Shown: in pieces, positions 1 to 64,000 of the stretch
How the letters are laid out: each line of letters begins with the position of its first letter
Position numbering within the stretch: the first letter of the stretch is position 1
Assembly: GCF_014925385.1 (NCBI RefSeq)
Contig: NZ_JACSDK010000015.1
Coordinates: forward strand, 62,001-126,000
Length of the DNA stretch: 64,000 nucleotides
Reading direction: 5' to 3'
Source of the DNA: Pelagibius marinus
GTDB taxonomy: Bacteria; Pseudomonadota; Alphaproteobacteria; Kiloniellales; Kiloniellaceae
Notes under the pieces: model-generated
The model's input: the letters and a program-made list of their open reading frames with translations, nothing else
Told to the model about the DNA's origin: nothing
Database searches by the model: none
Made by a program: the position numbers and the translations under genes

Positions 1-1128
1 GCCATCGCCGCCTTTCATGACAAGGCGGAGCAGCGCCGCGACCGCGCCGCCGGGACCGAGGCCATGAGCTGGGTGGTGCGCGAGAACGGCGAGGAGTTCC
101 TCGAGCGCCAGGACCTCTTCAATCGCGGCGACGCGGAACGGCTCACCGAGGCGGCCCTGGCACAGCTCGACCGCCTGGGGCCGCTGCTGGACGACCGTGC
201 CGAAGCCGGCCGCGTGCGGCTCTGCCACGGCGACCTGCACCTGCGCAACGTGGTGCTGCTGGATGGCGGGCCGGCCCTTTTCGACGCCATCGAGTTCAAC
301 GACGCCATCGCCTGCATCGACGTCCTCTACGACCTCGCCTTCCTGCTGATGGATCTGGACCACCGCGGTCTCAGGCCCTTCGCCAACCTGGTGCTGAACC
401 GCTACCTGCAGCAGGCGGACACAGCGGAGGCCTTGGCCCTGCTGCCCCTCTTCCTCTCCACCCGCGCGGCGGTGCGGGCCAAGGTGGCGGCCAGTCTGGA
501 AGCGGTCGCCGGGACGGAGCCGGTGAAGCTACAGCGCCGCGCCGAGGCCGCCGCCTACCTCCGGCGCGCCCGCGACTACCTGGCGCCGGGCAAGGCGTGC
601 CTGGTTGCCGTCGGCGGGCTCTCGGGAACCGGCAAAACGACCCTCGCCCGCGCCCTGGCCCCGGCGCTGGGCCGCGCCCCCGGTGCCCTGCACCTGCGCA
701 GCGACGTGCTGCGCAAGCAACTGGCCGGGGTGTCGGAGCTGGAGCGGCTCCCCGCCGAAGCCTATACCCAGGAAGCCAGCGACCGGGTCTATGCCGAGCT
801 GCGCGACCGGGCCGCCGCCGCCCTGCAGAGCGGCCAGTCGGTCGTCGTCGACGCGGTCTTCGCCAAGCCCGCCGAGCGGGCCGCCCTGGCGCAGATCGCC
901 GCCCGGGCGGGGGTCGCCTTTACCGGCCTCTGGCTGGACGCAACGCCCGAGACCCTGGCCGCCCGGGTGACGCAGCGCCGCGGCGACGCCTCCGACGCCG
1001 ACGCCGCCGTGGTGGAACAGCAGCTCACCTACGACCTGGGGAACATCGACTGGCCGCGGCTGGACGCCGGCCGCCCGCTCGCCGAGCTGCAGGACGCCGC
1101 GGCGCGGCTGTTGTCCTCTACCTCCTGA
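1..1128 (+). CDS. APH-like phosphotransferase / P-loop kinase fusion protein (5' truncated)
   Basis: The reading frame is open from the first base, so the N-terminus lies outside the window. Two domains are visible. The first carries the aminoglycoside-phosphotransferase-type catalytic loop CHGDLHLRN followed by FDAIEF, the metal-binding Asp region. The second begins with the P-loop GLSGTGKTT and continues as a gluconate-kinase/zeta-like ATPase to the stop. This fusion is a known family, usually annotated as bifunctional aminoglycoside phosphotransferase/ATP-binding protein. Its substrate is not established, and a role in antibiotic resistance should not be assumed. The next gene on the strand starts about 240 bases downstream. 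Confidence 0.85.
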   Translation, partial: AIAAFHDKAEQRRDRAAGTEAMSWVVRENGEEFLERQDLFNRGDAERLTEAALAQLDRLGPLLDDRAEAGRVRLCHGDLHLRNVVLLDGGPALFDAIEFNDAIACIDVLYDLAFLLMDLDHRGLRPFANLVLNRYLQQADTAEALALLPLFLSTRAAVRAKVAASLEAVAGTEPVKLQRRAEAAAYLRRARDYLAPGKACLVAVGGLSGTGKTTLARALAPALGRAPGALHLRSDVLRKQLAGVSELERLPAEAYTQEASDRVYAELRDRAAAALQSGQSVVVDAVFAKPAERAALAQIAARAGVAFTGLWLDATPETLAARVTQRRGDASDADAAVVEQQLTYDLGNIDWPRLDAGRPLAELQDAAARLLSSTS

Positions 1129-1365
1129 TTTCCACCGTTCATTTGCCGCTTGTTAACTTCACCGTGCGACGGTCGGAGTCAGCGCCGCACCGCCCGCCTT
1201 CCCATGCGGAAATTGCAGAGGCGGGTCGCGCAAAGGGAGCTTGCCGCCGCTGCCGCCATTCCGTAGGGAACGGCCCCGCCGGTGGAGGACCGTCTCCCGG
1301 GAACAAAGTTCGCCGTCCGCCGTCGGTTCAAGGACAGCAACGGCAGTATCAGGAGCAACGTCAGG

Positions 1366-1575
1366 ATGACTTCCATAGCGGCAGGTAGCGATTACGCCAG
1401 CCAGGACCCCGAGGAAGCAGAGCAAGAAGAGCGGCCCCGCCCCGGCGACCTCGCCGCCCTGGCCCGCGATCTCGTGGACAAGGTCGGCATCGACGGCGCC
1501 GTCCGCTATTGCCGCAGTCTCGGTTGGCGCGGTGTCCTTGACCAGGTCGAGCTGCTGAAGCCGCCGAAGTCCTGA
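1366..1575 (+). CDS. small protein, paralog of the one at 3646-3834
   Basis: A 69-residue protein. I chose the ATG at 1366 because AGGAG lies at 1351-1355; an in-frame start at 1282 is possible but has no ribosome site. The N-terminal third is acidic and low in complexity. The C-terminal half has the pattern LxxDLVxKVGxDGAxxYCxxLGWxGVLxQVELL, which recurs in the small gene at 3646-3834 with 25 of 34 positions identical. No known domain is recognised. The conserved Cys and the amphipathic spacing suggest a small helical domain. The two paralogs bracket an RTX-type protein, which hints at a shared process, but the function is unknown. Confidence 0.7.
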   Translation: MTSIAAGSDYASQDPEEAEQEERPRPGDLAALARDLVDKVGIDGAVRYCRSLGWRGVLDQVELLKPPKS

Positions 1576-2044
1576 ACCTCACGATCTGCGAAGGGCCCGA
1601 CATACGAAACGCCGGCCCGCTTCGCCTGGACCACCGTAGGCAGCCCCCCGCCACAGCCGGCCGTCACCGGCACTGAGACCCTGGTCCTCGGTCTCCCCCT
1701 GAAATAAGGCAAGAACCGCTGTTGCGCACGGCCGCCCTGGCTGCAGCCAGAGGGCGCCTTGCCGTTTGCGCTTACAATTTTACCGGGAGAGAAAACAGAT
1801 TTTCCCGAAAGAATAAAAAACTCACCAATAGATAAAACTCATCAACCAATACAGTACAAATTTCGTTCGTCTGTCGTTTAACTGTTCGACCGACAATTAT
1901 AGCTTGATTCTCAAAAGAAAAAATAAGTAAAACGTTTACATCTTCTACTCGAATGTCCTATCAGTAAAACCACCTGCCTTACACCCTCAGGTTTCCGGCT
2001 TCGGCGCCTCCTGAGGCAAAGCACCCGTCGATGAGAGAGTACCA
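1576..2044. other. intergenic region with hairpin and AT-rich leader
   Basis: This is 469 bases without a convincing gene. A strong hairpin lies at 1733-1756 (CGCCCTGGCTG / CAGCCAGAGGGCG) nested in a wider GGCAAG/CTTGCC pairing around 1708-1762. It may end the transcript of the small gene upstream, although no T-run follows directly. From about 1775 to 1960 the DNA turns markedly AT-rich against its GC-rich surroundings, which fits the promoter or leader of the RTX gene. No promoter hexamer pair could be fixed with confidence. Confidence 0.5.
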
Positions 2045-3418
2045 ATGAGGTCCGAGTTCCTTCTCCAAGACAACCACTCCGAGCAAGCAGAAGAGAGCAA
2101 TCTCGATGCCGCCGCCGCGGCAAGCAAGATTGCGCAAGCCAGGCCTATCCCGCAGGACGCCGGCGGCAGCTTGCAACCCTCAGCGCAGCCGGAGCTTACT
2201 GACGAGCAGATCATGCTGGTGCTGGAGGTCCTCGCGGGTGGCGCGGAGCCGTCATCGGCAACCGCGCCCGCGCCGGTCCCACAGTACGACGACGTCCTGC
2301 CCCCCCTGGCCCAGCAGGATCACGCCGACGAGCAGTTCATGCCGGCGTTGAAGCTCCTCGAAGGCGCGGAGGAACAGCCGCTGATTACGGAGGCCGCTCC
2401 CGCGCCGAGCGGCGGCGGCGCCAGCAGCTACGGCGCCGACTTCGGTGCCCTGATCACCGCAGGCCTTCAGCCGACCGCGGGCATAGCGGACACCATGGTC
2501 CCGAAAACGCTCTTCGCCACCCTCGGCCTTGGCGAAGCGGACGCCATCCTCCTGGCCGGCGATGCCCGGACGTCGGTCATCGCCGCAACTGTGCTCCCCG
2601 CAGTCGACAGCGGCAGCGACGACGGCGGCGCGGGCGGCGGCGGCCGTCCGGCTGACGACGGCTTCCCTGGTGGGAGAAGCGCCTTTGACAACAACGGCTT
2701 CTTCGCCGGCAACAGTTTCTTCTCCAGCAGCCAGGTCGGCACCGGCGGCAACAAGAACGCGGAGAACGAAGGCGATGGAACGGAAGACGGCGACGGGGCC
2801 GGCGGCGGTGACGAGGCCGGCAGCGGCGCCGAAGCGCTGTTCACGCAGCAGGCGGATTCCGTCGACTTCAACGACCTCTCGTCCGGCGACTATGTCGCCG
2901 CCTCGCAATACAACGCCCTGAACGGCAACGACTTCGTCATCCTGCCCGACGGCGCTGCCGCGGCGAGCGCATCCGGCTTCTCTCCAGGCACGCAGTTCGA
3001 AGCCGGCAACGGCAACGACACGGTTCTCGGCGGCGGCCTCGCGGACAGGATCGACGGCGGCAACGGCAAGGACGAGATCCACGGCGGCGGCGGCGATGAC
3101 ACCCTCTCCGGCGGCAACGGCAAGGACTGCTTCGTCTTCTCCCTGGCAAGCGACGAAGGCGACGACGTGATCCTCGACTTCGCCACCGGCAAGGGTGGCG
3201 ACACGCTGCGGATCTCCGATCTCACGGACCTGAACGGCGACGAGGCGATCGACATCGACGACCTGGACGCCGGGGCTGGCACTGTCGCCGGGACAGCGGC
3301 CTCCGTGGTGATCGCCTTCGCGAGCGGCGGCGTCGTGACCCTCGACGGGCTCGACGGCACCGGCGTCAATTCCTTCGCCGACCTGCTGGATATGAAGGTG
3401 ACCATCGACATTGCCTAA
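2045..3418 (+). CDS. RTX-type calcium-binding protein, probable type I secretion substrate
   Basis: A 457-residue acidic protein without an N-terminal signal peptide. Residues about 320-361 hold glycine/aspartate nonapeptide repeats (GNGNDTVLGG, GGNGKDEIHG, GGGGDDTLSG), the hemolysin-type calcium-binding signature. A hydrophobic-acidic tail follows, as in type I secretion targets. The middle (about 190-265) is Gly/Asp/Asn-rich linker. The N-terminal part contains an internal repeat: DEQxMxxLxxLxGxAE occurs near residues 53-68 and again near 95-110. RTX substrates are normally exported by an ABC/MFP/TolC channel, but no such exporter lies in this window. It is flanked by two paralogous small proteins. 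The export route is inferred. Confidence 0.8.
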   Translation: MRSEFLLQDNHSEQAEESNLDAAAAASKIAQARPIPQDAGGSLQPSAQPELTDEQIMLVLEVLAGGAEPSSATAPAPVPQYDDVLPPLAQQDHADEQFMPALKLLEGAEEQPLITEAAPAPSGGGASSYGADFGALITAGLQPTAGIADTMVPKTLFATLGLGEADAILLAGDARTSVIAATVLPAVDSGSDDGGAGGGGRPADDGFPGGRSAFDNNGFFAGNSFFSSSQVGTGGNKNAENEGDGTEDGDGAGGGDEAGSGAEALFTQQADSVDFNDLSSGDYVAASQYNALNGNDFVILPDGAAAASASGFSPGTQFEAGNGNDTVLGGGLADRIDGGNGKDEIHGGGGDDTLSGGNGKDCFVFSLASDEGDDVILDFATGKGGDTLRISDLTDLNGDEAIDIDDLDAGAGTVAGTAASVVIAFASGGVVTLDGLDGTGVNSFADLLDMKVTIDIA

Positions 3419-3645
3419 GCATCCTGGGCAGCCGCGCTTTCGAGGCTGCCCTCCCCACCCCCGGGCTGTCCCCTCCCTCCGAAGGGTGACGGCGCAGCCG
3501 GGCACAACCGGCCCGAGGGCGCCAGGGCAGGTCGCCTTTTTCAGGCCGCAATTGAACCTTTGGAAGGACACGGGCGACACAGGAACAAGACGCTGTCACC
3601 CGCGTCGATGATGGTGAAAAGAGCGACAACCAGAGGCGCAGTCCA

Positions 3646-3834
3646 ATGTCACCGGCATCCAATCCTATCCGCAGCGAACCCGCATTTTCCCCTGCCCAGG
3701 GGCAGAGCGACCTCTTCAAATTGGCGCACGACCTGGTGGAAAAGGTCGGGGTCGACGGCGCCGCAAGCTACTGCCGCGGCCTCGGCTGGGGCGGCGTGCT
3801 GGCCCAGGTCGAACTGCTGCGCGGCACTCACTAG
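3646..3834 (+). CDS. small protein, paralog of the one at 1366-1575
   Basis: A 62-residue protein starting at ATG 3646, with AGAGG about ten bases upstream. Residues about 22-56 repeat the DLVxKVGxDGAxxYCxxLGW pattern of the protein at 1366-1575, with the single Cys conserved. The N-terminal 20 residues differ between the two and look disordered. It lies 227 bases downstream of the RTX gene on the same strand and is followed by a strong terminator at 4033-4065, so RTX and small gene could be co-transcribed. No family is recognised. Confidence 0.7.
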   Translation: MSPASNPIRSEPAFSPAQGQSDLFKLAHDLVEKVGVDGAASYCRGLGWGGVLAQVELLRGTH

Positions 3835-4032
3835 CGCCGAACCAAACCTGCCGTCCGGCGCTTCGGCGGCACTTTAGAGGCAGTCTCTCCCACTCCGGGC
3901 TACTCCCTCTGCCCGCCTTGTGGCCACAGGCCGGACAACGCAGACTGGTCCCCACGCCGAACGCGATGAGCCCTCATCGAACACCTTCTTCGGCGTGTCC
4001 GATTTTGCCTGACACTCCCTGTTTCGACGACT

Positions 4033-4065
4033 CCCCCGGCGCAGCCGCGCCGGGGGTTTTCTTTT
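4033..4065 (+). terminator. rho-independent terminator
   Basis: A perfect 10-bp stem CCCCCGGCGC/GCGCCGGGGG closes a 4-base loop and is followed by TTTTCTTTT. It reads as a rightward terminator ending the RTX/small-protein transcription unit before the convergent dehydratase gene. Confidence 0.88.
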
Positions 4066-4085
4066 CGGCTGCTCAGCCGGGGAGC

Positions 4086-5129
4086 TCAGTCCAGCAGGAA
4101 GCCCTCGGCGAGAGGGTCGTCCGGCTCCAGGGTGAAGCGGGCCTGGCCGTGGTAATGCGCCTGGCCGGCGACTTCCACCGTAACCGCGCGGTAGGGGCCG
4201 GCGCGGGTCTCCTCCACCGCTGTGCCGGTGAAGCGCGCGCCCGTCAGGCTCTCGAAGCGCCGCGCCTGGCCCAGGCCGATCTCGCCGCGGGTCCATTGCA
4301 AAGCCAGCCGCGCGGCGACGCCGGAGCCGGTCGGGCTGCGGTCCACCTGGCGCCCGGCGAAGACGCAGGCATTGCGCGTCGGCGCCTCGTCGTCGTAGGT
4401 GTCGCGCCCGTCGGTGAAGATGGTGCCGTAGAGGAAGGCCAGATCCATGTCGTCGGGATGGGAGAGGCGCACCTGCATCGCCGCGGCCCGGGTGATCGCC
4501 TCGCCGGCGTCGGCCAGCAGGCGCGCCGGGCAGTTGTAGAGATCCAGGCCGATGCTGTCCGCCGCGAGGACGGCGTAGAAGGCGCCGCCGTAGGCGATGT
4601 CGACCTGCAGCGGTCCCCACTCCACCGTGTCGACCACCAGTTCCCGTGCGAAGACGAAGGCAGGCACCGAGCGGAAGCTGACGGCCCCGCTGCGGCGCCC
4701 GGCTTCGGCGCTCTCCACCGCGACGCGCGCCCGTACCAGCCCGCAGGGCGTCTGGATCGCCACCTCGGTCTCCGGCTCGCGCACTTCCACCAGGCCCGAG
4801 TCCACCGCCCAGCGCCCCAGGGCCATGACGGCGTGGCCGCACATGGTGGAATAGCCCTCGCCGTGCAGGAACAGCACCGCCAGATCCGCCTCCGGATCAT
4901 CCGGCTCCACCAGCACTGCCCCGTACATGTCGGCATGGCCGCGCGGCTCGTGCATCAGCAGGCGGCGAAAGGTGTCGTGGTTGGCCAGGGCGTCACGCCG
5001 CTTGTCGAGCAGGCGGCGGCCCTTCAGCTTGGGGTAGCCCGAAGTGACGATGCGCAGCGGCTCGCCGCCGGTATGCATCTCGATGGTGGTGACTTCGAAG
5101 GCGCCGGCTAGAAAAGGCGTTGAGGCCAT
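4086..5129 (-). CDS. trans-3-hydroxy-L-proline dehydratase (proline racemase family)
   Basis: A 347-residue member of the proline racemase superfamily. The first catalytic Cys is present in STMCGHAV (Cys97). The second catalytic position, Cys in racemases and 4-hydroxyproline epimerases, is Thr here (DRSPTGSG, Thr267). A Cys/Thr pair is the hallmark of trans-3-hydroxy-L-proline dehydratases, which dehydrate trans-3-hydroxyproline to pyrroline-2-carboxylate; the assignment rests on that residue. Its start overlaps the end of the small lipoprotein gene by 22 bases, suggesting coupled translation. No pyrroline-2-carboxylate reductase is visible nearby. The Liv-type importer just downstream could supply substrate, but that is only a proximity argument. 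Confidence 0.85.
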   Translation of the reverse strand: MASTPFLAGAFEVTTIEMHTGGEPLRIVTSGYPKLKGRRLLDKRRDALANHDTFRRLLMHEPRGHADMYGAVLVEPDDPEADLAVLFLHGEGYSTMCGHAVMALGRWAVDSGLVEVREPETEVAIQTPCGLVRARVAVESAEAGRRSGAVSFRSVPAFVFARELVVDTVEWGPLQVDIAYGGAFYAVLAADSIGLDLYNCPARLLADAGEAITRAAAMQVRLSHPDDMDLAFLYGTIFTDGRDTYDDEAPTRNACVFAGRQVDRSPTGSGVAARLALQWTRGEIGLGQARRFESLTGARFTGTAVEETRAGPYRAVTVEVAGQAHYHGQARFTLEPDDPLAEGFLLD

Positions 5130-5344
5130 GCTTCTTCCTGCTCGACGGCGATGGGCGCGTCGTAGAAGCCGACCCTGCGGCTCTCCTCACCGACCAGCGG
5201 ACGGGCATGGCAGTCAACCTCCGCCAGGGTGCGGTAGCAGGGCCGCTCCGCATAGCTGAGGGTTGGGAAGGGCTTGGCCGCGCAGCCGGCCAGCAGCAGC
5301 GCCGCCGCGGCCGCGGCCGTCAGTACCAGGAAATTGTTGGCCAC
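5108..5344 (-). CDS. small lipoprotein
   Basis: A 78-residue protein with a hydrophobic signal segment ending in the lipobox LLAGC at about residues 17-21, so it is probably lipidated and membrane-anchored. The mature part is about 58 residues with two further Cys (RPCYR and VDCHA) that could form a disulfide. It resembles the many short alphaproteobacterial lipoproteins placed in front of unrelated genes. Its 3' end overlaps the hydroxyproline dehydratase start by 22 bases. The role is unknown. Confidence 0.7.
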   Translation of the reverse strand: MANNFLVLTAAAAAALLLAGCAAKPFPTLSYAERPCYRTLAEVDCHARPLVGEESRRVGFYDAPIAVEQEEAWPQRLF

Positions 5345-5535
5345 CTTGCGTTCTCCTTCTGCGAGGGTTCAAGAGAGCCTCTCACAGCATAGCCCAACCC
5401 GGGTGACGGGAGGCAAGCCCGGAAAGCGCCGGGGCGGAGTTCAAGGGATCAAGAATGAGCGAGGCGCGCCGTGCTTCCTGCGCGGCGCGCCTCCTCCCCC
5501 CAGAATCGGCTCCCCCGCGGGGGGGAAGCCGCTGG

Positions 5536-6297
5536 TCAGATGGCCAGGTACTGGTGACGCAGGTCCTCGTCGTCCAGCACCGCCTGGGCGGTGCCGTCGA
5601 AGACCACCTGGCCCATGTCGAGAATAATCGCCCGGTCGGCTAGGTGCAGCGCCGCGATGGCGTTCTGCTCGACGATGATGGTCGTGAGGCCGAGGGACTT
5701 GATCTCTTCGACGATCCTTTCGATTTCCTGCACGATGACGGGCGCCAGGCCCTCGTAGGGCTCGTCCAGCAGCAGCAGCTTCACGTCGCGCGCCAGGGTG
5801 CGGGCCACCGCCAGCATCTGCTGCTCGCCGCCGGAAAGCGTCACGCCTTCCTGCTTGCGGCGCTCGGCCAGGCGCGGGAAATGTTCGAAGAGGCGCTCGA
5901 TGGTCCAGCCGTGCGGCTTTTCGATCTGCGCCAGCTGCAGGTTCTCCTCCACCGTCAGGCCGGGAATGATGCGCCGGTCCTCCGGCACCAGCCCGACACC
6001 GACGCGGGAAGCCTGATAGGCCTCCATCTCGTGCAGCGGCTGGTGGTCCAGCCAGACCTCGCCGTGGGTGAGCTGCGGCGCCGCAAGGCGCGCGATGGCA
6101 CGCAGGGTCGAGGTCTTGCCGGCACCGTTGCGGCCCAGCAGGGCGACGATCTCGCCCTCGTGGATGTTGAAGCTGACGTCTTGGACGATGTAGCTCTCGC
6201 CGTAATAGGCCTTGAGGCCCCAAGCCGAGAAATATGCCGGCTGCGAGGCGGCGCGCGACGCCAGGGCCGCGGATTGGAATTCGCTCTGCAGACTCAT
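5536..6297 (-). CDS. livF: Liv-type ABC transporter ATP-binding protein (LivF-like)
   Basis: A 253-residue cytoplasmic ATPase of a branched-chain-amino-acid-type importer. It shows Walker A GRNGAGKT (about 55-62), signature LSGGEQQ (about 154-160), Walker B LLLLDEP and the switch His region IIVEQN. About 20 extra residues precede the domain compared with typical LivF. The start codon overlaps the livG stop by four bases (ATGA), which favours this start. It is the last gene of the five-gene importer operon. Homology gives the transporter class, not the exact substrate. Confidence 0.93.
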   Translation of the reverse strand: MSLQSEFQSAALASRAASQPAYFSAWGLKAYYGESYIVQDVSFNIHEGEIVALLGRNGAGKTSTLRAIARLAAPQLTHGEVWLDHQPLHEMEAYQASRVGVGLVPEDRRIIPGLTVEENLQLAQIEKPHGWTIERLFEHFPRLAERRKQEGVTLSGGEQQMLAVARTLARDVKLLLLDEPYEGLAPVIVQEIERIVEEIKSLGLTTIIVEQNAIAALHLADRAIILDMGQVVFDGTAQAVLDDEDLRHQYLAI

Positions 6298-7049
6298 AAG
6301 TGGGCCCCTCCCAGATAGGCGTCGCGCACGCGCTGGTCGCCCTTGATCTCCTCAGGCGCGCCCTCGGCGATGATGGTGCCCTGGGCCATGACCGAGATAC
6401 GGTGCGCCAGCGAGAACACCACGTGCATGTCGTGCTCGATCACGATCTTGGTGATACCGCGCTCGCCGATGCGCTTCAGCAGGTCGATGGTGTCATTGGT
6501 GTCGCCGCGCGACATGCCGGCAGTCGGCTCGTCGAGCAGCAGCAGCTTGGGGTCCTGCACCAGGCACATGGCCAGTTCCAGGCGCCGCTTGTCGCCGCGC
6601 GACAGGAAGTCGGCCTTCATGTCCTTCTTGTCGATCAGGTTAACGTCTTCCAGAAGATGCTCGGCCTTCTCGGTGATCTCGGCCTGGTGGTCCACCCGGT
6701 CCCAGCCGTTCAGCTTGAAGGCACCATCGCGCGTCGCCAGGGTCGGGATCATGACGTTCTCCACCAGGGTCAGATCGCCGAAGATCTCCGGCGTCTGAAA
6801 CACGCGGCAGACACCGGCCTGGTTGATCTCGTGCGGCGCCAGACCCAGCAGCGAAGTGCCGTTGAAGTCGACGCTGCCGGTGTCGGGCTCCAAACGCCCG
6901 ACGAAGCAGTTCAGCAGGGTCGACTTGCCGGCGCCGTTGGGCCCGATGATGGCGTGCACGCTGCCCTCTTCCACCGTCAGGTTGACGTCGTTGAGGGCGC
7001 GCAGGCCGGCGAAGTTCTTATGAACGCCTTTGACTTGAAGAATGCTCAT
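6294..7049 (-). CDS. livG: Liv-type ABC transporter ATP-binding protein (LivG-like)
   Basis: A 251-residue ATPase subunit with Walker A GPNGAGKST (about 36-44) and Walker B LLLLDEPTAGMS. The signature is LSRGDKRR rather than LSGGQ; degenerate signatures of this kind are usual in LivG-type subunits. It lies 10 bases after livM and overlaps livF by four bases. It should pair with the LivF-like protein to power the LivH/LivM permease. Confidence 0.93.
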   Translation of the reverse strand: MSILQVKGVHKNFAGLRALNDVNLTVEEGSVHAIIGPNGAGKSTLLNCFVGRLEPDTGSVDFNGTSLLGLAPHEINQAGVCRVFQTPEIFGDLTLVENVMIPTLATRDGAFKLNGWDRVDHQAEITEKAEHLLEDVNLIDKKDMKADFLSRGDKRRLELAMCLVQDPKLLLLDEPTAGMSRGDTNDTIDLLKRIGERGITKIVIEHDMHVVFSLAHRISVMAQGTIIAEGAPEEIKGDQRVRDAYLGGAHL

Positions 7050-7059
7050 CGCGGCCCCC

Positions 7060-8208
7060 TCACTCGGCGGAATGCGGTTGCTGGACCGCGGCCGGCGCGG
7101 TGTCGTCCGGTCGCCGGCGGACCAGGCTGACCAGCTTATTCAGCCCTTCGATCACGCCACCCGGCATGAAGATGACGATCAGCATGAAGACCGCGCCGAG
7201 AGTCAGGTGCCAGCCTTCGCCGACGAAGAGGCCGAGCACGCTGGCAACCGGTTCGGCCAGCCAGTCGGGCAGGAAGTCGAAGGCGCTGAGCAGCGCCGCC
7301 TCGTGGAACGACGAGAAGATATTCTCGAAGTACTTGATGATGGCCGCGCCCAGGACCGGCCCCAGCAGCGTGCCGGCGCCGCCCAGAATGGTCATGAGCA
7401 CGACCTCGCCGGAGGCTGTCCACTGCATGCGCTCGGCGCCCGCCAGCGGGTCGGTCACCGCCATCAGCGAGCCGGCCAGACCCGCATACATGCCGGAGAT
7501 GACGAAAGCCGCCAGGGTATAGGGCCGCGTGTTGACGCCGATGTAGTTGAGCCGGTTCTGGTTCGACTTGATCGCCGAGAGCATCATGCCGAAGGGCGAG
7601 CGCGCGATGCGCAGAGCGATAATGAAGCCGATGATCAGCAGGATGGCGCAGAAGTAAAAGCCCGTGTAGCCCTGCATCTCGAAGCCGAAGAGATTCGTCA
7701 CCGGCAGACCCGCTTCAGGCACCACGCCTAGAGCTTGGTCGATGACCCGCGGGTCTTGCTGGCGCAGTTGCAGGCCGGTCTCGCCATTGGTGATAGGCGT
7801 GAGGACCGAGTAGGCCAAGTTGTACGACATCTGCGCGAAGGCCAGCGTCAGGATCGAGAAGTAGATGCCCGAGCGGCGCAGGCTGATGAATCCGATCAGC
7901 GCCGCGAAGATGCCGGCCATCAGAGTGCCGAAGATGACCGCCGGGATGACGTTCATGGTCAGCAGCTTGAACGACCACACCGCCGTGTAGGAGCCGACGC
8001 CCAGGAAGGCGGCGTGGCCGAAGGAGAGGTAGCCGGTGAAGCCGAAGAGGATGTTGAAGCCGATGGCGAAGAGCCCGAAGATTGCGAACTTCTGCATCAG
8101 ATCTGGATAGGCTGCCCCGATCGGCTGAAGCCAGATCGGCATGGTCAGCACCGCCACCGAAAAGAGGGCGCTCAGGATAATGTCCTGCCGTGCGTTCTGT
8201 GACTGCAT
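7060..8208 (-). CDS. livM: Liv-type ABC transporter permease (LivM-like)
   Basis: A 382-residue integral membrane protein with many hydrophobic segments and the family features [18 protein letters not shown] (about 54-71) and a GGAGTLLGP loop. It forms the second half of the transmembrane channel for amide- or branched-chain-amino-acid-like substrates. Only one base separates its ATG from the livH stop, indicating translational coupling. The C-terminal tail is hydrophilic ([12 protein letters not shown]) and somewhat extended. Confidence 0.92.
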
Positions 8209-8209
8209 G

Positions 8210-9226
8210 TCAGCTCTCCATCACACCCTTGCGGCCCAGCAGGCCACGCGGGCGAACCAGCAGGATGACCACGGCGACCAGATAGATGATGATCTGGTCG
8301 ATGCCGGGAATAATCGCTTTGACTTCAGTCATCGAGGCGAAGGACTGCAGGATGCCCAGCAGGAAGCCGGCGGTGACCGCGCCGGGCAGCGAGCCCATGC
8401 CACCTACCACGACGACGACGAAGGACAGCACCAGGAAGTCCATGCCCATGTGATAGTCCGGCGGCAGGATGGGCGTGTACATCACACCGGCAAGGCCGGC
8501 CACCACCGCGGCGATGCCGAAGACGATCGTGAAGCGGCGCTCGATATTGATGCCGAGCAGCCCGACGGTCTCGCGGTCCTGCATGCCCGCGCGCACCACC
8601 ATGCCGAAGGTCGTGAACTGCAGGAAGGCGAAGACCAGGCCGATGACGACCAGCGAGAAGGCGAGATAGACCAGACGCCACCAGGGATAGACCACACCCT
8701 GGCCGAGCCCGAAGAGCAGGCCGATGTCGGCGCTGCCGGCGACCACGTCGGGCGGTGGCTGAGGAATGGGGTTCGCGCCGAAAATCGCCTTGATGATTTC
8801 CTGCAGTACGATCGCCAGGCCGAAGGTGACCAGGATCTGCTCGGCGTGGCTGCGCTTGTAGAAGAACCGGATCAGGCCGCGCTCCATGGCGAGGCCGATC
8901 AACAGCATGACCGGAATGGCGAGAATAATGGCCAGCGGCACCGAATAGTCGATGATCGTGTCACCGAAGTCGCCGAACCAGATCTTCAGGTAGGGCACTT
9001 CCTTGTAAGCGTCGAAGAAGGTGACGCTTTCGTCCTTGATCCGCTTGGACAGCGTCAGGAGCTGCTGCAGGCTAACCGCGCAGAAGGCGCCCAACATGAA
9101 GAGCGCACCGTGAGCGAAGTTCACAACGCCCAGGGTGCCGAAGATCAATGTCAGCCCGAGAGCGATGAGGGCATAGGCCCCACCCTTGTCCAGGCCGTTC
9201 AGGATTTGCAGTAAGATTGCGTCCAT
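8210..9226 (-). CDS. livH: Liv-type ABC transporter permease (LivH-like)
   Basis: A 338-residue multi-spanning permease with the LivH N-terminus ([33 protein letters not shown]) compressed into the first helices and the conserved GGMGSLPGA loop near the end. An insertion rich in charged residues (about 50-80, [16 protein letters not shown]) sits in the first periplasmic loop and makes it longer than E. coli LivH. It follows the binding-protein gene after a 117-base spacer containing a perfect inverted repeat. Confidence 0.92.
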
Positions 9227-9242
9227 AGCGAATCACCCATTG

Positions 9243-9286
9243 TCTTGTTCCCTCCCCGGCGGGCAGCTGCCGAAGAGGGAACAAGA
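9243..9286 (-). promoter_or_regulatory. perfect 12-bp inverted repeat between binding-protein and livH genes
   Basis: TCTTGTTCCCTC at 9243-9254 is exactly complementary to GAGGGAACAAGA at 9275-9286, around a 20-base GC-rich loop. A second, imperfect hairpin (about 9295-9335) adjoins it toward the binding-protein stop. No T-run follows on the minus strand, so it looks like an RNA-stabilising or partial-termination structure that would favour binding-protein over permease expression. That role is inferred from position. Confidence 0.65.
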
Positions 9287-9343
9287 TACAGTGCATGCCG
9301 ACTGCCTTGGAGGGCAGCCGGCACGCACAACTTTCAACGCTAC

Positions 9344-10687
9344 TTAAGCCTCGTAGGGGCCGAGCTCGCCGCCGAAGATCGACGGATCGTACTCGACCTG
9401 GCTGCGCGGCACTTCCTGCACCACTTCCAGCAGGTCAAACTGGCTGGTCGGGTTCTGGTTGCCACGCACCACCAGCACATCCTTGAAGCACTGGTGATCC
9501 TCGGCGCGGTACAGCGTCTTGCCGTTGCCCATGCCGTCGAACTCGAAGCCTTCCAGAGCCTTGATGACTTCCGGCGGATAGAAGGTGCCGGCGGTCTCGC
9601 AAGCGTTGGCGTAGAGCAGCGCCTGCACGTAGCAGGTGTGCGCGGCCTGCGACGGCGGGAAGCCGTACTCCTGACCGAAGGACTTCACGAAGGCCTGAGA
9701 GCCCGCGTCCTGCAGCGACCAGTTCCAGTTGGTCGAACCGAGGATGCCCTTGATGTTCTCGCCCGCGCCCTGCGCCATGAGGCGGGAGAACAGCGGAACC
9801 ACGATCTCGAAGTTCTTGCCGTTCGCCTGCTTGTCGCGCAGACCGAACTGAACCGCCTGGGTCAGGGAGTTGACCATGTCCTTGCCGTAGTGGTTCAGGA
9901 TCAGCACGTCGGCGCCGGAGTTCAGCACCGGCGTGATGTACTGCGAGAAGTCACCGGCGCCCAGCGGGGTCTTGACCGCCGCAACGGTCTCCCAGCCCAG
10001 GCCTTCGGTGGTGTTCTTGATCGACTCTTCCTGGGTCCAGCCCCAGGTGTAGTCGGCGGTCAGGTGATAGGCGCGGCGGTCGGCGCCCATCTCCTTCTCC
10101 AGCACCGGGCCGAGCGCGGCGCCCGACATATAGGCGTTGAAGAAGTGACGGAAACCGTAGCGGCGCTTGTCCTTGCCGGTGGTGTCATTGGAGTGCGTCA
10201 GGCCGCACATGAAGACGATGCCCATCTCCTGCGCCAGCGACTGCTGGGCAATGGCGACGCCGGAGGACGAGCCGCCGGAGTACATGATGACACCGTCCTT
10301 CTCGATCATGCGGCGGGCCGAAGCGCGGGCCGCGTCGGACTTGGTCTGGGTGTCACCGGTCACGTAGGTGACCTTCTTGCCCAGGATGCCGTTACCCTTG
10401 AGCGCCTTCGGCGTCATGGTGTTCAGCATGCCGCCGTCACCTTCGCCGTTGATGTGCTTCACCGCCAGCTGATAGGCGCGCAGCTCGTCCGCACCCTCGT
10501 CGGCGTAGGCGCCGGTCTGCGGCACATTGAAGCCGAAAGGCACGGTGGCATTGCTGCCCGGATTGTTACGGAATTCGGCGCCGAAAGCGTGACGCACGAA
10601 AACCGTCGGCGCCATCGCGGCGCCGGTCAGAGCCGCGCCGCCCTTCAGCACCGTACGACGGCTAAAGCCATTGGGAAATTTGACCAT
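9344..10687 (-). CDS. Tat-exported ABC transporter substrate-binding protein (Liv family)
   Basis: A 447-residue periplasmic binding protein. The N-terminus SRRTVLKGGAALTG is a clear twin-arginine (Tat) signal, cleaved near HAFGAEF. The body is a type I periplasmic binding fold of the Leu/Ile/Val/amide class (for example MYSGGSSSGVAIA, GVAIAQQSLAQEMG). GGGAGGA sits just upstream of the ATG at 10687. It is the first gene of the importer operon and is divergent from the XRE regulator at 10922. The ligand is not predictable from sequence; branched-chain amino acids, amides, urea and aromatic acids all occur in this class. Confidence 0.9.
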   Translation of the reverse strand: MVKFPNGFSRRTVLKGGAALTGAAMAPTVFVRHAFGAEFRNNPGSNATVPFGFNVPQTGAYADEGADELRAYQLAVKHINGEGDGGMLNTMTPKALKGNGILGKKVTYVTGDTQTKSDAARASARRMIEKDGVIMYSGGSSSGVAIAQQSLAQEMGIVFMCGLTHSNDTTGKDKRRYGFRHFFNAYMSGAALGPVLEKEMGADRRAYHLTADYTWGWTQEESIKNTTEGLGWETVAAVKTPLGAGDFSQYITPVLNSGADVLILNHYGKDMVNSLTQAVQFGLRDKQANGKNFEIVVPLFSRLMAQGAGENIKGILGSTNWNWSLQDAGSQAFVKSFGQEYGFPPSQAAHTCYVQALLYANACETAGTFYPPEVIKALEGFEFDGMGNGKTLYRAEDHQCFKDVLVVRGNQNPTSQFDLLEVVQEVPRSQVEYDPSIFGGELGPYEA

Positions 10688-10921
10688 ACTATTCCTCCCA
10701 GTTTCTTCTTCTTGGGTGGCCCGCCAGAGGTTTCCGGTGGGCGGAGCGCGGGGCTAACGCGCAACTATTCCGTAAAGAGAAGTACCCGAGTTTAGTCAAT
10801 GCTACAATAAGTCATTGTTCTTCATGATATTTTCTGTAAAAATGACCCATCGATAAAATTCGATCTTGTCAAAAGTTTACATTGCGGCGCACAAAAATCC
10901 GCGAATTGAGAGGCTTAAGCC

Positions 10922-12532
10922 ATGGCCACCCCCCTCATCGGGCTGAAAATCCGGGACCGCCGCAAGGAGATCGGCCTGACCCAGACCGAGCTGGCCGGAC
11001 GTATCGGCATCTCGGTCTCCTACCTGAACCTCATCGAGCACAACAAACGCAGCATCGGCGGCCGCCTCCTGCAGCAGATCGCCGAGGAACTGGACGTCGG
11101 CCTGGAGGTTCTGGACGGCGCCACCGAGCGCCGCCTGGTCAGCGATCTCAACGAAGTGCTGGCCGACCCGCTGTTCGACCGGCTGCGCCTCGACCCGGGC
11201 AGTACCGGCGACCTGGTCGGCCGCCATCCCGGCTGGGCCCAGGCGCTGATCACCCTGCATCGCGCCTTCCTGGACCGATCCCAGGCCATGCACGCCCTCG
11301 CCGACCGCCTGAACCAGGACCCCTTTCTGGGTGACGCCATCCACCGCATCCTCACCAACGTCTCGGCGATCCGTTCGATCTCGGAGATCCTGACCTCGGT
11401 GGAAGACGTCGATGCCGAGCAGCAGCACCGCTTCCACACCATCCTCTCCGAGGAGAGCGCCCGCCTGTCGAGCGCCGCCCAGGGGCTGTCGACCTTCTTC
11501 GACAAGGCGCACACGGCGACGCGCTCGACCACCCCGGCCGAGGAGGTCGATGACTTCGTCCTGGAGAACGGCAACCACTTCCCGATCCTGGAGGAAGCCG
11601 CCGGGCGGCTGCGCCTGCGCCTGGGCGAGACTCCGCGTGTCATGGAGGAGCGCATGCTGGAGGCGCTGGCCGAGGATCACGGCCTGCGCATCACCCGCGC
11701 CGCGCCAGAGAACGAGGCGCACTACGCCTCGCGCGCGCCGCTGCGCTACAGCCCGCACAACAAGCGCCTGCTGCTGCTGGACAGCGCCCCCGCCGCCAGC
11801 CGCCGCTTCGCCGTGGCGCGCCTGCTGGCGCGGCTCAGCTTCGCCGGCGAGGTCGAAGGTATCATCTCCGCCAGCGCCACGCTGACCACCCCGGCGGCGC
11901 GCGAGAGGGCGGCCATCGCGCTGCAGTCCTACTGCGCCGGGGCGGCCCTTATGCCCTATGACCGCTTTCTGGAAGATGCCGTCAAGGCGCGCTACGACAT
12001 CGACCTGCTGCGGCGGGCCTACAGCACCAGCGTGGAGCAGGTCTGCCACCGTCTGGTGACGCTGCGCCGGCCCGGCAGCGAGGGCCTTCCCTTCGCCTTC
12101 CTGCGTTCTGACCCCGCCGGCTATGTGACCAAGCGCTTTCCCCTGCCCAACCTGCCGCTGCCGCGCTATGGCGGTACCTGCCCGCTGTGGGCGGTCTACC
12201 GGGCCTTCCAGATGCCGGAGACGGTGGTCAGCCAGCTTGCCGAGTTCCCCAGCGGCGACCGTTTCCTCTTCGTTGCCCGGGCCGTGGCCAAGGGCGACGC
12301 CGCTTACGGCCAGCCACGCCACCTGCTGTCGATCATGCTGGCCTGCGAGGCGCTCTACGCCGACCAGACGGTTTACGGCGACCGCCTCGACCTCTCCGCA
12401 GCGGCACCAGCCGACCGGGTGGGCGCCACCTGTCGCCTCTGCGCGCGCGACGATTGCCCGCAGCGCCAGGAAGATGTGATCATCAAATCGCAGTCCGCCG
12501 GTCGCGGCGGGCCTGGCCTGGCCGCCGAGTAA
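10922..12532 (+). CDS. XRE-family regulator with ScfR/DUF2083 C-terminal domain
   Basis: A 536-residue regulator. Residues about 8-62 form an XRE helix-turn-helix (LTQTELAGRIGISVSYLNLIE). The C-terminal half matches the short-chain-fatty-acyl regulator family (ImmA/IrrE-like followed by DUF2083) and ends with a Cys cluster, CPLW then CRLCARDDC, likely a metal or Fe-S site. Relatives such as RamB and PrpC-type regulators control acetate/propionate and glyoxylate genes in response to acyl-CoA. Between the two parts lies a segment (about 140-195) that looks like a histidine-kinase dimerisation hairpin without the phospho-His. It is divergent from the Liv-type importer and may control it. ATG 10922 follows GAGAGG. 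Confidence 0.85.
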   Translation: MATPLIGLKIRDRRKEIGLTQTELAGRIGISVSYLNLIEHNKRSIGGRLLQQIAEELDVGLEVLDGATERRLVSDLNEVLADPLFDRLRLDPGSTGDLVGRHPGWAQALITLHRAFLDRSQAMHALADRLNQDPFLGDAIHRILTNVSAIRSISEILTSVEDVDAEQQHRFHTILSEESARLSSAAQGLSTFFDKAHTATRSTTPAEEVDDFVLENGNHFPILEEAAGRLRLRLGETPRVMEERMLEALAEDHGLRITRAAPENEAHYASRAPLRYSPHNKRLLLLDSAPAASRRFAVARLLARLSFAGEVEGIISASATLTTPAARERAAIALQSYCAGAALMPYDRFLEDAVKARYDIDLLRRAYSTSVEQVCHRLVTLRRPGSEGLPFAFLRSDPAGYVTKRFPLPNLPLPRYGGTCPLWAVYRAFQMPETVVSQLAEFPSGDRFLFVARAVAKGDAAYGQPRHLLSIMLACEALYADQTVYGDRLDLSAAAPADRVGATCRLCARDDCPQRQEDVIIKSQSAGRGGPGLAAE

Positions 12533-12689
12533 CCACGCCCGGAAGGGCGCAGACGAATGTTGCCCCCGCCGGCCGCGGCCTGTGCTACATCAGGGCCGAG
12601 GCCCCGGCAGGCGCGTCAGGGGGCGGAACGTAATAATAAAGATGCAGGGGCCGCAAAAAGGCACTGCCAAGTCTGGGGAAGTTGTGTCG

Positions 12690-13088
12690 ATGCGTGTGAT
12701 GATCGTCGAGGACGAGCCGAATATCGTCGAGTCCTTGAGCTTCGTATTCAGCCGGGAAGGCTGGCAGGTAGCCGCGGCGCTGGACGGCGACACCGCCATC
12801 GAACGTCTGCTCAGCGAGCCGCCGGACGTCCTGGTGCTGGACGTGATGATTCCGCCGCACAGCGGCTTCGAGGTGCTGAAGCGGGTACGCAGCGAGGCGT
12901 CCCTGAAAGCCCTGCCGGTCCTGGTGCTCACCGCCAAGGGCCAGGAGCAGGACCGCCACACGGCGCTGCGTCTCGGCGCCGACGCCTTCGTCACCAAGCC
13001 CTTCTCCAACCGCGATATCGTGCAGCACGTACGCGAACTGGCGGGCGTCAACGGCTCCGCCGCAGAGCCGCCGGGCAGCGGCGTCTAG
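12690..13088 (+). CDS. single-domain response regulator (receiver only)
   Basis: 132 residues from ATG 12690; earlier in-frame starts at 12582 and 12642 would only add non-conserved sequence. It is a complete CheY-like receiver: acidic pair E7/D8, phospho-acceptor Asp51 (VLVLDVMIPP), Thr81 and Lys103 (VTKPFS). No output domain follows; the last 18 residues are a disordered tail. Such proteins act through protein contacts or as phospho-relay links. No histidine kinase is adjacent; the nearest one in the window is at 55960. It lies 158 bases after the XRE regulator and converges on the persulfide dioxygenase gene. Confidence 0.88.
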   Translation: MRVMIVEDEPNIVESLSFVFSREGWQVAAALDGDTAIERLLSEPPDVLVLDVMIPPHSGFEVLKRVRSEASLKALPVLVLTAKGQEQDRHTALRLGADAFVTKPFSNRDIVQHVRELAGVNGSAAEPPGSGV

Positions 13089-13106
13089 ATCTATCTTGAT
13101 TGGTTG

Positions 13107-13144
13107 GAGCAACCTGTCCGCGTCCGCCCGGACGCCGGTTGCTC
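13107..13144. terminator. nested hairpin between convergent genes
   Basis: GAGCAACC (13107-13114) pairs with GGTTGCTC (13137-13144), enclosing a second stem GCGTCC/GGACGC. It sits between the receiver gene and the dioxygenase gene, which point at each other. There is no T-run, so its role as a two-way terminator is only likely. Confidence 0.55.
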
Positions 13145-13872
13145 TAGGCGCGCGCCCGCCCGGCTCCGCCTACGGCCCCGCGGCGGCGGGCCGGCAGTCC
13201 CAGCATCAGGTTGGCCGGCACCGCCACAGCCATCTGGCGCGGCGGCGGCAGGTCGAGGCCGGCCATGAGCTCGATATAGGCCTCCCGCGAGCCGACGTTG
13301 AGGCGCGGGTTCAGCGCCCGCTCCTCGGCAATGCTGCTGATCTTGCGTCCCTTGTAGTCGTGTCCGGGATAGACCAGCGTCTCCTCCGGCAAGTGCAGCA
13401 GCTTGCCGTGCAGGGAGTCGTACTGCGCGCCGGCGTCGCCGTCCTCAAAATCGGTGCGACCGGTGCCGTGGATCAGCAGTGTGTCGCCGGTCAGTACGAA
13501 GTCCGCCGCCACGAAGCAGAATGAATCGGCCGTATGGCCCGGCGTGTGCAGGGCGCGGAGCTTGAGGCCGTCGACGTCGATGACCTCCTCGTCCTGCAGC
13601 CTGAGGTCGACGAGTTCGCAGCGCGTGGGAGCGCCCATCATGGTGGTGCAGCCGGTCCGCCGGCGCAGGCCGCCCAGCGCGGTGACGTGGTCGGCGTGCA
13701 AATGCGTGTCGACGGCCTTGACCAGCCTCAGGTCCAGCCTCGCGAGGCGATCCAGATAGAGGTCCATCTGATCGCGCAGCGGGTCGACCAGCAGGGCCTC
13801 GCCGCCCCGGCGTCGCGCGATCAGATAGCTGAAGCTGCAGGTAACCGGTTCAAAATATTGCTGGAAGATCAT
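13144..13872 (-). CDS. ETHE1-like persulfide dioxygenase (metallo-beta-lactamase fold)
   Basis: 242 residues from the ATG at 13872, chosen because AGGAGGG lies directly upstream; the frame stays open further but would run into the rhodanese gene. Metal ligands: THLHADH (His57, His59, Asp61, His62), His113 in HTPGHTADS, Asp130 in LTGDTLL and His171 in YPGHDYKG. The GRTDF segment is typical of mononuclear-iron persulfide dioxygenases (ETHE1/SdoA), which oxidise glutathione persulfide to sulfite. Clustering with a rhodanese and a peroxiredoxin supports a sulfide/persulfide detoxification role. It is the last gene of that operon. Confidence 0.88.
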   Translation of the reverse strand: MIFQQYFEPVTCSFSYLIARRRGGEALLVDPLRDQMDLYLDRLARLDLRLVKAVDTHLHADHVTALGGLRRRTGCTTMMGAPTRCELVDLRLQDEEVIDVDGLKLRALHTPGHTADSFCFVAADFVLTGDTLLIHGTGRTDFEDGDAGAQYDSLHGKLLHLPEETLVYPGHDYKGRKISSIAEERALNPRLNVGSREAYIELMAGLDLPPPRQMAVAVPANLMLGLPARRRGAVGGAGRARA

Positions 13873-13958
13873 GGATCCCTCCTGTCTGGCTTGCGGCGAC
13901 AGCTGCGGCCGCCCTGGCCCGGCGGCAGCGCCGGGCCAGGGTGCCGGAAAGACGCGGG

Positions 13959-14849
13959 CTAACCTTTCTTGCCCGCCGCAACCGACTTCGGCAGGTCGTC
14001 GGCCAGACCCCACTCCGCCCAGGAGCGGTCGTAGCTGCGCACCCGCGGGTAGCCCAGCAGGCGCAGCGTGAAGTAGGTGTGGGCGGCGGCTTTGCCGTTC
14101 TGGCAGTGCACGGCGACGTTCTTGTCCGGCGTCACGCCGCGGGACGCGAAATGCAGGTTGAGCTCCGTCGCGGGGCGCATTGTGCCGTCCTGCGCCAGGT
14201 TCAGCTTCCAGGGGATGGACTTGGCCCAGGGAATGTGGCCGGCCTGGTAGAGCTTCTCCGGCCGCACGTCGATGACCACGACCGAGGCGTCGTCGCGGCG
14301 GTCCAGCAGCCAGTCCGCCGTAGCCAGGCGCCGCGGCATGGGCGTGAAAGAAAAGGCCTTGGCCGCGACTTCGGGCTCCAGGGTGCTGACGCTGCGCCCC
14401 TCGGCCTGCCACTTCGGGAAGCCGCCGTTCAGCACGCTGGCCTGGCGGTGCCCGAAGTACTCGAGCAGCCAGAACAGCCGGGCCGCGTGAAAGCCGCCCT
14501 TGTCGTCATAGAAGACGACGGGCGTTTCCTTATCGATGCCGCGCCAGCCCAGCATCTGGGTCAGGACCTCCGGCATCAGCAGGCTACCCTCGACGGCGCT
14601 GTCGGGATCGATCACGTCGTCTGCACCCAGGTGGACGGCGCCGGGGATGTGGCCGGCGTCATAGGCTTCGCGCGGCCGCACGTCGACGACACGCACCTGC
14701 TCCGCCGCGATCATCTTGGCAAGATCGCCGGTGCCGGTCAGCAGATGCGAATTGGCGTAGTCTTGGGCCGCCACGGGGCCGGCGCAGGCGCCGAGCCCCA
14801 TCGCGACCAGCGCCAGGGCGAGGCCCCGGCGCAGCTTTTTCAGGTTCAT
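13959..14849 (-). CDS. exported tandem-rhodanese sulfurtransferase
   Basis: 296 residues with an N-terminal export signal and a possible lipobox (LGAC, Cys22), so probably periplasmic or lipid-anchored. Two rhodanese domains follow. The first (about 40-155) has Asp in place of Cys in its active loop (VVFYDDKGG) and is structural. The second (about 172-285) has the catalytic Cys249 in HCQNGKAAA. It transfers sulfane sulfur, with thiosulfate or a persulfide as donor. It lies between the peroxiredoxin and persulfide dioxygenase genes, 86 bases from the latter, and is probably co-transcribed with them. Confidence 0.9.
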   Translation of the reverse strand: MNLKKLRRGLALALVAMGLGACAGPVAAQDYANSHLLTGTGDLAKMIAAEQVRVVDVRPREAYDAGHIPGAVHLGADDVIDPDSAVEGSLLMPEVLTQMLGWRGIDKETPVVFYDDKGGFHAARLFWLLEYFGHRQASVLNGGFPKWQAEGRSVSTLEPEVAAKAFSFTPMPRRLATADWLLDRRDDASVVVIDVRPEKLYQAGHIPWAKSIPWKLNLAQDGTMRPATELNLHFASRGVTPDKNVAVHCQNGKAAAHTYFTLRLLGYPRVRSYDRSWAEWGLADDLPKSVAAGKKG

Positions 14850-14886
14850 GATGATGCTTTCCTTTTCAGCTATGCCGGGGCGCCGG

Positions 14887-15546
14887 TCAGACCGGCGCGG
14901 CGACGATGCGCAGGTAGGGCTTGGGCGCGTGCCAGCCGTCGGGGAACTTCTTGCGCGCGTCGTCGTCGGACAGCGCCGGTACGATGATCACGTCCTCGCC
15001 CCGCTTCCAGTTCACAGGGGTCGCCACCGCGTGATTGGCGGTGAGCTGGAGAGAGTCGACGACGCGAAGCACCTCGTCGAAATTGCGGCCGGTGCTCATC
15101 GGATAGGTCAGCATCAGCTTGATCTTCTTGTCGGGGCCGATGACGAAAACCGTCCGGACCGTGGCGTTGTCCACCGCCGTCCGGCCCTTCGACGTCTCGC
15201 CGGCCCCGGCCGGCAGCATGTCGTAGAGCTTCGCGACCTGCAGGTCGCTGTCACCGATCAGCGGGTAATTGAGCGCCTGTCCCTGGGTCTCCTCGATGTC
15301 AGCCAGCCAGCGCCGGTGATCCTCGACGGGATCGATGCTGAGCCCGACCACCTTCACGTTGCGCTTTTCGAACTCCGGCTTCAGCCGGGCCATGTAGCCC
15401 AACTCGGTGGTGCAGACCGGCGTGAAATCCTTGGGGTGGGAAAAGAGGATGGCCCAACTGTCACCGATCCACTCGTGGAAGCGGATCGTGCCTTCGGTGC
15501 TTTCGGCCGTGAAGTCGGGGGCCGTCTCGCCTAGTCGTAACGCCAT
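14887..15546 (-). CDS. 1-Cys peroxiredoxin (Prx6 family)
   Basis: 219 residues with the peroxidatic Cys45 in FTPVCTTE. No other Cys is present, so this is a true 1-Cys enzyme needing an outside thiol to regenerate. The long C-terminal domain (NWKRGEDVIIVP) is typical of Prx6-type proteins. It reduces peroxides and could also act on persulfides or polysulfides. It is first in the peroxiredoxin-rhodanese-dioxygenase operon and divergent from the winged-helix/TPR regulator, the probable control gene. Confidence 0.92.
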   Translation of the reverse strand: MALRLGETAPDFTAESTEGTIRFHEWIGDSWAILFSHPKDFTPVCTTELGYMARLKPEFEKRNVKVVGLSIDPVEDHRRWLADIEETQGQALNYPLIGDSDLQVAKLYDMLPAGAGETSKGRTAVDNATVRTVFVIGPDKKIKLMLTYPMSTGRNFDEVLRVVDSLQLTANHAVATPVNWKRGEDVIIVPALSDDDARKKFPDGWHAPKPYLRIVAAPV

Positions 15547-15845
15547 AATGCTTTCCTTCTTGCTTTCAGGTTGCTTGCTGCGGGCAGGGGAGCGCAGACG
15601 CCGGCGGCAGCCTGCGGTCCGGGGCCGGAGACTAGGCGGCGCCGGCGCCGGAAAACCTGAGGAAATCAGAAAGAAATTGTGAAACCCGGCGCACCACCCC
15701 CTCCGCGCCGCGCACTACCTCTCAGGTGTGGCCACTTCACAGACTTGTGACCCGGAGTGGTGAGAAAGCGCTGCGGTGAAATCCGGCTGAAACAATGCCT
15801 CACCAAGATACGCGCCCCAAAGGACAGCCGACTTTGGGAGGTTCA

Positions 15846-17099
15846 ATGGAAAGAGATCGTGAATTTCCGGGGCGCAGGTTCCGCCTCGGCGATGCCCTGG
15901 TGGATCCGGCCACACGGACCATCACCGGAAAAAGCGGCCCGCGCCGCGTCTCACCTAAAGCCATGCGGGTGCTCACGGCCCTCGCCGCCGCGGCGGGCAA
16001 CGTCGTGACGCGCGACGACCTGCTGGACCGGGTCTGGTCCGAGGTGACGGTGGGCGAGGAAGTGCTGACCCAGGCCATCGCCGAACTGCGCCGCGCCCTC
16101 TGCGACACGGCGCGGGCGCCGCGCTGCATCGAGACGGTGCACAAGTCCGGTTACCGCCTGCTGCTGGCGGCGCAGACCTGTGACGCCGTGGAACCGGCGC
16201 CCGACCTGGCGACACTGCTGCGCGCCGAGGTGCAGGGCTTCGATCTCAGCGCCTATGCGCTTCACCTGCAGTCCTGCCGGGCCTTCGACTGCGGCGGCAG
16301 CATAAACATCTACGCCGCCGCCCAGGGCTTCGGTGAAGTGATCCGCGCGCAGCCCGGCTTCGCGCCGGCCTACGCGGGCCTTGCCCGCTCCCTGGCCTTC
16401 ATCGACATGTACTACGGACCGCGCGGGGACCATCTGGCGCGGGCGCTCGAAGCCTGCGAGGCGGGCTTGCGCGTCGATCCCCAGTCCCACGAGGTGCTGG
16501 CCGCCCAGGGCACCGCCTTCTCCGCCGCGGGGGATGGGCAGCGCGCCTTTGCCAGCTTCGCGGCGGCGCTGCGCCGCCGGCCGGACTGCGGCCCCACCCA
16601 CTACCTGCTGGGCCGTGCCCTCTTCGCCGAAGGCGAGTTCCATTCCGCCGCGGTGATGCAGGAGCATGCCGCGCAGCTGAACCCGGACGACTTTCATTCC
16701 CTGCTGCTGGCCGCCAAGTCGCGCCGGCGGATCGGCGACGAGCGCGGCGCCTACGCGGACCTGGTGCGCGCCGAGCAGCGGATCGACCAGCACCTGCTGG
16801 CCTATCCGGATGATTTCCGGGCGCTCTGCGACAAGGCCTGCTGCCTGATCGAGCTGGGTCAGAAGGACGTGGCGCTCGAGAGCGCGACGTCGCTGCTGCA
16901 ACACCACGACCCCATGGGCTACTACCTCGTCTGCTTCCTGGCGCGTGCCGGCGAGGTGCCGCAGGCCATCGAGGTCCTGGAGGAGATCGTCGAAGCAGGC
17001 TGGTCGCACGCGCCGGTGCTGCGCAACGACCCGGACATAGATCCGCTACGCGGCGAGCTGCGCTTCCGCCGTGTCGAACAGCGTCTTCAGGCCGGTTAG
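15846..17099 (+). CDS. OmpR-type winged-helix regulator with TPR-like repeats
   Basis: 417 residues from ATG 15846, preceded by GGGAGG; a farther ATG at 15795 lacks a ribosome site. Residues about 8-100 are a Trans_reg_C (PhoB/CadC-type) winged helix: SPKAMRVLTALAAAAGNVVTRDDLL, then VHKSGYRLL. The remainder is helical and Ala-rich with tetratricopeptide-like periodicity (YAGLARSLAF, LLGRALFAEGEF). No transmembrane segment or receiver domain is seen, so unlike CadC it is soluble. It is divergent from the peroxiredoxin operon with about 300 bases between starts, and is the obvious candidate regulator of it. Confidence 0.85.
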   Translation: MERDREFPGRRFRLGDALVDPATRTITGKSGPRRVSPKAMRVLTALAAAAGNVVTRDDLLDRVWSEVTVGEEVLTQAIAELRRALCDTARAPRCIETVHKSGYRLLLAAQTCDAVEPAPDLATLLRAEVQGFDLSAYALHLQSCRAFDCGGSINIYAAAQGFGEVIRAQPGFAPAYAGLARSLAFIDMYYGPRGDHLARALEACEAGLRVDPQSHEVLAAQGTAFSAAGDGQRAFASFAAALRRRPDCGPTHYLLGRALFAEGEFHSAAVMQEHAAQLNPDDFHSLLLAAKSRRRIGDERGAYADLVRAEQRIDQHLLAYPDDFRALCDKACCLIELGQKDVALESATSLLQHHDPMGYYLVCFLARAGEVPQAIEVLEEIVEAGWSHAPVLRNDPDIDPLRGELRFRRVEQRLQAG

Positions 17100-17103
17100 C
17101 CGG

Positions 17104-17481
17104 CTAGAGGAGCTTCCACTCGCCGCTGGGAACCTTGCAGCGATCGAAGATGTAGCGGAAGGGATTGGCGACATCCTTGACCTTGATGTCGTGCTGCAGG
17201 CGCCGGCAGGGCAGGCCCTTGTGCTCGAAGGTGCCGATCAGCTGCACCGAGCCGGTGTTGCCCGACTTCGGATTCGACCAGGTTTCCACCGTGCCCACAG
17301 GAACGGACTCATCGATGTAGAGCTTCTGTGCGGCACCCTTGACCATTTCGATGTCTTCGGGTGAAAGCTCGAAGCCAGCCCGGGTGAAGGGGTTGAGCTG
17401 TGCCTGGACCGGGGCTCCCAGGGCTGCCAGCACAACGGCGGCCGCGAAGCCTCTCATAATGAACTTTTTCACGCCCTGCAC
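17104..17481 (-). CDS. secreted protein resembling the RT0821/Lpp0805 surface-protein family
   Basis: 125 residues with a signal peptide ending at about VQAQ. The mature part contains a beta-rich domain with two Cys (LPCRRLQHDI and DRCKVPSGEW) and ends in a PSGEWKLL-type strand. This resembles the short surface-antigen/17-kDa-like C-terminal domain found in alphaproteobacteria (RT0821/Lpp0805 family). It is probably periplasmic or outer-membrane associated. It ends four bases from the convergent regulator. Function unknown. Confidence 0.65.
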   Translation of the reverse strand: MQGVKKFIMRGFAAAVVLAALGAPVQAQLNPFTRAGFELSPEDIEMVKGAAQKLYIDESVPVGTVETWSNPKSGNTGSVQLIGTFEHKGLPCRRLQHDIKVKDVANPFRYIFDRCKVPSGEWKLL

Positions 17482-17615
17482 CCTCCGATATCCTCGCGAA
17501 ACAGACAGCTTGTCGCTGCGGGGAGTTTACACGATGCCGCGCGCAAATCCACGGGGCTCCTGCCCCTTTTTTGGGAGACCGCCGCTCCTTGAATACGCTC
17601 CGCGAAGCGGCCGCG

Positions 17616-17795
17616 TCAGCCCTTCGGCCCGGCGATGAGCCAGATGATCAGGCCCAGCAGCGGCAGGATGAGAATCAGGACGATCCAGAGGACCTTGGCG
17701 CCGGTCGAAGCGCCGCTCTGGACGGTCTTCACGATGGCCCAGATGTCGGCCACCAGCAGCAGGAGGCCGAATATTCCACCGACTTCAATACCCAT
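17616..17795 (-). CDS. small membrane protein with PLDc_N-like domain
   Basis: 59 residues from the ATG at 17795 to the TGA at 17616-17618. Two hydrophobic segments (IFGLLLLVADIWAIV and VLWIVLILILPLLGLIIWLI) flank a short polar turn (KTVQSGASTGAK). The hydrophobic-P-x-x-G-L-I-I-W-L-I ending before a short charged tail is the pattern of the PLDc_N family, stand-alone versions of the N-terminal membrane segment of cardiolipin synthases. AGAGA provides a modest ribosome site. Its role is unknown; small PLDc_N proteins are common in bacteria. Confidence 0.72.
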   Translation of the reverse strand: MGIEVGGIFGLLLLVADIWAIVKTVQSGASTGAKVLWIVLILILPLLGLIIWLIAGPKG

Positions 17796-17923
17796 TTTTC
17801 GTCTCTTTTCTGCTCGTCAAATATCCAAGATGACATGTGGGGCCAGCGGCGCAAATGCAATGGTTGCACCCAAAAGCGTCACACTTGCCGCCGAACGTCC
17901 GGAGTTCGCGGAATTCCGACTTT

Positions 17924-18358
17924 CTACGCCTTAAAGAGGCCGTCCAGGCGGCGCCGCGCGTCCGCGGCCAGCGCCGTGGCGGCGGCCTTTTCGTCGTCGC
18001 GCAGAGGGGCGCTCCCGGCCGCCTCCGCCTGGTGCAGGACTTCCTCCTCCCGGGTCCGGCAGTCCGCCAGCAGCGCGTCCTCGCCGTCCTCGGCCAGGGC
18101 CGCCTTGCCGCGCGCCAGGGCCGCCTGCAGCAGGCTGCGCTCCTCCGGCGGACCTTCGGGGATATCGTCTTCGGCGATCATACGCTTGCCAAAGAAATCG
18201 GCTTCGCGATTGCGCTGTTCGGCCAGGTCCCGCAAGGACTCTGCGCGGGGGTCCTCCGCCATCGCCTCGGCCACCAGATCGCAGTGGCTCGCCGAGGCCC
18301 GGCAGGCCTCGACCAGGTCGTGCAAGGCGACCAGGCGTTCGTCACGCAGGATGCTCAA
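17924..18358 (-). CDS. DUF2383/PA2169-like four-helix-bundle protein
   Basis: 144 residues starting at TTG 18358, which overlaps the TGA of the lipid kinase gene (TTGA) and is preceded by GGGAGGAGGCG. The protein is almost wholly helical: LVALHDLVEACRAS, then EQRNREADFFGKRM, then an ALARGKAALAEDGEDALLADC helix and a final Arg-rich helix. This order resembles the DUF2383 (PA2169-type) ferritin-like bundle but lacks a clear di-iron motif. It is the last gene of the eight-gene operon that begins with the thiolase. Function unknown. Confidence 0.7.
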   Translation of the reverse strand: MSILRDERLVALHDLVEACRASASHCDLVAEAMAEDPRAESLRDLAEQRNREADFFGKRMIAEDDIPEGPPEERSLLQAALARGKAALAEDGEDALLADCRTREEEVLHQAEAAGSAPLRDDEKAAATALAADARRRLDGLFKA

Positions 18359-19275
18359 TCCTCGCCTCCTCCCTCTGCGCCGGCCGCACGCGGCGGGGCG
18401 AAAACCTCGACGGCGCCGGGCAGCACCTCGAAGACCACCGGCGTCATGCCGTCCAACTCGCCGTCCACATTGACGGCGCGCGGACGCCGGGTGCGCAGCT
18501 CGACCCGCTTGGCCCGCTTCACTTCCGCTTCCGGCGCACGGCGCAACCAGCCGAAACGCAGGGCCGGCAGGACCCACAGCATGGCGAGCAGGCCCGCCGG
18601 CCGCAAGTAGTAGACCCGCAGCCAGCCGTCGTCGATCTCCGCCTCTTCGTCGATGGTCATGCCGCCGCCGTAGTGGCGTCCATTGCCGACGGCCACCTGA
18701 ATGCAGTGGCACTCCAGCGACTTACCGTCGATCACCAGTTCGGCGCGGAACGGCCGGTGACGGCGGAAGGCCTGCCAGGCGCTCAAGGGATAGCTCAGCA
18801 CGCCCAGGCGCTCTTTGCGCTCGCCCTCGTGCTCGCGCGCCACCTCGGCGCTGAGGCCGACGCTGGCGACGTTGAAGAAGGGCCGCCTGTCGACGAGACC
18901 CAGGTCGATGCGGCGTGTCCGCCCCGCCACGATCACCTCCGCCGCCTGGGCGGTATCGAAGGGAATGTCGAGGGTGCGGGCAAGGTCGTTGGCGGTGCCC
19001 AGCGGCAAGATCCCGAAGGGCCGCTCCAGCCCCATGAGGGCCGGCGCCGCCGCGCTCATGGTGCCGTCGCCGCCGGCGAGAATCACTGTGCTGGCGCCGC
19101 TGTCGCGGATCCGCCGGCGCAGATCCTCGACGCTGTCGGGCGCTTCCAGGGTGACGTTAAAGCCACCCGCTTCCAGGCGCGCCAGCGCCGGCTCCAGCGT
19201 ACTGTCGTCGCCGCCGCTGTTTTTGTTGGTCAGCACCAGGGCCGAGCGGTCAGCCTCTGCCAAGTCTCGTCCCAC
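18355..19275 (-). CDS. YegS/DagK-type lipid kinase
   Basis: 306 residues of the diacylglycerol-kinase catalytic fold: the ATP-site motif GGDGTMS (about 68-74), LPLGTANDLART and the later VAVGNGRHYGGG. The family phosphorylates diacylglycerol, phosphatidylglycerol or other lipids at the inner membrane face. It lies six bases after the methyltransferase gene and overlaps the DUF2383 gene by four bases. The substrate is not defined by sequence. Confidence 0.9.
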   Translation of the reverse strand: MGRDLAEADRSALVLTNKNSGGDDSTLEPALARLEAGGFNVTLEAPDSVEDLRRRIRDSGASTVILAGGDGTMSAAAPALMGLERPFGILPLGTANDLARTLDIPFDTAQAAEVIVAGRTRRIDLGLVDRRPFFNVASVGLSAEVAREHEGERKERLGVLSYPLSAWQAFRRHRPFRAELVIDGKSLECHCIQVAVGNGRHYGGGMTIDEEAEIDDGWLRVYYLRPAGLLAMLWVLPALRFGWLRRAPEAEVKRAKRVELRTRRPRAVNVDGELDGMTPVVFEVLPGAVEVFAPPRAAGAEGGGED

Positions 19276-19281
19276 CGCGTC

Positions 19282-19974
19282 TCACGCGCGGGCCGTAAAG
19301 AGCGCGACGGCGCCCTGCAGCCGCAGTTCGACATCGTCGAAGTAGGCGCTCAGCGCCGCGCGCAGCCCCTCCGGGTCGTCCTCCGCATTCCCGAAAATGC
19401 CCTTGCTGTTGTAGAGAGCCATGAGCCGCCGGCCCAGCGCGTTGTGCGGCACGCCGCGCCCCAGGATGGTGCTGCCGAAAACGCGGGCGCCGGGATTGAG
19501 CAGCGGCTTCAGGTTGGCGAAGGCCGCCGCCTTGCGCGCCATCGGTCCGGGCAGGCAGTGCAGCAGGAAGGTGATGCCGAGGGAATCGAAGGGTTCGACC
19601 GGCAGGTCGATGGGCGCCAGCACGTCGGCCTGGTAGGTCTCAGGTCGATAGCGCGCGACCCGCTGCGCCGCCGTTTCCAGGCACAGCGGGTTGAGGTCCA
19701 GCAGTCCCAGGCGCGGCTGGGCCACCGGGAAGCGGCAGGCATCCAGGTAGTAGCCGGTGGCGACGCCGACATCCAGGTGGTTGGCGCTGACATTGGCGTC
19801 GTAGACCGCCAGCATCTCCGAAGACGGGCAGCGCCAGAAGCAGCGGCTGGAGAGCCCCAGCACCAGGGCGTCGTAGATCCTGAGGCTGAACGGGGTATAG
19901 GCCGCCTGCCCCGCCCAGGTATCGCTCTGCGCCGAAACGGCGTGCGGTTGGGTCATGCGGTCAGGCCCGGACAT
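19282..19974 (-). CDS. class I SAM-dependent methyltransferase
   Basis: 230 residues. Motif I is HLDVGVATGYYLD, a slightly unusual glycine loop; GLLDLNPLCLETAA and a later FDSLGITFLLHCLPG complete the Rossmann pattern. The first ATG (19974) lies inside the end of the upstream reductase gene; an in-frame ATG at 19956 starts four bases after that stop and is equally plausible. Small-molecule or lipid methylation is likely given the lipid/acyl-CoA neighbours, but the substrate is unknown. Confidence 0.8.
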   Translation of the reverse strand: MSGPDRMTQPHAVSAQSDTWAGQAAYTPFSLRIYDALVLGLSSRCFWRCPSSEMLAVYDANVSANHLDVGVATGYYLDACRFPVAQPRLGLLDLNPLCLETAAQRVARYRPETYQADVLAPIDLPVEPFDSLGITFLLHCLPGPMARKAAAFANLKPLLNPGARVFGSTILGRGVPHNALGRRLMALYNSKGIFGNAEDDPEGLRAALSAYFDDVELRLQGAVALFTARA

Positions 19975-20947
19975 CGACCACGACGCGGCCGCGCACCTGG
20001 CCCTTCAGGATGTCGCCGCCCAGCGTCAGCAGGTCGGCCAGCTTGGCGTCGTTGATCATGCCGTCCAACTTGTCCATGGGCAGCTCGTGCACAAGGCGGG
20101 CCCAGGCTTCCCTGCGCTCGGGCGGCGGCGACAGCACGGAATCGATGCCCAGCAGGTTAACCCCGCGCAGCAGGAAGGGGATCACCGTGGTCTCCAGCTT
20201 ATTGCCGCCGGCCAGCCCCACGGAGGCGACCGAGCCGCGGTAGGCGATCTGCGGCAGCACGCAGGCCAGGGTCGCCCCGCCGACGGCATCGATGCAGCCC
20301 TGCCAGCGCTCCTTGTCCAGCGGGCGGCCGCTGGGCTCGGCGATCTCCTGCCGGTCGATGAGAGTCGCGGCGCCCAGGTCCTTCAGATAGGCGTGGGTCT
20401 CCGCCCGCCCGGTGGAGGCCGCCACGTGGTAGCCGAGCTTCGCCAGCACCGCGACGGCGACCGAGCCGACGCCGCCGGCGGCGCCGGTCACCAGCACCTC
20501 ACCCTTGTCCGGGGAAGCGCCATGGGCCTCGAGCGCCATGATCGCCAGCATGGCGGTGAACCCGGCGGTGCCGATGGCCATGGCGCGTTTTGTCGTCAGT
20601 CCCTCGGGCAGCGGCACCAGCCAGTCGCCCTTCACGCGGGCCTTCTCGGCATAGCCGCCCCAGTGGTGCTCACCGACCCGCCAGCCGGTGAGGATCACCT
20701 TGTCGCCGGGCTTGTAGTCGGGGTGCGAGCTCTCTTCGACGGTCCCGGCGAAGTCGACGCCGGGCACATGCGGATAGCTGCGCACCAGGCGGCCGAGGCC
20801 GTTCAGCACCATGCCGTCCTTGTAGTTCAGCGTCGAATATTCGACGGCGACGGTGACGTCGCCCTCGGGGAGTTGAGACTCCTCCAGCTCGGTGAGCCCG
20901 GCTGAAACCTTACCGTCGCTTTCCTCCAGGAGGATCGCCTTGAACAT
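19961..20947 (-). CDS. acuI: acrylyl-CoA reductase (AcuI/YhdH-type MDR oxidoreductase)
   Basis: 328 residues from ATG 20947, which has AGGGAGA upstream; translation from farther out would add non-homologous sequence. It is a zinc-free medium-chain reductase: NYKDGMVLNG, VPGVDFAGTV, the nucleotide loop VTGAAGGVGSVAV and SVLSPPPERR. This pattern marks the AcuI/YhdH group, which reduces acrylyl-CoA to propionyl-CoA with NADPH, protecting against toxic acrylyl-CoA during DMSP, 3-hydroxypropionate or side-chain catabolism. An acyl-CoA synthetase and thiolase share the operon. Confidence 0.87.
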   Translation of the reverse strand: MFKAILLEESDGKVSAGLTELEESQLPEGDVTVAVEYSTLNYKDGMVLNGLGRLVRSYPHVPGVDFAGTVEESSHPDYKPGDKVILTGWRVGEHHWGGYAEKARVKGDWLVPLPEGLTTKRAMAIGTAGFTAMLAIMALEAHGASPDKGEVLVTGAAGGVGSVAVAVLAKLGYHVAASTGRAETHAYLKDLGAATLIDRQEIAEPSGRPLDKERWQGCIDAVGGATLACVLPQIAYRGSVASVGLAGGNKLETTVIPFLLRGVNLLGIDSVLSPPPERREAWARLVHELPMDKLDGMINDAKLADLLTLGGDILKGQVRGRVVVDVRA

Positions 20948-20976
20948 CGTCTTTCTCCCTGTGTTTTCTCGTCGGC

Positions 20977-21363
20977 CTAGGCCGGAAGCCACTCCTGCAG
21001 GACCAGTTCCAAGGTGATGCAGATGGGGTTGGCGCCGCGCCGGAAGCGCCCACCGTAGACCTGGGCCTTGCCGTCGGCGATGGTGCCGCGCAGCTCGGCC
21101 CGCGGCCTGCCGCCGGCGTCGGGACGGACCTCGCCGGCCAGGGTCAGGATCTCGATGCCCGGGCCCGGCACCTGGATGACCCTGTCGCCGGCCTCCAGCA
21201 CCGCGTCGACTAGGCTGCCGACCGCCGAGCGCACCACCGCGTGGCTGAGCCCGTGCTCGCCGCAGGCCGCCTCCACCGCGCCCACCAGGTCCTCGTTGGG
21301 GCGCAGGCGCACCACGGCGATGCGGCCCAGCTTGCCTTCCTCGAAGGTCGCCGCCTCGCTCAT
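20977..21363 (-). CDS. PPC (DUF296) domain protein, second of tandem pair
   Basis: 128 residues. The profile LRPNEDLVGAVEAACGEHGLSHAVV, then GEVRPDAGG, then GAQVYGGRF-like strands, matches the PPC/DUF296 domain (plants and prokaryotes conserved), a trimeric beta-sandwich fold. In plants it accompanies AT-hooks; the function of stand-alone bacterial copies is mostly unknown. It overlaps the upstream PPC gene by four bases (ATGA) and lies 29 bases before acuI. Confidence 0.75.
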   Translation of the reverse strand: MSEAATFEEGKLGRIAVVRLRPNEDLVGAVEAACGEHGLSHAVVRSAVGSLVDAVLEAGDRVIQVPGPGIEILTLAGEVRPDAGGRPRAELRGTIADGKAQVYGGRFRRGANPICITLELVLQEWLPA

Positions 21364-21878
21364 GCCGGTAGCTTTGTCGGTTGGAACAGCGGGTAGTTGG
21401 TCTCGCTGTCGTAGCTGGCGGCGAAGGCCGCCTCGCGCAGCGGCGTCACCAGCGCCACCGCGCCGCCGCTGCCGAGCAGCACGTCGCCCGGCGGCAGGTG
21501 GCCGCCGTGCAGCCGCCCTTCGGCGTCAACCACCACCGCATGACAGTGCAACAGGGTGTCGCCGTCCGGGCCGGGTCCCAGGATGCCGTTGGCGCCCAAC
21601 AGGGTCACCGGCCCCTCCAGCCAGGTCGGCGCTCCGTAGGTGGCGACCCTTTCGCCGCTGGGGTCCTCGGCACCGGTCAGATAGGCCATGCGCTCGATCT
21701 CGGCCGCGACAATCTGCACGGCGGCATGGGCGACGCCCTTGCCCGCCAGCGCCGCCACGAGGCCGCGCAACAGGTCCTGGCCGCCCGTCAGCGTCACGCG
21801 CAGATCGCTCACCGGCGCCGCCCATTCCAGGAGGCGGCGCGGCTGCAATGCTGCGCCGGGCTGTACGAGCCTTCTCAT
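21360..21878 (-). CDS. PPC (DUF296)-like domain protein, first of tandem pair
   Basis: 172 residues from ATG 21878, which overlaps the TGA of the acyl-CoA synthetase gene. The order of strands (VTLTGGQDLLRGLVAAL, then GPVTLLGANGILG, then LHCHAVVVDAEGRLHGGHL) is that of a PPC/DUF296 domain. The HCHAVVVDxxGRxxGGHL segment is its most diagnostic part and keeps two His that could bind metal. About 25 residues precede the domain. Together with the next gene it suggests a hetero-trimer or an enzyme pair acting on the operon's acyl-CoA substrate; that is inference. Confidence 0.7.
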   Translation of the reverse strand: MRRLVQPGAALQPRRLLEWAAPVSDLRVTLTGGQDLLRGLVAALAGKGVAHAAVQIVAAEIERMAYLTGAEDPSGERVATYGAPTWLEGPVTLLGANGILGPGPDGDTLLHCHAVVVDAEGRLHGGHLPPGDVLLGSGGAVALVTPLREAAFAASYDSETNYPLFQPTKLPA

Positions 21879-23470
21879 TGTGCCGCCGTCTCCGATGCCA
21901 GGTCGCCGCGCGCGTAAAGTTCCTCGCGGATCAGGTGCTTGGGCACCTTGCCGTAGCCGGACTTGGGCAGTTCGTCCCAGAAGAACACGCGGCGCGGCTG
22001 CTTGTAGCGGGCCAGCTTGTCCTTCAGGAAGCCGAGCAGTTCCTCGGCGCCGGCGCTCTGACCCGCCTCCAGCACGACGACGGCGACGCCGGTCTCGCCC
22101 CATTCCGGGTCGGGCACGCCCAGCACCGCCACCTCGGCGACGGCGGGGTGGGTCAGCAGTACCTCTTCGGCCTCGCGCGGATAGACGTTGGAGCCGCCGG
22201 AGATGTACATGTCGGAGGCGCGCCCGGTGATGTAGAGGAAGCCCCTTTCGTCCAGCCTGCCCAGGTCGCCGGTGTGGAACCACCCGTCCCTCAGGGCCTT
22301 GGCGTTGGCTTCCGGGTTGTTGTGGTAGCCGGCGAAGACGGCGGGACCGCGCACGCAGATCTCGCCCTGCTCCCCGGCGGGCAGGCGCCTGCCCTCGGCG
22401 TCCTTGATGGCGACCTCCATGCCGGTGCGGGCATAGCCGCAGGAGCCGAGCGGCATCTCGTCGTCGTCCAGGCTGTGCGCCTCGCGCGGCAGCACGGTGA
22501 TGTTCCCCGTCACCTCGCCCAGGCCGTAGTACTGCACGATCACCTTGCCGAGCTTCTGCAGCGCTTCCTTCTGGTCGGCGCGGTACATGGGCGCGCCCGC
22601 ATAGATGACGTAGCGCAGCGAGGAATGGTCGACGCGATCGGCCGCCGGGTGGCGCACCAGGCGCGTCAGGATGGTCGGCACGGTGAACATGTTGGTGATG
22701 CGGTGTTCCTCGACCAGCCGCCAGATCTCTTCCTCGTCGAACTTCTCACCGGCCAGCAGCACCGACTTGGTGCCCCGCGCCACCTGCGAGAGGGCATGCG
22801 CCCCCGCGCCGTGGCTGAGCGGCGCCACCACCAGCGAGGCGTCGCCCCAGTGCGTGGTGCCGGGCATGAGATCGGCCAGGTGGTTGTTGGTGACGAAGGC
22901 GAGCTGGCCGTGGGTCAGCACCGCCGCCTTGGGCCGCCCCGTGGTGCCGGAGGTGTAGAAGAACCAGCAGGGGTCGTCGTAATCGACCTCGGCCTCCTCC
23001 ACGTCACCGCCGTTATCCTCGGTCACCAGGGCCTCGTAGGACTCCTCGCCGTCGGGCGCTTCCCCGATGACGATGACACGCTCCAGCGCCTGGGAGGCTT
23101 CGCGCACCGCCGCGGCGTGCTGCGGAAAGCTGTCGTCGACGATCATCGCCTTGGCGCCGGAGGAAGAGCCGAGATAGGCGACCTCGGCCGGGGTCAGGCG
23201 GTAGTTGGTCGGCACCCAGACGCCGCCCAGCTTGAAGGCCGCCCACATGCTCTCGAACATCTGGTTGGAGTTCTTGGCCTGCACCAGGATCGGATCGCCC
23301 TTGCCGAGACCGCGGCGGCGCAAAGCGGCGACCAGGGCGTCGACGCGGGCGTTGGTCTGCGCCCAGGTCCAGGTCCTGTCGCCCCAGACCAGCGCCGTCG
23401 CGTCGGGCAGACGCCGTGCCGTGTCGGACAGCAGGCGCCCCAGGTTCATCGCATCGCCCATGGCGGGCAC
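21875..23470 (-). CDS. AMP-forming acyl-CoA synthetase
   Basis: 531 residues of the ANL family: P-loop YTSGTTGRPKA, YGLGEVTGN, adenylate-binding GWFHTGDLG, hinge ITGRASDMYISGG and catalytic Lys in LPKSGYGKVPK. It activates a carboxylic acid to its CoA thioester. Sequence does not fix chain length; the family includes feruloyl-, medium-chain and steroid-side-chain ligases. Its start (23470) directly abuts the thiolase stop, and two further in-frame ATGs lie within eight codons. It shares an operon with a thiolase and an acrylyl-CoA reductase. Confidence 0.92.
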   Translation of the reverse strand: MPAMGDAMNLGRLLSDTARRLPDATALVWGDRTWTWAQTNARVDALVAALRRRGLGKGDPILVQAKNSNQMFESMWAAFKLGGVWVPTNYRLTPAEVAYLGSSSGAKAMIVDDSFPQHAAAVREASQALERVIVIGEAPDGEESYEALVTEDNGGDVEEAEVDYDDPCWFFYTSGTTGRPKAAVLTHGQLAFVTNNHLADLMPGTTHWGDASLVVAPLSHGAGAHALSQVARGTKSVLLAGEKFDEEEIWRLVEEHRITNMFTVPTILTRLVRHPAADRVDHSSLRYVIYAGAPMYRADQKEALQKLGKVIVQYYGLGEVTGNITVLPREAHSLDDDEMPLGSCGYARTGMEVAIKDAEGRRLPAGEQGEICVRGPAVFAGYHNNPEANAKALRDGWFHTGDLGRLDERGFLYITGRASDMYISGGSNVYPREAEEVLLTHPAVAEVAVLGVPDPEWGETGVAVVVLEAGQSAGAEELLGFLKDKLARYKQPRRVFFWDELPKSGYGKVPKHLIREELYARGDLASETAAQ

Positions 23471-24640
23471 TTATGACCGCAGGGGTTCGAGGATCGAGAC
23501 GTAGTTGGCCACGGCGGCGCCGCCCATGTTGAAGATGCCGCCCAGCTTGGCGTCCTTCACCTGGATGCCGCCGGCCGTGCCGGTCAGCTGCATGGCGGAG
23601 AGGACGTGCATGGAAACGCCGGTGGCGCCGACCGGATGGCCCTTGGCCTTGAGGCCGCCCGAGGGATTGACCGGCAGCTTGCCGTCCTTCTCGGTCCAAC
23701 CCTCGGCGACGGCGCGGGCGCCCTGGCCGCGCTTGGTCAGGCCCATGGCCTCGTATTCCAGCAGCTCGGCGATGGTGAAGCAGTCGTGGGTCTCCACGAA
23801 GCTCAGGTCGTCCAGTTTCACCGCGGCCGACTCCAGCGCCTGGCCCCAGGCCTGCTCGCAGCCCTCGAAGAGGGTGATGTCGCGCTTGCTCATGGGCAGG
23901 TAGTCGTTGACGTGCTCGGCGGCGCGGAAGGCCACCGCCTTCTTCAGGCTGAGGGCGCTTTCCACGTCGCTCAGCACCAGGGCTGCCGCGCCGTCGGAGA
24001 CCAGCGAGCAGTCGGTGCGCTTCAGCGGGCCGGCGACCAGCGGGTTCTTCTCCGAGACGTTGCGGCAGAAGTCGAAACCCAGGTCCTTGCGCATCTGCGC
24101 CAGGGGGTTCTCCACGCCGTTCTTGTGGTTCTTCGCGGCGATGCCCGCCAGGGCATCGGACTGGTCGCCGTGCTTCTGGAAGTACTTCTGGGCGATGAGG
24201 CCGAAGACCCCGGCGAAGCCGCCCTCAATTTCGCCGTCCTCCTTCTGGTAGGACGCCTTCAGCAGCACGTCGCCGATCTCCTTGCCGGAGATGGCGGTCA
24301 TCTTCTCCACGCCGATGACCAGCACGAAGCGCGCCTTCCTGGCGGCGATCGACTTCAGGCCCTGGTATACGGCGGCGGAGCCGGAGGCGCAGGCGTTTTC
24401 CACGCGCGTGGCCGGCTTGAAACGGAAGTGGTCGCTGAACTGCAGCGCCAGGGAGGACGGGAAGGCCTGGCGCGAGAACCCCTCGTTGAAGTTGCCGACA
24501 AAGATCTCGTCGACCTCGTCCGGGCCGATACCGGCATCCTCCAGCGCCTGCACGGCCACCCGGCCGACCAGGGACTCGATGTCGTCGTTCTCGTGCTTGC
24601 CGAAAGGCGTGTGGCTCCAGCCGACAATACAGGCGGTCAT
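23471..24640 (-). CDS. SCP2-type thiolase / acetyl-CoA acetyltransferase family protein
   Basis: 389 residues with the nucleophilic Cys84 in ENACASGSA, the catalytic His in KAKGHPVGATG and the final glycine loop NMGGAAVANY. The last loop lacks the second catalytic Cys of degradative thiolases, as is usual for SCP2/lipid-transfer-type thiolases, many of which act on branched or steroid-side-chain substrates or as aldolase partners. It is the first gene of the leftward operon ending at 17924. The reaction is inferred from family. Confidence 0.87.
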   Translation of the reverse strand: MTACIVGWSHTPFGKHENDDIESLVGRVAVQALEDAGIGPDEVDEIFVGNFNEGFSRQAFPSSLALQFSDHFRFKPATRVENACASGSAAVYQGLKSIAARKARFVLVIGVEKMTAISGKEIGDVLLKASYQKEDGEIEGGFAGVFGLIAQKYFQKHGDQSDALAGIAAKNHKNGVENPLAQMRKDLGFDFCRNVSEKNPLVAGPLKRTDCSLVSDGAAALVLSDVESALSLKKAVAFRAAEHVNDYLPMSKRDITLFEGCEQAWGQALESAAVKLDDLSFVETHDCFTIAELLEYEAMGLTKRGQGARAVAEGWTEKDGKLPVNPSGGLKAKGHPVGATGVSMHVLSAMQLTGTAGGIQVKDAKLGGIFNMGGAAVANYVSILEPLRS

Positions 24641-24784
24641 CTCGATTCTCCCTAAGGGTGCGTCACCCGCTGTTCAAGCGGTGAGTTCTTGCGGCGCAGC
24701 ATAGCAAAGCGCCCCCCAGGGGTACAGGGTGGGCGCAGCCTTGCCACAGCGGCGCAAGCCCAAGCATTCCGCCGGGCCGCGGCA

Positions 24785-25900
24785 CTAGAAGGAGAGCCTG
24801 ATCCCGCTCGAAATCGCCAGAATATCGTTGGTGTCGTTGGCGCCCAGGTCTTCCTCGCCGAGGTAGCCGACCGCGAAGATACTGACACCCGGCGCCAGGT
24901 TGTAGCGGACGTTGGCGGAGGAACCGAGCAGCTCGTCACCGGAATCTTCATCCTTCGAGTAGATGCCGTTGAGCGAGAAAAACCATGGCCCGCTGCCGTA
25001 GGCGAGGCCCAGGTCGGTGGACCAGCCCTCCCCGCCGTTGCCGTTGAGGTCGTCCCAAATGGCGCCCGCGGCCACCGTAAAGCCCGAGACGCCGAGCGCC
25101 AGGCCGCCTCCTACTCCGTAGATGTCGTCCTGCGGCTCCACATCCGCGTGCGCAAAGGCGCCGACGACCGCGGCCTCCAGGCTGACGCCGTCGAACGTGC
25201 CGTCGTAGCCCAGACCAAAGGAAACATTGTCGTGAAAGCCGGTGACTTGGGCGCCGTGGAAGTCGTTGCCGCTGGCGCCGTCCGCGGTGTCCGGGGTGTA
25301 GCTGAAGCCCAAGTTGAACCCGCCGAAGGTGGGGGAGATGTAGGAGAGCTTGGTCGCGTCAGCGGTTTCCAGGCTGCCGATCCGCAGTTCGTCGGAGGTC
25401 CGCGCCTCTCCCGTGAAGGCGCTGCTCAGGAAGGTCGAGGTCGGATTCCCCACCGAGCCATAGTTCACGCCGGTGGAGGTTCCGTTGATGAGGAACGTGT
25501 CCTCGACGCCGTCGTTGTTGCCGAACTCCAGCTTGCCGAAGTCACCGCTCGCCCAGATGCTGTTCTCGTCCACGTTGTTGGTGGCGCCGGAATCGGCCTC
25601 GAACTCGACATGAAACCCGAAAGTGATGCCGTTATCGGCCATCATCGAACCGTTGACGTGCACCTCGGTGTCGGTGGTGAAGCCGAAGCCGCGGTCGGAA
25701 GTGTCCCCGTCCGAATCGCCGGCGGACGCAAAGAACTGCTGGAACCCCGAGAGCTCCAGTTCCTGCGCGCCGGCCGGTTGCGCCGTGGCTACGGCAACTC
25801 CCACGGCGCTGCTGGTCAGCAGAGCGGCTTTGACCCGCCGGCAGCGCGGCGCGCCGGCGGCGCCGGCCGAGGTGCCAGGCACGGCCTGCGAACGTCCCAT
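24785..25900 (-). CDS. outer-membrane porin
   Basis: 371 residues from ATG 25900; an in-frame GTG at 25939 is an alternative. The signal peptide is unusually long: about 22 Ala/Gly/Arg-rich residues precede the RRVKAALLTSSAVG core, and cleavage is near PAGAQELE. The mature protein consists of alternating beta strands and acidic Gly/Asn turns and ends in the outer-membrane insertion signal IRLSF with terminal Phe. Length and the QELELSGF start match 16-strand porins of Rhodospirillales. The acidic loops suggest weak cation selectivity, as inference only. Confidence 0.9.
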   Translation of the reverse strand: MGRSQAVPGTSAGAAGAPRCRRVKAALLTSSAVGVAVATAQPAGAQELELSGFQQFFASAGDSDGDTSDRGFGFTTDTEVHVNGSMMADNGITFGFHVEFEADSGATNNVDENSIWASGDFGKLEFGNNDGVEDTFLINGTSTGVNYGSVGNPTSTFLSSAFTGEARTSDELRIGSLETADATKLSYISPTFGGFNLGFSYTPDTADGASGNDFHGAQVTGFHDNVSFGLGYDGTFDGVSLEAAVVGAFAHADVEPQDDIYGVGGGLALGVSGFTVAAGAIWDDLNGNGGEGWSTDLGLAYGSGPWFFSLNGIYSKDEDSGDELLGSSANVRYNLAPGVSIFAVGYLGEEDLGANDTNDILAISSGIRLSF

Positions 25901-26267
25901 GCCTTCAGAATTCCCCGGCTTCTGCCATTCGGTCTCCACTACGGTCTGCGCCGCCCCTAAACAACCACACCTTTAGCGGTTAATTCTAATCAAAACAGTC
26001 GATTAAGCTGTATCGTGAGTCAAGCAACCAATTTTTTCCGGTGACAGGGGACGACTGGCCGCTGCAAACAGTCATTACAAGGGACTACAAAGCGCGAAGC
26101 GCGGTCTTTCCCGGGCCTCCTGCCTGCGCGGGCGCCGCTTCTTGGCGGTTTCCCGGGCTTGGCCGCGGAACAGGTGTTTCAGCGGGGGCGGATCGCATGG
26201 CACACTGGCGACCGGATCGCGCGCAGGCAATCACCCGGCAACCTCCCAACCCGTCCCGGCAACAACC
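25901..26267. other. divergent intergenic region between porin and LpxR genes
   Basis: About 370 bases between two divergently read outer-membrane protein genes. The stretch 25965-26045 is AT-rich against a GC-rich background and probably holds the porin promoter and leader. No hexamer pair with proper spacing could be assigned, and no other gene or clear hairpin is seen. Confidence 0.5.
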
Positions 26268-27329
26268 TTGATAACTCCCCGAATATTCAAAGCACTCGCC
26301 CTTCTGCTCCTGACGGTTTCACTGCCGCCCCTGGCCGCGGTCTGCCGCGCCGAGGAAGGCCGCGACGGCGACCCCGACCCCGCCTGGATCATCACCGGAC
26401 AATTCAGCAACGACCTCTTTGGCGGCTCCGACCAGCACTTTACCCACGGCATGCGCCTCAGCGCCCTCTCGCCGGACGGGATCGTGCCGGAGTTCATCGA
26501 GGACGCGGGCAAGGCCCTGCCGATCTTCCCGGACGACGGCAGCCTGCGGGTCACCTACAGCCTGGGCCAGGAGATGTTCACGCCGGAACGCATCGAAGTT
26601 CACGAGCTGATCGAGGACGACCGCCCCTACGCCGGCTGGCTCTACGCCGGGGTCGGCCTGGTCTCCGCCACCGAAGACCGGCTCGACAACCTGGAACTGA
26701 ACCTCGGCGTGGTCGGACCGGCCTCGCTGGCCGAGCAGACGCAGACCGAATATCACAAGCTGATCGGCGTGCAGACGCCGGAGGGGTGGGACAACCAGCT
26801 GAAGAATGAGCCCGGTATCGTTCTCTACTACGAGCACAAGTGGCGCAACCTGTGGAAGGCCGAGGAAGGAGACGTGCCGCTGCTGCGCGACCTGCCGCTG
26901 CTCGACCAGCTGCAGTTCGACGTCACGCCGCATCTGGGCGGCGCTCTGGGCAACGTCTACACTTACGGCGCCGGCGGCCTGACCCTGCGCATCGGCGACG
27001 ACCTGCCCGCCGACTACGGCCCGCCGCGTATCCGGCCCGCCCTGCCCGGCTCCGACTACTTCCGCCCCGACGACTGGTTCGGCTGGTATCTCTTCGCCGG
27101 CGCCGAAGGGCGCGTCGTGCTGCGCAACATCTTCCTGGACGGCAACACCTTCCAGGACAGCCACAGCGTCGACAAATACCCGCTGGTGGCGGACCTGCAG
27201 GCCGGGATCGCCGTGATGCTGGGCGAGCGCGTGCGCCTCGCTTACACCCACCTGTGGCGGACCAAGGAATTCCGCGAGCAGGACGCTCCGGACCAGTTCG
27301 GCACCTTCAGTGTGTCGCTGCGCTTCTGA
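26268..27329 (+). CDS. LpxR-type lipid A deacylase (DUF2219), outer membrane
   Basis: 353 residues if translation starts at TTG 26268, the only start giving a normal signal peptide (FKALALLLLTVSLPPLAA then VCRA); another in-frame TTG at 26142 would add a long non-conserved leader. The catalytic N-terminus is kept: FSNDLFGG (Asn48/Asp49) and DQHFTHGMR. RPYAGWLYAG and the C-terminal Phe are typical of the DUF2219 beta-barrel. LpxR of Salmonella removes the 3'-acyloxyacyl group of lipid A. No ATG near the signal peptide is present, so the start is inferred. Confidence 0.85.
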   Translation: MITPRIFKALALLLLTVSLPPLAAVCRAEEGRDGDPDPAWIITGQFSNDLFGGSDQHFTHGMRLSALSPDGIVPEFIEDAGKALPIFPDDGSLRVTYSLGQEMFTPERIEVHELIEDDRPYAGWLYAGVGLVSATEDRLDNLELNLGVVGPASLAEQTQTEYHKLIGVQTPEGWDNQLKNEPGIVLYYEHKWRNLWKAEEGDVPLLRDLPLLDQLQFDVTPHLGGALGNVYTYGAGGLTLRIGDDLPADYGPPRIRPALPGSDYFRPDDWFGWYLFAGAEGRVVLRNIFLDGNTFQDSHSVDKYPLVADLQAGIAVMLGERVRLAYTHLWRTKEFREQDAPDQFGTFSVSLRF

Positions 27330-27383
27330 GGCCGCCCGGCCGCTGCGCGGTGCAGGGCTCGGACGGCCTCACAAAGGTCCGGT

Positions 27384-28331
27384 TCAGTTCGGGCGCGCGA
27401 CGTAGTCGGCGTAGATTTCCGCCGCCGCGTAGGCCTTGGGGGTCGCGACGTGGCAGTAGCGGCCGAAGTTGTAGTACTCCAGCTTGCCCTTGGGCAGATC
27501 GACCCGCCCGGCAACCGCCAGCGCGGGGAAGAGATAAGCCTGGCGCGCCGGCGCCGGCAGGGCCATGAGGCCAAGCTGCAGTTCCTCCACCGTCACCCGG
27601 CCGCCCTGCTTCACCGCGAGGGTCAGGTCGGGGTCCTTCAGCAGGCCGGCCGCCAGCGCCGCCTCGGCGCTGCCGACCTCCACCTTGCGCCGCTCCAGCG
27701 GGCGCCGCCAGACGTGGAACACGCCGACGGTGCGCACGCCGGCGTCGTTGTCCGGGTCCGGCTCCAGGTCGATCTCCGTCTTGGCGCCCGGTCCGATCAC
27801 CGGCATGCCGTCGAGAGCGTAGTTCAGCTTCAGCGTCGCATCGCCCGCACCGCGCGACAGGACCTCGCCCTTTTCGGAAAGCTGGGCGACCTGGATCAGC
27901 TCGGCGCGCTCGGTCGCCACGTGGGCAAGGTCGAAACCCGCTTCCCTGAGGACCTCATGCGCGTAGCCGGTCACGGCCCGCGACGATTTCTTGCCGAGCG
28001 TGAACACCGTGTCGCCATTGTCGTCGCTTTCTTCGGCCAGGTCCGGCCATTCGCGCAGCTCGTTGGGATGGGCCTCGGAGGCGGAGAGGTTGCGCGACCA
28101 CACCGCGCCGGAGGCCGGGAAGAACTCCACATCGCCGTCACGCCCGGCCCAGACCCGGCTGTTCTCCGTCTCCATCTCGCGCAACTTGCCGAGGCCGAGG
28201 CGGCCGGCCAGGCGGGAGATGCCTTCACGGCGCTCCTCCAGCGGCGGCGCGGCCACGCGCACGGCGTGGAGGGCCGCGGGGATCTCCGGCATCTTGGTCC
28301 GAAACTTGATCTGCTTCATGTCGATGGTCAT
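27384..28331 (-). CDS. unrecognised protein of the metzincin/clan-CD-like cluster
   Basis: 315 residues from ATG 28331, with GAGGAGA nine bases upstream. No signal peptide or membrane segment. The mixed alpha/beta sequence includes FFPASGAVWSRNLSASEAHP (about 74-93) and a long acidic-basic middle, and ends in YADYVARPN. One Cys only (GRYCHV). I do not recognise a family. It follows the DUF6345-like gene by 13 bases and should be co-transcribed with it. A role as chaperone, inhibitor or substrate of its neighbour is possible but unsupported by motif. Confidence 0.7.
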   Translation of the reverse strand: MTIDMKQIKFRTKMPEIPAALHAVRVAAPPLEERREGISRLAGRLGLGKLREMETENSRVWAGRDGDVEFFPASGAVWSRNLSASEAHPNELREWPDLAEESDDNGDTVFTLGKKSSRAVTGYAHEVLREAGFDLAHVATERAELIQVAQLSEKGEVLSRGAGDATLKLNYALDGMPVIGPGAKTEIDLEPDPDNDAGVRTVGVFHVWRRPLERRKVEVGSAEAALAAGLLKDPDLTLAVKQGGRVTVEELQLGLMALPAPARQAYLFPALAVAGRVDLPKGKLEYYNFGRYCHVATPKAYAAAEIYADYVARPN

Positions 28332-28344
28332 CTTCGTGCTCTCC

Positions 28345-29034
28345 TCAGCAGGAGCCGCGGGCCGTCCAGAAGGTCCGGTTCTGGCTCGGATCGGACGGTT
28401 CCGATTTCGTGATCTTCTCGTTGTAGGTCGAGACGTTGGACCCGCCGGAGGTCTTGCCCTCCGCGCGCAGATAGGCCCACTGCACGTTCGAGCCTTCGAC
28501 GAGCTGGTTCGCCTTCTTCCAGGCATCACGAATGGTGTAGTGCGGGAAGAACGAAACCAGATAGTGCAGAGCTCCGCCGTACATCGCGAAGTACTGGCCG
28601 CGCGGGTCCTGCCCGCCGCCCGAGTAGGAGCTGTTGTGGAAGCCGCACATATAGTGCAGCCGCTCGAAGGCCGGGATCCAGCGGCCGACCGAATTCGACG
28701 AGGTGTGCTCCAGCAGAGCACAGGCGTGGGTGGCGAAGACCTCGAGGTCGCCGATGCCGAAATCCACGTTGTCACCCGTGGAGACCGACCCGTCGGACGT
28801 GGAGAACCCGTTGGGATTCCCGTGCGAGGACATCATCAGGCAGTCGACCTTCTCGCTCTTCTCCTGATAGTTGGATGTGACGACGAAATCCTTTTCGAGG
28901 ACGCCTGAATCGCCGTGGTCCTCGGTCCAGTCGAACCCGGATGCCAGGGCGAAGGTCGCGGGGAAGCCCTGGGCCTCTTTGCGGCGTCCGTCGATACCGT
29001 CTTTGATCCACCAGGAGCCCATGCGCTTAGCCAT
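28345..29034 (-). CDS. DUF6345-like protein with clan-CD-type His/Cys motifs
   Basis: 229 residues from ATG 29034, preceded by a strong GGAGGAAAG site. A hydrophobic strand ends in LMMSSHGN (His71-Gly72), and a second strand ends in LEVFATHACALLE (Cys105). Strand-His-Gly followed by strand-x-x-Cys is how caspase-fold (clan CD) cysteine peptidases such as gingipain, clostripain and metacaspase present their dyad. The rest (MCGFHNSSYSG, ARGSC) resembles the DUF6345 family, from memory. No signal peptide. It sits between the crystallin-metzincin gene and an unrecognised gene. Protease activity is inferred. Confidence 0.65.
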   Translation of the reverse strand: MAKRMGSWWIKDGIDGRRKEAQGFPATFALASGFDWTEDHGDSGVLEKDFVVTSNYQEKSEKVDCLMMSSHGNPNGFSTSDGSVSTGDNVDFGIGDLEVFATHACALLEHTSSNSVGRWIPAFERLHYMCGFHNSSYSGGGQDPRGQYFAMYGGALHYLVSFFPHYTIRDAWKKANQLVEGSNVQWAYLRAEGKTSGGSNVSTYNEKITKSEPSDPSQNRTFWTARGSC

Positions 29035-29317
29035 GGTTCTTTCCTCCAATTTTCCAGATGTCGCGTGGAGACATGCATCTCCAAAAGGCCCGGCTTACCG
29101 TCGGCGCAGACTGGTTCCGCGCGCTCTTTCGGCAGGCTGCGAGCCGGACGTTCAATACCTTGCAGGTAGTCTGAAGCAGCCTGAATGCCGCTATCCTAGA
29201 CCCATGCCGCAGCCGATTCCGATGGGAATTCCTTGGTACCCATCAAGTGACACAGTGTTCACTGCGCCGTCACGACGCCGACAGCCGTCGGCGCCGCGTG
29301 CGGTTGAACGAAAGACT

Positions 29318-30175
29318 TCAGCGATCACCCTTGCGGAAGACGTTCTTCGACAAGGTGGTGTGCATCTCCTCGATCTGGTCGGCGCTGATCACGCGGTCGA
29401 AGATCGAATCGCCGTTGCCTTCCTTGAACATGATGTTCTTCTTGGAATTGTTCGCCGAGGGATGATGGATGCCGCAATAGTGGCCCAGCTCGTGGGCCAG
29501 GGAGCGCGCCAATTCCTCGGTCGTGCGAGCCCCCGAGCCGCCGCCGACGAAGTCGGCCATGGCCGCCACGGTGATCGACTTGCCGAAGCCCGGCGGCTTG
29601 CTCTTGGCCTGGGTGCCGACCTTCTTGAAATCGTGCACGAAGACCACGTCGATCTCGCCGGAACGCTTCCAGGATGCCGGGTAATCGGCGCCGCCGCGCT
29701 TGACGACGAACTTGTTGTCGTCGGTGCGGAAGGTGCAGTGCGCGACCGACAGCTTCAGCAGCGCACCGCAGTCCTCGTAGAACCTGTTCACGTGATTGAC
29801 GATCGTCAGCACGGCCTTCTCGGCGGTGCTGGAGGAGTTCCAGTCACCGGGAAACTCGCCCTTGGAGTTCTTCACGATGGTGACGTTGAGGTCCAGGTCG
29901 AAAGGGGTGCGGCGCAGGGAAGTGATGCCGTTCTTGAAGCCCGACTTGCCGCCCGCCTTCTTCGAGCCGAGGTTGCTGACGTTCTTCGGCCCCTTCACAT
30001 AGAGGACGCCACCCTTCCAGTCTTCCTTCTTGAACAGCAGCACCGGCTCGCCGCCGGTGATCTTGATGGAGGAAGGGTTGTTGCCGACCTTGGTGTCCTT
30101 CAGGCTGGATTTGTTGCGGGCGAAGCTCTGGCTGCCGCCTTTGAAATCCGTATCCGTAAACAGCGTAACCGTCAT
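29318..30175 (-). CDS. beta/gamma-crystallin-metzincin metallopeptidase fusion
   Basis: 285 residues from ATG 30175 (GGAGAGAG upstream). Residues 1-90 form a beta/gamma-crystallin-like domain of two Greek-key motifs (VTLFTDTDFKGGSQSF and VLLFKKEDWKGGVLYV), a fold that often binds calcium. Residues about 95-285 are a metallopeptidase with the full metzincin zinc site HELGHYCGIHH (His228, Glu229, His232, Gly235, His238) and a Met-turn candidate at Met249. No signal peptide is seen, which is unusual for metzincins; type I or other unconventional export, or an intracellular role, is possible. It is the first gene of a leftward trio; 283 bases separate it from the next gene. Confidence 0.85.
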   Translation of the reverse strand: MTVTLFTDTDFKGGSQSFARNKSSLKDTKVGNNPSSIKITGGEPVLLFKKEDWKGGVLYVKGPKNVSNLGSKKAGGKSGFKNGITSLRRTPFDLDLNVTIVKNSKGEFPGDWNSSSTAEKAVLTIVNHVNRFYEDCGALLKLSVAHCTFRTDDNKFVVKRGGADYPASWKRSGEIDVVFVHDFKKVGTQAKSKPPGFGKSITVAAMADFVGGGSGARTTEELARSLAHELGHYCGIHHPSANNSKKNIMFKEGNGDSIFDRVISADQIEEMHTTLSKNVFRKGDR

Positions 30176-30364
30176 CGTCTCTCTCCACGTCGGGTGAGTT
30201 GCAACTGGGTTCACTGAGAAGCGATGGCCGCACCTTCGCTTCCACGGCATCAGACAACATTGAAGCATCGCCCGGAAGCTGTGGCAAAGCGCACAGGCTC
30301 CCCGGAAGGGTCACGTCTACCCGAAATTGCCAGGCGAAGACGGCCGCCGAAACGGCCTGAAGCC

Positions 30365-31714
30365 CTACTCCCCGCCGCCGTGCGGCAGGGTTTCCATGAA
30401 GCGCACGGGCCGGCCGGTGGGGCCGCCGCGCAGTTCGCCGTCGCGCATGGCGACGTGGCCGCGGATGATGGTGGCCATCGGCCAGCCGGTGATGGGCTTG
30501 CCCTCGAAAGGGGACCAGCCGCACTTGGACTGCAGCCAGGCCTGCTCGATGTGGGTCTTGGCCTTCAGGTCCACGACGGTGAAGTCGCCGTCGTAGCCGA
30601 CGGCGATGCGGCCCTTGCCGGCGATGTTGTAGATGCGCTGGGCGCCCGCCGAGGTAAGGTCGACCAGGCGTTCCAGGGTCAGCTTGCCGGCGTTCATGTG
30701 GTCCAGCAGCAGCGGCAGCAGGGTCTGCACGCCGGGCATGCCCGAGGGCGAGCGCGGATAGGGCGCGGCCTTTTCTTCGCGGGTGTGGGGCGCGTGGTCG
30801 GAGCCGACCACGTCGACGATGCCCAGGCGCACCGCCTCCCACAGCGCCTCGCGGTGGCGCGCCTCGCGGATCGGCGGGTTCATCTGCGCGAAGCTGCCGA
30901 TCTCCTCGTAGCAATAGGGCGCCGCCAGGGTCAGGTGCTGCGGCGTCACCTCCATGGTGGCGATGTCCTTGGCGGCGGCCAGGATCGGCACCTCCTCCGC
31001 CGTGGTCACGTGCAGCACGTGGATGCGCTTGCCCGCCTCGCGCGCCAGCTTCAAGAGGCGCTTCGTCGAGCGCACGGCGGTCTCCACGTCGCGCCATTCG
31101 GGGTGCTGGGAGACCTTGCCGCCCTCGCGGATCAGCTCGAAGCGCTCGCGCAGGCGCACCTCGTCCTCGGAGTGCACGGCGACGCGGCGATTGACGTGCT
31201 TCAGGATGCGGCGCAGATCCTCGTCCTCGTGCACCAGCAGCGAACCGGTGGAGGACCCCATGAAGATCTTCACCCCGCAGACCCCGGGCAGGCGCTCCAG
31301 CTCGCCCAGGCGCTCGGCGTTCTCCGCCGCCGCGCCCGCGAAGAAGGCGTGGTCGCACCAGGCCCGCCCTTCCGCGCGGGTCAGCTTGTCGTTGATCGCC
31401 GCTTCGTCGATGGTCGCCGGGCTGGTGTTCGGCATCTCGAAGACCGCGGTGACGCCGCCCATGACCGCCGCACGGGTGCCGCTTTCCAGGTCTTCCTTGT
31501 GCTCCAGGCCGGGCTCACGGAAGTGCACCTGGGTGTCGATGACGCCCGGCAGCACCGTCAGGCCCTTGGCGTCGAAGACCTCGTCGGCGCGGGCGCGGTC
31601 CAGTGCGCCGATGTCGACGATGCGCCCCTCGGCCACCGCCACGTCGGCGGAGACCAGCCCGGAGGGCGTGAAGACGTCGCCGCCGGTGACAATGAGATCC
31701 CAGTCCTTGGCCAT
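30365..31714 (-). CDS. dihydroorotase-like cyclic amidohydrolase
   Basis: 449 residues of the type I dihydroorotase/allantoinase group. Metal-site features: carboxylated Lys region VKIFMGSS, HSEDE, IHVLHVTT and GSDHAPHT. The first His of the usual HxH pair is Gln (DTQVHFREPG, Gln62/His64), a departure from the classical ligand set. It could be the pyrimidine enzyme (EC 3.5.2.3), or a paralog for another cyclic amide; no other pyrimidine gene is nearby. It lies 23 bases upstream of nothing on its strand but follows the glycosyltransferase gene closely. Confidence 0.82.
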   Translation of the reverse strand: MAKDWDLIVTGGDVFTPSGLVSADVAVAEGRIVDIGALDRARADEVFDAKGLTVLPGVIDTQVHFREPGLEHKEDLESGTRAAVMGGVTAVFEMPNTSPATIDEAAINDKLTRAEGRAWCDHAFFAGAAAENAERLGELERLPGVCGVKIFMGSSTGSLLVHEDEDLRRILKHVNRRVAVHSEDEVRLRERFELIREGGKVSQHPEWRDVETAVRSTKRLLKLAREAGKRIHVLHVTTAEEVPILAAAKDIATMEVTPQHLTLAAPYCYEEIGSFAQMNPPIREARHREALWEAVRLGIVDVVGSDHAPHTREEKAAPYPRSPSGMPGVQTLLPLLLDHMNAGKLTLERLVDLTSAGAQRIYNIAGKGRIAVGYDGDFTVVDLKAKTHIEQAWLQSKCGWSPFEGKPITGWPMATIIRGHVAMRDGELRGGPTGRPVRFMETLPHGGGE

Positions 31715-31737
31715 CGCTCAGTCTTTCTTATCTAGGG

Positions 31738-32790
31738 CTACGACGCCGCAGCGGCGGGCCGCCCCGCCAGCAGGCGCTCGAAGAGGTCAAGGTAGCGCCG
31801 CACGGCGACGTCCTCGGTGAAGCCTTGCTCAAAGGCCGTCCGGCCGGCCTGGGCCAGACGTTCGGCGGTCTGCGGGTCGTCGATCAGGCGCCGCAGGGCC
31901 GCCGCCATGGCCGCTGCGTCGTCGATGGGCACCAGCAGGCCGTTCTCCCCGTCCTTGATCAACCAGGACGGCCCCTGGCTGGCCGCCGAGACCATCGGCA
32001 GGCGGTGCATCCAGCCTTCCAGCACCACGCTGCCCAGGGGCTCGTGGCGCGACGGTACCACGTAGAGATCGGCGGCGGCGAAATAGGGCGCGGCGTCGTG
32101 CTGCCAGCCGAGGAAACGCACCCGCCCGCCGATGCCCAGGTCGGCGGCCTGGCGCTCCAGCTTCTCGCGCAGCGGTCCCTCGCCGGCCAGCCAGAGGTAG
32201 GCGCCGGGCAGCCGCGCCACCGCCTGCAGCAGGATGTCGAAGGCCTTGTTCTCGTGCAGCCGGCCCAGCGCGAAAATCAGCGGCGCCTCGGCGGGCGTGT
32301 CCAGGCTCGCGCGGTCGGCCGGCGGAGTCGCGCTCTTGTCCTCGACGAAGTTGGGGATGACGTGCACGCGCTCCTCGGCAAAGCCGTGCTTTACGCAGTG
32401 CGCCTTGATGTCCGGCGTGATGCAGACCAGGTGATCGCAGTTGCGGTAGTACTTCATGCTGTAGTAGCCGCCGAGCCGCGCCAGGTGCAGAAAATCGCCC
32501 TTGGGCATGGCCGCCGAGGCGCGGTTCATGTATGTCAGCGCCAGTTCCGGCCGGAACCCGGCGATCTCACGCTGCAGAATCTTCCTGGTCTGCCAGTCGA
32601 AGAGGCCGCCGAAGGGCGCGGTCACCGGCTCGATCCCGCCGGCGCGCAGTACTTCCAGGCTTTTTTCGTGGGGGCGAATCACCACGCGCTGCTCGACACC
32701 AGCCCGCTTCAGCGCAAGACAAAGACGCAGGAAGTGCATCTCGGCGCCGCCTTGCGGAGCGCCCGCCAGGGCTTGCAGCAGGCGCGGCAT
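31738..32790 (-). CDS. family 4 glycosyltransferase
   Basis: 350 residues from ATG 32790; the frame stays open upstream into the membrane-protein gene but that part is not homologous. N-terminal acceptor motif GAPQGGAEMHF, then the donor domain with FALGRLHENKAFDILLQA, FLGWQ and the nucleotide-sugar-binding PSRHEPLGSVVLEG. It is a retaining GT4 (GT-B) enzyme, probably adding a sugar to lipopolysaccharide or exopolysaccharide. It sits 41 bases downstream of a membrane-protein gene and upstream of the dihydroorotase-like gene on the same strand. Confidence 0.9.
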   Translation of the reverse strand: MPRLLQALAGAPQGGAEMHFLRLCLALKRAGVEQRVVIRPHEKSLEVLRAGGIEPVTAPFGGLFDWQTRKILQREIAGFRPELALTYMNRASAAMPKGDFLHLARLGGYYSMKYYRNCDHLVCITPDIKAHCVKHGFAEERVHVIPNFVEDKSATPPADRASLDTPAEAPLIFALGRLHENKAFDILLQAVARLPGAYLWLAGEGPLREKLERQAADLGIGGRVRFLGWQHDAAPYFAAADLYVVPSRHEPLGSVVLEGWMHRLPMVSAASQGPSWLIKDGENGLLVPIDDAAAMAAALRRLIDDPQTAERLAQAGRTAFEQGFTEDVAVRRYLDLFERLLAGRPAAAAS

Positions 32791-32831
32791 GGAACCGGTG
32801 AAACTCCCTTGGATTGCGCCCGGCGGCGAAT

Positions 32832-33611
32832 TCAGCGGCCGGCGGCCTGGGAACGCGCCGGCAGCCCCGCCTTCCGCCGGGCCAGCAGTCGATTGCGGAA
32901 CACGATCAGATAGAAAAGGATGAAGAGCGATAAGTAAAGCTCCTGCACCTCGCTGGCCTGGTAGAAGATCACCGGATCCCAAAGGCCCTTCGACTGCAGA
33001 CGCTCCGAGAACTTCGCGGTCTCTCCGATCAAGGCCACCGGCAGGCAGACCAGCGGCGGCAGAAAGACTGCAAAGCGACCTGCGCGGATCGCCGGACGGC
33101 GCAGTGCCAGCAGCGGAATGATGATCCCGCCGACGATGACCCCGATCTCCAGCAGGGTGCGCGGCTTCTGGTCGAGCCAGGAGGAGGTGTTGTGCAGGTT
33201 GGTCTCGCCTTGATCGTTGATCGCCTGCCAGCTCTCCGGCGTCAGCCAGCCGGCGTAGTGCTGGCCCCAGCTCGCCTCTTCGCCCGCCATGTAGACGCTG
33301 CCCAGCAGGCCCAGCAGAATCCAGACAAAGACCAGGCGGTCGCGCCGCACCTCCGCCAGCAGCAGGATGCGCAGCGCTACGATCACGGAAATGATCGGGA
33401 CGATGACGTGAGTCGCCTCCAGCAGACCGATCTCGCCGACCACGTAGCTTCTGTAGAAGTCCGGGTTCAGGTGCCAGGTGAACGACAGCACCCCGGCGAT
33501 CACCAGCGGCAGCCAGAGGTAGAGCAGCACGGGCAGACGCTCCGCCGCCTGCAGACGCTGCACGGTCTGCCTTCCGGCGGTGTCGGCGCTGGTATCGCTG
33601 AGTTGAGACAT
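32832..33611 (-). CDS. conserved membrane protein with GEEASWGQ and NxQGETNLHN motifs
   Basis: 259 residues with about six hydrophobic segments (LLYLWLPLVIAGVLSF, VIVPIISVIVALRILLL, VFVWILLGLLGSVYM, LEIGVIVGGIIIPLLAL, LSLFILFYLIVF among them). Between the third and fourth lie AGEEASWGQHYAGW and NDQGETNLHN, a pair of acidic/His/Trp motifs that look like a periplasmic active or binding site. I recall such motifs in unnamed membrane proteins beside polysaccharide genes but cannot name the family. It is directly upstream of the GT4 gene, suggesting envelope glycan work. Confidence 0.7.
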   Translation of the reverse strand: MSQLSDTSADTAGRQTVQRLQAAERLPVLLYLWLPLVIAGVLSFTWHLNPDFYRSYVVGEIGLLEATHVIVPIISVIVALRILLLAEVRRDRLVFVWILLGLLGSVYMAGEEASWGQHYAGWLTPESWQAINDQGETNLHNTSSWLDQKPRTLLEIGVIVGGIIIPLLALRRPAIRAGRFAVFLPPLVCLPVALIGETAKFSERLQSKGLWDPVIFYQASEVQELYLSLFILFYLIVFRNRLLARRKAGLPARSQAAGR

Positions 33612-33834
33612 GCTTTCCCGATTCGGCTGTGCCTGGGCGCTGAGACGCCTTGCAGGAATGAGACGCCACTATGTCACCTGGATGAAAAATTTCAATCTCG
33701 TGACAGCCGCTGCCGGCTTGAGGGGCCGACGGCCTTGCGGCTTTGTGACGGTGCCGCGAAGATTGCTAGACTGTCGCCAGCACCCGACCTCCGGCGGCCT
33801 GTATCCCGACCGCCCCTTCCCGCAGTGGAAATCC

Positions 33835-34770
33835 ATGTCCTCAGGCTCCCCTTCCCGCATCCTGGTCATCAAGCTGTCGGCCTTCGGCGATTTCATCCTG
33901 TCGATCGCCAGTTTCCAGGCGATCCGCGCCCATCACCCGCAAGCGGAGATCACTCTGCTGACCACAGCGCCCTTCGAACGCATGGCCGAGGCCAGCGGCT
34001 GCTTCGACCGGGTCTGGATCGACCGGCGCCCGGCCTGGTGGCAGCCCGGCGCCTGGCTGGCCCTGCGCCGGCAGCTCGCCGGCGGCCGCTTCCAGCGGGT
34101 CTACGACCTGCAGCGTTCCGACCGCAGCGGCGGCTACTTCCGCCTGCTGCCGTCGCCGAAGCCCGAGTGGGTGGGCGTGGTGCCCGGCTGCTCGCACCGC
34201 TACATCCAGCCAAGCGACCAGGTGCTGCACATCTGCGAGCGCGAAGGCCAGCAACTGGCCCTTGCCGGGGTGCCCATTCCCGGCCTGCCCGACCTCTCCT
34301 TCCTGGATGCCGATGTGAGCGGCCTTGAGCTACCGGAGCGCTTCGCCCTGCTGGTCCCCGGCGGCTCAGCGCACCGGCCGGGCAAGCGCTGGCCGGCAGC
34401 GCACTACGCCGCCCTGGCCCGCCACCTGCTGGCGCGCGGCCTGGTGCCGCTGCTGCTCGGCGCCGAGGCCGAACGCGCGGAGATCGCCGAAATCGCCGCA
34501 GCGGCACCGGGCGCCCGCGACCTCTGCGGCAGGACCAGCCTGGAGGCCCTCGCCGCGCTCGGCCGCCGTGCAGAGCTTGCCGTCGGCAACGACACCGGGC
34601 CCATGCACCTCATCGCCGCGGCGGGCGCGCCCTCGCTGGTGCTCTATTCCCACGATTCCGACCCGGCCAAGATCGCCCCGCGCGGCCCCAGCGTCGCCAC
34701 CCTGCGCCGCGAGCGCCTGGCGGAGCTGTCGCTCGAAGAAGTGCTGGAAGCCTTGCCGGCGAAAACCTGA
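33835..34770 (+). CDS. family 9 glycosyltransferase (heptosyltransferase-like)
   Basis: 311 residues from ATG 33835. N-terminal ILVIKLSAFGDFILSIASFQAIR is the GT9 acceptor motif; the donor site is seen in LVPGGSAHRPGKRWP and VGNDTGPMHLIAAAG. Heptosyltransferases of this family add ADP-heptose or other sugars to the inner core of lipopolysaccharide. It is the first of two GT9 genes here (the other at 35691), separated by a NYN-domain gene. The exact sugar is not predictable. Confidence 0.9.
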   Translation: MSSGSPSRILVIKLSAFGDFILSIASFQAIRAHHPQAEITLLTTAPFERMAEASGCFDRVWIDRRPAWWQPGAWLALRRQLAGGRFQRVYDLQRSDRSGGYFRLLPSPKPEWVGVVPGCSHRYIQPSDQVLHICEREGQQLALAGVPIPGLPDLSFLDADVSGLELPERFALLVPGGSAHRPGKRWPAAHYAALARHLLARGLVPLLLGAEAERAEIAEIAAAAPGARDLCGRTSLEALAALGRRAELAVGNDTGPMHLIAAAGAPSLVLYSHDSDPAKIAPRGPSVATLRRERLAELSLEEVLEALPAKT

Positions 34771-34796
34771 CAGTCAGGACCTGCCAGCACCGTCCC

Positions 34797-35564
34797 CTAT
34801 TTCTTCTTTGCCTTCTTCGTTGCGGCCTTCTTCGTGGGTTTCGATGACGGCTTGAAACGAATCCGCACACGGCCCCCATCCGCTGCCGCTTCCACCTGAA
34901 AGGCCCCCGTGCTGCGCACCAGGTCACTGAGCTTTCGGCAGCCGTAGGTGCGAGGGTCGAAGTCCGGTGCGAGGATTCCCAGCTGCTTGCCCACCGGGCT
35001 GAGATGCGCCCATCCGTCTTCGCTGCCGAGTTGCGCCATGGCCCGCCGGATAAGGGGCGTCGCGGCGCTTGCCGGGCGAAGCGGCTTCCGCGCAACTAGC
35101 GCGCTGTTATCGACCACCGGCTCGGGCAGCAGGTTCTCGGTGTAGATGAAGCGGTGGCAGGCCTGCCGGAAGCTCTCTGGCGTCTTCTGCTCTCCGAAAC
35201 CGTAAACATCCAGGCCTTCCTCGCGGATGCGGGCGGCCAGGCGCGTGAAGTCGCTGTCGGAGGAGACCAGGCAAAAGGCATCGAAGCGGCCACTGTGCAG
35301 CAGGTCCATCGCGTCGATGACCATGGCCACGTCAGAGGCGTTCTTCCCGACTGTGTAAGGAAACTGCTGGTGCGGGATGATGGCGTACTTCGGCAGAACC
35401 TCCTTCCAGCCTTTCGAGCGGCTGTGGGAAAAATCGCCGTAGATGCGCCGGACGCTGGCCTCACCGATAGCGGCGATCTCCTCGAAGAGACCGTCGGCGA
35501 TCTTGGAGGAGGAATTGTCCGCATCGATGAGCACGGCAAGACGGGGCGAGCGCCAATCTGACAT
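34797..35564 (-). CDS. NYN-domain RNase-like protein with C-terminal LOTUS/OST-HTH domain
   Basis: 255 residues. Residues about 8-140 are a PIN-like NYN domain (LabA/DUF88): VLIDADNSS, DVAMVIDAMDLL and LVSSDSDFTRLA supply the Asp cluster of the metal site. Residues about 160-230 fit a LOTUS/OST-HTH module (GKQLGILAPDFDPRTYGCRKLSDLV), which binds RNA. The tail is Lys-rich. It would act as an RNA-binding nuclease or RNA-level regulator. It sits between two GT9 genes on the opposite strand to the first, without apparent operon ties. Confidence 0.88.
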   Translation of the reverse strand: MSDWRSPRLAVLIDADNSSSKIADGLFEEIAAIGEASVRRIYGDFSHSRSKGWKEVLPKYAIIPHQQFPYTVGKNASDVAMVIDAMDLLHSGRFDAFCLVSSDSDFTRLAARIREEGLDVYGFGEQKTPESFRQACHRFIYTENLLPEPVVDNSALVARKPLRPASAATPLIRRAMAQLGSEDGWAHLSPVGKQLGILAPDFDPRTYGCRKLSDLVRSTGAFQVEAAADGGRVRIRFKPSSKPTKKAATKKAKKK

Positions 35565-35690
35565 AGGAGCGCCTTTTAGAGTTTATCTGCTGACCCCACT
35601 CAAGAGTGAGCCATCCGGTGCGGCCCTTCAACCGGAAGACGCGACGGCCGTGCCGCTCTTTGGGATAGGCTGGGAATGTCCGGGCGCCGC

Positions 35691-36647
35691 CTAGCTCGCT
35701 GAAATCCGGGCCCAGAGGTTGCGCGCGGCGGTCTCGGCCGCGTCGACGCTGAGGCTTTCCATGAAGCATTGGTGGGCGGCGAAGTCGAAGTCCGGCGCGC
35801 CGGTCAACTCCTCAAAGCTTTCCGGCGTGCGCAGGAAGGCGGCTTTCGGCCCCCAGGGCCGGTAGCGCGCCTCGGGGCTGGGCCCGAAGAGACCGAGGGT
35901 CGGCGTGCCCGCCGCCGCGGCGAGATGCATCAAGCCCGAATCGTTGCCGACGAAGAAGTCCGCGCGCTCCAGGCAGCCGGCGGCCATCAGCAGATCGCTT
36001 TTCTCGAAAAGGTTCACGCCGCGCTCGCCGGCCGCCTGCAACACCGGGCGGGCCTGGAACATCTCGTGCGGCGCCGCCAGCACGGCGATGCGCGCGCCGG
36101 GCAGGATGCCGTCCTCGGCGGTGAGGCGCAGGGCCAGCTCGGCGAAGCGCTCGGCCGGCCAGGTCTTGCCCTGCCAGTTGGCGGCCGGCGCCACGGCCAG
36201 CACCGGCGTGCCGTCGTCGGGCAGCAGGTCCGCCGCCCGCGCGCGCACCGCCTCGGCCAGCCAGAGGCGCGGCGCCGGCGGCGGGTCCATCCCGATGAGG
36301 TCGCCCAGCTCCTCCACCCGGTGGCGGCCCGGCTTGCGCCTGCCGATGACGTAGCGCCGCCCCGCCGGCACAAGGTAAGACACCGCCGAGCCGCGCAGGT
36401 CGATGACCACGTCCCAGTAGCGGAAGGCCGTGCGCCGCCAGACCTTCAGCCAGTGGCGGTTGTAGCTCTGCTTGTCGATGAGGATGATCCGCTCCAGCCC
36501 CGGTACGGCGGCGAAGAGCGGCGCCGAAAGCCGCCCTACGGCGACGGTCACCTTGATCCCCGGGCGGCGCGCGATCATCTCGCCCAGCAGGCCGGTGGAG
36601 AGCACGGCATCGCCGATGCGGGTCGCGGTGATGAAAAGCAGGCGCAT
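35691..36647 (-). CDS. family 9 glycosyltransferase (heptosyltransferase-like)
   Basis: 318 residues. GT9 features: LFITATRIGDAVLSTGLLGEM at the N-terminus, APAANWQGKTWP in the middle and VGNDSGLMHLAAAAGTPTLGLFGPS at the donor site, all closer to classical heptosyltransferases than the gene at 33835. Probable role in lipopolysaccharide core or related glycan assembly at the inner membrane. Divergent from ygfZ. Confidence 0.9.
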   Translation of the reverse strand: MRLLFITATRIGDAVLSTGLLGEMIARRPGIKVTVAVGRLSAPLFAAVPGLERIILIDKQSYNRHWLKVWRRTAFRYWDVVIDLRGSAVSYLVPAGRRYVIGRRKPGRHRVEELGDLIGMDPPPAPRLWLAEAVRARAADLLPDDGTPVLAVAPAANWQGKTWPAERFAELALRLTAEDGILPGARIAVLAAPHEMFQARPVLQAAGERGVNLFEKSDLLMAAGCLERADFFVGNDSGLMHLAAAAGTPTLGLFGPSPEARYRPWGPKAAFLRTPESFEELTGAPDFDFAAHQCFMESLSVDAAETAARNLWARISAS

Positions 36648-36806
36648 GAGGCTTGGGCGGGCGACTCGTCCGGGAAAAGGGGCTTATCCGCGTTATAGGG
36701 CCGCCGCCGGGGCTTGGCAAAGGCCGCCTTCGCGCGCCCCCTTGCGCGAAAGCCGGCAGGATGCCACCTCTAAGGTGCTGAACAACTGGGTAGGATTCGG
36801 CGAGAT

Positions 36807-37718
36807 ATGGCGGAAAGCCCCGACAACGAGGCAAGGGCTGTCATCCTGGCGCACCGTGGCGTGCTGCGGATCGGCGGCGCCGACCGGCGTGACTTCCTGC
36901 AGGGCATCGTTTCCAACGACGTGACGCGGGTCACGCCGGAGAGCGCGGTCTGGAGCGCCTTCCTGACGCCCCAGGGCAAGTTCCTGCACGAGTTCTTCCT
37001 GGTCGAAGAGGGCGAGAGTTTCCTTGCCGACTGCGAGGCCGAACGGAGCGCCGACCTGGCCCGCCGCCTGAAGCTCTACAAGCTGCGTGCCCAGGTCAGC
37101 GTCGAGGCGGCCGACGACCTGGCCGTCGCCGCCCTCTTCGGCGCCGGGGCACTGGCGAAGCTGGAGCTGCCCGCCGAGCCGGGGCGCGCCCGCCCCTTCG
37201 CCGGCGGCCGAGCCTTCGTCGACCCGCGCCTGCCGAGCCTCGGCGCCCGCGCCCTCCTGCCGAAAGACGGCGCGGAGGCGGCCCTCGGCGAGGCCGGCTT
37301 TTCGATGGGAACCTTGGCCGACTACGACGCCCTGAGGATCGCCGCCGGGGTGCCCGACGGCAGCCGCGACCTGGAGGTCGAGAAGGCGACCCTGCTGGAA
37401 AGCGGCTTCGACGAGCTGCACGGCATCGACTGGGACAAGGGCTGCTACATGGGCCAGGAACTGACCGCGCGCATGCGCTACCGCGGCCTCACCAAGAAGC
37501 GCCTGATCCCGGTGGTCATCGCCGGTCCGGCCCCGGAGCCCGGCACCCCCTTGACCCGCGCCGGCAAGGAGAGCGGCACCCTGCGCTCCGCCGTTGCACA
37601 CAACGGCGGCTCCATCGGCCTCGCCCTCTTGCGCCTCGACGCCCTGGAAGACGGCGAACCGCTGCTCGCCGGCGACGCCGAGGTCACGCCGAAGAAACCT
37701 GCTTGGGCGAGTTTCTAA
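36807..37718 (+). CDS. ygfZ: folate-binding YgfZ/GcvT-domain protein
   Basis: 303 residues. The signature KGCYMGQELTARMRYRG (the K-G-C-Y-x-G-Q-E motif) near residue 213 identifies the YgfZ/IBA57 family, tetrahydrofolate-binding proteins that help maintain some Fe-S enzymes such as the MiaB methylthiotransferase. The N-terminal GcvT-like half (LRIGGADRRDFLQGIVSNDV) is intact. It is divergent from the GT9 gene and followed by a complex palindromic repeat. Confidence 0.92.
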   Translation: MAESPDNEARAVILAHRGVLRIGGADRRDFLQGIVSNDVTRVTPESAVWSAFLTPQGKFLHEFFLVEEGESFLADCEAERSADLARRLKLYKLRAQVSVEAADDLAVAALFGAGALAKLELPAEPGRARPFAGGRAFVDPRLPSLGARALLPKDGAEAALGEAGFSMGTLADYDALRIAAGVPDGSRDLEVEKATLLESGFDELHGIDWDKGCYMGQELTARMRYRGLTKKRLIPVVIAGPAPEPGTPLTRAGKESGTLRSAVAHNGGSIGLALLRLDALEDGEPLLAGDAEVTPKKPAWASF

Positions 37719-37726
37719 GCGGTACG

Positions 37727-37825
37727 CCCCCTCACCCTAAAAAAAAACAAACCCTCTCCCCAGGTGGGAGAGGGTTGCGAAGTCTTAGCGGGCAATGCCC
37801 GCTTAGACGGAGCTGGGTGAGGGGG
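37727..37825. repeat. nested palindromic intergenic element
   Basis: An outer stem CCCCCTCACCC (37727-37737) pairs exactly with GGGTGAGGGGG (37815-37825). Inside are two hairpins: CCCTCTCCC/GGGAGAGGG (37752-37774) and AGCGGGCA/TGCCCGCT (37787-37803). The shape is a three-way junction lying between convergent ygfZ and meaB. The element at 42966-43042 has a similar plan, so this is probably one copy of a dispersed repeat that may also act as a two-way terminator. Confidence 0.8.
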
Positions 37826-37831
37826 ACTCTG

Positions 37832-38770
37832 TCAGTCGACGATGGCCGCGGAGAGGTCGGCGAGGCGCTCGTAGGGAGCGTCGCCGCGGTCCAGGTTCAT
37901 GCGGCAGCCCAGCATCTCCGCGCGCTTCACGCCTTCGCGCCCGAAACGGGTGGTGAGCGCCTCGCGGAACCACAGCTTGGCGTTGGCGTGGCGGCGCGCC
38001 TCCAGGCGGCCGGCCTCGCCGAGCCAGTCCCGGTGGCGGTCGATCGCTTCCATCAGCGGCGCGATGCCGGAGCCCTTCTGGGCGCCCACCGGCAGGATCG
38101 GCACGGTCCAGCCGTCGCGGCGGCGCTGGTGGGCCAGGGCGGCCTTCAGGTCGGCCTTGGTGCGCTGGGCGGCCTCCATGTCGGCCTTGGTGACCACGGC
38201 CAGGTCCGGAATCTCCATGATGCCGGCTTTCATGAACTGCAGGGAATCGCCGGAGCCCGGCTGCACGCAGAACACGACGGTGTCGGCGACCCAGGCCACG
38301 TCGGTTTCCGACTGGCCGACGCCCACGGTCTCGATCAGCACCACGTCGAAGACAGCGCGCATCAGCAGCATGCCGCCGACGGTCAGCTCCGCCAGGCCGC
38401 CCAGGCGGTCGCGCGCGGCCATGGAGCGCACGAAGACGCCCGTATCCTCCGGATCGGTCATGAGGCGCAGTCGGTCGCCCAGCAGGGCGCCGCCGGTCTG
38501 GCGCGAGGAAGGATCGACGGCGATGACGCCGACCGTCCGCCCGCTTTCGCGCAGCTTCGGGATCAGCGCCCCCAGCAGGGTCGACTTGCCGACGCCCGGC
38601 GGGCCGGTGATGCCGACCACCTGGGCGCGCGGCGCCGCGTAGGCGGTGTCCAGCAAGCCGATGGTCTGGGGCGCGTCGGGGGCGGATTCCAGCACGGCCA
38701 GGGCCTCCGCCATGGCGGCCTTGCCGCCGTCGGTCAGGTCTTGGAAGGTCATGCTGCGCCCGAGTGCCAT
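37832..38770 (-). CDS. meaB: methylmalonyl-CoA mutase-associated GTPase MeaB
   Basis: 312 residues from ATG 38770 with GAGGG upstream; the open frame extends 18 codons more without homology. G3E-family GTPase: Walker A GITGPPGVGKST, VIAVDPSS, ETVGVGQSE and VVTKAD. MeaB protects and reloads adenosylcobalamin on methylmalonyl-CoA mutase in propionyl-CoA metabolism. The mutase itself is not in this window. A propionyl-CoA source is suggested by the AcuI-type reductase at 19961. Confidence 0.93.
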   Translation of the reverse strand: MALGRSMTFQDLTDGGKAAMAEALAVLESAPDAPQTIGLLDTAYAAPRAQVVGITGPPGVGKSTLLGALIPKLRESGRTVGVIAVDPSSRQTGGALLGDRLRLMTDPEDTGVFVRSMAARDRLGGLAELTVGGMLLMRAVFDVVLIETVGVGQSETDVAWVADTVVFCVQPGSGDSLQFMKAGIMEIPDLAVVTKADMEAAQRTKADLKAALAHQRRRDGWTVPILPVGAQKGSGIAPLMEAIDRHRDWLGEAGRLEARRHANAKLWFREALTTRFGREGVKRAEMLGCRMNLDRGDAPYERLADLSAAIVD

Positions 38771-38964
38771 GCCCTCAAGTTGGCCGCGTCTCGCCCCTAG
38801 GGTCAAGGGCGAAGATGTTACCAAACCCCGTAAAACACCCGGAAATCGGACGCCGACGGTCTACCCACAAGGGTTGATCTGCCTCAAGGCGCCACCTATC
38901 TGGGAGGCCTAGGCTCAATCGAACGTCATCCAAAGACGTCCTTTGTTTTCACAGGAGGTTAGGA

Positions 38965-39453
38965 ATGGCTCTCAGAGATTTAGCCCCTTGGCATCACGGC
39001 AAGAGTGGAACTCCGGCGCTGAGCGATCTGCAGCGCGAGGTCGACCGCGTTTTCGAAAGCTTCTGGAACGGCCTGGGCACCCCCTCGCTGCTGCGCGAGA
39101 ACGGCGGCGCGATGGCCCTCGACGTACGCGTCGACACCAGCGAGGACGACAAGGCCTATCACGTGACCGCCGAGCTGCCCGGCATGACCGAGAAGGACAT
39201 CGAGGTCACCTTCGCCGACAACATGCTGACCATTTCCGGCGAGAAGAGAGAGGAGAAGGAGGTCAAGGAGGAGAACTATCACCGCCGCGAGCGCTCCTTC
39301 GGCAGCTTCCGCCGCTCCTTCTCCCTGCCCAGCGAGGTCGACGAAGGCAAGATCAGCGCCGCCTTCAAGGACGGCGTCATGACCATCGACCTGCCCAAGG
39401 CGAAGTCCGCGCAGAAGAAGGCCAAGAAGATCACCATCTCGCGCGGCAAGTAG
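38965..39453 (+). CDS. small heat shock protein (Hsp20/alpha-crystallin)
   Basis: 162 residues with an excellent AGGAGG site upstream. The alpha-crystallin domain runs from about 50 to 145: AELPGMTEKDIEVTF, the turn LTISGEKREEKE and FKDGVMTIDLPKA. The C-terminal ITI motif (KKITISRGK) for oligomer docking is present. It is an ATP-independent holdase against heat or oxidative protein aggregation. A terminator follows at 39505-39533. No clear heat-shock promoter or thermosensor was identified upstream. Confidence 0.94.
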   Translation: MALRDLAPWHHGKSGTPALSDLQREVDRVFESFWNGLGTPSLLRENGGAMALDVRVDTSEDDKAYHVTAELPGMTEKDIEVTFADNMLTISGEKREEKEVKEENYHRRERSFGSFRRSFSLPSEVDEGKISAAFKDGVMTIDLPKAKSAQKKAKKITISRGK

Positions 39454-39504
39454 CCGGCGCGGGCGCTGGCCTTCAACGTTTTTCATTTCCCAAGCCCAGA
39501 CCTC

Positions 39505-39533
39505 GGGCCGCCTCTATGGCGGCCCCGTTTCTT
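39505..39533 (+). terminator. rho-independent terminator after hsp20
   Basis: GGGCCGCC (39505-39512) pairs with GGCGGCCC (39518-39525) around a 5-base loop, followed by CGTTTCTTT. It ends the small heat shock gene's transcript just before the convergent AlbA_2 gene. Confidence 0.8.
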
Positions 39534-39537
39534 TGGC

Positions 39538-40623
39538 TCATTTATTGTCCCACTTGGCAAGTGCGAGAAGTCGGTCGCTTGCGCCCTCTGTCATGAAGCG
39601 AATCAGATCGGTCCTTGTCCAAATGAAGTGATGCTGTGTCGCGAACGCATTCTCGGCGCCCGTAATAATGTCCAATTCGAATGGCTCAAGATCAACGCCG
39701 AGAGAAGACAGATCATGAAACTTGGTTTCCGCTCTGAAATCCCAAAGTTCCGGCCTTTTAAAGGCTTCTACTCCTTCCTTGGAGAATCGATCACGAAGAC
39801 CTTCAATGAAAATGCCACCAGCGACCTCAATTCGCCCAAGACATAGCTCATCGGAGGTATGCAGCAAGGTATTTCGAGAGGTGTAGATTCCGAGGCTGCC
39901 ATTGCGATGGCTTCGACTGTCGAAGTCCATGCTTGCGACACACTTCAGGAGCTTATTCGTCACAAAACACCTCAGAAAAGGCGCTACCGCGGGCACTTTG
40001 CCGCGATTCTCCAAGTACAAATCGATTGAAAGAGTAATGATTCCCAGTGAGCCACGTTCAGTCTTTGACCGTACACTCACCGCCCAAGACACATCTAGCT
40101 GCGCTTGTTTCGGCGCAAGCATCATATCCCTAACCTGGCTGTGATCCATCGCGCGCGTGGAATCAACGCCACGGCGGAAATACTTCTGGTGATCCGGAGC
40201 CAGGCTCATATGAGGTCGCGACTCGGATTTTCCGATCCGAATAGCAAGAAACCCGGAATCGCTTCCGGCGGCCGCAGGAATTGCCAGTGTTTCAATATCA
40301 GGATTTTCGGGGCGCAAGATCTCCCCAATTAAGGCGTCAACTAGCGCTCTAAATCTGTCGATCTTCGAAATGGGAGTAACACCCGCTGCGACATCGATCC
40401 CATCTACCTTCGTAGTCTCGATTCCAAACACGACTGTGCCGCCATCAGCATTGCTAAATCCACTCAGTACGGCGCCTAAGTTCTTCCTGTCGTTCTTAGA
40501 CAATTCCGGTTTGGATGGATCATCCTTACACTTGAACTCCAACCCCAAACCTTCCTCGAACGATTCAGAAATCAGTTCTTGCAGCGCGACTTCACCATTC
40601 TCTTTCAAACGATCAAAAATCAT
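39538..40623 (-). CDS. AlbA_2 (Schlafen-type) ATP-binding domain protein on a low-GC patch
   Basis: 361 residues. The N-terminal half fits AlbA_2: GLGLEFKCKDDPS, then DRKNLGAVLSGFSNADGGTVVFGI, then the later YFRRGVDSTRAMDHSQVRDMM, where the tail of the domain ends. The C-terminal 180 residues are unrecognised beta-rich sequence. AlbA_2 proteins occur as regulators and in some anti-phage and Schlafen-like systems. Base composition and codon use are plainly more AT-rich than all neighbours, indicating recent transfer. A perfect 14-bp palindrome lies 45 bases upstream of the start. No partner gene is adjacent. Confidence 0.8.
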   Translation of the reverse strand: MIFDRLKENGEVALQELISESFEEGLGLEFKCKDDPSKPELSKNDRKNLGAVLSGFSNADGGTVVFGIETTKVDGIDVAAGVTPISKIDRFRALVDALIGEILRPENPDIETLAIPAAAGSDSGFLAIRIGKSESRPHMSLAPDHQKYFRRGVDSTRAMDHSQVRDMMLAPKQAQLDVSWAVSVRSKTERGSLGIITLSIDLYLENRGKVPAVAPFLRCFVTNKLLKCVASMDFDSRSHRNGSLGIYTSRNTLLHTSDELCLGRIEVAGGIFIEGLRDRFSKEGVEAFKRPELWDFRAETKFHDLSSLGVDLEPFELDIITGAENAFATQHHFIWTRTDLIRFMTEGASDRLLALAKWDNK

Positions 40624-40667
40624 CGTTCATGGTCCACACTAAAAGGCGCTGCTACGGTACGACTATC

Positions 40668-40681
40668 GCGTAAATTTACGC
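40668..40681. promoter_or_regulatory. perfect 14-bp palindrome upstream of AlbA_2 gene
   Basis: GCGTAAATTTACGC is a perfect palindrome at 40668-40681 in the AT-rich leader of the AlbA_2 gene (start 40623). It looks like a dimeric repressor operator, possibly autoregulatory. Confidence 0.6.
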
Positions 40682-40775
40682 AATACTTTGCAACCATATG
40701 CGTGGCCTACGTTAACCTTTGTTAAGTCTTAAGGGCGGATACTGCGCGGCAGTACAGAGCGCCGAGGGCGCAAGG

Positions 40776-41012
40776 ATGGAGCTCATGACCTTCAAGCACC
40801 TGGTGTCGCACGACAACCCGGACGGCAAGCGCACCGAGGAGATCCTCGCGGAGATCCGCGCCGAGATCCTGGTGCGCATGGCGAACTACGGCGACGATCC
40901 GCGCCCCGAGGCCAAGGCGGTCATGGAGAACAACCTGGAGATCGCCCAGCTGCTCACCGAGGCCATCCACCTGGCCGAGGTCAACACCAATACCCTTGCA
41001 GAAGATATCTAG
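40776..41012 (+). CDS. small hypothetical protein
   Basis: 78 residues, mostly helical and acidic, with TFKHLVSHDNPDGKRTEEILAEI at the start and ENNLEIAQLLTEAIHLAEVN near the end. The start at ATG 40776 or ATG 40785 (with GGAG just before it) cannot be settled. No known domain. Base composition is back to the genomic norm, unlike the AlbA_2 gene next to it. It lies about 90 bases before a methyltransferase gene on the same strand. Confidence 0.55.
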   Translation: MELMTFKHLVSHDNPDGKRTEEILAEIRAEILVRMANYGDDPRPEAKAVMENNLEIAQLLTEAIHLAEVNTNTLAEDI

Positions 41013-41104
41013 AGGCAGGCAAACGATGAGACGCGACCAAATGAAGCGCGGCAAGCGCAAGGGCTTGCAGGCTTTGCCCCGCCGGTGCCATGCTCGCCTC
41101 ACCG

Positions 41105-41935
41105 ATGAGCCAGTTACCCTCCGCCGCACAGCACTACGCCCGGGAAGGCGAGCTGACAGGCCGCATCCTCTCCACGCTTACGGCCGAGGGTAAGGACCTA
41201 GACCGGCTCACCGCCGAAGACCTCTCCCCCTACGATCAGTTTCACAGCCGCGGCCAGCAGGCCACGGCCGAGTTGGCGCAGCTGCTGAACCCCCAGGCCG
41301 GGCAGCTGGTGCTGGACCTCGGCTGCGGCATCGGCGGGCCGGCGCGCTGGCTCGCGGCCCGGCACGGCTGCCGCGTGGTCGGCCTGGACCTGACCGAAGT
41401 CTACTGCCGCACCGCCGGCGAGCTCAGCGCCCGCGTCGGGCTGTCCGGGCAGACCGCCTTCGTCTGCGCCAACGGCCTGGCCCTGCCCTTCGCCACCGCC
41501 AGCTTCGATGTGATCTGGACCCAGCACGCGGCGATGAACATCGCCGACAAGGCACGCCTTTACCGCGAGGTCGCCCGCGTGCTGAAACCCGGCGGGCGCT
41601 TCGGGCTCTACGACGTCATGGCCGGGCCGGCCGGCGATCCCTACTTCCCGGTGCCCTGGTCGGCCAGCGCCGAATGGAGCCACCTGACGGCGCCGGAAGG
41701 CGTGCGCGAGGCCATCCTCGCCACCGGCCTGAAGCAGCGCCACTGGCGCGACCTGACCGCCGAATCAAAAGCCTGGAGCGAGAAGGCCGTGGCCGCGCAG
41801 ACCGCCGGCAAGGGTCCCTCCGGCCCGGCCATCATCCTCGGCCCCTCCTTCGCGGAGATGGTCGCCAACCTGCGGCGCAGCCTCTTCGAGGACCGCATCA
41901 CCGTGGTCCAGGCGGTCTTCGAGAAGGCGGGCTGA
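41105..41935 (+). CDS. class I SAM-dependent methyltransferase (UbiE/glycine-betaine-type fold)
   Basis: 276 residues from ATG 41105; ATG 41090 is an alternative, neither having a good ribosome site. Motif I is VLDLGCGIGGPARWLA, followed by VVGLDLTEVYC, the acidic ribose site, and RVLKPGGRFGLYDVM. The pattern is closest to small-molecule methyltransferases such as sarcosine/dimethylglycine methyltransferases and SmtA-like enzymes. The substrate is unknown. Confidence 0.82.
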   Translation: MSQLPSAAQHYAREGELTGRILSTLTAEGKDLDRLTAEDLSPYDQFHSRGQQATAELAQLLNPQAGQLVLDLGCGIGGPARWLAARHGCRVVGLDLTEVYCRTAGELSARVGLSGQTAFVCANGLALPFATASFDVIWTQHAAMNIADKARLYREVARVLKPGGRFGLYDVMAGPAGDPYFPVPWSASAEWSHLTAPEGVREAILATGLKQRHWRDLTAESKAWSEKAVAAQTAGKGPSGPAIILGPSFAEMVANLRRSLFEDRITVVQAVFEKAG

Positions 41936-42085
41936 GGCCCGCCGGGACCGGTGCCCAAGAGCCCTACCTCTTCTTTGACCTTCTCCTGCCACCACCGAGA
42001 TATTGCGAAAACTGCAATCGGCGGTGTTAAATGACGCCTCAGGCAAGGATCATCCTGTGCCGACACCAGATGGGAGGAACGCGTC

Positions 42086-42916
42086 ATGGCCCTACCCGCT
42101 ACCGAACCCCACAACCAGTTGGAACGCGGCGCCAAGGGCGCCGAGGTCGAGGTCCTGCAGGATCTCTTGAACCGCGTCGGCGCCCTGTTGAGCACCGACG
42201 GCGACTTCGGCGGCGGCACCGAAGGGGCTCTGCGTGAAGCCCAGATGCTCGCCGGCCTGCCGGTGACCGGTATCGCCGACGTCGCCACCTGGGCCTGGCT
42301 GGAAGACCAGCCCGACCCCTCCGACGTCATCCCCACCGAGGCGGTGACCTTCATCGTGCGCGAGGAGGTCGGCGGCAGGAAGTTCTACGACCAGCACGTC
42401 GCCATGCCGCATTTCCCGGGCGAGGCCAGCGGCGTCACCATCGGCGTCGGCTACGACCTGCGCTTCCAGGAGCCGCAGGACTTCGAGGCCGACTGGGCCG
42501 GCATCCTGACGCCGGCGCAGATGGACGCCCTGCGCCCGCACCTGGGCAAGAAGGGCAGCGCCGCCGCCGTCGCCGCCCTGTCGGACATGCGCATCCCCTT
42601 CCACGCCGCCTGGAAGGTCTTCGTGAAGCGCGCCCTGCCGCGCGGCATCGATCAGACCGAGGACTGCTACGGCGACATGGCGAACCTGCCGCCGCTGTGC
42701 CGCGGCGCCCTGGTCAGCTTGGTCTACAACCGCGGCACCAAGCTGTCCGGCGACAGCCGGCGCGAGATGAAGGCGATCCGCGACCACATCGCCGCCGGCG
42801 AACTGGACAAGGTCGCCGCCGAGTTCGAGAGCATGAAGCGCCTCTGGCCCGACAGCGAGGGCCTGCGCAAGCGCCGCGACAAGGAAGCGGCGATGTGGCG
42901 CGAGGGGTTGGCGTAA
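42086..42916 (+). CDS. peptidoglycan-binding protein with lysozyme-like domain
   Basis: 276 residues. Residues about 12-72 are a PG_binding_1 domain (LERGAKGAEVEVLQDLLNRVG, then DGDFGGGTEGALREAQ). The second domain (about 85-276) resembles T4-type/pesticin-like lysozymes: FIVREEVGGRKFYDQHV with the candidate catalytic Glu, GVTIGVGYDL, then CRGALVSLVYNRGT. No signal peptide is visible, so release would need a holin, another export route or lysis; a phage-derived or killing role is possible. No phage genes adjoin it. Confidence 0.78.
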   Translation: MALPATEPHNQLERGAKGAEVEVLQDLLNRVGALLSTDGDFGGGTEGALREAQMLAGLPVTGIADVATWAWLEDQPDPSDVIPTEAVTFIVREEVGGRKFYDQHVAMPHFPGEASGVTIGVGYDLRFQEPQDFEADWAGILTPAQMDALRPHLGKKGSAAAVAALSDMRIPFHAAWKVFVKRALPRGIDQTEDCYGDMANLPPLCRGALVSLVYNRGTKLSGDSRREMKAIRDHIAAGELDKVAAEFESMKRLWPDSEGLRKRRDKEAAMWREGLA

Positions 42917-42965
42917 AGACCGGGATCGCCTGACGGCTGGGATCGGGCGGCCGCCCCCTACCCAT

Positions 42966-43042
42966 CCTTCCCCCATCAAGGGGGAAGGGGGTTCCATCGC
43001 AGCAGCCGGAATATCAATCCCCTCCCCCTTGATGGGGGAGGG
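42966..43042. repeat. paired-hairpin intergenic element
   Basis: Two 9-bp hairpins, CCTTCCCCC/GGGGGAAGG (42966-42988) and CCCTCCCCC/GGGGGAGGG (43020-43042), have loops ATCAA and TTGAT that are themselves complementary, so the arms can also pair with each other. Flanking CCCCCTACCC and GGGTGGGGG resemble the outer stem of the element at 37727-37825. It lies between the lysozyme-like and ankyrin genes. Confidence 0.75.
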
Positions 43043-43222
43043 TTAGGGTGGGGGTGAACGGCGCAGCCGATCCTTACGCGTTCTTCCCGGCCAGCACCAT
43101 TGTCTCCGGATCTCTCGACGCACGCGCGGCTTGGCGCTACCCTTCCACGCCAGGATGACCGGCGGCCGCACCTGCGCAGTCAGCGCTTGCGCCGGGTGAC
43201 AATGCGGGGAATTTCCGGAAGC

Positions 43223-43594
43223 ATGTCCGACAACGGAATCGATGACATCTTGGATGAGTGCCATAGCACCGGGCTCTTTCTTCAAGAGCCGCCCCTGACT
43301 GTCAATGACACCGACATCTTCGACGACACGCCCTTGCACCTTGTTACCGGCTGGGGTGACGTCGAGGCCGTGGCCAAGCTGGTGGCAGCCGGCGCCAAGG
43401 TCAACGCGCGCGGCGACAAGGGGATGACGCCGCTGTTCTATGCCACTTCAATCAAAGTCGCCGACCTGCTGCTTACGGCGGGGGTCGACCCGACGGTCAT
43501 CAGTGAATTGGGCGGCACCGCGGAGAAATTTCTTCGGAATATCGGGTACGGCGAAGTTGCAGACTATATCGCCGCACGGGCCACGCGGACGTAG
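43223..43594 (+). CDS. ankyrin-repeat protein
   Basis: 123 residues from ATG 43223 (GGAAG upstream); in-frame starts at 43202 and 43100 are possible. Two clear ankyrin repeats: DTPLHLVTGWGDVEAVAKLVAAGAKVN in the middle and GMTPLFYATS then VADLLLTAGVDPT after it, with a partial third repeat at the C-terminus. It is a cytoplasmic protein-binding scaffold with no signal peptide. Partner unknown. Confidence 0.78.
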   Translation: MSDNGIDDILDECHSTGLFLQEPPLTVNDTDIFDDTPLHLVTGWGDVEAVAKLVAAGAKVNARGDKGMTPLFYATSIKVADLLLTAGVDPTVISELGGTAEKFLRNIGYGEVADYIAARATRT

Positions 43595-43671
43595 CGAGCG
43601 AAAAGTCGGAACAGAGCTCTGACGGAAATTGCCTGAAACCCGGGCACTGTTCCCGCGCGCGCAGATAAAGA

Positions 43672-43757
43672 CTGTCATGCTCGGACTTGTTCCGAGCATC
43701 CAGGACAAGCGATCGACCAGCGCCCCTGGACCCTCGGGACAAGCCCGAGGGTGACAT
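43672..43757. repeat. alphaproteobacterial palindromic intergenic repeat
   Basis: Two hairpins, ATGCTCGGA/TCCGAGCAT (43677-43699) and CCCTCGGG/CCCGAGGG (43731-43751), share the loop sequence of the CTTGT/ACAAG type and are enclosed by TGTCA ... TGACA. This is the familiar layout of a palindromic repeat dispersed through many alphaproteobacterial genomes. It sits directly behind ppdK, 10 bases from its stop. Confidence 0.8.
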
Positions 43758-43766
43758 CAACTACGA

Positions 43767-46436
<2,670 letters not shown>

Positions 46437-46521
46437 CTTGCGCTTTCCGTTTCCTGCCAGTTTGTGCCTTCAGGGGTTGGCCCCATCGCTTAAGGGCGGC
46501 TTTGGCGCCGCCTCTTTGTGA

Positions 46522-48660
46522 TTAGCCTTCGATCTTGGAGAAGTCCGCCACCTCCGCCAGCGTGGCGCCGATGGCGCTCAACAGCTGCAGGCGGTTCTCC
46601 CGCAAGGACGCGTCCTCCGCGTTCACCGTCACCTCGTCGAAGAAAGCGTCGACCGGCTGGCGCAGCCGCGCCATGGCCGCCATGGCGCCGGTGAAGTCCT
46701 CGGAGCCTAGCGCGCTTTGCGCCCCTTTGGCAGCATCGGAGAGGTGAGAAAAAAGGGTCTTCTCCTCTTCCTGCGCCAGAGCGCCCGCTTCGACCGCGCC
46801 TTCATAGGCACGCTTATCTTTTTTCTCCTCGATACGCACGATATTGGCGGCCCGGCGGTAGGCGACCAGTAGGTTGGCGCCGTCGTCGCTGTCGAGGAAG
46901 GAGCCGAGCGCCTCGACCCTGGCCAGGAGGCGCACGAGATCGTCCTCGCCGCCGCGCGCCATGACCGCGGTGATGAGGTCATGACGCACGCCCTGGTCGC
47001 GCAATACCACCTTCAGGCGCTCGCCGAAGAAGTCGAGCAGATCGCCGGCGACGTCCGGCGCCGAGAGCCCGGCGTATTCGCCCTGGGCCGCGGCGAAGAC
47101 CTTCGTCAACGGCAGGCGCAGCTTGTTCTCGACGACCAGGCGGATGACGCCCAGCGCAGCGCGGCGCAGCGCGTAGGGGTCTTTCGAGCCGGTCGGCTTC
47201 TCGTCGATCATCCAGAAGCCGACGAGGGTATCGATCTTGTCGGCCAGGGCGACGCAGACGCTGACCGGCGCCGAGGGGCAGGCGTCGTTGGGGCCCAGCG
47301 GGGCATAATGCTCGGCCACCGCCTCGGCCACCGCCGGCGCCTCGCCGTCGTTCAGCGCGTAGTAGCGGCCCATGACGCCCTGCAGCTCGGGGAACTCGCC
47401 GACCATGCCGGTGACGAGGTCCGCCTTGGCGAGCCGCGCGGCCGAGCGCGCCTCGTCGCGGTCGGCGCCGGGCACATAGTTGCTGATCTCGGCGGCCAGG
47501 CTTTCCAGGCGCGAGACCTTCTCCGCCACGGTGCCGAGCCTGGCGTGGAAGACGATGTCCTTCAGCGCCGGCACGCGCGCCGACAGCGGCTGCTGGCGAT
47601 CCTGGTCCCAGAAGAAGCGCGCGTCGGCGAGGCGCGCGCGCAAGACGCGTTCGTTGCCGGCAACGATGGTCCTGGCGCGCTCGCTGCCCTCCGGCGCCTC
47701 CATGTTGGCGACCACCAGGAAGCGGTCGGCCAGGCTGCCGTCCGGCTTCTCCGTCGAGAAGTATTTCTGGTGCGCGCGCATGGAGGTCGAGAGCACCTCG
47801 GCCGGCAGGTCCATGAAACCTGCATCGATGCGGCCGATCAGCACCTGCGGCCACTCGACCAGGCCGGTCACCTCGTCCAGCAGGCCGGCGTCTTCCTTCA
47901 GCGCCACGCCCGCCTTGTCCGCCAGCGCCGCCGCCTCAGCGGCGATTGTCGCGCGGCGCTCGGCGGGATCGAGCACCACCTTGGCCTCGGCCAGCTTGGC
48001 GCGGTAGTCCGCGAAGCCGGATACCTCGAAGGCATCCGGCGCCAGGAAGCGGTGGCCTCTGCTCTTCGTTGTCGAGGTAATGCCATGAGCTGGTGAAGTA
48101 CCGACCGTACTATCCACTGCAATTGCGGCCTTACCAATTCCTCGTTGCAGCGGAAAGGGGAGTCCCTTCCCATCAAAAATGGCCAAAACGCTGTGTAGGG
48201 GCCGAACCCATGCTAGCCGGTTGTCTTCACCCCAGCGCATCGACTTCGGCCACGGCAGGTCCCAGATTGCAGAAGTGAGGATCTCCGGCAGCACCTCGGC
48301 GCTGGGCCGCCCGGCGATGTGGCGCACGACGAAATAGAAGTCGCCCTTGTCGGTGCTACGCAGCTCGGCCTCTTGATCCAGCGACTTGATGCCGTTGGCC
48401 TTCATGAAGCCCTGGATCGCCTTGGCCGGGGCGCCGTATTTCGGCCCCTTCTTCTCCTCTGTGAGGTCCGGCTGCTGGGCGGGCAGGCCGTCGACGACCA
48501 GCGCCAGGCGGCGCGGCGTCGCATAGGCCTCGGCCTTGTCGAAGGAAAGGTTGGCGGTCTTCAGACCTTCGGTGACGAGACGCTTCAGGTCCTCGGCGGC
48601 GCGCGCCTGCATGCGCGCGGGGATCTCTTCGGAGAAAAGTTCGACCAGGAGTTCGGCCAT
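46522..48660 (-). CDS. glyS: glycyl-tRNA synthetase beta subunit
   Basis: 712 residues from ATG 48660, which shares one base with the glyQ stop (TGATG). Begins [17 protein letters not shown], the diagnostic N-terminus of bacterial GlyRS beta; contains the MGRYYAL region and the C-terminal anticodon-binding DALR-like domain. It pairs with the alpha subunit to charge tRNA-Gly. No T-box or other leader control was seen upstream. Confidence 0.97.
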
Positions 48661-49583
48661 CAGCCCGCCTCTCCGGTCTGGCCGGGGGTCTGGGTCGCGA
48701 CCCAGGCCTCGCAGCAGGCCTTGGCCAGCGCGCGCACGCGCCCGATGTAGGCCTGGCGCTCGGTGACCGAGATCACGCCGCGCGCGTCCAGCAGGTTGAA
48801 GACGTGGCTGGCCTTCATGCACTGGTCATAGGCCGGCAGCGGCATGGGCCGGCCCTCGCGCCCGGCGAAGTCCAGGATCGCCTGGCACTCCGCCTCGGCG
48901 TCCTTGAAGTGCCGGAACAGGATGTCGGTGGACGCGGCCTCGAAGTTGAAGGCGGAGAACTGCTGCTCGGCGGCCAGGTAGACGTCGCCGTAGGTCTTGC
49001 CGCCCTGATCCTTGGGCACGCCGTCCCAGTCCAGGTCGTAAACGTTCTCCACGCCCTGCACGTACATGATGAGGCGCTCCAGCCCGTAGGTCAGCTCGGT
49101 GGAGACCGGGTTGCAGTCGATGCCGCCGACCTGCTGGAAATAGGTGAACTGGCTGACCTCCATGCCGTCGCACCAGACTTCCCAGCCCAGGCCCCAGGCG
49201 CCCAGGGTGGGGCTCTCCCAGTCGTCCTCGACGAAGCGGATGTCGTGCGCCAGGGGGTCGATGCCGATGGCCCTGAGCGAGTCCAAGTAAAGCTCCTGGC
49301 TGTCGGCCGGCGAGGGCTTCAGGATGACCTGGAACTGGTAGTAGTGCTGCAGCCGGTTGGGGTTCTCGCCGTAGCGCCCGTCGGTGGGCCGGCGCGAGGG
49401 CTGCACGTAGGCCGCCTTCCAGCTGCCCGGCCCCAGCGCGCGCAGGGTGGTCGCCGGGTGGAAGGTGCCGGCCCCGACCTCCATGTCGTAGGGCTGCAGA
49501 ATCACGCAGCCCTGGCGCGCCCAGAAGTCCTGCAGGCGGAGGATCAGGCGCTGAAAGCAGGTTTCCGGGTTGGCGTGTGGCAT
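48660..49583 (-). CDS. glyQ: glycyl-tRNA synthetase alpha subunit
   Basis: 307 residues containing the catalytic class II core: [32 protein letters not shown], then [17 protein letters not shown] and [13 protein letters not shown]. Normal length. It is the first gene of glyQ-glyS-ppdK on the minus strand, overlapping glyS by one base. Confidence 0.97.
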
Positions 49584-49789
49584 CTGGGCTCAGGCGGTTT
49601 GGAGCGCCGCGGATTGCTGCACCGCGAAGCGCGGCGCACCTTAGCGGGGGGTCCACCCCGAATCAAGCGGTGGGATTCCACGGTTTCCCCCCGGGAGACC
49701 GGCGCATTCCGGGGGCCCAGACAAGGCCCTGGATTCCGCCGCCGCAAGACGCCAAGGTGGCGCTTTACCCTGCCCGGAGCCGCCGCCCC

Positions 49790-50425
49790 ATGTCCCCCGA
49801 ACTGTCCCCCGAGTTCCTCATCACCTCCCTCATCGTCGTCATCGCCCCGGGCACGGGGGTAATCTACACCCTGGCCAACGGCCTGAGCCTGGGGGCGCGG
49901 GCCAGCGTCATCGCCGCGCTGGGCTGCACCCTGGGCATCGTGCCGCACATCGCCGCCTCGATCCTGGGCCTGGCCGCGGTGGTCCATGCCAGCGCCCTGG
50001 CCTTCCAGCTGCTGAAGTACGCCGGCGTCGCCTATCTGCTCTATCTGGCCTGGAGCGCCTGGCGGGAGAGCGGCGCCCTGCCGCTGCCCGATCAGGCCCG
50101 GGCCCAGGAGGTCTCGCGGCGGGCAGGGCGCATCCTCGGCCGGGGCATCACGGTCAACCTGCTGAACCCCAAGCTGTCGATCTTCTTCCTGGCCTTTCTG
50201 CCGCAATTCGTCGACGCCGCCGCGGGCGGTCTCGCCTGGCAGATGGCCGGGCTCGGCCTGGTCTTCATGGGGCTGACGCTGGTGGTCTTCATCGGCTACG
50301 GGCTGCTGGCCGCCGTCGCCCGCCGCCAGGTCGTCGAGCGGCCCAGCGTCATGACCCTGCTGCGGCGCGGATTCGCCCTTGCCCTTGCCGGCCTGGGCCT
50401 GCGCCTGGCCTTCGCGGAACGCTGA
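49790..50425 (+). CDS. LysE/RhtB-family amino-acid exporter
   Basis: 211 residues from ATG 49790. About six hydrophobic segments and the family marks PGTGVIYTLANGLSLGARA, AAVVHASALAFQLLKYAGVAYLLYLAW and GITVNLLNPKLSIFFLAFLPQFV. It exports amino acids or related small molecules; substrate unpredictable. Divergent from glyQ. Confidence 0.9.
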   Translation: MSPELSPEFLITSLIVVIAPGTGVIYTLANGLSLGARASVIAALGCTLGIVPHIAASILGLAAVVHASALAFQLLKYAGVAYLLYLAWSAWRESGALPLPDQARAQEVSRRAGRILGRGITVNLLNPKLSIFFLAFLPQFVDAAAGGLAWQMAGLGLVFMGLTLVVFIGYGLLAAVARRQVVERPSVMTLLRRGFALALAGLGLRLAFAER

Positions 50426-50442
50426 AGATCAGCGGCTGAGGG

Positions 50443-50712
50443 TCAGCCCTTACGGCCGCAGTCGCAGGTGGTGCCGGCCTGGATGTAGGCGCCGCAGGAG
50501 GGGCACTGCACCAGGTCTTCCACCTCTCCGCCCTTGGCCTCGGCCTTCGGCGCCTCGGCCTTGCGCGCCGGCCTGCCGCCCTGTTTTTCACGCAGCCGCG
50601 CCTCTTCCTTGCGGGCCGCCTGCAGGCGGCCGAGGAATTTGAAGCCGTACCACACCGCGGCAACGACCGCGGCGAGGACAATGAGCTTTTGAATCGAGGG
50701 CAATCCGAACAT
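50443..50712 (-). CDS. small membrane-anchored zinc-ribbon protein
   Basis: 89 residues: an N-terminal membrane segment (QKLIVLAAVVAAVWYGFKFL), a charged Arg/Lys/Glu linker and a C-terminal zinc-ribbon CPSCGAYIQAGTTCDCG with four Cys. This order matches PP0621-type small proteins of unknown function. It converges on the LysE-type gene, 17 bases away. Confidence 0.8.
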   Translation of the reverse strand: MFGLPSIQKLIVLAAVVAAVWYGFKFLGRLQAARKEEARLREKQGGRPARKAEAPKAEAKGGEVEDLVQCPSCGAYIQAGTTCDCGRKG

Positions 50713-50766
50713 GGCGGCATTAATGCGGCGCGGCGGCCGTCAGGTCAACAAGCGCGATATCGCGCC

Positions 50767-51654
50767 TTACAGACCAAATCGTGACCACAGGGCGCGCTCC
50801 TCCGCGGCGGCGAGCAGGCCGGCGGCCCAGTCCTCGGGCGCCGGAAAGCCATCGGCCCAGAGTGCCAAGCCCGCATCGGCGCGGCCGCGCCCCAGGCCCA
50901 GGCGGCGCAGCAGGCGCTTGGGCCCCTGGATGCGGCGCAGGCGCACCCGCTTGCCGAAGCGGTCGCGCAGCACCTGGCGGAGGTCCCCCAGGGAATCGGC
51001 GAGACCCAGTTCCACCGCCTTGCCGCCGGCCCAGAACTCGCCGCTGAACAGCTCCGCCTCCTCGGCCTTCAGGCGCTGGCCGCGGCGGTCGCGCACCATT
51101 TCCTTGAATATCTCGTGCAGTTCCAGCTGCAGCGCCTTCAGCCGCGCCACGTCCTCCGGGTTCTCCGGCTTGAAGGGGTCCAGGGTCGACTTGTGCTCGC
51201 CGGCTGTATAGACGCGCCGCTCAACGCCGACCTTCTCCAGCAGTTCGGGAAAGCCGAAGCCGGAGGTGATGACGCCGATGGAGCCGACGATGGAAGTCGG
51301 CTGCACGAAGATCTCGTCGGCGGCGCAGGCCAGCCAGTAGCCGCCGGAGGCCGCCACGTCCTCGCAGAAGGCCAGGACCGGCATGTCCTTCTCCTGCGCC
51401 AGGTCGCGCACCCGCTTGGATATGAGGGCCGACTGGGCGGGCGAGCCGCCCGGCGAGTTGATCACCAGAGCCACCGCCTTGAGGCGCGGCTGGGCGAAGG
51501 CGCGCTCGATCAGCGGCTCCAGGCTGGCCAGGCTCATACCGCTGCGCAGCGGACCGAAGCCGCCGATCACGCCGCTGAGCCGCAGCACCGCCACCTCCGG
51601 GCGCGGCCGGCGCAGCCATTCGAAAGTCACCAGGCTCCAGATCGTGCGAAACAT
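50767..51654 (-). CDS. S49-family peptidase (SohB/SppA-like)
   Basis: 295 residues from ATG 51654. Serine peptidase with nucleophile in AASGGYWLACAADEI and general-base Lys in YTAGEHKSTLDPF; INSPGGSP precedes them. Single-domain length, as in SohB and bacterial signal-peptide peptidase homologs. The N-terminus (FRTIWSLVTFEWL) is only weakly hydrophobic, so membrane attachment is uncertain. It probably clears signal peptides or membrane protein fragments. Confidence 0.88.
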   Translation of the reverse strand: MFRTIWSLVTFEWLRRPRPEVAVLRLSGVIGGFGPLRSGMSLASLEPLIERAFAQPRLKAVALVINSPGGSPAQSALISKRVRDLAQEKDMPVLAFCEDVAASGGYWLACAADEIFVQPTSIVGSIGVITSGFGFPELLEKVGVERRVYTAGEHKSTLDPFKPENPEDVARLKALQLELHEIFKEMVRDRRGQRLKAEEAELFSGEFWAGGKAVELGLADSLGDLRQVLRDRFGKRVRLRRIQGPKRLLRRLGLGRGRADAGLALWADGFPAPEDWAAGLLAAAEERALWSRFGL

Positions 51655-51777
51655 ACCAGTAACAACGTCCTCAATACTCGGATCCGAACAATGGACTGCG
51701 CGGCGCGCAGCCCCTGCGATTTCACCTGCAAGAATCTCAGCCCGGGCCGGAAATGCCAAGAACAGTCTGCCGCCGCT

Positions 51778-52524
51778 TTACAGGGCGAGGCCCCGGGCGT
51801 CGCGCAGCACCGCCTCGGCGGCGGCGGTGTAGCAGCCCTCGGCGTCGTGCAGCGCCAGGCCGGGCAGCACCCGCAGCGGGCCGCCGCTGCCTTTCAGGCC
51901 CTGGACAAGGACCCGCTTGGCGCCCTCCCCCTGGCGCGGCCAGAGCGGAAAGACCGTCAGGTCGCCGCAGCTCTGCGACAGGCAGGCGAGCAGGCGGTCC
52001 AGCCGGTCGGCGCGGTGGATCACCGTAAGGCTGCCGCGCGGGCGCAGGCGCGACAGGGCGCAGTCCAGCCAGGTATCGAGCCCGGCCGGCCCCTCCACCG
52101 TCGCGAGACGGCGCAGCTCGTGGGCCGAGACCCGCGTCGAGCCCGCCTCCAGGTAAGGCGGGTTCAGCATGACATGGTCGAAGCCGCCCGGGGGCAGCGC
52201 CTTCGGTGGGGCCGCCACGTCGCCGGAGAGGATACGGACCTGCGCCGCGTAGCCGTTGAGGGCAGCGTTCTTCTGCGCCAGCTCGGCCAGCAGAGGCTGC
52301 AGCTCCAGGCCGGTCACCCGAATGCCGGGTATCCGCACCAAGAGGCAGAGGCCCGCCGTGGCCACCCCGCAGCCCAGGTCGGCCACGCTCTCGCCCGCCT
52401 GAGCCGGCACGGCGGCGGCCAGCAGCACCGGGTCGATGGCCGCGCGGTAGCCGTCGGCGGGCTGGCGCAGGCGCAGGCGCCCGCCCAGAAAGGCGTCCTC
52501 GGTCAGGGGGTGCAGCGGGGTCAC
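51778..52524 (-). CDS. TrmN6-like tRNA/rRNA adenine methyltransferase
   Basis: 248 residues from GTG 52524, which overlaps the stop of the DUF2007 gene (GTGA). Contains SAM motif VADLGCGVATAGLCLL and the base-methylating NPPY motif (HVMLNPPYLE). This resembles E. coli TrmN6 (YfiC), which makes m6A37 in tRNA-Val. The start LTEDAFLGGRLRLRQP is typical of that alphaproteobacterial group. Substrate inferred from family. Confidence 0.85.
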   Translation of the reverse strand: MTPLHPLTEDAFLGGRLRLRQPADGYRAAIDPVLLAAAVPAQAGESVADLGCGVATAGLCLLVRIPGIRVTGLELQPLLAELAQKNAALNGYAAQVRILSGDVAAPPKALPPGGFDHVMLNPPYLEAGSTRVSAHELRRLATVEGPAGLDTWLDCALSRLRPRGSLTVIHRADRLDRLLACLSQSCGDLTVFPLWPRQGEGAKRVLVQGLKGSGGPLRVLPGLALHDAEGCYTAAAEAVLRDARGLAL

Positions 52525-52739
52525 GGGCTGAAGACCTCCTCCCCGGCGTCGCGCAGCACCAGCCGGGCGCGCAGGTAGTCGTCGTCGCTGACCATCAGGC
52601 GGCGCGGCAGGATGCCGATCGAGCCCTCGATGATGCTGGTGTGGAGATCGAGCACCAGCGTCTCGATCCCGGCGTCGGCCAGCAGGGCCTCCAGCCAGGA
52701 GAGCTTGACGATGTCGTTGGTGCGTAACAGTTCTTTCAT
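52521..52739 (-). CDS. DUF2007 putative signal-transducing protein
   Basis: 72 residues: MKELLRTNDIVKLSWLEALL, then GIETLVLDLH and the RLMVSDDDYLRARLVL helix. This is the whole DUF2007 domain, a PII-like small fold of unknown function often placed before a methyltransferase as here. Coupled by a GTGA overlap to the TrmN6-like gene. Confidence 0.85.
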   Translation of the reverse strand: MKELLRTNDIVKLSWLEALLADAGIETLVLDLHTSIIEGSIGILPRRLMVSDDDYLRARLVLRDAGEEVFSP

Positions 52740-52980
52740 GGCAAGAGACGTTATAGCGCCTTTCGTCGCAGCCAGTACCTCCTAAGGGTATCGGGCTTGA
52801 CCGCCCCGCGGTTAATCCTATGCTGCCACAAAGGTCTGCCGCTTGCTTAGCGGAAGCTGCCTGGGCGTCCTCGGGCCGGATTGCAGGGCGGAATGCTTGG
52901 CGGCCGGCGGCTGTCGTGAGAAGCTGCGGGCGCAGGAAACAAGGCCCTGTAGGGATCAAGATAAGCGTGAGGGGATCGTC

Positions 52981-54003
52981 TTGGCGCTAGCCGCCGAACT
53001 CGACAAACAGGCGAAAGGGCCGGCGAAAAGCGGCCTGGAGCCGCTAAGCGCCCTGGTGGCGGACGATCTGCAGGCGGTGAACCGCCTGATCGTCGAGCAT
53101 ATGCAGTCCCCGGTCGCCCTGATCCCGCAGCTCGCCAGCCACATCATCGCGGCCGGCGGCAAGCGCTTGCGCCCCATGCTGACCCTGGCCTCGGCCAGGC
53201 TCTGCGACTACGAGGGCGAGCGCCACCTGGGCCTGGCCGCCTGCGTGGAATTCATCCATACCGCCACCCTGCTGCACGACGACGTGGTCGACGCCAGCGA
53301 CCTGCGCCGCGGGCTGGCAACGGCCAACGCGGTCTGGGGCAACAAGCCCAGCGTGCTGGTCGGCGATTTCCTGTTCAGCCGGGCCTTCCAGTTGATGGTG
53401 GCCGACGGCTCCCTGGACGTGCTGCGCATCCTTTCCAACGCCTCGGCGGTGATCGCCGAGGGCGAGGTGCTGCAACTCATGACCGCCAACGACACCACCT
53501 CCGACGAGACCGCCTATATGCAGGTCATCGAGGCCAAGACGGCCGCCCTCTTCGCCGCGGCCTGCCGGGTCGGCGCCGTGGTCGCCGGGCGACCGGCGGC
53601 GGAGGAAGAGGCGCTGGAGCGTTTCGGCAGCTGCTTCGGCATCGCCTTCCAGCTGGTCGACGATATCCTGGACTACTCCGCCCTGCAGGGCGAACTCGGC
53701 AAGTCCGTGGGCGACGACTTCCGCGACGGCAAGATCACCCTGCCGGTTGTCCTGGCCTTCCAGCGGGCCGATGAGGGCGAGCGCGCCTTCTGGCGGCGTT
53801 GTCTGGAGGAGCAGGACCACCAGGACGGCGACCTGGAGCAGGCCATCGAATACATGCAGCGCCACGACGCCCTGGCCGACGCCATGGCCCGGGCCCGCGA
53901 ATACGGCGAAACCTCCCGCCGCGCCCTGGACGGCTTCGCCGACGGCCCGGCCAGGCAGGCCCTGCTGGAGGTGGTGGAGTTCTGCGTCGACCGGGCCTAT
54001 TGA
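52981..54003 (+). CDS. polyprenyl diphosphate synthase (octaprenyl/decaprenyl type)
   Basis: 340 residues from TTG 52981, with GAGGGG eight bases upstream; no ATG lies near the conserved start. Two Asp-rich motifs: LLHDDVVDASDLRRG and FQLVDDILDYS, with GGKRLRPML for the isopentenyl site. It makes the long isoprenoid tail of ubiquinone. The residue before the first DDxxD is compatible with long-chain products, but chain length is not certain. It is divergent from the DUF2007-trmN pair, the usual alphaproteobacterial order. Confidence 0.92.
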   Translation: MALAAELDKQAKGPAKSGLEPLSALVADDLQAVNRLIVEHMQSPVALIPQLASHIIAAGGKRLRPMLTLASARLCDYEGERHLGLAACVEFIHTATLLHDDVVDASDLRRGLATANAVWGNKPSVLVGDFLFSRAFQLMVADGSLDVLRILSNASAVIAEGEVLQLMTANDTTSDETAYMQVIEAKTAALFAAACRVGAVVAGRPAAEEEALERFGSCFGIAFQLVDDILDYSALQGELGKSVGDDFRDGKITLPVVLAFQRADEGERAFWRRCLEEQDHQDGDLEQAIEYMQRHDALADAMARAREYGETSRRALDGFADGPARQALLEVVEFCVDRAY

Positions 54004-54046
54004 GGCCCCAGGCCCCCCTGCCCGCGCCTAAACAGGAAAATCGTCC

Positions 54047-54316
54047 TTAGTGTTCCTCCTGCCCCAGGAGATCCTCCTCCAGGGCCTGGCGCCACTCGCC
54101 GAGCCAGCTCAGTTCGTCGAGGAACACCATCAGCTTCACGCAGAGCGCCACGGGCTGCGGGATCCGCGCTTTCCCGGAGGCCCAGCGCCGCACCGTCCGG
54201 TCGTTCACCTTTAGTTCCCGCGACAAGGCGGTTTGCCAGCGCCCGGCCCCATAAAGGCGGGTGCAGAGCTCCCGCAGCTGCTCGGCGGACATCTCGTCTT
54301 CGTCGTCTGCCACCAT
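54047..54316 (-). CDS. small helix-turn-helix protein
   Basis: 89 residues from ATG 54316, preceded by GGAGGGA. Residues about 10-50 hold a helix-turn-helix, LCTRLYGAGRWQTALSRELKVNDRTVRRWASGKARIP, of the type seen in small alphaproteobacterial XRE/Cro-like proteins. An acidic, Trp-containing helix and QEEH tail follow. Four operator-like boxes and a candidate sRNA gene lie immediately upstream in the divergent region, so it probably controls itself and perhaps that RNA; this is inference from position. It converges on the polyprenyl synthase gene. Confidence 0.75.
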   Translation of the reverse strand: MVADDEDEMSAEQLRELCTRLYGAGRWQTALSRELKVNDRTVRRWASGKARIPQPVALCVKLMVFLDELSWLGEWRQALEEDLLGQEEH

Positions 54317-54365
54317 GGAAATTTTCCCTCCAACGACCTCGGCGCCGGTTCGACCTGCGAAGAGG

Positions 54366-54506
54366 CTAGGGCATTTTAGCCAATGACGCAAGGCGATTCG
54401 GGCATTTTGTCCAGCCTTTCAGCGCTGGATTGGCTATTATGCCCTAATTTTCGGTACAGAATTGACCAGCTAAGACCATATCAGGCTATATTGCCCTATT
54501 TTTCGG
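54366..54506. promoter_or_regulatory. cluster of four operator-like boxes
   Basis: Consensus GGCTAWWATGCCCTA. Direct copies start at 54432 and 54484, agree at 20 of 23 positions when extended rightwards through TTTTCGG, and are 52 bases apart, about five helical turns. Two inverted copies lie at 54366-54380 and 54397-54411, 31 bases apart. The array fills the gap between the small helix-turn-helix gene and the sRNA promoter. The boxes contain TATTAT or TATATT, and TTGACC at 54462-54467 lies 19 bases before the second copy, so one or more could instead be promoter elements. Confidence 0.7.
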
Positions 54507-54557
54507 AGCATATCGCGATCACATCGAAGTAATTCTGCTTGGATTGACATTTTTTCA

Positions 54558-54586
54558 TTGACTGGCGCCCTGGTCCTGTGTATATT
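54558..54586 (+). promoter_or_regulatory. sigma70-type promoter of the candidate sRNA
   Basis: TTGACT (54558-54563) and TATATT (54581-54586) are separated by exactly 17 bases. Transcription would start around 54592-54594. Confidence 0.75.
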
Positions 54587-54592
54587 CTAATC

Positions 54593-54730
54593 ATCGTTCG
54601 GGCACAGAGACAAACCCATATCGCATTCCTGATCTAAGTACTCCGCATCGCATCTTTTGTCTCTTACTTGAAGCCGACCGACATCGCATATTCAAGAATT
54701 GGGGGTCGATTTATTCGACCCCCTTTTTTT
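54593..54730 (+). ncRNA. candidate small RNA with three repeated loop heptamers
   Basis: About 138 bases from the predicted start to the end of the terminator, with no convincing reading frame. Stem 1 is AGAGACAAA (54606-54614) with TTTGTCTCT (54656-54664), its 41-base loop holding ATCGCAT at 54620-54626 and 54647-54653. Stem 2 is CTTGAA (54667-54672) with TTCAAG (54691-54696), its loop holding a third ATCGCAT at 54683-54689. Stem 3 is the terminator. Three identical unpaired heptamers look like multiple target- or protein-binding sites. No known RNA family is recognised. Confidence 0.7.
54701..54730 (+). terminator. strong rho-independent terminator
   Basis: GGGGGTCGA (54701-54709) pairs with TCGACCCCC (54715-54723) around a 5-base loop and is followed by seven T. 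No protein gene lies upstream on this strand within 690 bases, which implies it ends a small RNA. Confidence 0.93.
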
Positions 54731-54820
54731 GACCTGACGGTGGGAAATACAGCGGCTTTCGTCCGGCAAACGTTTCATCCCCCTGGCACGGCCAGGCGAC
54801 GACAGGTGAGGACATAGGTA

Positions 54821-55324
54821 ATGACCAACCTTTCTGAGACCGTGACCCGGGACCGGCCGCCGCAGAAGGTGCTGATCGGGGCCCGCCTGACGGTGGAGAC
54901 ACTGCGGCCGATCCTCGAGGCCCACGCCCGCTACCGCGCCGGGCGCGCCGACGGCCGCCGGGCGGTGCTGCTGCGCTGCGACCTCAGCGGCCTGGATCTC
55001 TGCGGGACGGATTTGAGCGGCGCCGATCTGGTCGAATGTGACTTCGAGGGCTGCAACCTGACCGGCGCCCGCTTCGAGGAAGCCACGCTGAGCGGCTCGC
55101 GCTTCGTCGACAGCCTGCTGAACGCGGCCCGCTTCGCCGGCGCCGACCTGGCGCGCGCCGACTTCCATATGGCCGACCTGCGCGGCAGCGACCTCAGCGA
55201 GGCCAATCTGGCGGAAGCACGCCTGGAGACGGCGGCCCTGGGCACCAGCCCGGAATCGGGCCTGCCGACCACCATCGACACCCGGGTTCTCGACCGCGTC
55301 ATGGCCCGGCGCTGGCGCCACTAG
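54821..55324 (+). CDS. pentapeptide-repeat protein
   Basis: 167 residues. Residues about 50-140 contain A(D/N)Lxx-type pentapeptide repeats (CDLSGLDLCGTDLSGADLVE, then GADLARADFHMADLRGSDL), which fold as a right-handed beta helix. An N-terminal helical part (LTVETLRPILEAHARY) and a short C-terminal helical tail flank it. Some pentapeptide proteins mimic DNA and protect gyrase; nothing specific shows that here. It follows the sRNA terminator by about 90 bases and has its own leader. Confidence 0.88.
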   Translation: MTNLSETVTRDRPPQKVLIGARLTVETLRPILEAHARYRAGRADGRRAVLLRCDLSGLDLCGTDLSGADLVECDFEGCNLTGARFEEATLSGSRFVDSLLNAARFAGADLARADFHMADLRGSDLSEANLAEARLETAALGTSPESGLPTTIDTRVLDRVMARRWRH

Positions 55325-55476
55325 GGCACCACCGGCCCGCTGGGACTCCTGCCTGACCGAAACAGCAGGAGATACTCAATTATTGCGTGCAGAATTGGGA
55401 ATCCTGTTAAGCCATCGTTAGTTTTCACTCCATAAACTTTTCAATAACCAAATTTGACTACCTGGAGTGGACCATT

Positions 55477-55908
55477 ATGCGCTGGGTCATAATCGCATTC
55501 TCTCTGTTCGCCGCGTTGTGGGCCTGGCCCGCAGCCGACTCACATGCCGCTGAAGAAACGCCGACTCATTTGGAAGGCGTGACCATCGTCACACCCGACG
55601 AATTGCGCCAGATGCTGGATCAAGGGATTCGGATCTACGATTTGCGCAAGAAAGCGTCCTATGTGGACGGCCATGTGCCTGGCGCCGAAAGCGCCGCAAG
55701 CTCCTACAACGCCACGGATACCACCCTCGATACGAGCATTCTCGGGCCGAACAAATCCGATCGCATCGTCTTTTACAGCCATGGGACCACTGGCTGGAAA
55801 AGCTATTGGGCCGCGCACAGCGCGGTAGAAGCCGGCTATTCGAACGTCCTGTGGATGCGCGGCGGCTTTGCCGAGTGGTCGGCCGGAGATCATCCAGTCG
55901 CTCGCTGA
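55477..55908 (+). CDS. exported rhodanese-fold protein lacking the catalytic Cys
   Basis: 143 residues with a signal peptide (MRWVIIAFSLFAALWAW, cleavage near SHAAEE) and one rhodanese domain: TPDELRQMLDQGIRIYDLR, HVPGAES, and GGFAEW near the end. The active loop that normally starts with Cys is YSHGTTGWKS, so the catalytic Cys is replaced by Ser and sulfur transfer is unlikely. Such proteins may sense or bind ligands. It is 51 bases before the histidine kinase gene and the first of a rightward redox set. Confidence 0.85.
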   Translation: MRWVIIAFSLFAALWAWPAADSHAAEETPTHLEGVTIVTPDELRQMLDQGIRIYDLRKKASYVDGHVPGAESAASSYNATDTTLDTSILGPNKSDRIVFYSHGTTGWKSYWAAHSAVEAGYSNVLWMRGGFAEWSAGDHPVAR

Positions 55909-55959
55909 CACCTGCTGGCGGTTCTAGAGATCGCCGTGCCAGAATGAAAGGGCTCGCAG

Positions 55960-57618
<1,659 letters not shown>

Positions 57619-57652
57619 TTTCAGGGGAGGTTGCAGCGGAGGGAATTCGGTA

Positions 57653-59332
57653 GTGGAAGCAGCAGATACGCCGGCGTCCTCGCCATCGGGGGCAGGGCGC
57701 CAACGTCTTAGAAGCGATTTTGCGACCTCCTTACTTCACTGGACGATTGTTTTACTCTTTGCCGTTAACCTTGTTACCGGCCTGCGCATAGCCGGGGACG
57801 CACCCGACGCTTCGTGGTCACGCGCCCTCTCCGGCATCCTGCCCCAGGGTAACGTCTATACCCTGCACCTCTATTCAGCCTGGGCGCTTGGCGCCGCCTG
57901 CGCCGGCTACATCGTCTTCCTGCTTTTCGCCCAGCTCGGTCAGCGCGTGGTCTTCGACTCCAGTCGGCTGCGGGCGCTCTCCTCGCACGACCGCCGCACC
58001 CGCTGGCAGTCGATCAACGTGCTGATCTACTGGATCGCCTTTCTGCTGGTGTTCGCCGCCGTCGCTTCTGGCAGCCTGCTGTATTTCAATCTCATGGACC
58101 AGTCGCAGGCGGTGCTGGCCACGGTCCACCGCATCCTGGCTTGGAGCCTGACCGCCTATGTTGTCCTGCACATTGCCGCGCAGTGGGCCATGGCGGGCTG
58201 GCGCGGCCTGCTGAAGATCCTCTCCCCGCGCATTGCCTACGTGGCCTCCGCCTGCATCGCCCTGGGCGCCGCCGGCGCCCTCGGCGCCGGCATCTTTGCG
58301 GTCGACCAGGCAACCCTGCAGCCACTGGTGCTGGAGAAGACCGACACGCCGCCGCGTCTGGACGGGAGCACCGAGGACGCGGCATGGCGAGATGCCGCGG
58401 TGGCGCAAGTAAACACCCACAACGGCCAGAACCTGCCTGAGGGCAGCACCCCGGTCCTGGTGCGCGGTGTCCACGACGGCGAGTACATCTATCTGCTGTT
58501 TGAATGGCCCGACCGTACCAGAAGCCAGAAGCACCTGCCGCTGCAGAAGACAGCCACGGGCTGGCGCGTGATGCAGAGCCAGTACAGCCGCCAGGACGAG
58601 GGGGCCTACTACGAGGACAAGTTCGCGGTGATGCTGTCCCGCGACTCCCACCTTGCCGCGCTCAGCACCTCGCACCTCGGCCCGCAACCCCTGAAGGACA
58701 AGCCCGGGGGGCCGAACGGGCGCGGCCTGCACTACACCACCGACGATTCCCTGGTCGACGTCTGGCACTGGAAATCCGTGCGCACTGGCCCGCTCGGCCA
58801 GATCGACGACAACCACTTCGGCCCGCCGTTGAGCCCGCCGGACGATCCCGCAAAGCGCTATACCGCCGGCTACAGCAAAGACCCGGCGACCGGCGGCGGC
58901 TTCACCATGAACTGGGAGAAGTTCGATACGGAGACGGTCAAGCCGCGCTGGCTGCCCCGCTCGCCGGAAGTGCTGGCCGAGCGCATGGGCAGCATCGACA
59001 CCGACCCCCAAGTCGGCGACCAGGGTCTGTGGTGGATGCCGCGCAGTCTGATGGAGCCGGCGACGCCTGAGCTCGACGCGCGCTTTCCGCTGGGCACGAT
59101 CATGCCCAGCGTCATCGCCGAGGCTCCTTTCACCGGCGACCGCGGCGACGTCAGCGCCGTTGCCGAGTGGTCGGACGGCTGGTGGCGCCTGGAGGTGAAG
59201 CGCGAGCTGGACACGGCTTCCGACTTCGATGTCGCCATCGGCGACGGCACCTTCCTCTGGGTCTCGGTCTTCGACCACACCCAGACGCGCCACAGCTATC
59301 ACCTCCGTCCGCTCCAGATCCAGATTCGTTGA
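57653..59332 (+). CDS. cytochrome b561 / ethylbenzene-dehydrogenase-like heme protein fusion
   Basis: 559 residues from GTG 57653, with GGAGGGAA upstream. N-terminal 200 residues are a four-helix cytochrome b561 domain with His29, His72, His159 and His173 as likely b-heme ligands. A fifth membrane segment (ACIALGAAGALGAGIF) leads to a periplasmic domain of the ethylbenzene-dehydrogenase heme-binding (EB_dh) type, with LDGSTEDAAWRDA, VRGVHDGEYIYLLFEW and YYEDKFAVML. It should carry electrons across or out of the membrane. Partner is probably the 2Fe-2S reductase gene 22 bases downstream. Confidence 0.85.
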   Translation: MEAADTPASSPSGAGRQRLRSDFATSLLHWTIVLLFAVNLVTGLRIAGDAPDASWSRALSGILPQGNVYTLHLYSAWALGAACAGYIVFLLFAQLGQRVVFDSSRLRALSSHDRRTRWQSINVLIYWIAFLLVFAAVASGSLLYFNLMDQSQAVLATVHRILAWSLTAYVVLHIAAQWAMAGWRGLLKILSPRIAYVASACIALGAAGALGAGIFAVDQATLQPLVLEKTDTPPRLDGSTEDAAWRDAAVAQVNTHNGQNLPEGSTPVLVRGVHDGEYIYLLFEWPDRTRSQKHLPLQKTATGWRVMQSQYSRQDEGAYYEDKFAVMLSRDSHLAALSTSHLGPQPLKDKPGGPNGRGLHYTTDDSLVDVWHWKSVRTGPLGQIDDNHFGPPLSPPDDPAKRYTAGYSKDPATGGGFTMNWEKFDTETVKPRWLPRSPEVLAERMGSIDTDPQVGDQGLWWMPRSLMEPATPELDARFPLGTIMPSVIAEAPFTGDRGDVSAVAEWSDGWWRLEVKRELDTASDFDVAIGDGTFLWVSVFDHTQTRHSYHLRPLQIQIR

Positions 59333-59354
59333 GGACCCCTCCGGGAAGCAGACC

Positions 59355-60524
59355 ATGCCGAAACTCACCATCCGACAGTGGCCTCTTTCCATCGAAACCG
59401 GCAAAGCAACCATTCTGGAAGCCGCCCTGGAAAGCGGCGTGCCTTTCCCGCACGGATGCCGCACGGGCGAGTGCGGCACCTGCAAATGCCTGTTGCTGTC
59501 CGGCGAGGTCGGCATGAGGAACTACGACAAGCAGGTGCTGCCGGATCCGGAGAAGGCCGCCGGTTTCGTGCTGGCCTGCCGCGCCAAGCCGCGTTCGGAC
59601 GTGCATGTCTCCTGGATGGGCGGAACGGTCTCCGTCGAATTGCCGGTGCGCCGCCTGCGCGCGCAGGTCACGAACATCGAGCAGGTGAGCCCGATCATCA
59701 AGCGCCTCTACCTCTGGCCGGAGCAGTCCCTGCAATTTGCCGCCGGCCAGTTCGCCCGCCTGAAATTCGCGAACCTTCCGGCGCGCGCCTATTCCTTCGC
59801 CAACACGCCGGGCGAGGAGGTGCTGGAGTTCCACATCCGCCTGATCCCCGGGGGGCGGATCAGCGAACACATCGACACGGCGTTGCAGGTCGGCGACACG
59901 GTAGAGGTCGAAGGCCCCTATGGCAGCGCCCACCTGCGCCCGGACGACGAGGGTCCCCTGGTGCTGGTGGCCGGCAGCTCAGGCCTGGCTCCTGCCAAGT
60001 CGATCATGCGCACCGCCCTGCGCAATCAGCCGGATCGCCGCGTGCACCTCTATTTCGGCGTGCGTGATGAGGTCCATGTCTATGATGAGAATGAGTTCAA
60101 GGTCCTGATTTCGCGATACAGGAACCTGCACGTCGACACGGTACTTTCGAAACCCGAGGGCGAGACCGCGCGGCGCACCGGAAGCCTGGACCAGGTGATC
60201 TCCGATGATCTGGAGCGCCACCGCAGGGCCCAGTTCTATGTGGCCGGCCCGCCGGCAATGGTGGACGCGGTCTCCAAGACGTTGACCGATCGCGGTATCG
60301 GCCGCGACCAGGTTCACGCCGATCCTTTCCACGCGCAGGGCCAGGACGCCGCCGAGCAGGTGTCCGCCGACGGCTTCAACAAGTTGCTGAATGGGGTGCG
60401 CGGCCTGCTCACCGTGGGCCGGCTGCGCCACCCGAAGAGCCGCGAGCGCTATTCACCCGAGAAGGCCATGGAGGAATCCCCTCCGCCGGCCGCCACGCCG
60501 GCGAACAGGCGCCGCCTGGGATAA
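59355..60524 (+). CDS. 2Fe-2S ferredoxin/flavin reductase
   Basis: 389 residues from ATG 59355. N-terminal plant-type ferredoxin with Cys35, Cys40, Cys43 (GCRTGECGTCKC) and Cys75 (LACRAKP). The central part is a ferredoxin-NADP-reductase-like flavin domain (RAYSFANTPG) followed by an NAD-binding domain (VLVAGSSGLAPAKSI, FYVAGPPAMVDAV). This is the layout of oxygenase reductases such as phenol hydroxylase or methane monooxygenase reductase. A 60-residue Pro/Arg-rich tail extends the C-terminus beyond the usual end. It probably delivers NAD(P)H electrons to the adjacent heme protein or to an oxygenase elsewhere. Confidence 0.9.
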   Translation: MPKLTIRQWPLSIETGKATILEAALESGVPFPHGCRTGECGTCKCLLLSGEVGMRNYDKQVLPDPEKAAGFVLACRAKPRSDVHVSWMGGTVSVELPVRRLRAQVTNIEQVSPIIKRLYLWPEQSLQFAAGQFARLKFANLPARAYSFANTPGEEVLEFHIRLIPGGRISEHIDTALQVGDTVEVEGPYGSAHLRPDDEGPLVLVAGSSGLAPAKSIMRTALRNQPDRRVHLYFGVRDEVHVYDENEFKVLISRYRNLHVDTVLSKPEGETARRTGSLDQVISDDLERHRRAQFYVAGPPAMVDAVSKTLTDRGIGRDQVHADPFHAQGQDAAEQVSADGFNKLLNGVRGLLTVGRLRHPKSRERYSPEKAMEESPPPAATPANRRRLG

Positions 60525-60646
60525 GCCGGAAGGGCTATCGTCCGATTTAAAGGAAAAAATTCCCGATTCGCAGTTCCGGCCTGCTCCCGTTGTGGAGCAG
60601 GCCGGCGCGAAACGGCGTCCGGGCAACGCCGTTCTCAGTGCCGGAT

Positions 60647-60723
60647 TGGTCGGGGAGAGAGGATTCGAACCTCCGGCCCCTACGTCCCGAACGTAGTGCT
60701 CTACCAGGCTGAGCTACTCCCCG
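60647..60723 (-). tRNA. tRNA-Pro (anticodon CGG)
   Basis: Read on the minus strand, the 77-base gene starts CGGGGAGTAGC, contains GGTTCGAATCC as T-arm, and ends in an encoded CCA. The acceptor stem is complete. The anticodon arm CTACG/CGTAG encloses TTCGGGA, giving CGG, which decodes proline CCG. Confidence 0.97.
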
Positions 60724-61037
60724 GCGCGGCGGGTTATAGCGGCTCCCCTGGCGCAATGCAATCCCGCCGAACAGCCTGCGCTCATTTCACCGGCCCAGGG
60801 CTTTCCCCTCCTTATTATGGTTAACGCGGGTTAGCCAGAACGCCGCTGCGCCGCGCTTTGCCGCTTTCCGCCATTTGGGGCCACTGCCCTGTTGACCTGG
60901 GGACGATAATCGGGCGGGATGCTGGCGGCTCCGGACCGCCGTGGCGGCCCACCCAGACCTGGGCCGCGAGCGTCGGGGGAAAGCAAGATCGCAAACGAGG
61001 GTCCGGTGCCAGACCACAATTGTGCTCGTGAGGCCGT
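60724..61037. other. intergenic region upstream of TAXI gene
   Basis: About 314 bases between the tRNA-Pro gene and the TAXI binding-protein gene. I see no gene, strong hairpin or clear promoter pair. Both transcription units probably start here, as they diverge. Confidence 0.4.
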
Positions 61038-62090
61038 ATGAAGGTGGTTCACTGGACGGCCGCCGCCCTGCTGGTTGCGGCGGCCTGCATGACCGGTGCC
61101 TGGGGACTCGGGGCCTTCGGGACGGCAGCGGCGCAGGACCTGTCGCTGTTCCGGATCGGCACCGGCGGCATCGGCGGCACCTACTATCCCATCGCCGGGC
61201 TTGTCGCCCAGGCGATCAGCAACCCCTCGGGCAGCTGCGAGGGCGATGAGGTCTGCGGCGTGCCCGGCCTGGTCGCCGTCGCCCAGTCGTCCAGCGGCTC
61301 GGTCGCCAACGTGAAAGACATCGCCGCCGGGCGGATCGAGTCGGGCTTCGTCCAGTCCGACGTCGCCTTCTGGGCCTACAGCGGAACCAACGCCTTCCAG
61401 GAGGAAGGCCGCCAGGGCAACCTGCGCGCCATCGCCAACCTCTATCCCGAGTCCTTCCACATCGTCGTGCGCCGCGACAGCGGCATCGAGTCCGTCGCCG
61501 GCCTGCTCGGCAAGCGCGTGGCCCTGGACGAAGTCGGCTCCGGCACCCTGGTGGGCGCCCAGCTCGTGCTGAGCACCTTCGGCCTGACGGAGGACACTAT
61601 CGACGTCGCCTACCTGAAATCCGACGACGCCATCGAGAAGCTCGTCGCCGGGGAACTCGACGCCTTCTTCCTCATCGCCGGTTATCCGGCGAAGGTCATC
61701 CAGTGGGCCAACGAGAACACGGCGATCAGCCTGGTGCCGATCACCGGCGCCGAGATCGACGCGCTGGTCGAGGGCAATCCCTTCCTGCACATCGACAAGA
61801 TCCCCGCCGGCGTCTACCACGGCGTCAGCGAGGTCAAGACGCTATCGGTGGCGGCGCAGTGGATCACCCGCGACGACGTCAGCGCGGAGACCGTCTACGG
61901 CATTCTCCAGTCGCTGTGGCGCAGCGATGCGCGCCGCCTGCTCGACCGCGGCCACGCCAAGGGCCGGGTCATTCGTCTGGAAACGGCTTTGGAGGGCATC
62001 GGCATCCCGCTGCACGAGGGCGCCCTGCGGTTTTATCGCGAAATCGGCCTCATTCGCCGCAGCGGCAGCGCGAGCCGCGCTCCGAGCTGA
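61038..62090 (+). CDS. TAXI-family TRAP transporter solute-binding protein
   Basis: 350 residues with a signal peptide (WTAAALLVAAACMTGAWG, cleavage near AAAQDL). Mature start FRIGTGGIGGTYYPIAGLVAQAI is the hallmark of TAXI binding proteins; FVQSDVAFWAYSG and LDEVGSGTL are further family marks. These periplasmic proteins feed fused DctQM-type permeases with substrates such as glutamate or other carboxylates. No TAXI permease gene is next to it here; the TRAP genes that follow are of the DctP type. Confidence 0.9.
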   Translation: MKVVHWTAAALLVAAACMTGAWGLGAFGTAAAQDLSLFRIGTGGIGGTYYPIAGLVAQAISNPSGSCEGDEVCGVPGLVAVAQSSSGSVANVKDIAAGRIESGFVQSDVAFWAYSGTNAFQEEGRQGNLRAIANLYPESFHIVVRRDSGIESVAGLLGKRVALDEVGSGTLVGAQLVLSTFGLTEDTIDVAYLKSDDAIEKLVAGELDAFFLIAGYPAKVIQWANENTAISLVPITGAEIDALVEGNPFLHIDKIPAGVYHGVSEVKTLSVAAQWITRDDVSAETVYGILQSLWRSDARRLLDRGHAKGRVIRLETALEGIGIPLHEGALRFYREIGLIRRSGSASRAPS

Positions 62091-62314
62091 GGGCCGCAGC
62101 GCCCCGGCAATTGGCGCAGAATTCACGCTTCTGCCGCGGCCCGCCAAACACCATTGAGTTACTGTGCTTTGGACTTGTTCAGGGCGAAGCCATGGGCTAG
62201 CTTCGATGCACTTTGGTGCAACTGCGAAAGCACCTCTGGCTGCGCCAAAGGGGGAATCAACAATGCCCGTCAGCAGCGATGGCGGGTGCGAAGTGAACGG
62301 GAGGACTTATTCGA

Positions 62315-63376
62315 ATGCGCATCCGCAGAACGATGAAGCTCGCCGTCTCGGCGCTGGCGCTGGGGGCCGTCATGGCTCTCGGAACCGTCGGCGACGCCGC
62401 GGCTCAGGACAAGCGTGTCCGCTGGAACATGGCGAGCGCCTACGGTAGCAAACTGACTCAGCTTGGCACCCTTGGCGTGCGGCTGTCCGATGAGTTGGAG
62501 GCCGTCTCCGGCGGCTCGCTCCGCTTCAAGTTCTTTGAGCCCGGCGCCCTGGTGCCCGCCCTCGAAATGTTCGACGCCATCTCGGCCGGCTCCATCGACG
62601 CCGGCTGGTCGACCCCCGGATACTGGACCGGCAAGAACGAGGCTTTCGCCCTCTTCGCCGCCGTTCCCTTTGGCCCCCGCGCCGGTGAGTACCTGGGCTG
62701 GTACTACCACGGCGGCGGCAAGGAGCTCTTCGACGAGCTTTACGCCGAATACGGCATCAAGTCGGTGATGTGCGGCGTCATCGCGCCGGAGGCCTCCGGC
62801 TGGTTCCGCAAGGAGATCAACAGCACCGACGACCTCAAGGGCCTGAAGATGCGTTTCTTCGGCCTGGGCGCCAAGGTCATGGAGAAGATGGGCGTTTCCA
62901 CGCAGCTGCTGGCGGGCGGCGACATCTTCCCGGCGCTTGAGCGCGGCTCCATCGATGCCACCGAGTTCTCCATGCCTGCCATCGATCTGAACCTGGGCTT
63001 CTACCAGGTCGCCAAGCACTACTACTTCCCGGGCTGGCATCAGCAGTCGACCCTGTTCGACCTGATGATGAACAAGGAGAAGTACGACGCGCTTTCCGAC
63101 ACCCAGAAGGCGCAGATCGACGCCGTCTGCGGCGCCAACATCACCGCCGGTCTGGCCGAGGGTGAAGCCATCCAGGGTGCGGCCCTGGCCGAGCTGAAGG
63201 AAAAAGGCGTGACCATCCACCGCTGGCCGCCGGAAGTCCTGGACGAGCTGCGGGGCGCCTGGAACGAGGTCGCCGCCGAACTGGCTGCCTCCAACCCCAC
63301 CTTCAAGAAGGTCTGGGACTCGCTCACCGCTTATCGTGAGCAGTACAAGATCTGGGGCGACCTGGGTTATCTGTGA
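62315..63376 (+). CDS. DctP-family TRAP transporter solute-binding protein
   Basis: 353 residues from ATG 62315 with GGGAGG upstream. Signal peptide KLAVSALALGAVMALG, cleavage near AAAQDK. DctP features include LKGLKMRFFGLGAKVMEKMG with the substrate-carboxylate Arg, and YYFPGWHQQ. Likely ligand is a C4-dicarboxylate, 2-oxo acid or related acid. It is followed by a terminator-like hairpin at 63440-63480 and then the dctQ gene, an arrangement that would give more binding protein than permease. Confidence 0.92.
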   Translation: MRIRRTMKLAVSALALGAVMALGTVGDAAAQDKRVRWNMASAYGSKLTQLGTLGVRLSDELEAVSGGSLRFKFFEPGALVPALEMFDAISAGSIDAGWSTPGYWTGKNEAFALFAAVPFGPRAGEYLGWYYHGGGKELFDELYAEYGIKSVMCGVIAPEASGWFRKEINSTDDLKGLKMRFFGLGAKVMEKMGVSTQLLAGGDIFPALERGSIDATEFSMPAIDLNLGFYQVAKHYYFPGWHQQSTLFDLMMNKEKYDALSDTQKAQIDAVCGANITAGLAEGEAIQGAALAELKEKGVTIHRWPPEVLDELRGAWNEVAAELAASNPTFKKVWDSLTAYREQYKIWGDLGYL

Positions 63377-63439
63377 TCCGGACGCTTAAGCGTTCCGGAC
63401 CGGCTATAGGTCTTTGACCGACAGGTCCTGGATTGATTA

Positions 63440-63480
63440 GCGCCGGAGGCTCTTCCACGAGGCTCCGGCGCTTTTCTTTT
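63440..63480 (+). terminator. hairpin terminator/attenuator between dctP and dctQ
   Basis: GCGCCGGAG (63440-63448) pairs with CTCCGGCGC (63463-63471), extended by an inner CTC/GAG, followed by TTTTCTTTT. Lying inside the transporter operon, it probably ends most transcripts after the binding-protein gene. Confidence 0.82.
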
Positions 63481-63529
63481 CAGCCCATTTCTGCAAAAAG
63501 CTGAAGTCCGCAAGATTGGGAACAGTGGC

Positions 63530-64000
63530 ATGGAACTCCTGATACGCGTCAGCGACGTGCTGGACCGCGTCATCATCAAAGTCGGCAGGCTCGCCGCCTG
63601 GGCGGGGCTTTTCCTCATCCTGGTGACGATTTTCGACGTGGTGACACGGCGCTTCCTGGTGCTCGGGTCGACGAAGCTGCAGGAGGCCGAATGGCACCTG
63701 CACGTGATCCTCTTCGCTTTCTGCCTGGGTTACGCCTACCTGAAGGACGCCCACGTGCGCATCGACCTGCTGCGCGAGAACCTCAGCGAGCGCACCCAAT
63801 GGTGGATCGAGGTCGCCGGCTGCCTCTTGTTCCTGCTGCCCTACTGCGGGCTGGTCATCTGGTTCGGCATCGACTTCACCGAACGCTCCTACGCCACCCA
63901 GGAGATTTCGGCCTCGGCCACCGGCCTGACCCACCGCTGGCTCATCAAGATTGTGATCCCGATCGGGTTCGGCTTCCTGGCCTTGAGCGGCATCACCGTG
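63530..64000 (+). CDS. TRAP transporter small permease (DctQ), 3' truncated by the window end
   Basis: The frame from ATG 63530 stays open to the last base, giving 157 residues of a DctQ protein. Membrane helices are seen at AAWAGLFLILVTIFDVVTRRF, HLHVILFAFCLGYAY, EVAGCLLFLLPYCGLVIWF and IVIPIGFGFLALSGI. LKDAHVRIDLL, between helices 2 and 3, is the signature of the family. A DctM gene should follow outside the window. Confidence 0.9.
   Translation, partial: MELLIRVSDVLDRVIIKVGRLAAWAGLFLILVTIFDVVTRRFLVLGSTKLQEAEWHLHVILFAFCLGYAYLKDAHVRIDLLRENLSERTQWWIEVAGCLLFLLPYCGLVIWFGIDFTERSYATQEISASATGLTHRWLIKIVIPIGFGFLALSGITV

Follow-up and report, generated by a model that had tools for sequence, protein, structure and literature searches.

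The window, that is, the whole stretch of 64,000 nucleotides of Pelagibius marinus DNA that was analysed, carries a short element with its own promoter and terminator, located between a small divergent gene for a helix-turn-helix-like protein and a gene encoding a pentapeptide-repeat protein. The element was compared in eight genomes of the Pelagibius clade, namely that of the window (G000) and seven further genomes of its genus (G001–G007). The features of the locus, in window coordinates, are as follows:

54047 to 54316, minus strand: gene for the small, divergent helix-turn-helix-like protein (ATG at 54316 assumed; a longer TTG frame runs from 54391), with an orthologue in 8/8 genomes
54367 to 54381, minus strand: operator-like repeat GGCTAAAATGCCCTA, with one mismatch to the pattern
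54432 to 54446, plus strand: operator-like repeat GGCTATTATGCCCTA
54484 to 54498, plus strand: operator-like repeat GGCTATATTGCCCTA
54558 to 54586, plus strand: sigma-70-type promoter of the RNA, TTGACT-17-TATATT, 10 of 12 consensus bases; counterpart in all eight orthologues (10–11 of 12, spacer 17)
54593 to 54730, plus strand: predicted RNA of about 138 nt, its 5' end assumed to lie 7 nt past the −10 box
54606 to 54614, plus strand: 5' arm of stem P1, AGAGACAAA
54620 to 54626, plus strand: first copy of ATCGCAT, found in G000, G004 and G005 only (3/8)
54627 to 54634, plus strand: loop segment UCCUGAUC, invariant in 8/8
54644 to 54652, plus strand: loop segment CGCAUCGCA, invariant in 8/8 and containing most of the second ATCGCAT copy (54647–54653)
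54656 to 54664, plus strand: 3' arm of stem P1, TTTGTCTCT
54667 to 54696, plus strand: second stem-loop of a preliminary description, CTTGAA/TTCAAG (arms 54667–54672 and 54691–54696); same stem in G000 and G004 only
54683 to 54689, plus strand: third copy of ATCGCAT (third motif), its letters partly varied among genomes and its GCA 32–34 nt past the CGCAUCGCA segment in 8/8
54701 to 54730, plus strand: intrinsic terminator, a 9-bp stem (54701–54723) and seven T; stem counterpart in 8/8
54821 to 55324, plus strand: pentapeptide-repeat protein gene (167 aa), with an orthologue of 56–89% identity directly downstream in all seven relatives

The promoter, the terminator and the three copies of ATCGCAT (starting at 54620, 54647 and 54683) were all found where the preliminary description of this DNA had placed them. 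Between 54000 and 55500 there are two promoter-like sites, against a mean of 0.4 in shuffled sequences, and one terminator-like site, against a mean of 1.3, so that the terminator count by itself is not unusual. Seven of the nine pairs of the terminator stem are G-C. The fold predicted for the 141-nt stretch beats those of shuffled sequences (z −3.0; 2 of 200 equally good), and the RNA region forms a GC-poor island of 46–48% G+C, compared with 67–72% in the adjoining genes. Owing to the near-palindromic stem, the RNA models give a low score on the minus strand of the terminator (54701–54732) as well; model R1 gave such weak minus-strand matches over it in four genomes of the genus. By eye, no T run follows the stem on that strand. 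A promoter within the third motif (GCATATTC) was also weighed by eye and no −35 partner was seen.

A single full-length copy of the RNA was recovered with model R1 in each of the eight genomes of the genus (E 1e-29 or better). The −10 box and the end of the T run are 141–144 nt apart in all of them, giving predicted RNAs of 135–138 nt, and the loop core UCCUGAUCY-N7-YCGCAUCGCA is retained throughout. The letters invariant in 8/8 genomes are TCCTGATC and, 9 nt further on, CGCATCGCA. Outside the genus, the other 15 genomes of the family gave weak matches in six cases (E 0.006–0.09), and the nine matches at E≤0.01 in an order set of 61 genomes corresponded to the eight of the genus and G008. The latter, the best match outside the genus and the only one of the six family matches to be inspected, proved to be a terminator in the space separating two convergent ORFs, in a neighbourhood that is not similar. 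Model R2 gave one match at E≤0.001 in a class set of 385 genomes, in the window's own genome; this set is an even sample with strict filters from which the other genomes of the genus were presumably not drawn. Finally, the loop pattern occurred in 13 records of a collection of 84,980 species, from which the window's own genome and records close to it may be missing. Six of them belong to the Pelagibius clade and are full-length model matches; the seven remaining ones are unrelated, and the model match there spans little beyond the pattern itself. No convincing copy outside the genus was found among the 15 family, 61 order and 385 class genomes or in the 84,980-species collection. As judged from these sequence searches, the RNA is so far specific to the genus Pelagibius.

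Stem P1 (54606–54614/54656–54664) encloses the first and second heptamer copies. Its arms differ by genome, being of the GAGACAAA type in G000, G004 and G005, GCACTGAAGA in G006 and G001, GAGAGATC in G002 and AGAGACTG in G003, with a poor stem of 5 bp in G007. When compared with shuffled arms, P1 exceeded expectation at p<0.05 in six of the eight genomes (p 0.009 in G000, 0.012 in G005, 0.002 in G006, 0.001 in G001, 0.03 in G002 and 0.018 in G003); G004 (p 0.104) and G007 (p 0.541) missed this level. In the hand-registered alignment A4 of eight sequences, whose register leans to P1 and in which relatives are counted repeatedly, 85% of the P1 cells are paired and both sides have changed in 8 of the 10 pairs. 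With the same hand register, the covariation score of P1 was 0.402, compared with 0.152 in shuffles (none of 500 reaching it) and with 0.132 or less when the stem was slid. Additionally, the further pair types numbered 14 against 11.6, an ordinary value that was reached by 54 of 500 shuffles. The independent changes in P1 are few since G006 and G001 have arms in common. In alignments A2 and A3, where P1 is misregistered, the signal was weaker (pairing in 65.6% of the P1 cells; a covariation score of 0.176 against 0.092), and RNAalifold on the plain alignment A2 recovered the terminator alone. In the terminator stem 98.6% of cells are paired over the eight genomes, with one compensated pair, in G002. 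The search in relatives for compensatory changes in two stems, which the preliminary description had proposed, found such changes in P1; the second stem is not conserved.

These data bear on the possibility that the element has no function as an RNA, its conservation reflecting DNA sites or slow divergence of a neighbourhood that is indeed syntenic. We consider this highly improbable, given the compensated stem changes, the presence of invariant loop segments beside variable ones and the conservation of both promoter and terminator. The proposal of a small-RNA gene is well supported by the comparison, since all eight genomes have the promoter, the covarying stem, the invariant loop and the terminator at a length that hardly varies, and the short conserved RNA gene very probably encodes a real regulatory RNA, as far as comparison of sequences can indicate.

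The preliminary description had further considered that two stems display three identical heptamers in unpaired loops. The first stem is conserved and holds copies 1 and 2. However, the second one exists as such only in G000 and G004 (6 bp; p 0.013 and 0.008, respectively) and is not part of the minimum-energy fold of the 141 nt. It is absent from G005, and the best stems at this position in the other five genomes are at chance level (p 0.17–0.70). Similarly, the three heptamers are present in the window but the threefold repeat is restricted to three of the eight genomes, and two of the positions are conserved. Copy 2 falls within the invariant CGCATCGCA, and the third motif reads TCGCAT in five genomes and TTGCAT, CTGCAT or TCGCAC in one each. 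Some heptamer was found three times in 77 of 20,000 single-base shuffles of the 141 nt and in 132 of 1825 sampled 141-nt stretches of the window (the 20 stretches shown being GC-rich), and the latter frequency means that the triple would not stand alone. ATCGCAT is not enriched across the whole window either (7 observed, 7.36 expected). By itself, the heptamer triple is not strong evidence, whereas the conservation of the element is. One heptamer in three loops is a trait of part of the genus; what is common to the genus is one long composite loop together with the third motif.

A function suggested by such repeats is titration, in which the repeated (A)UCGCAU would offer binding sites for several molecules of an RNA-binding protein and keep it away from mRNAs, in the manner of CsrB-type RNAs. 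The three copies in G000, G004 and G005 and the two motif positions with near-fixed spacing (32–34 nt) in all eight genomes are consistent with this possibility, which we nevertheless regard as very unlikely: copy 1 is missing in five of the eight genomes, copy 3 varies in three and the second stem is not conserved. Moreover, UCCUGAUC, which is equally invariant, lies outside the repeat, and the third motif is predicted to be mostly paired in G006 and G001 (mean unpaired probability 0.32). The preliminary view of a single heptamer, repeated three times, as a device for titration or for pairing with many mRNAs is weak, in view of the conservation of only two positions, the lack of conservation of the second stem and the fact that the invariant part is a longer composite loop that includes UCCUGAUC.

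The coding potential of the element was also studied. In agreement with the preliminary description, which placed no protein gene between promoter and terminator, no ORF with a start codon and at least 6 aa common to the eight orthologues was found. A coding leader was rejected: the frame CCT GAT CTA ... is open through the second half of the RNA in 8/8 genomes and has no usual start codon at a common place. The spacing of the conserved motifs shifts by single bases (32, 33, 34), and consequently the frame is not maintained between them. The commonest start was also discarded. It is a TTG at the base of the terminator hairpin in six of the eight genomes, and the frame that it opens runs across this hairpin, yielding peptides between 12 and at least 100 aa long. 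At gathering scores, an Rfam scan of the window yielded one tRNA only, leaving the RNA element without a family. A permissive Rfam scan of the region returned suhB, mir-541, L20 leader and others, all far below their cut-offs and none of them at the RNA in the seven orthologues. Among the matches listed in literature searches on Pelagibius, alphaproteobacterial sRNAs, pentapeptide-repeat attenuation and repeated-loop sRNAs, no description of this RNA was found by title or start of abstract, and by the same measure none of the Pelagibius papers listed is a study of RNA.

The surroundings of the RNA are retained in the genus. A polyprenyl synthase gene and the divergent helix-turn-helix-like gene are located upstream in 8/8 genomes, and rhodanese and kinase genes follow the pentapeptide-repeat gene in five of the eight, two of the stretches ending early at contig ends. 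The helix-turn-helix-like protein is 71–94% identical in the seven relatives and gave a match above cut-off in neither Pfam nor NCBIfam. The pentapeptide-repeat protein has a distant likeness to MfpA, Qnr and Alr5209, below every NCBIfam cut-off; MfpA and Qnr, both of this fold class, bind gyrase. The region that separates the helix-turn-helix-like gene from the RNA (window 54360–54500) holds inverted operator-like repeats, GGCTATNNTGCCCTA and less exact copies, with a distance of 52 bp between two of them. Exact GGCYATWWTGCCCTA occurs at eight places over the eight genomes (spread over seven of them), all at the RNA locus; when one mismatch was allowed, six of ten places were at this locus, with 0–2 per genome for the backward control. 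In G011, which belongs to another genus, a relative of the helix-turn-helix-like protein (55% identical) is found with repeats that are similar by eye and a pentapeptide-repeat gene that is divergent and longer; the gene context is a different one (L172:1621–3412). Neither an RNA model match above 6 bits nor a nearby forward terminator was detected at that module. As G011 has the module without the RNA, the regulator, operators and pentapeptide-repeat protein may constitute a module older than the RNA, to judge by this sequence comparison.

The T run of the RNA ends 35–90 nt before the start of the co-directed pentapeptide-repeat gene over the eight genomes. Since in the window it ends 90 nt 5' of this gene, which is orthologous in 8/8, a terminated leader, which the preliminary description had left out of consideration, has to be taken as a serious alternative. 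According to this explanation the element would be a cis-acting transcription attenuator: the RNA would be only a leader, a signal (protein, RNA or other) acting on the loop would decide between stop and read-through, and the short RNA would be a by-product. The order of promoter, RNA, terminator, gap and orthologous gene is the same in all eight genomes, and a scan of the gap with the sigma-70-type consensus identified no promoter-like site with at least 9 of 12 consensus bases in any of them; G006 and G001 have two sites with 8 of 12, which overlap the terminator. Attenuators have been sought elsewhere through terminators that recur ahead of orthologous genes in different species (PMC2965389), and the arrangement in Pelagibius agrees with this footprint. 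The strict position ahead of one gene suits a leader acting in cis equally. In addition, when the 3' arm of the terminator is left out, its 5' arm is predicted to pair with one and the same upstream GRCY segment in six of the eight genomes (G000, G004, G005, G001, G007 and G003), forming a possible antiterminator. However, this has about 4–7 pairs, was predicted in neither G006 nor G002 and does not track the terminator change of G002. The predominance of G-C pairs in the terminator stem also speaks against attenuation. The upstream genes are retained in 8/8 genomes as well, so that inheritance of the gene order could by itself account for the linkage, and G011 has the remainder of the module without recognisable RNA or forward terminator. 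All in all, we hold attenuation alone to be possible, as a close second choice.

Targets of the loop were sought with its perfect complement GATGCGATGCG, longer than the ATGCGAT of the preliminary proposal, and no conserved sense target was found. This sequence occurs at 34 places, 2–7 per genome, including the opposite strand of the RNA gene itself. Loci were available for 30 of the 34 places and five of them were the RNA gene; among the other 25, the only ones common to genomes were two pairs in antisense frames, both from the closely related G006 and G001; no gene in sense orientation was shared. The pattern GATCAGGA-N2-12-ATG gave 63–121 occurrences per genome and its reversed control 0–1, a control of doubtful value because the reversed pattern holds CTAG, a sequence that is rare in bacteria. 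Around the start of the pentapeptide-repeat gene, pairing with the loop was not above that of shuffled loops in any of the eight genomes (p 0.23–0.69). With the coding part of this gene, none of 100 shuffles was as good in G002, and the other seven genomes gave 0.08–0.69.

The explanation that we favour, with a probability of about 0.45, is a genus-specific sRNA that acts via its loop and doubles as the leader of the pentapeptide-repeat gene. RNA polymerase would start at the conserved promoter and stop at the GC-rich terminator, releasing an RNA predicted to be about 136 nt long. Stem P1 would present a loop of about 40 nt, with the invariant core as its putative working surface. This loop would most likely base-pair with mRNAs: UCCUGAUC has UCCU, the complement of the Shine-Dalgarno AGGA, and CGCAUCGCA may serve as a second pairing surface. 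Transcription of the pentapeptide-repeat gene probably depends on read-through of the terminator, given that no good promoter was found between them, and the RNA would also be its leader. The helix-turn-helix-like protein encoded on the opposite strand probably binds the operator-like repeats and would regulate its own gene and perhaps the RNA unit. This sRNA was placed slightly ahead of the attenuator for two reasons: the RNA keeps its length, promoter and loop although it lies at varying distances from the gene, and an antiterminator with covariation was not found. The two explanations may also be true at once, a trans-acting sRNA being at the same time a terminated leader. A more elaborate combination, which we see as rather unlikely, would be a two-way switch added in Pelagibius to the older module, in which a protein or RNA bound to the loop of the terminated leader controls read-through and the released RNA acts in trans by the same loop.

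The locus provides a structured bacterial RNA with good comparative support and without an Rfam match at gathering score. It also points to control of a pentapeptide-repeat protein by RNA, and the exact loop sequence is now at hand for seeking targets or protein partners.

Among known systems, the titration RNAs CsrB and RsmZ likewise repeat a motif within one RNA. Their motifs are GGA, whereas that of Pelagibius is ATCGCAT, only partly conserved, with two conserved positions and a second stem that is not. The suhB/mmgR family (RF00519) gave a weak match of 20.4 bits over the terminator and the preceding 35 nt; its gathering score is 41, and none of the seven orthologues was matched at E up to 10. 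Transcription attenuators and terminated leaders have in common with this locus a conserved RNA and terminator shortly 5' of an orthologous gene, but neither a covarying antiterminator, nor a common leader ORF, which is a feature of one class of attenuators only, nor a leader or riboswitch family at gathering score was found for the Pelagibius RNA.

Two further groups of RNAs were also compared. SmelA075 and SmelA099, multi-loop anti-Shine-Dalgarno RNAs, show several loops, a repeated motif and variable stems. They differ in carrying the motif CCUCCUCCC in three or four hairpins, according to the passages that describe them (PMC3927594), while the Pelagibius RNA has one conserved stem and another motif. 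EcpR1 (SmelC291/Sra33) of Sinorhizobium meliloti represses gcrA through a loop of similar appearance and lies between divK-pleD and rpmG (PMC4414408); the Pelagibius RNA is located elsewhere. Pairing with gcrA leaders in the manner of EcpR1 was not seen in Pelagibius (8 leaders in 8 genomes, 16 tests, start codons approximate; lowest p 0.105). Nor is the EcpR1 loop motif given there, UCCGCCGCAUCU, matched by the Pelagibius RNA, which has UCCGCAUCGCAUCU in the window and UUCGCAUCGCA in G002, G003 and G007; the likeness, judged by eye, extends over a few letters. EcpR1 is likewise an own transcription unit with a terminator (PMC4414408, PMC3927594), and it pairs with its targets via an unpaired loop that is strongly conserved and carried by a stem (PMC4414408).
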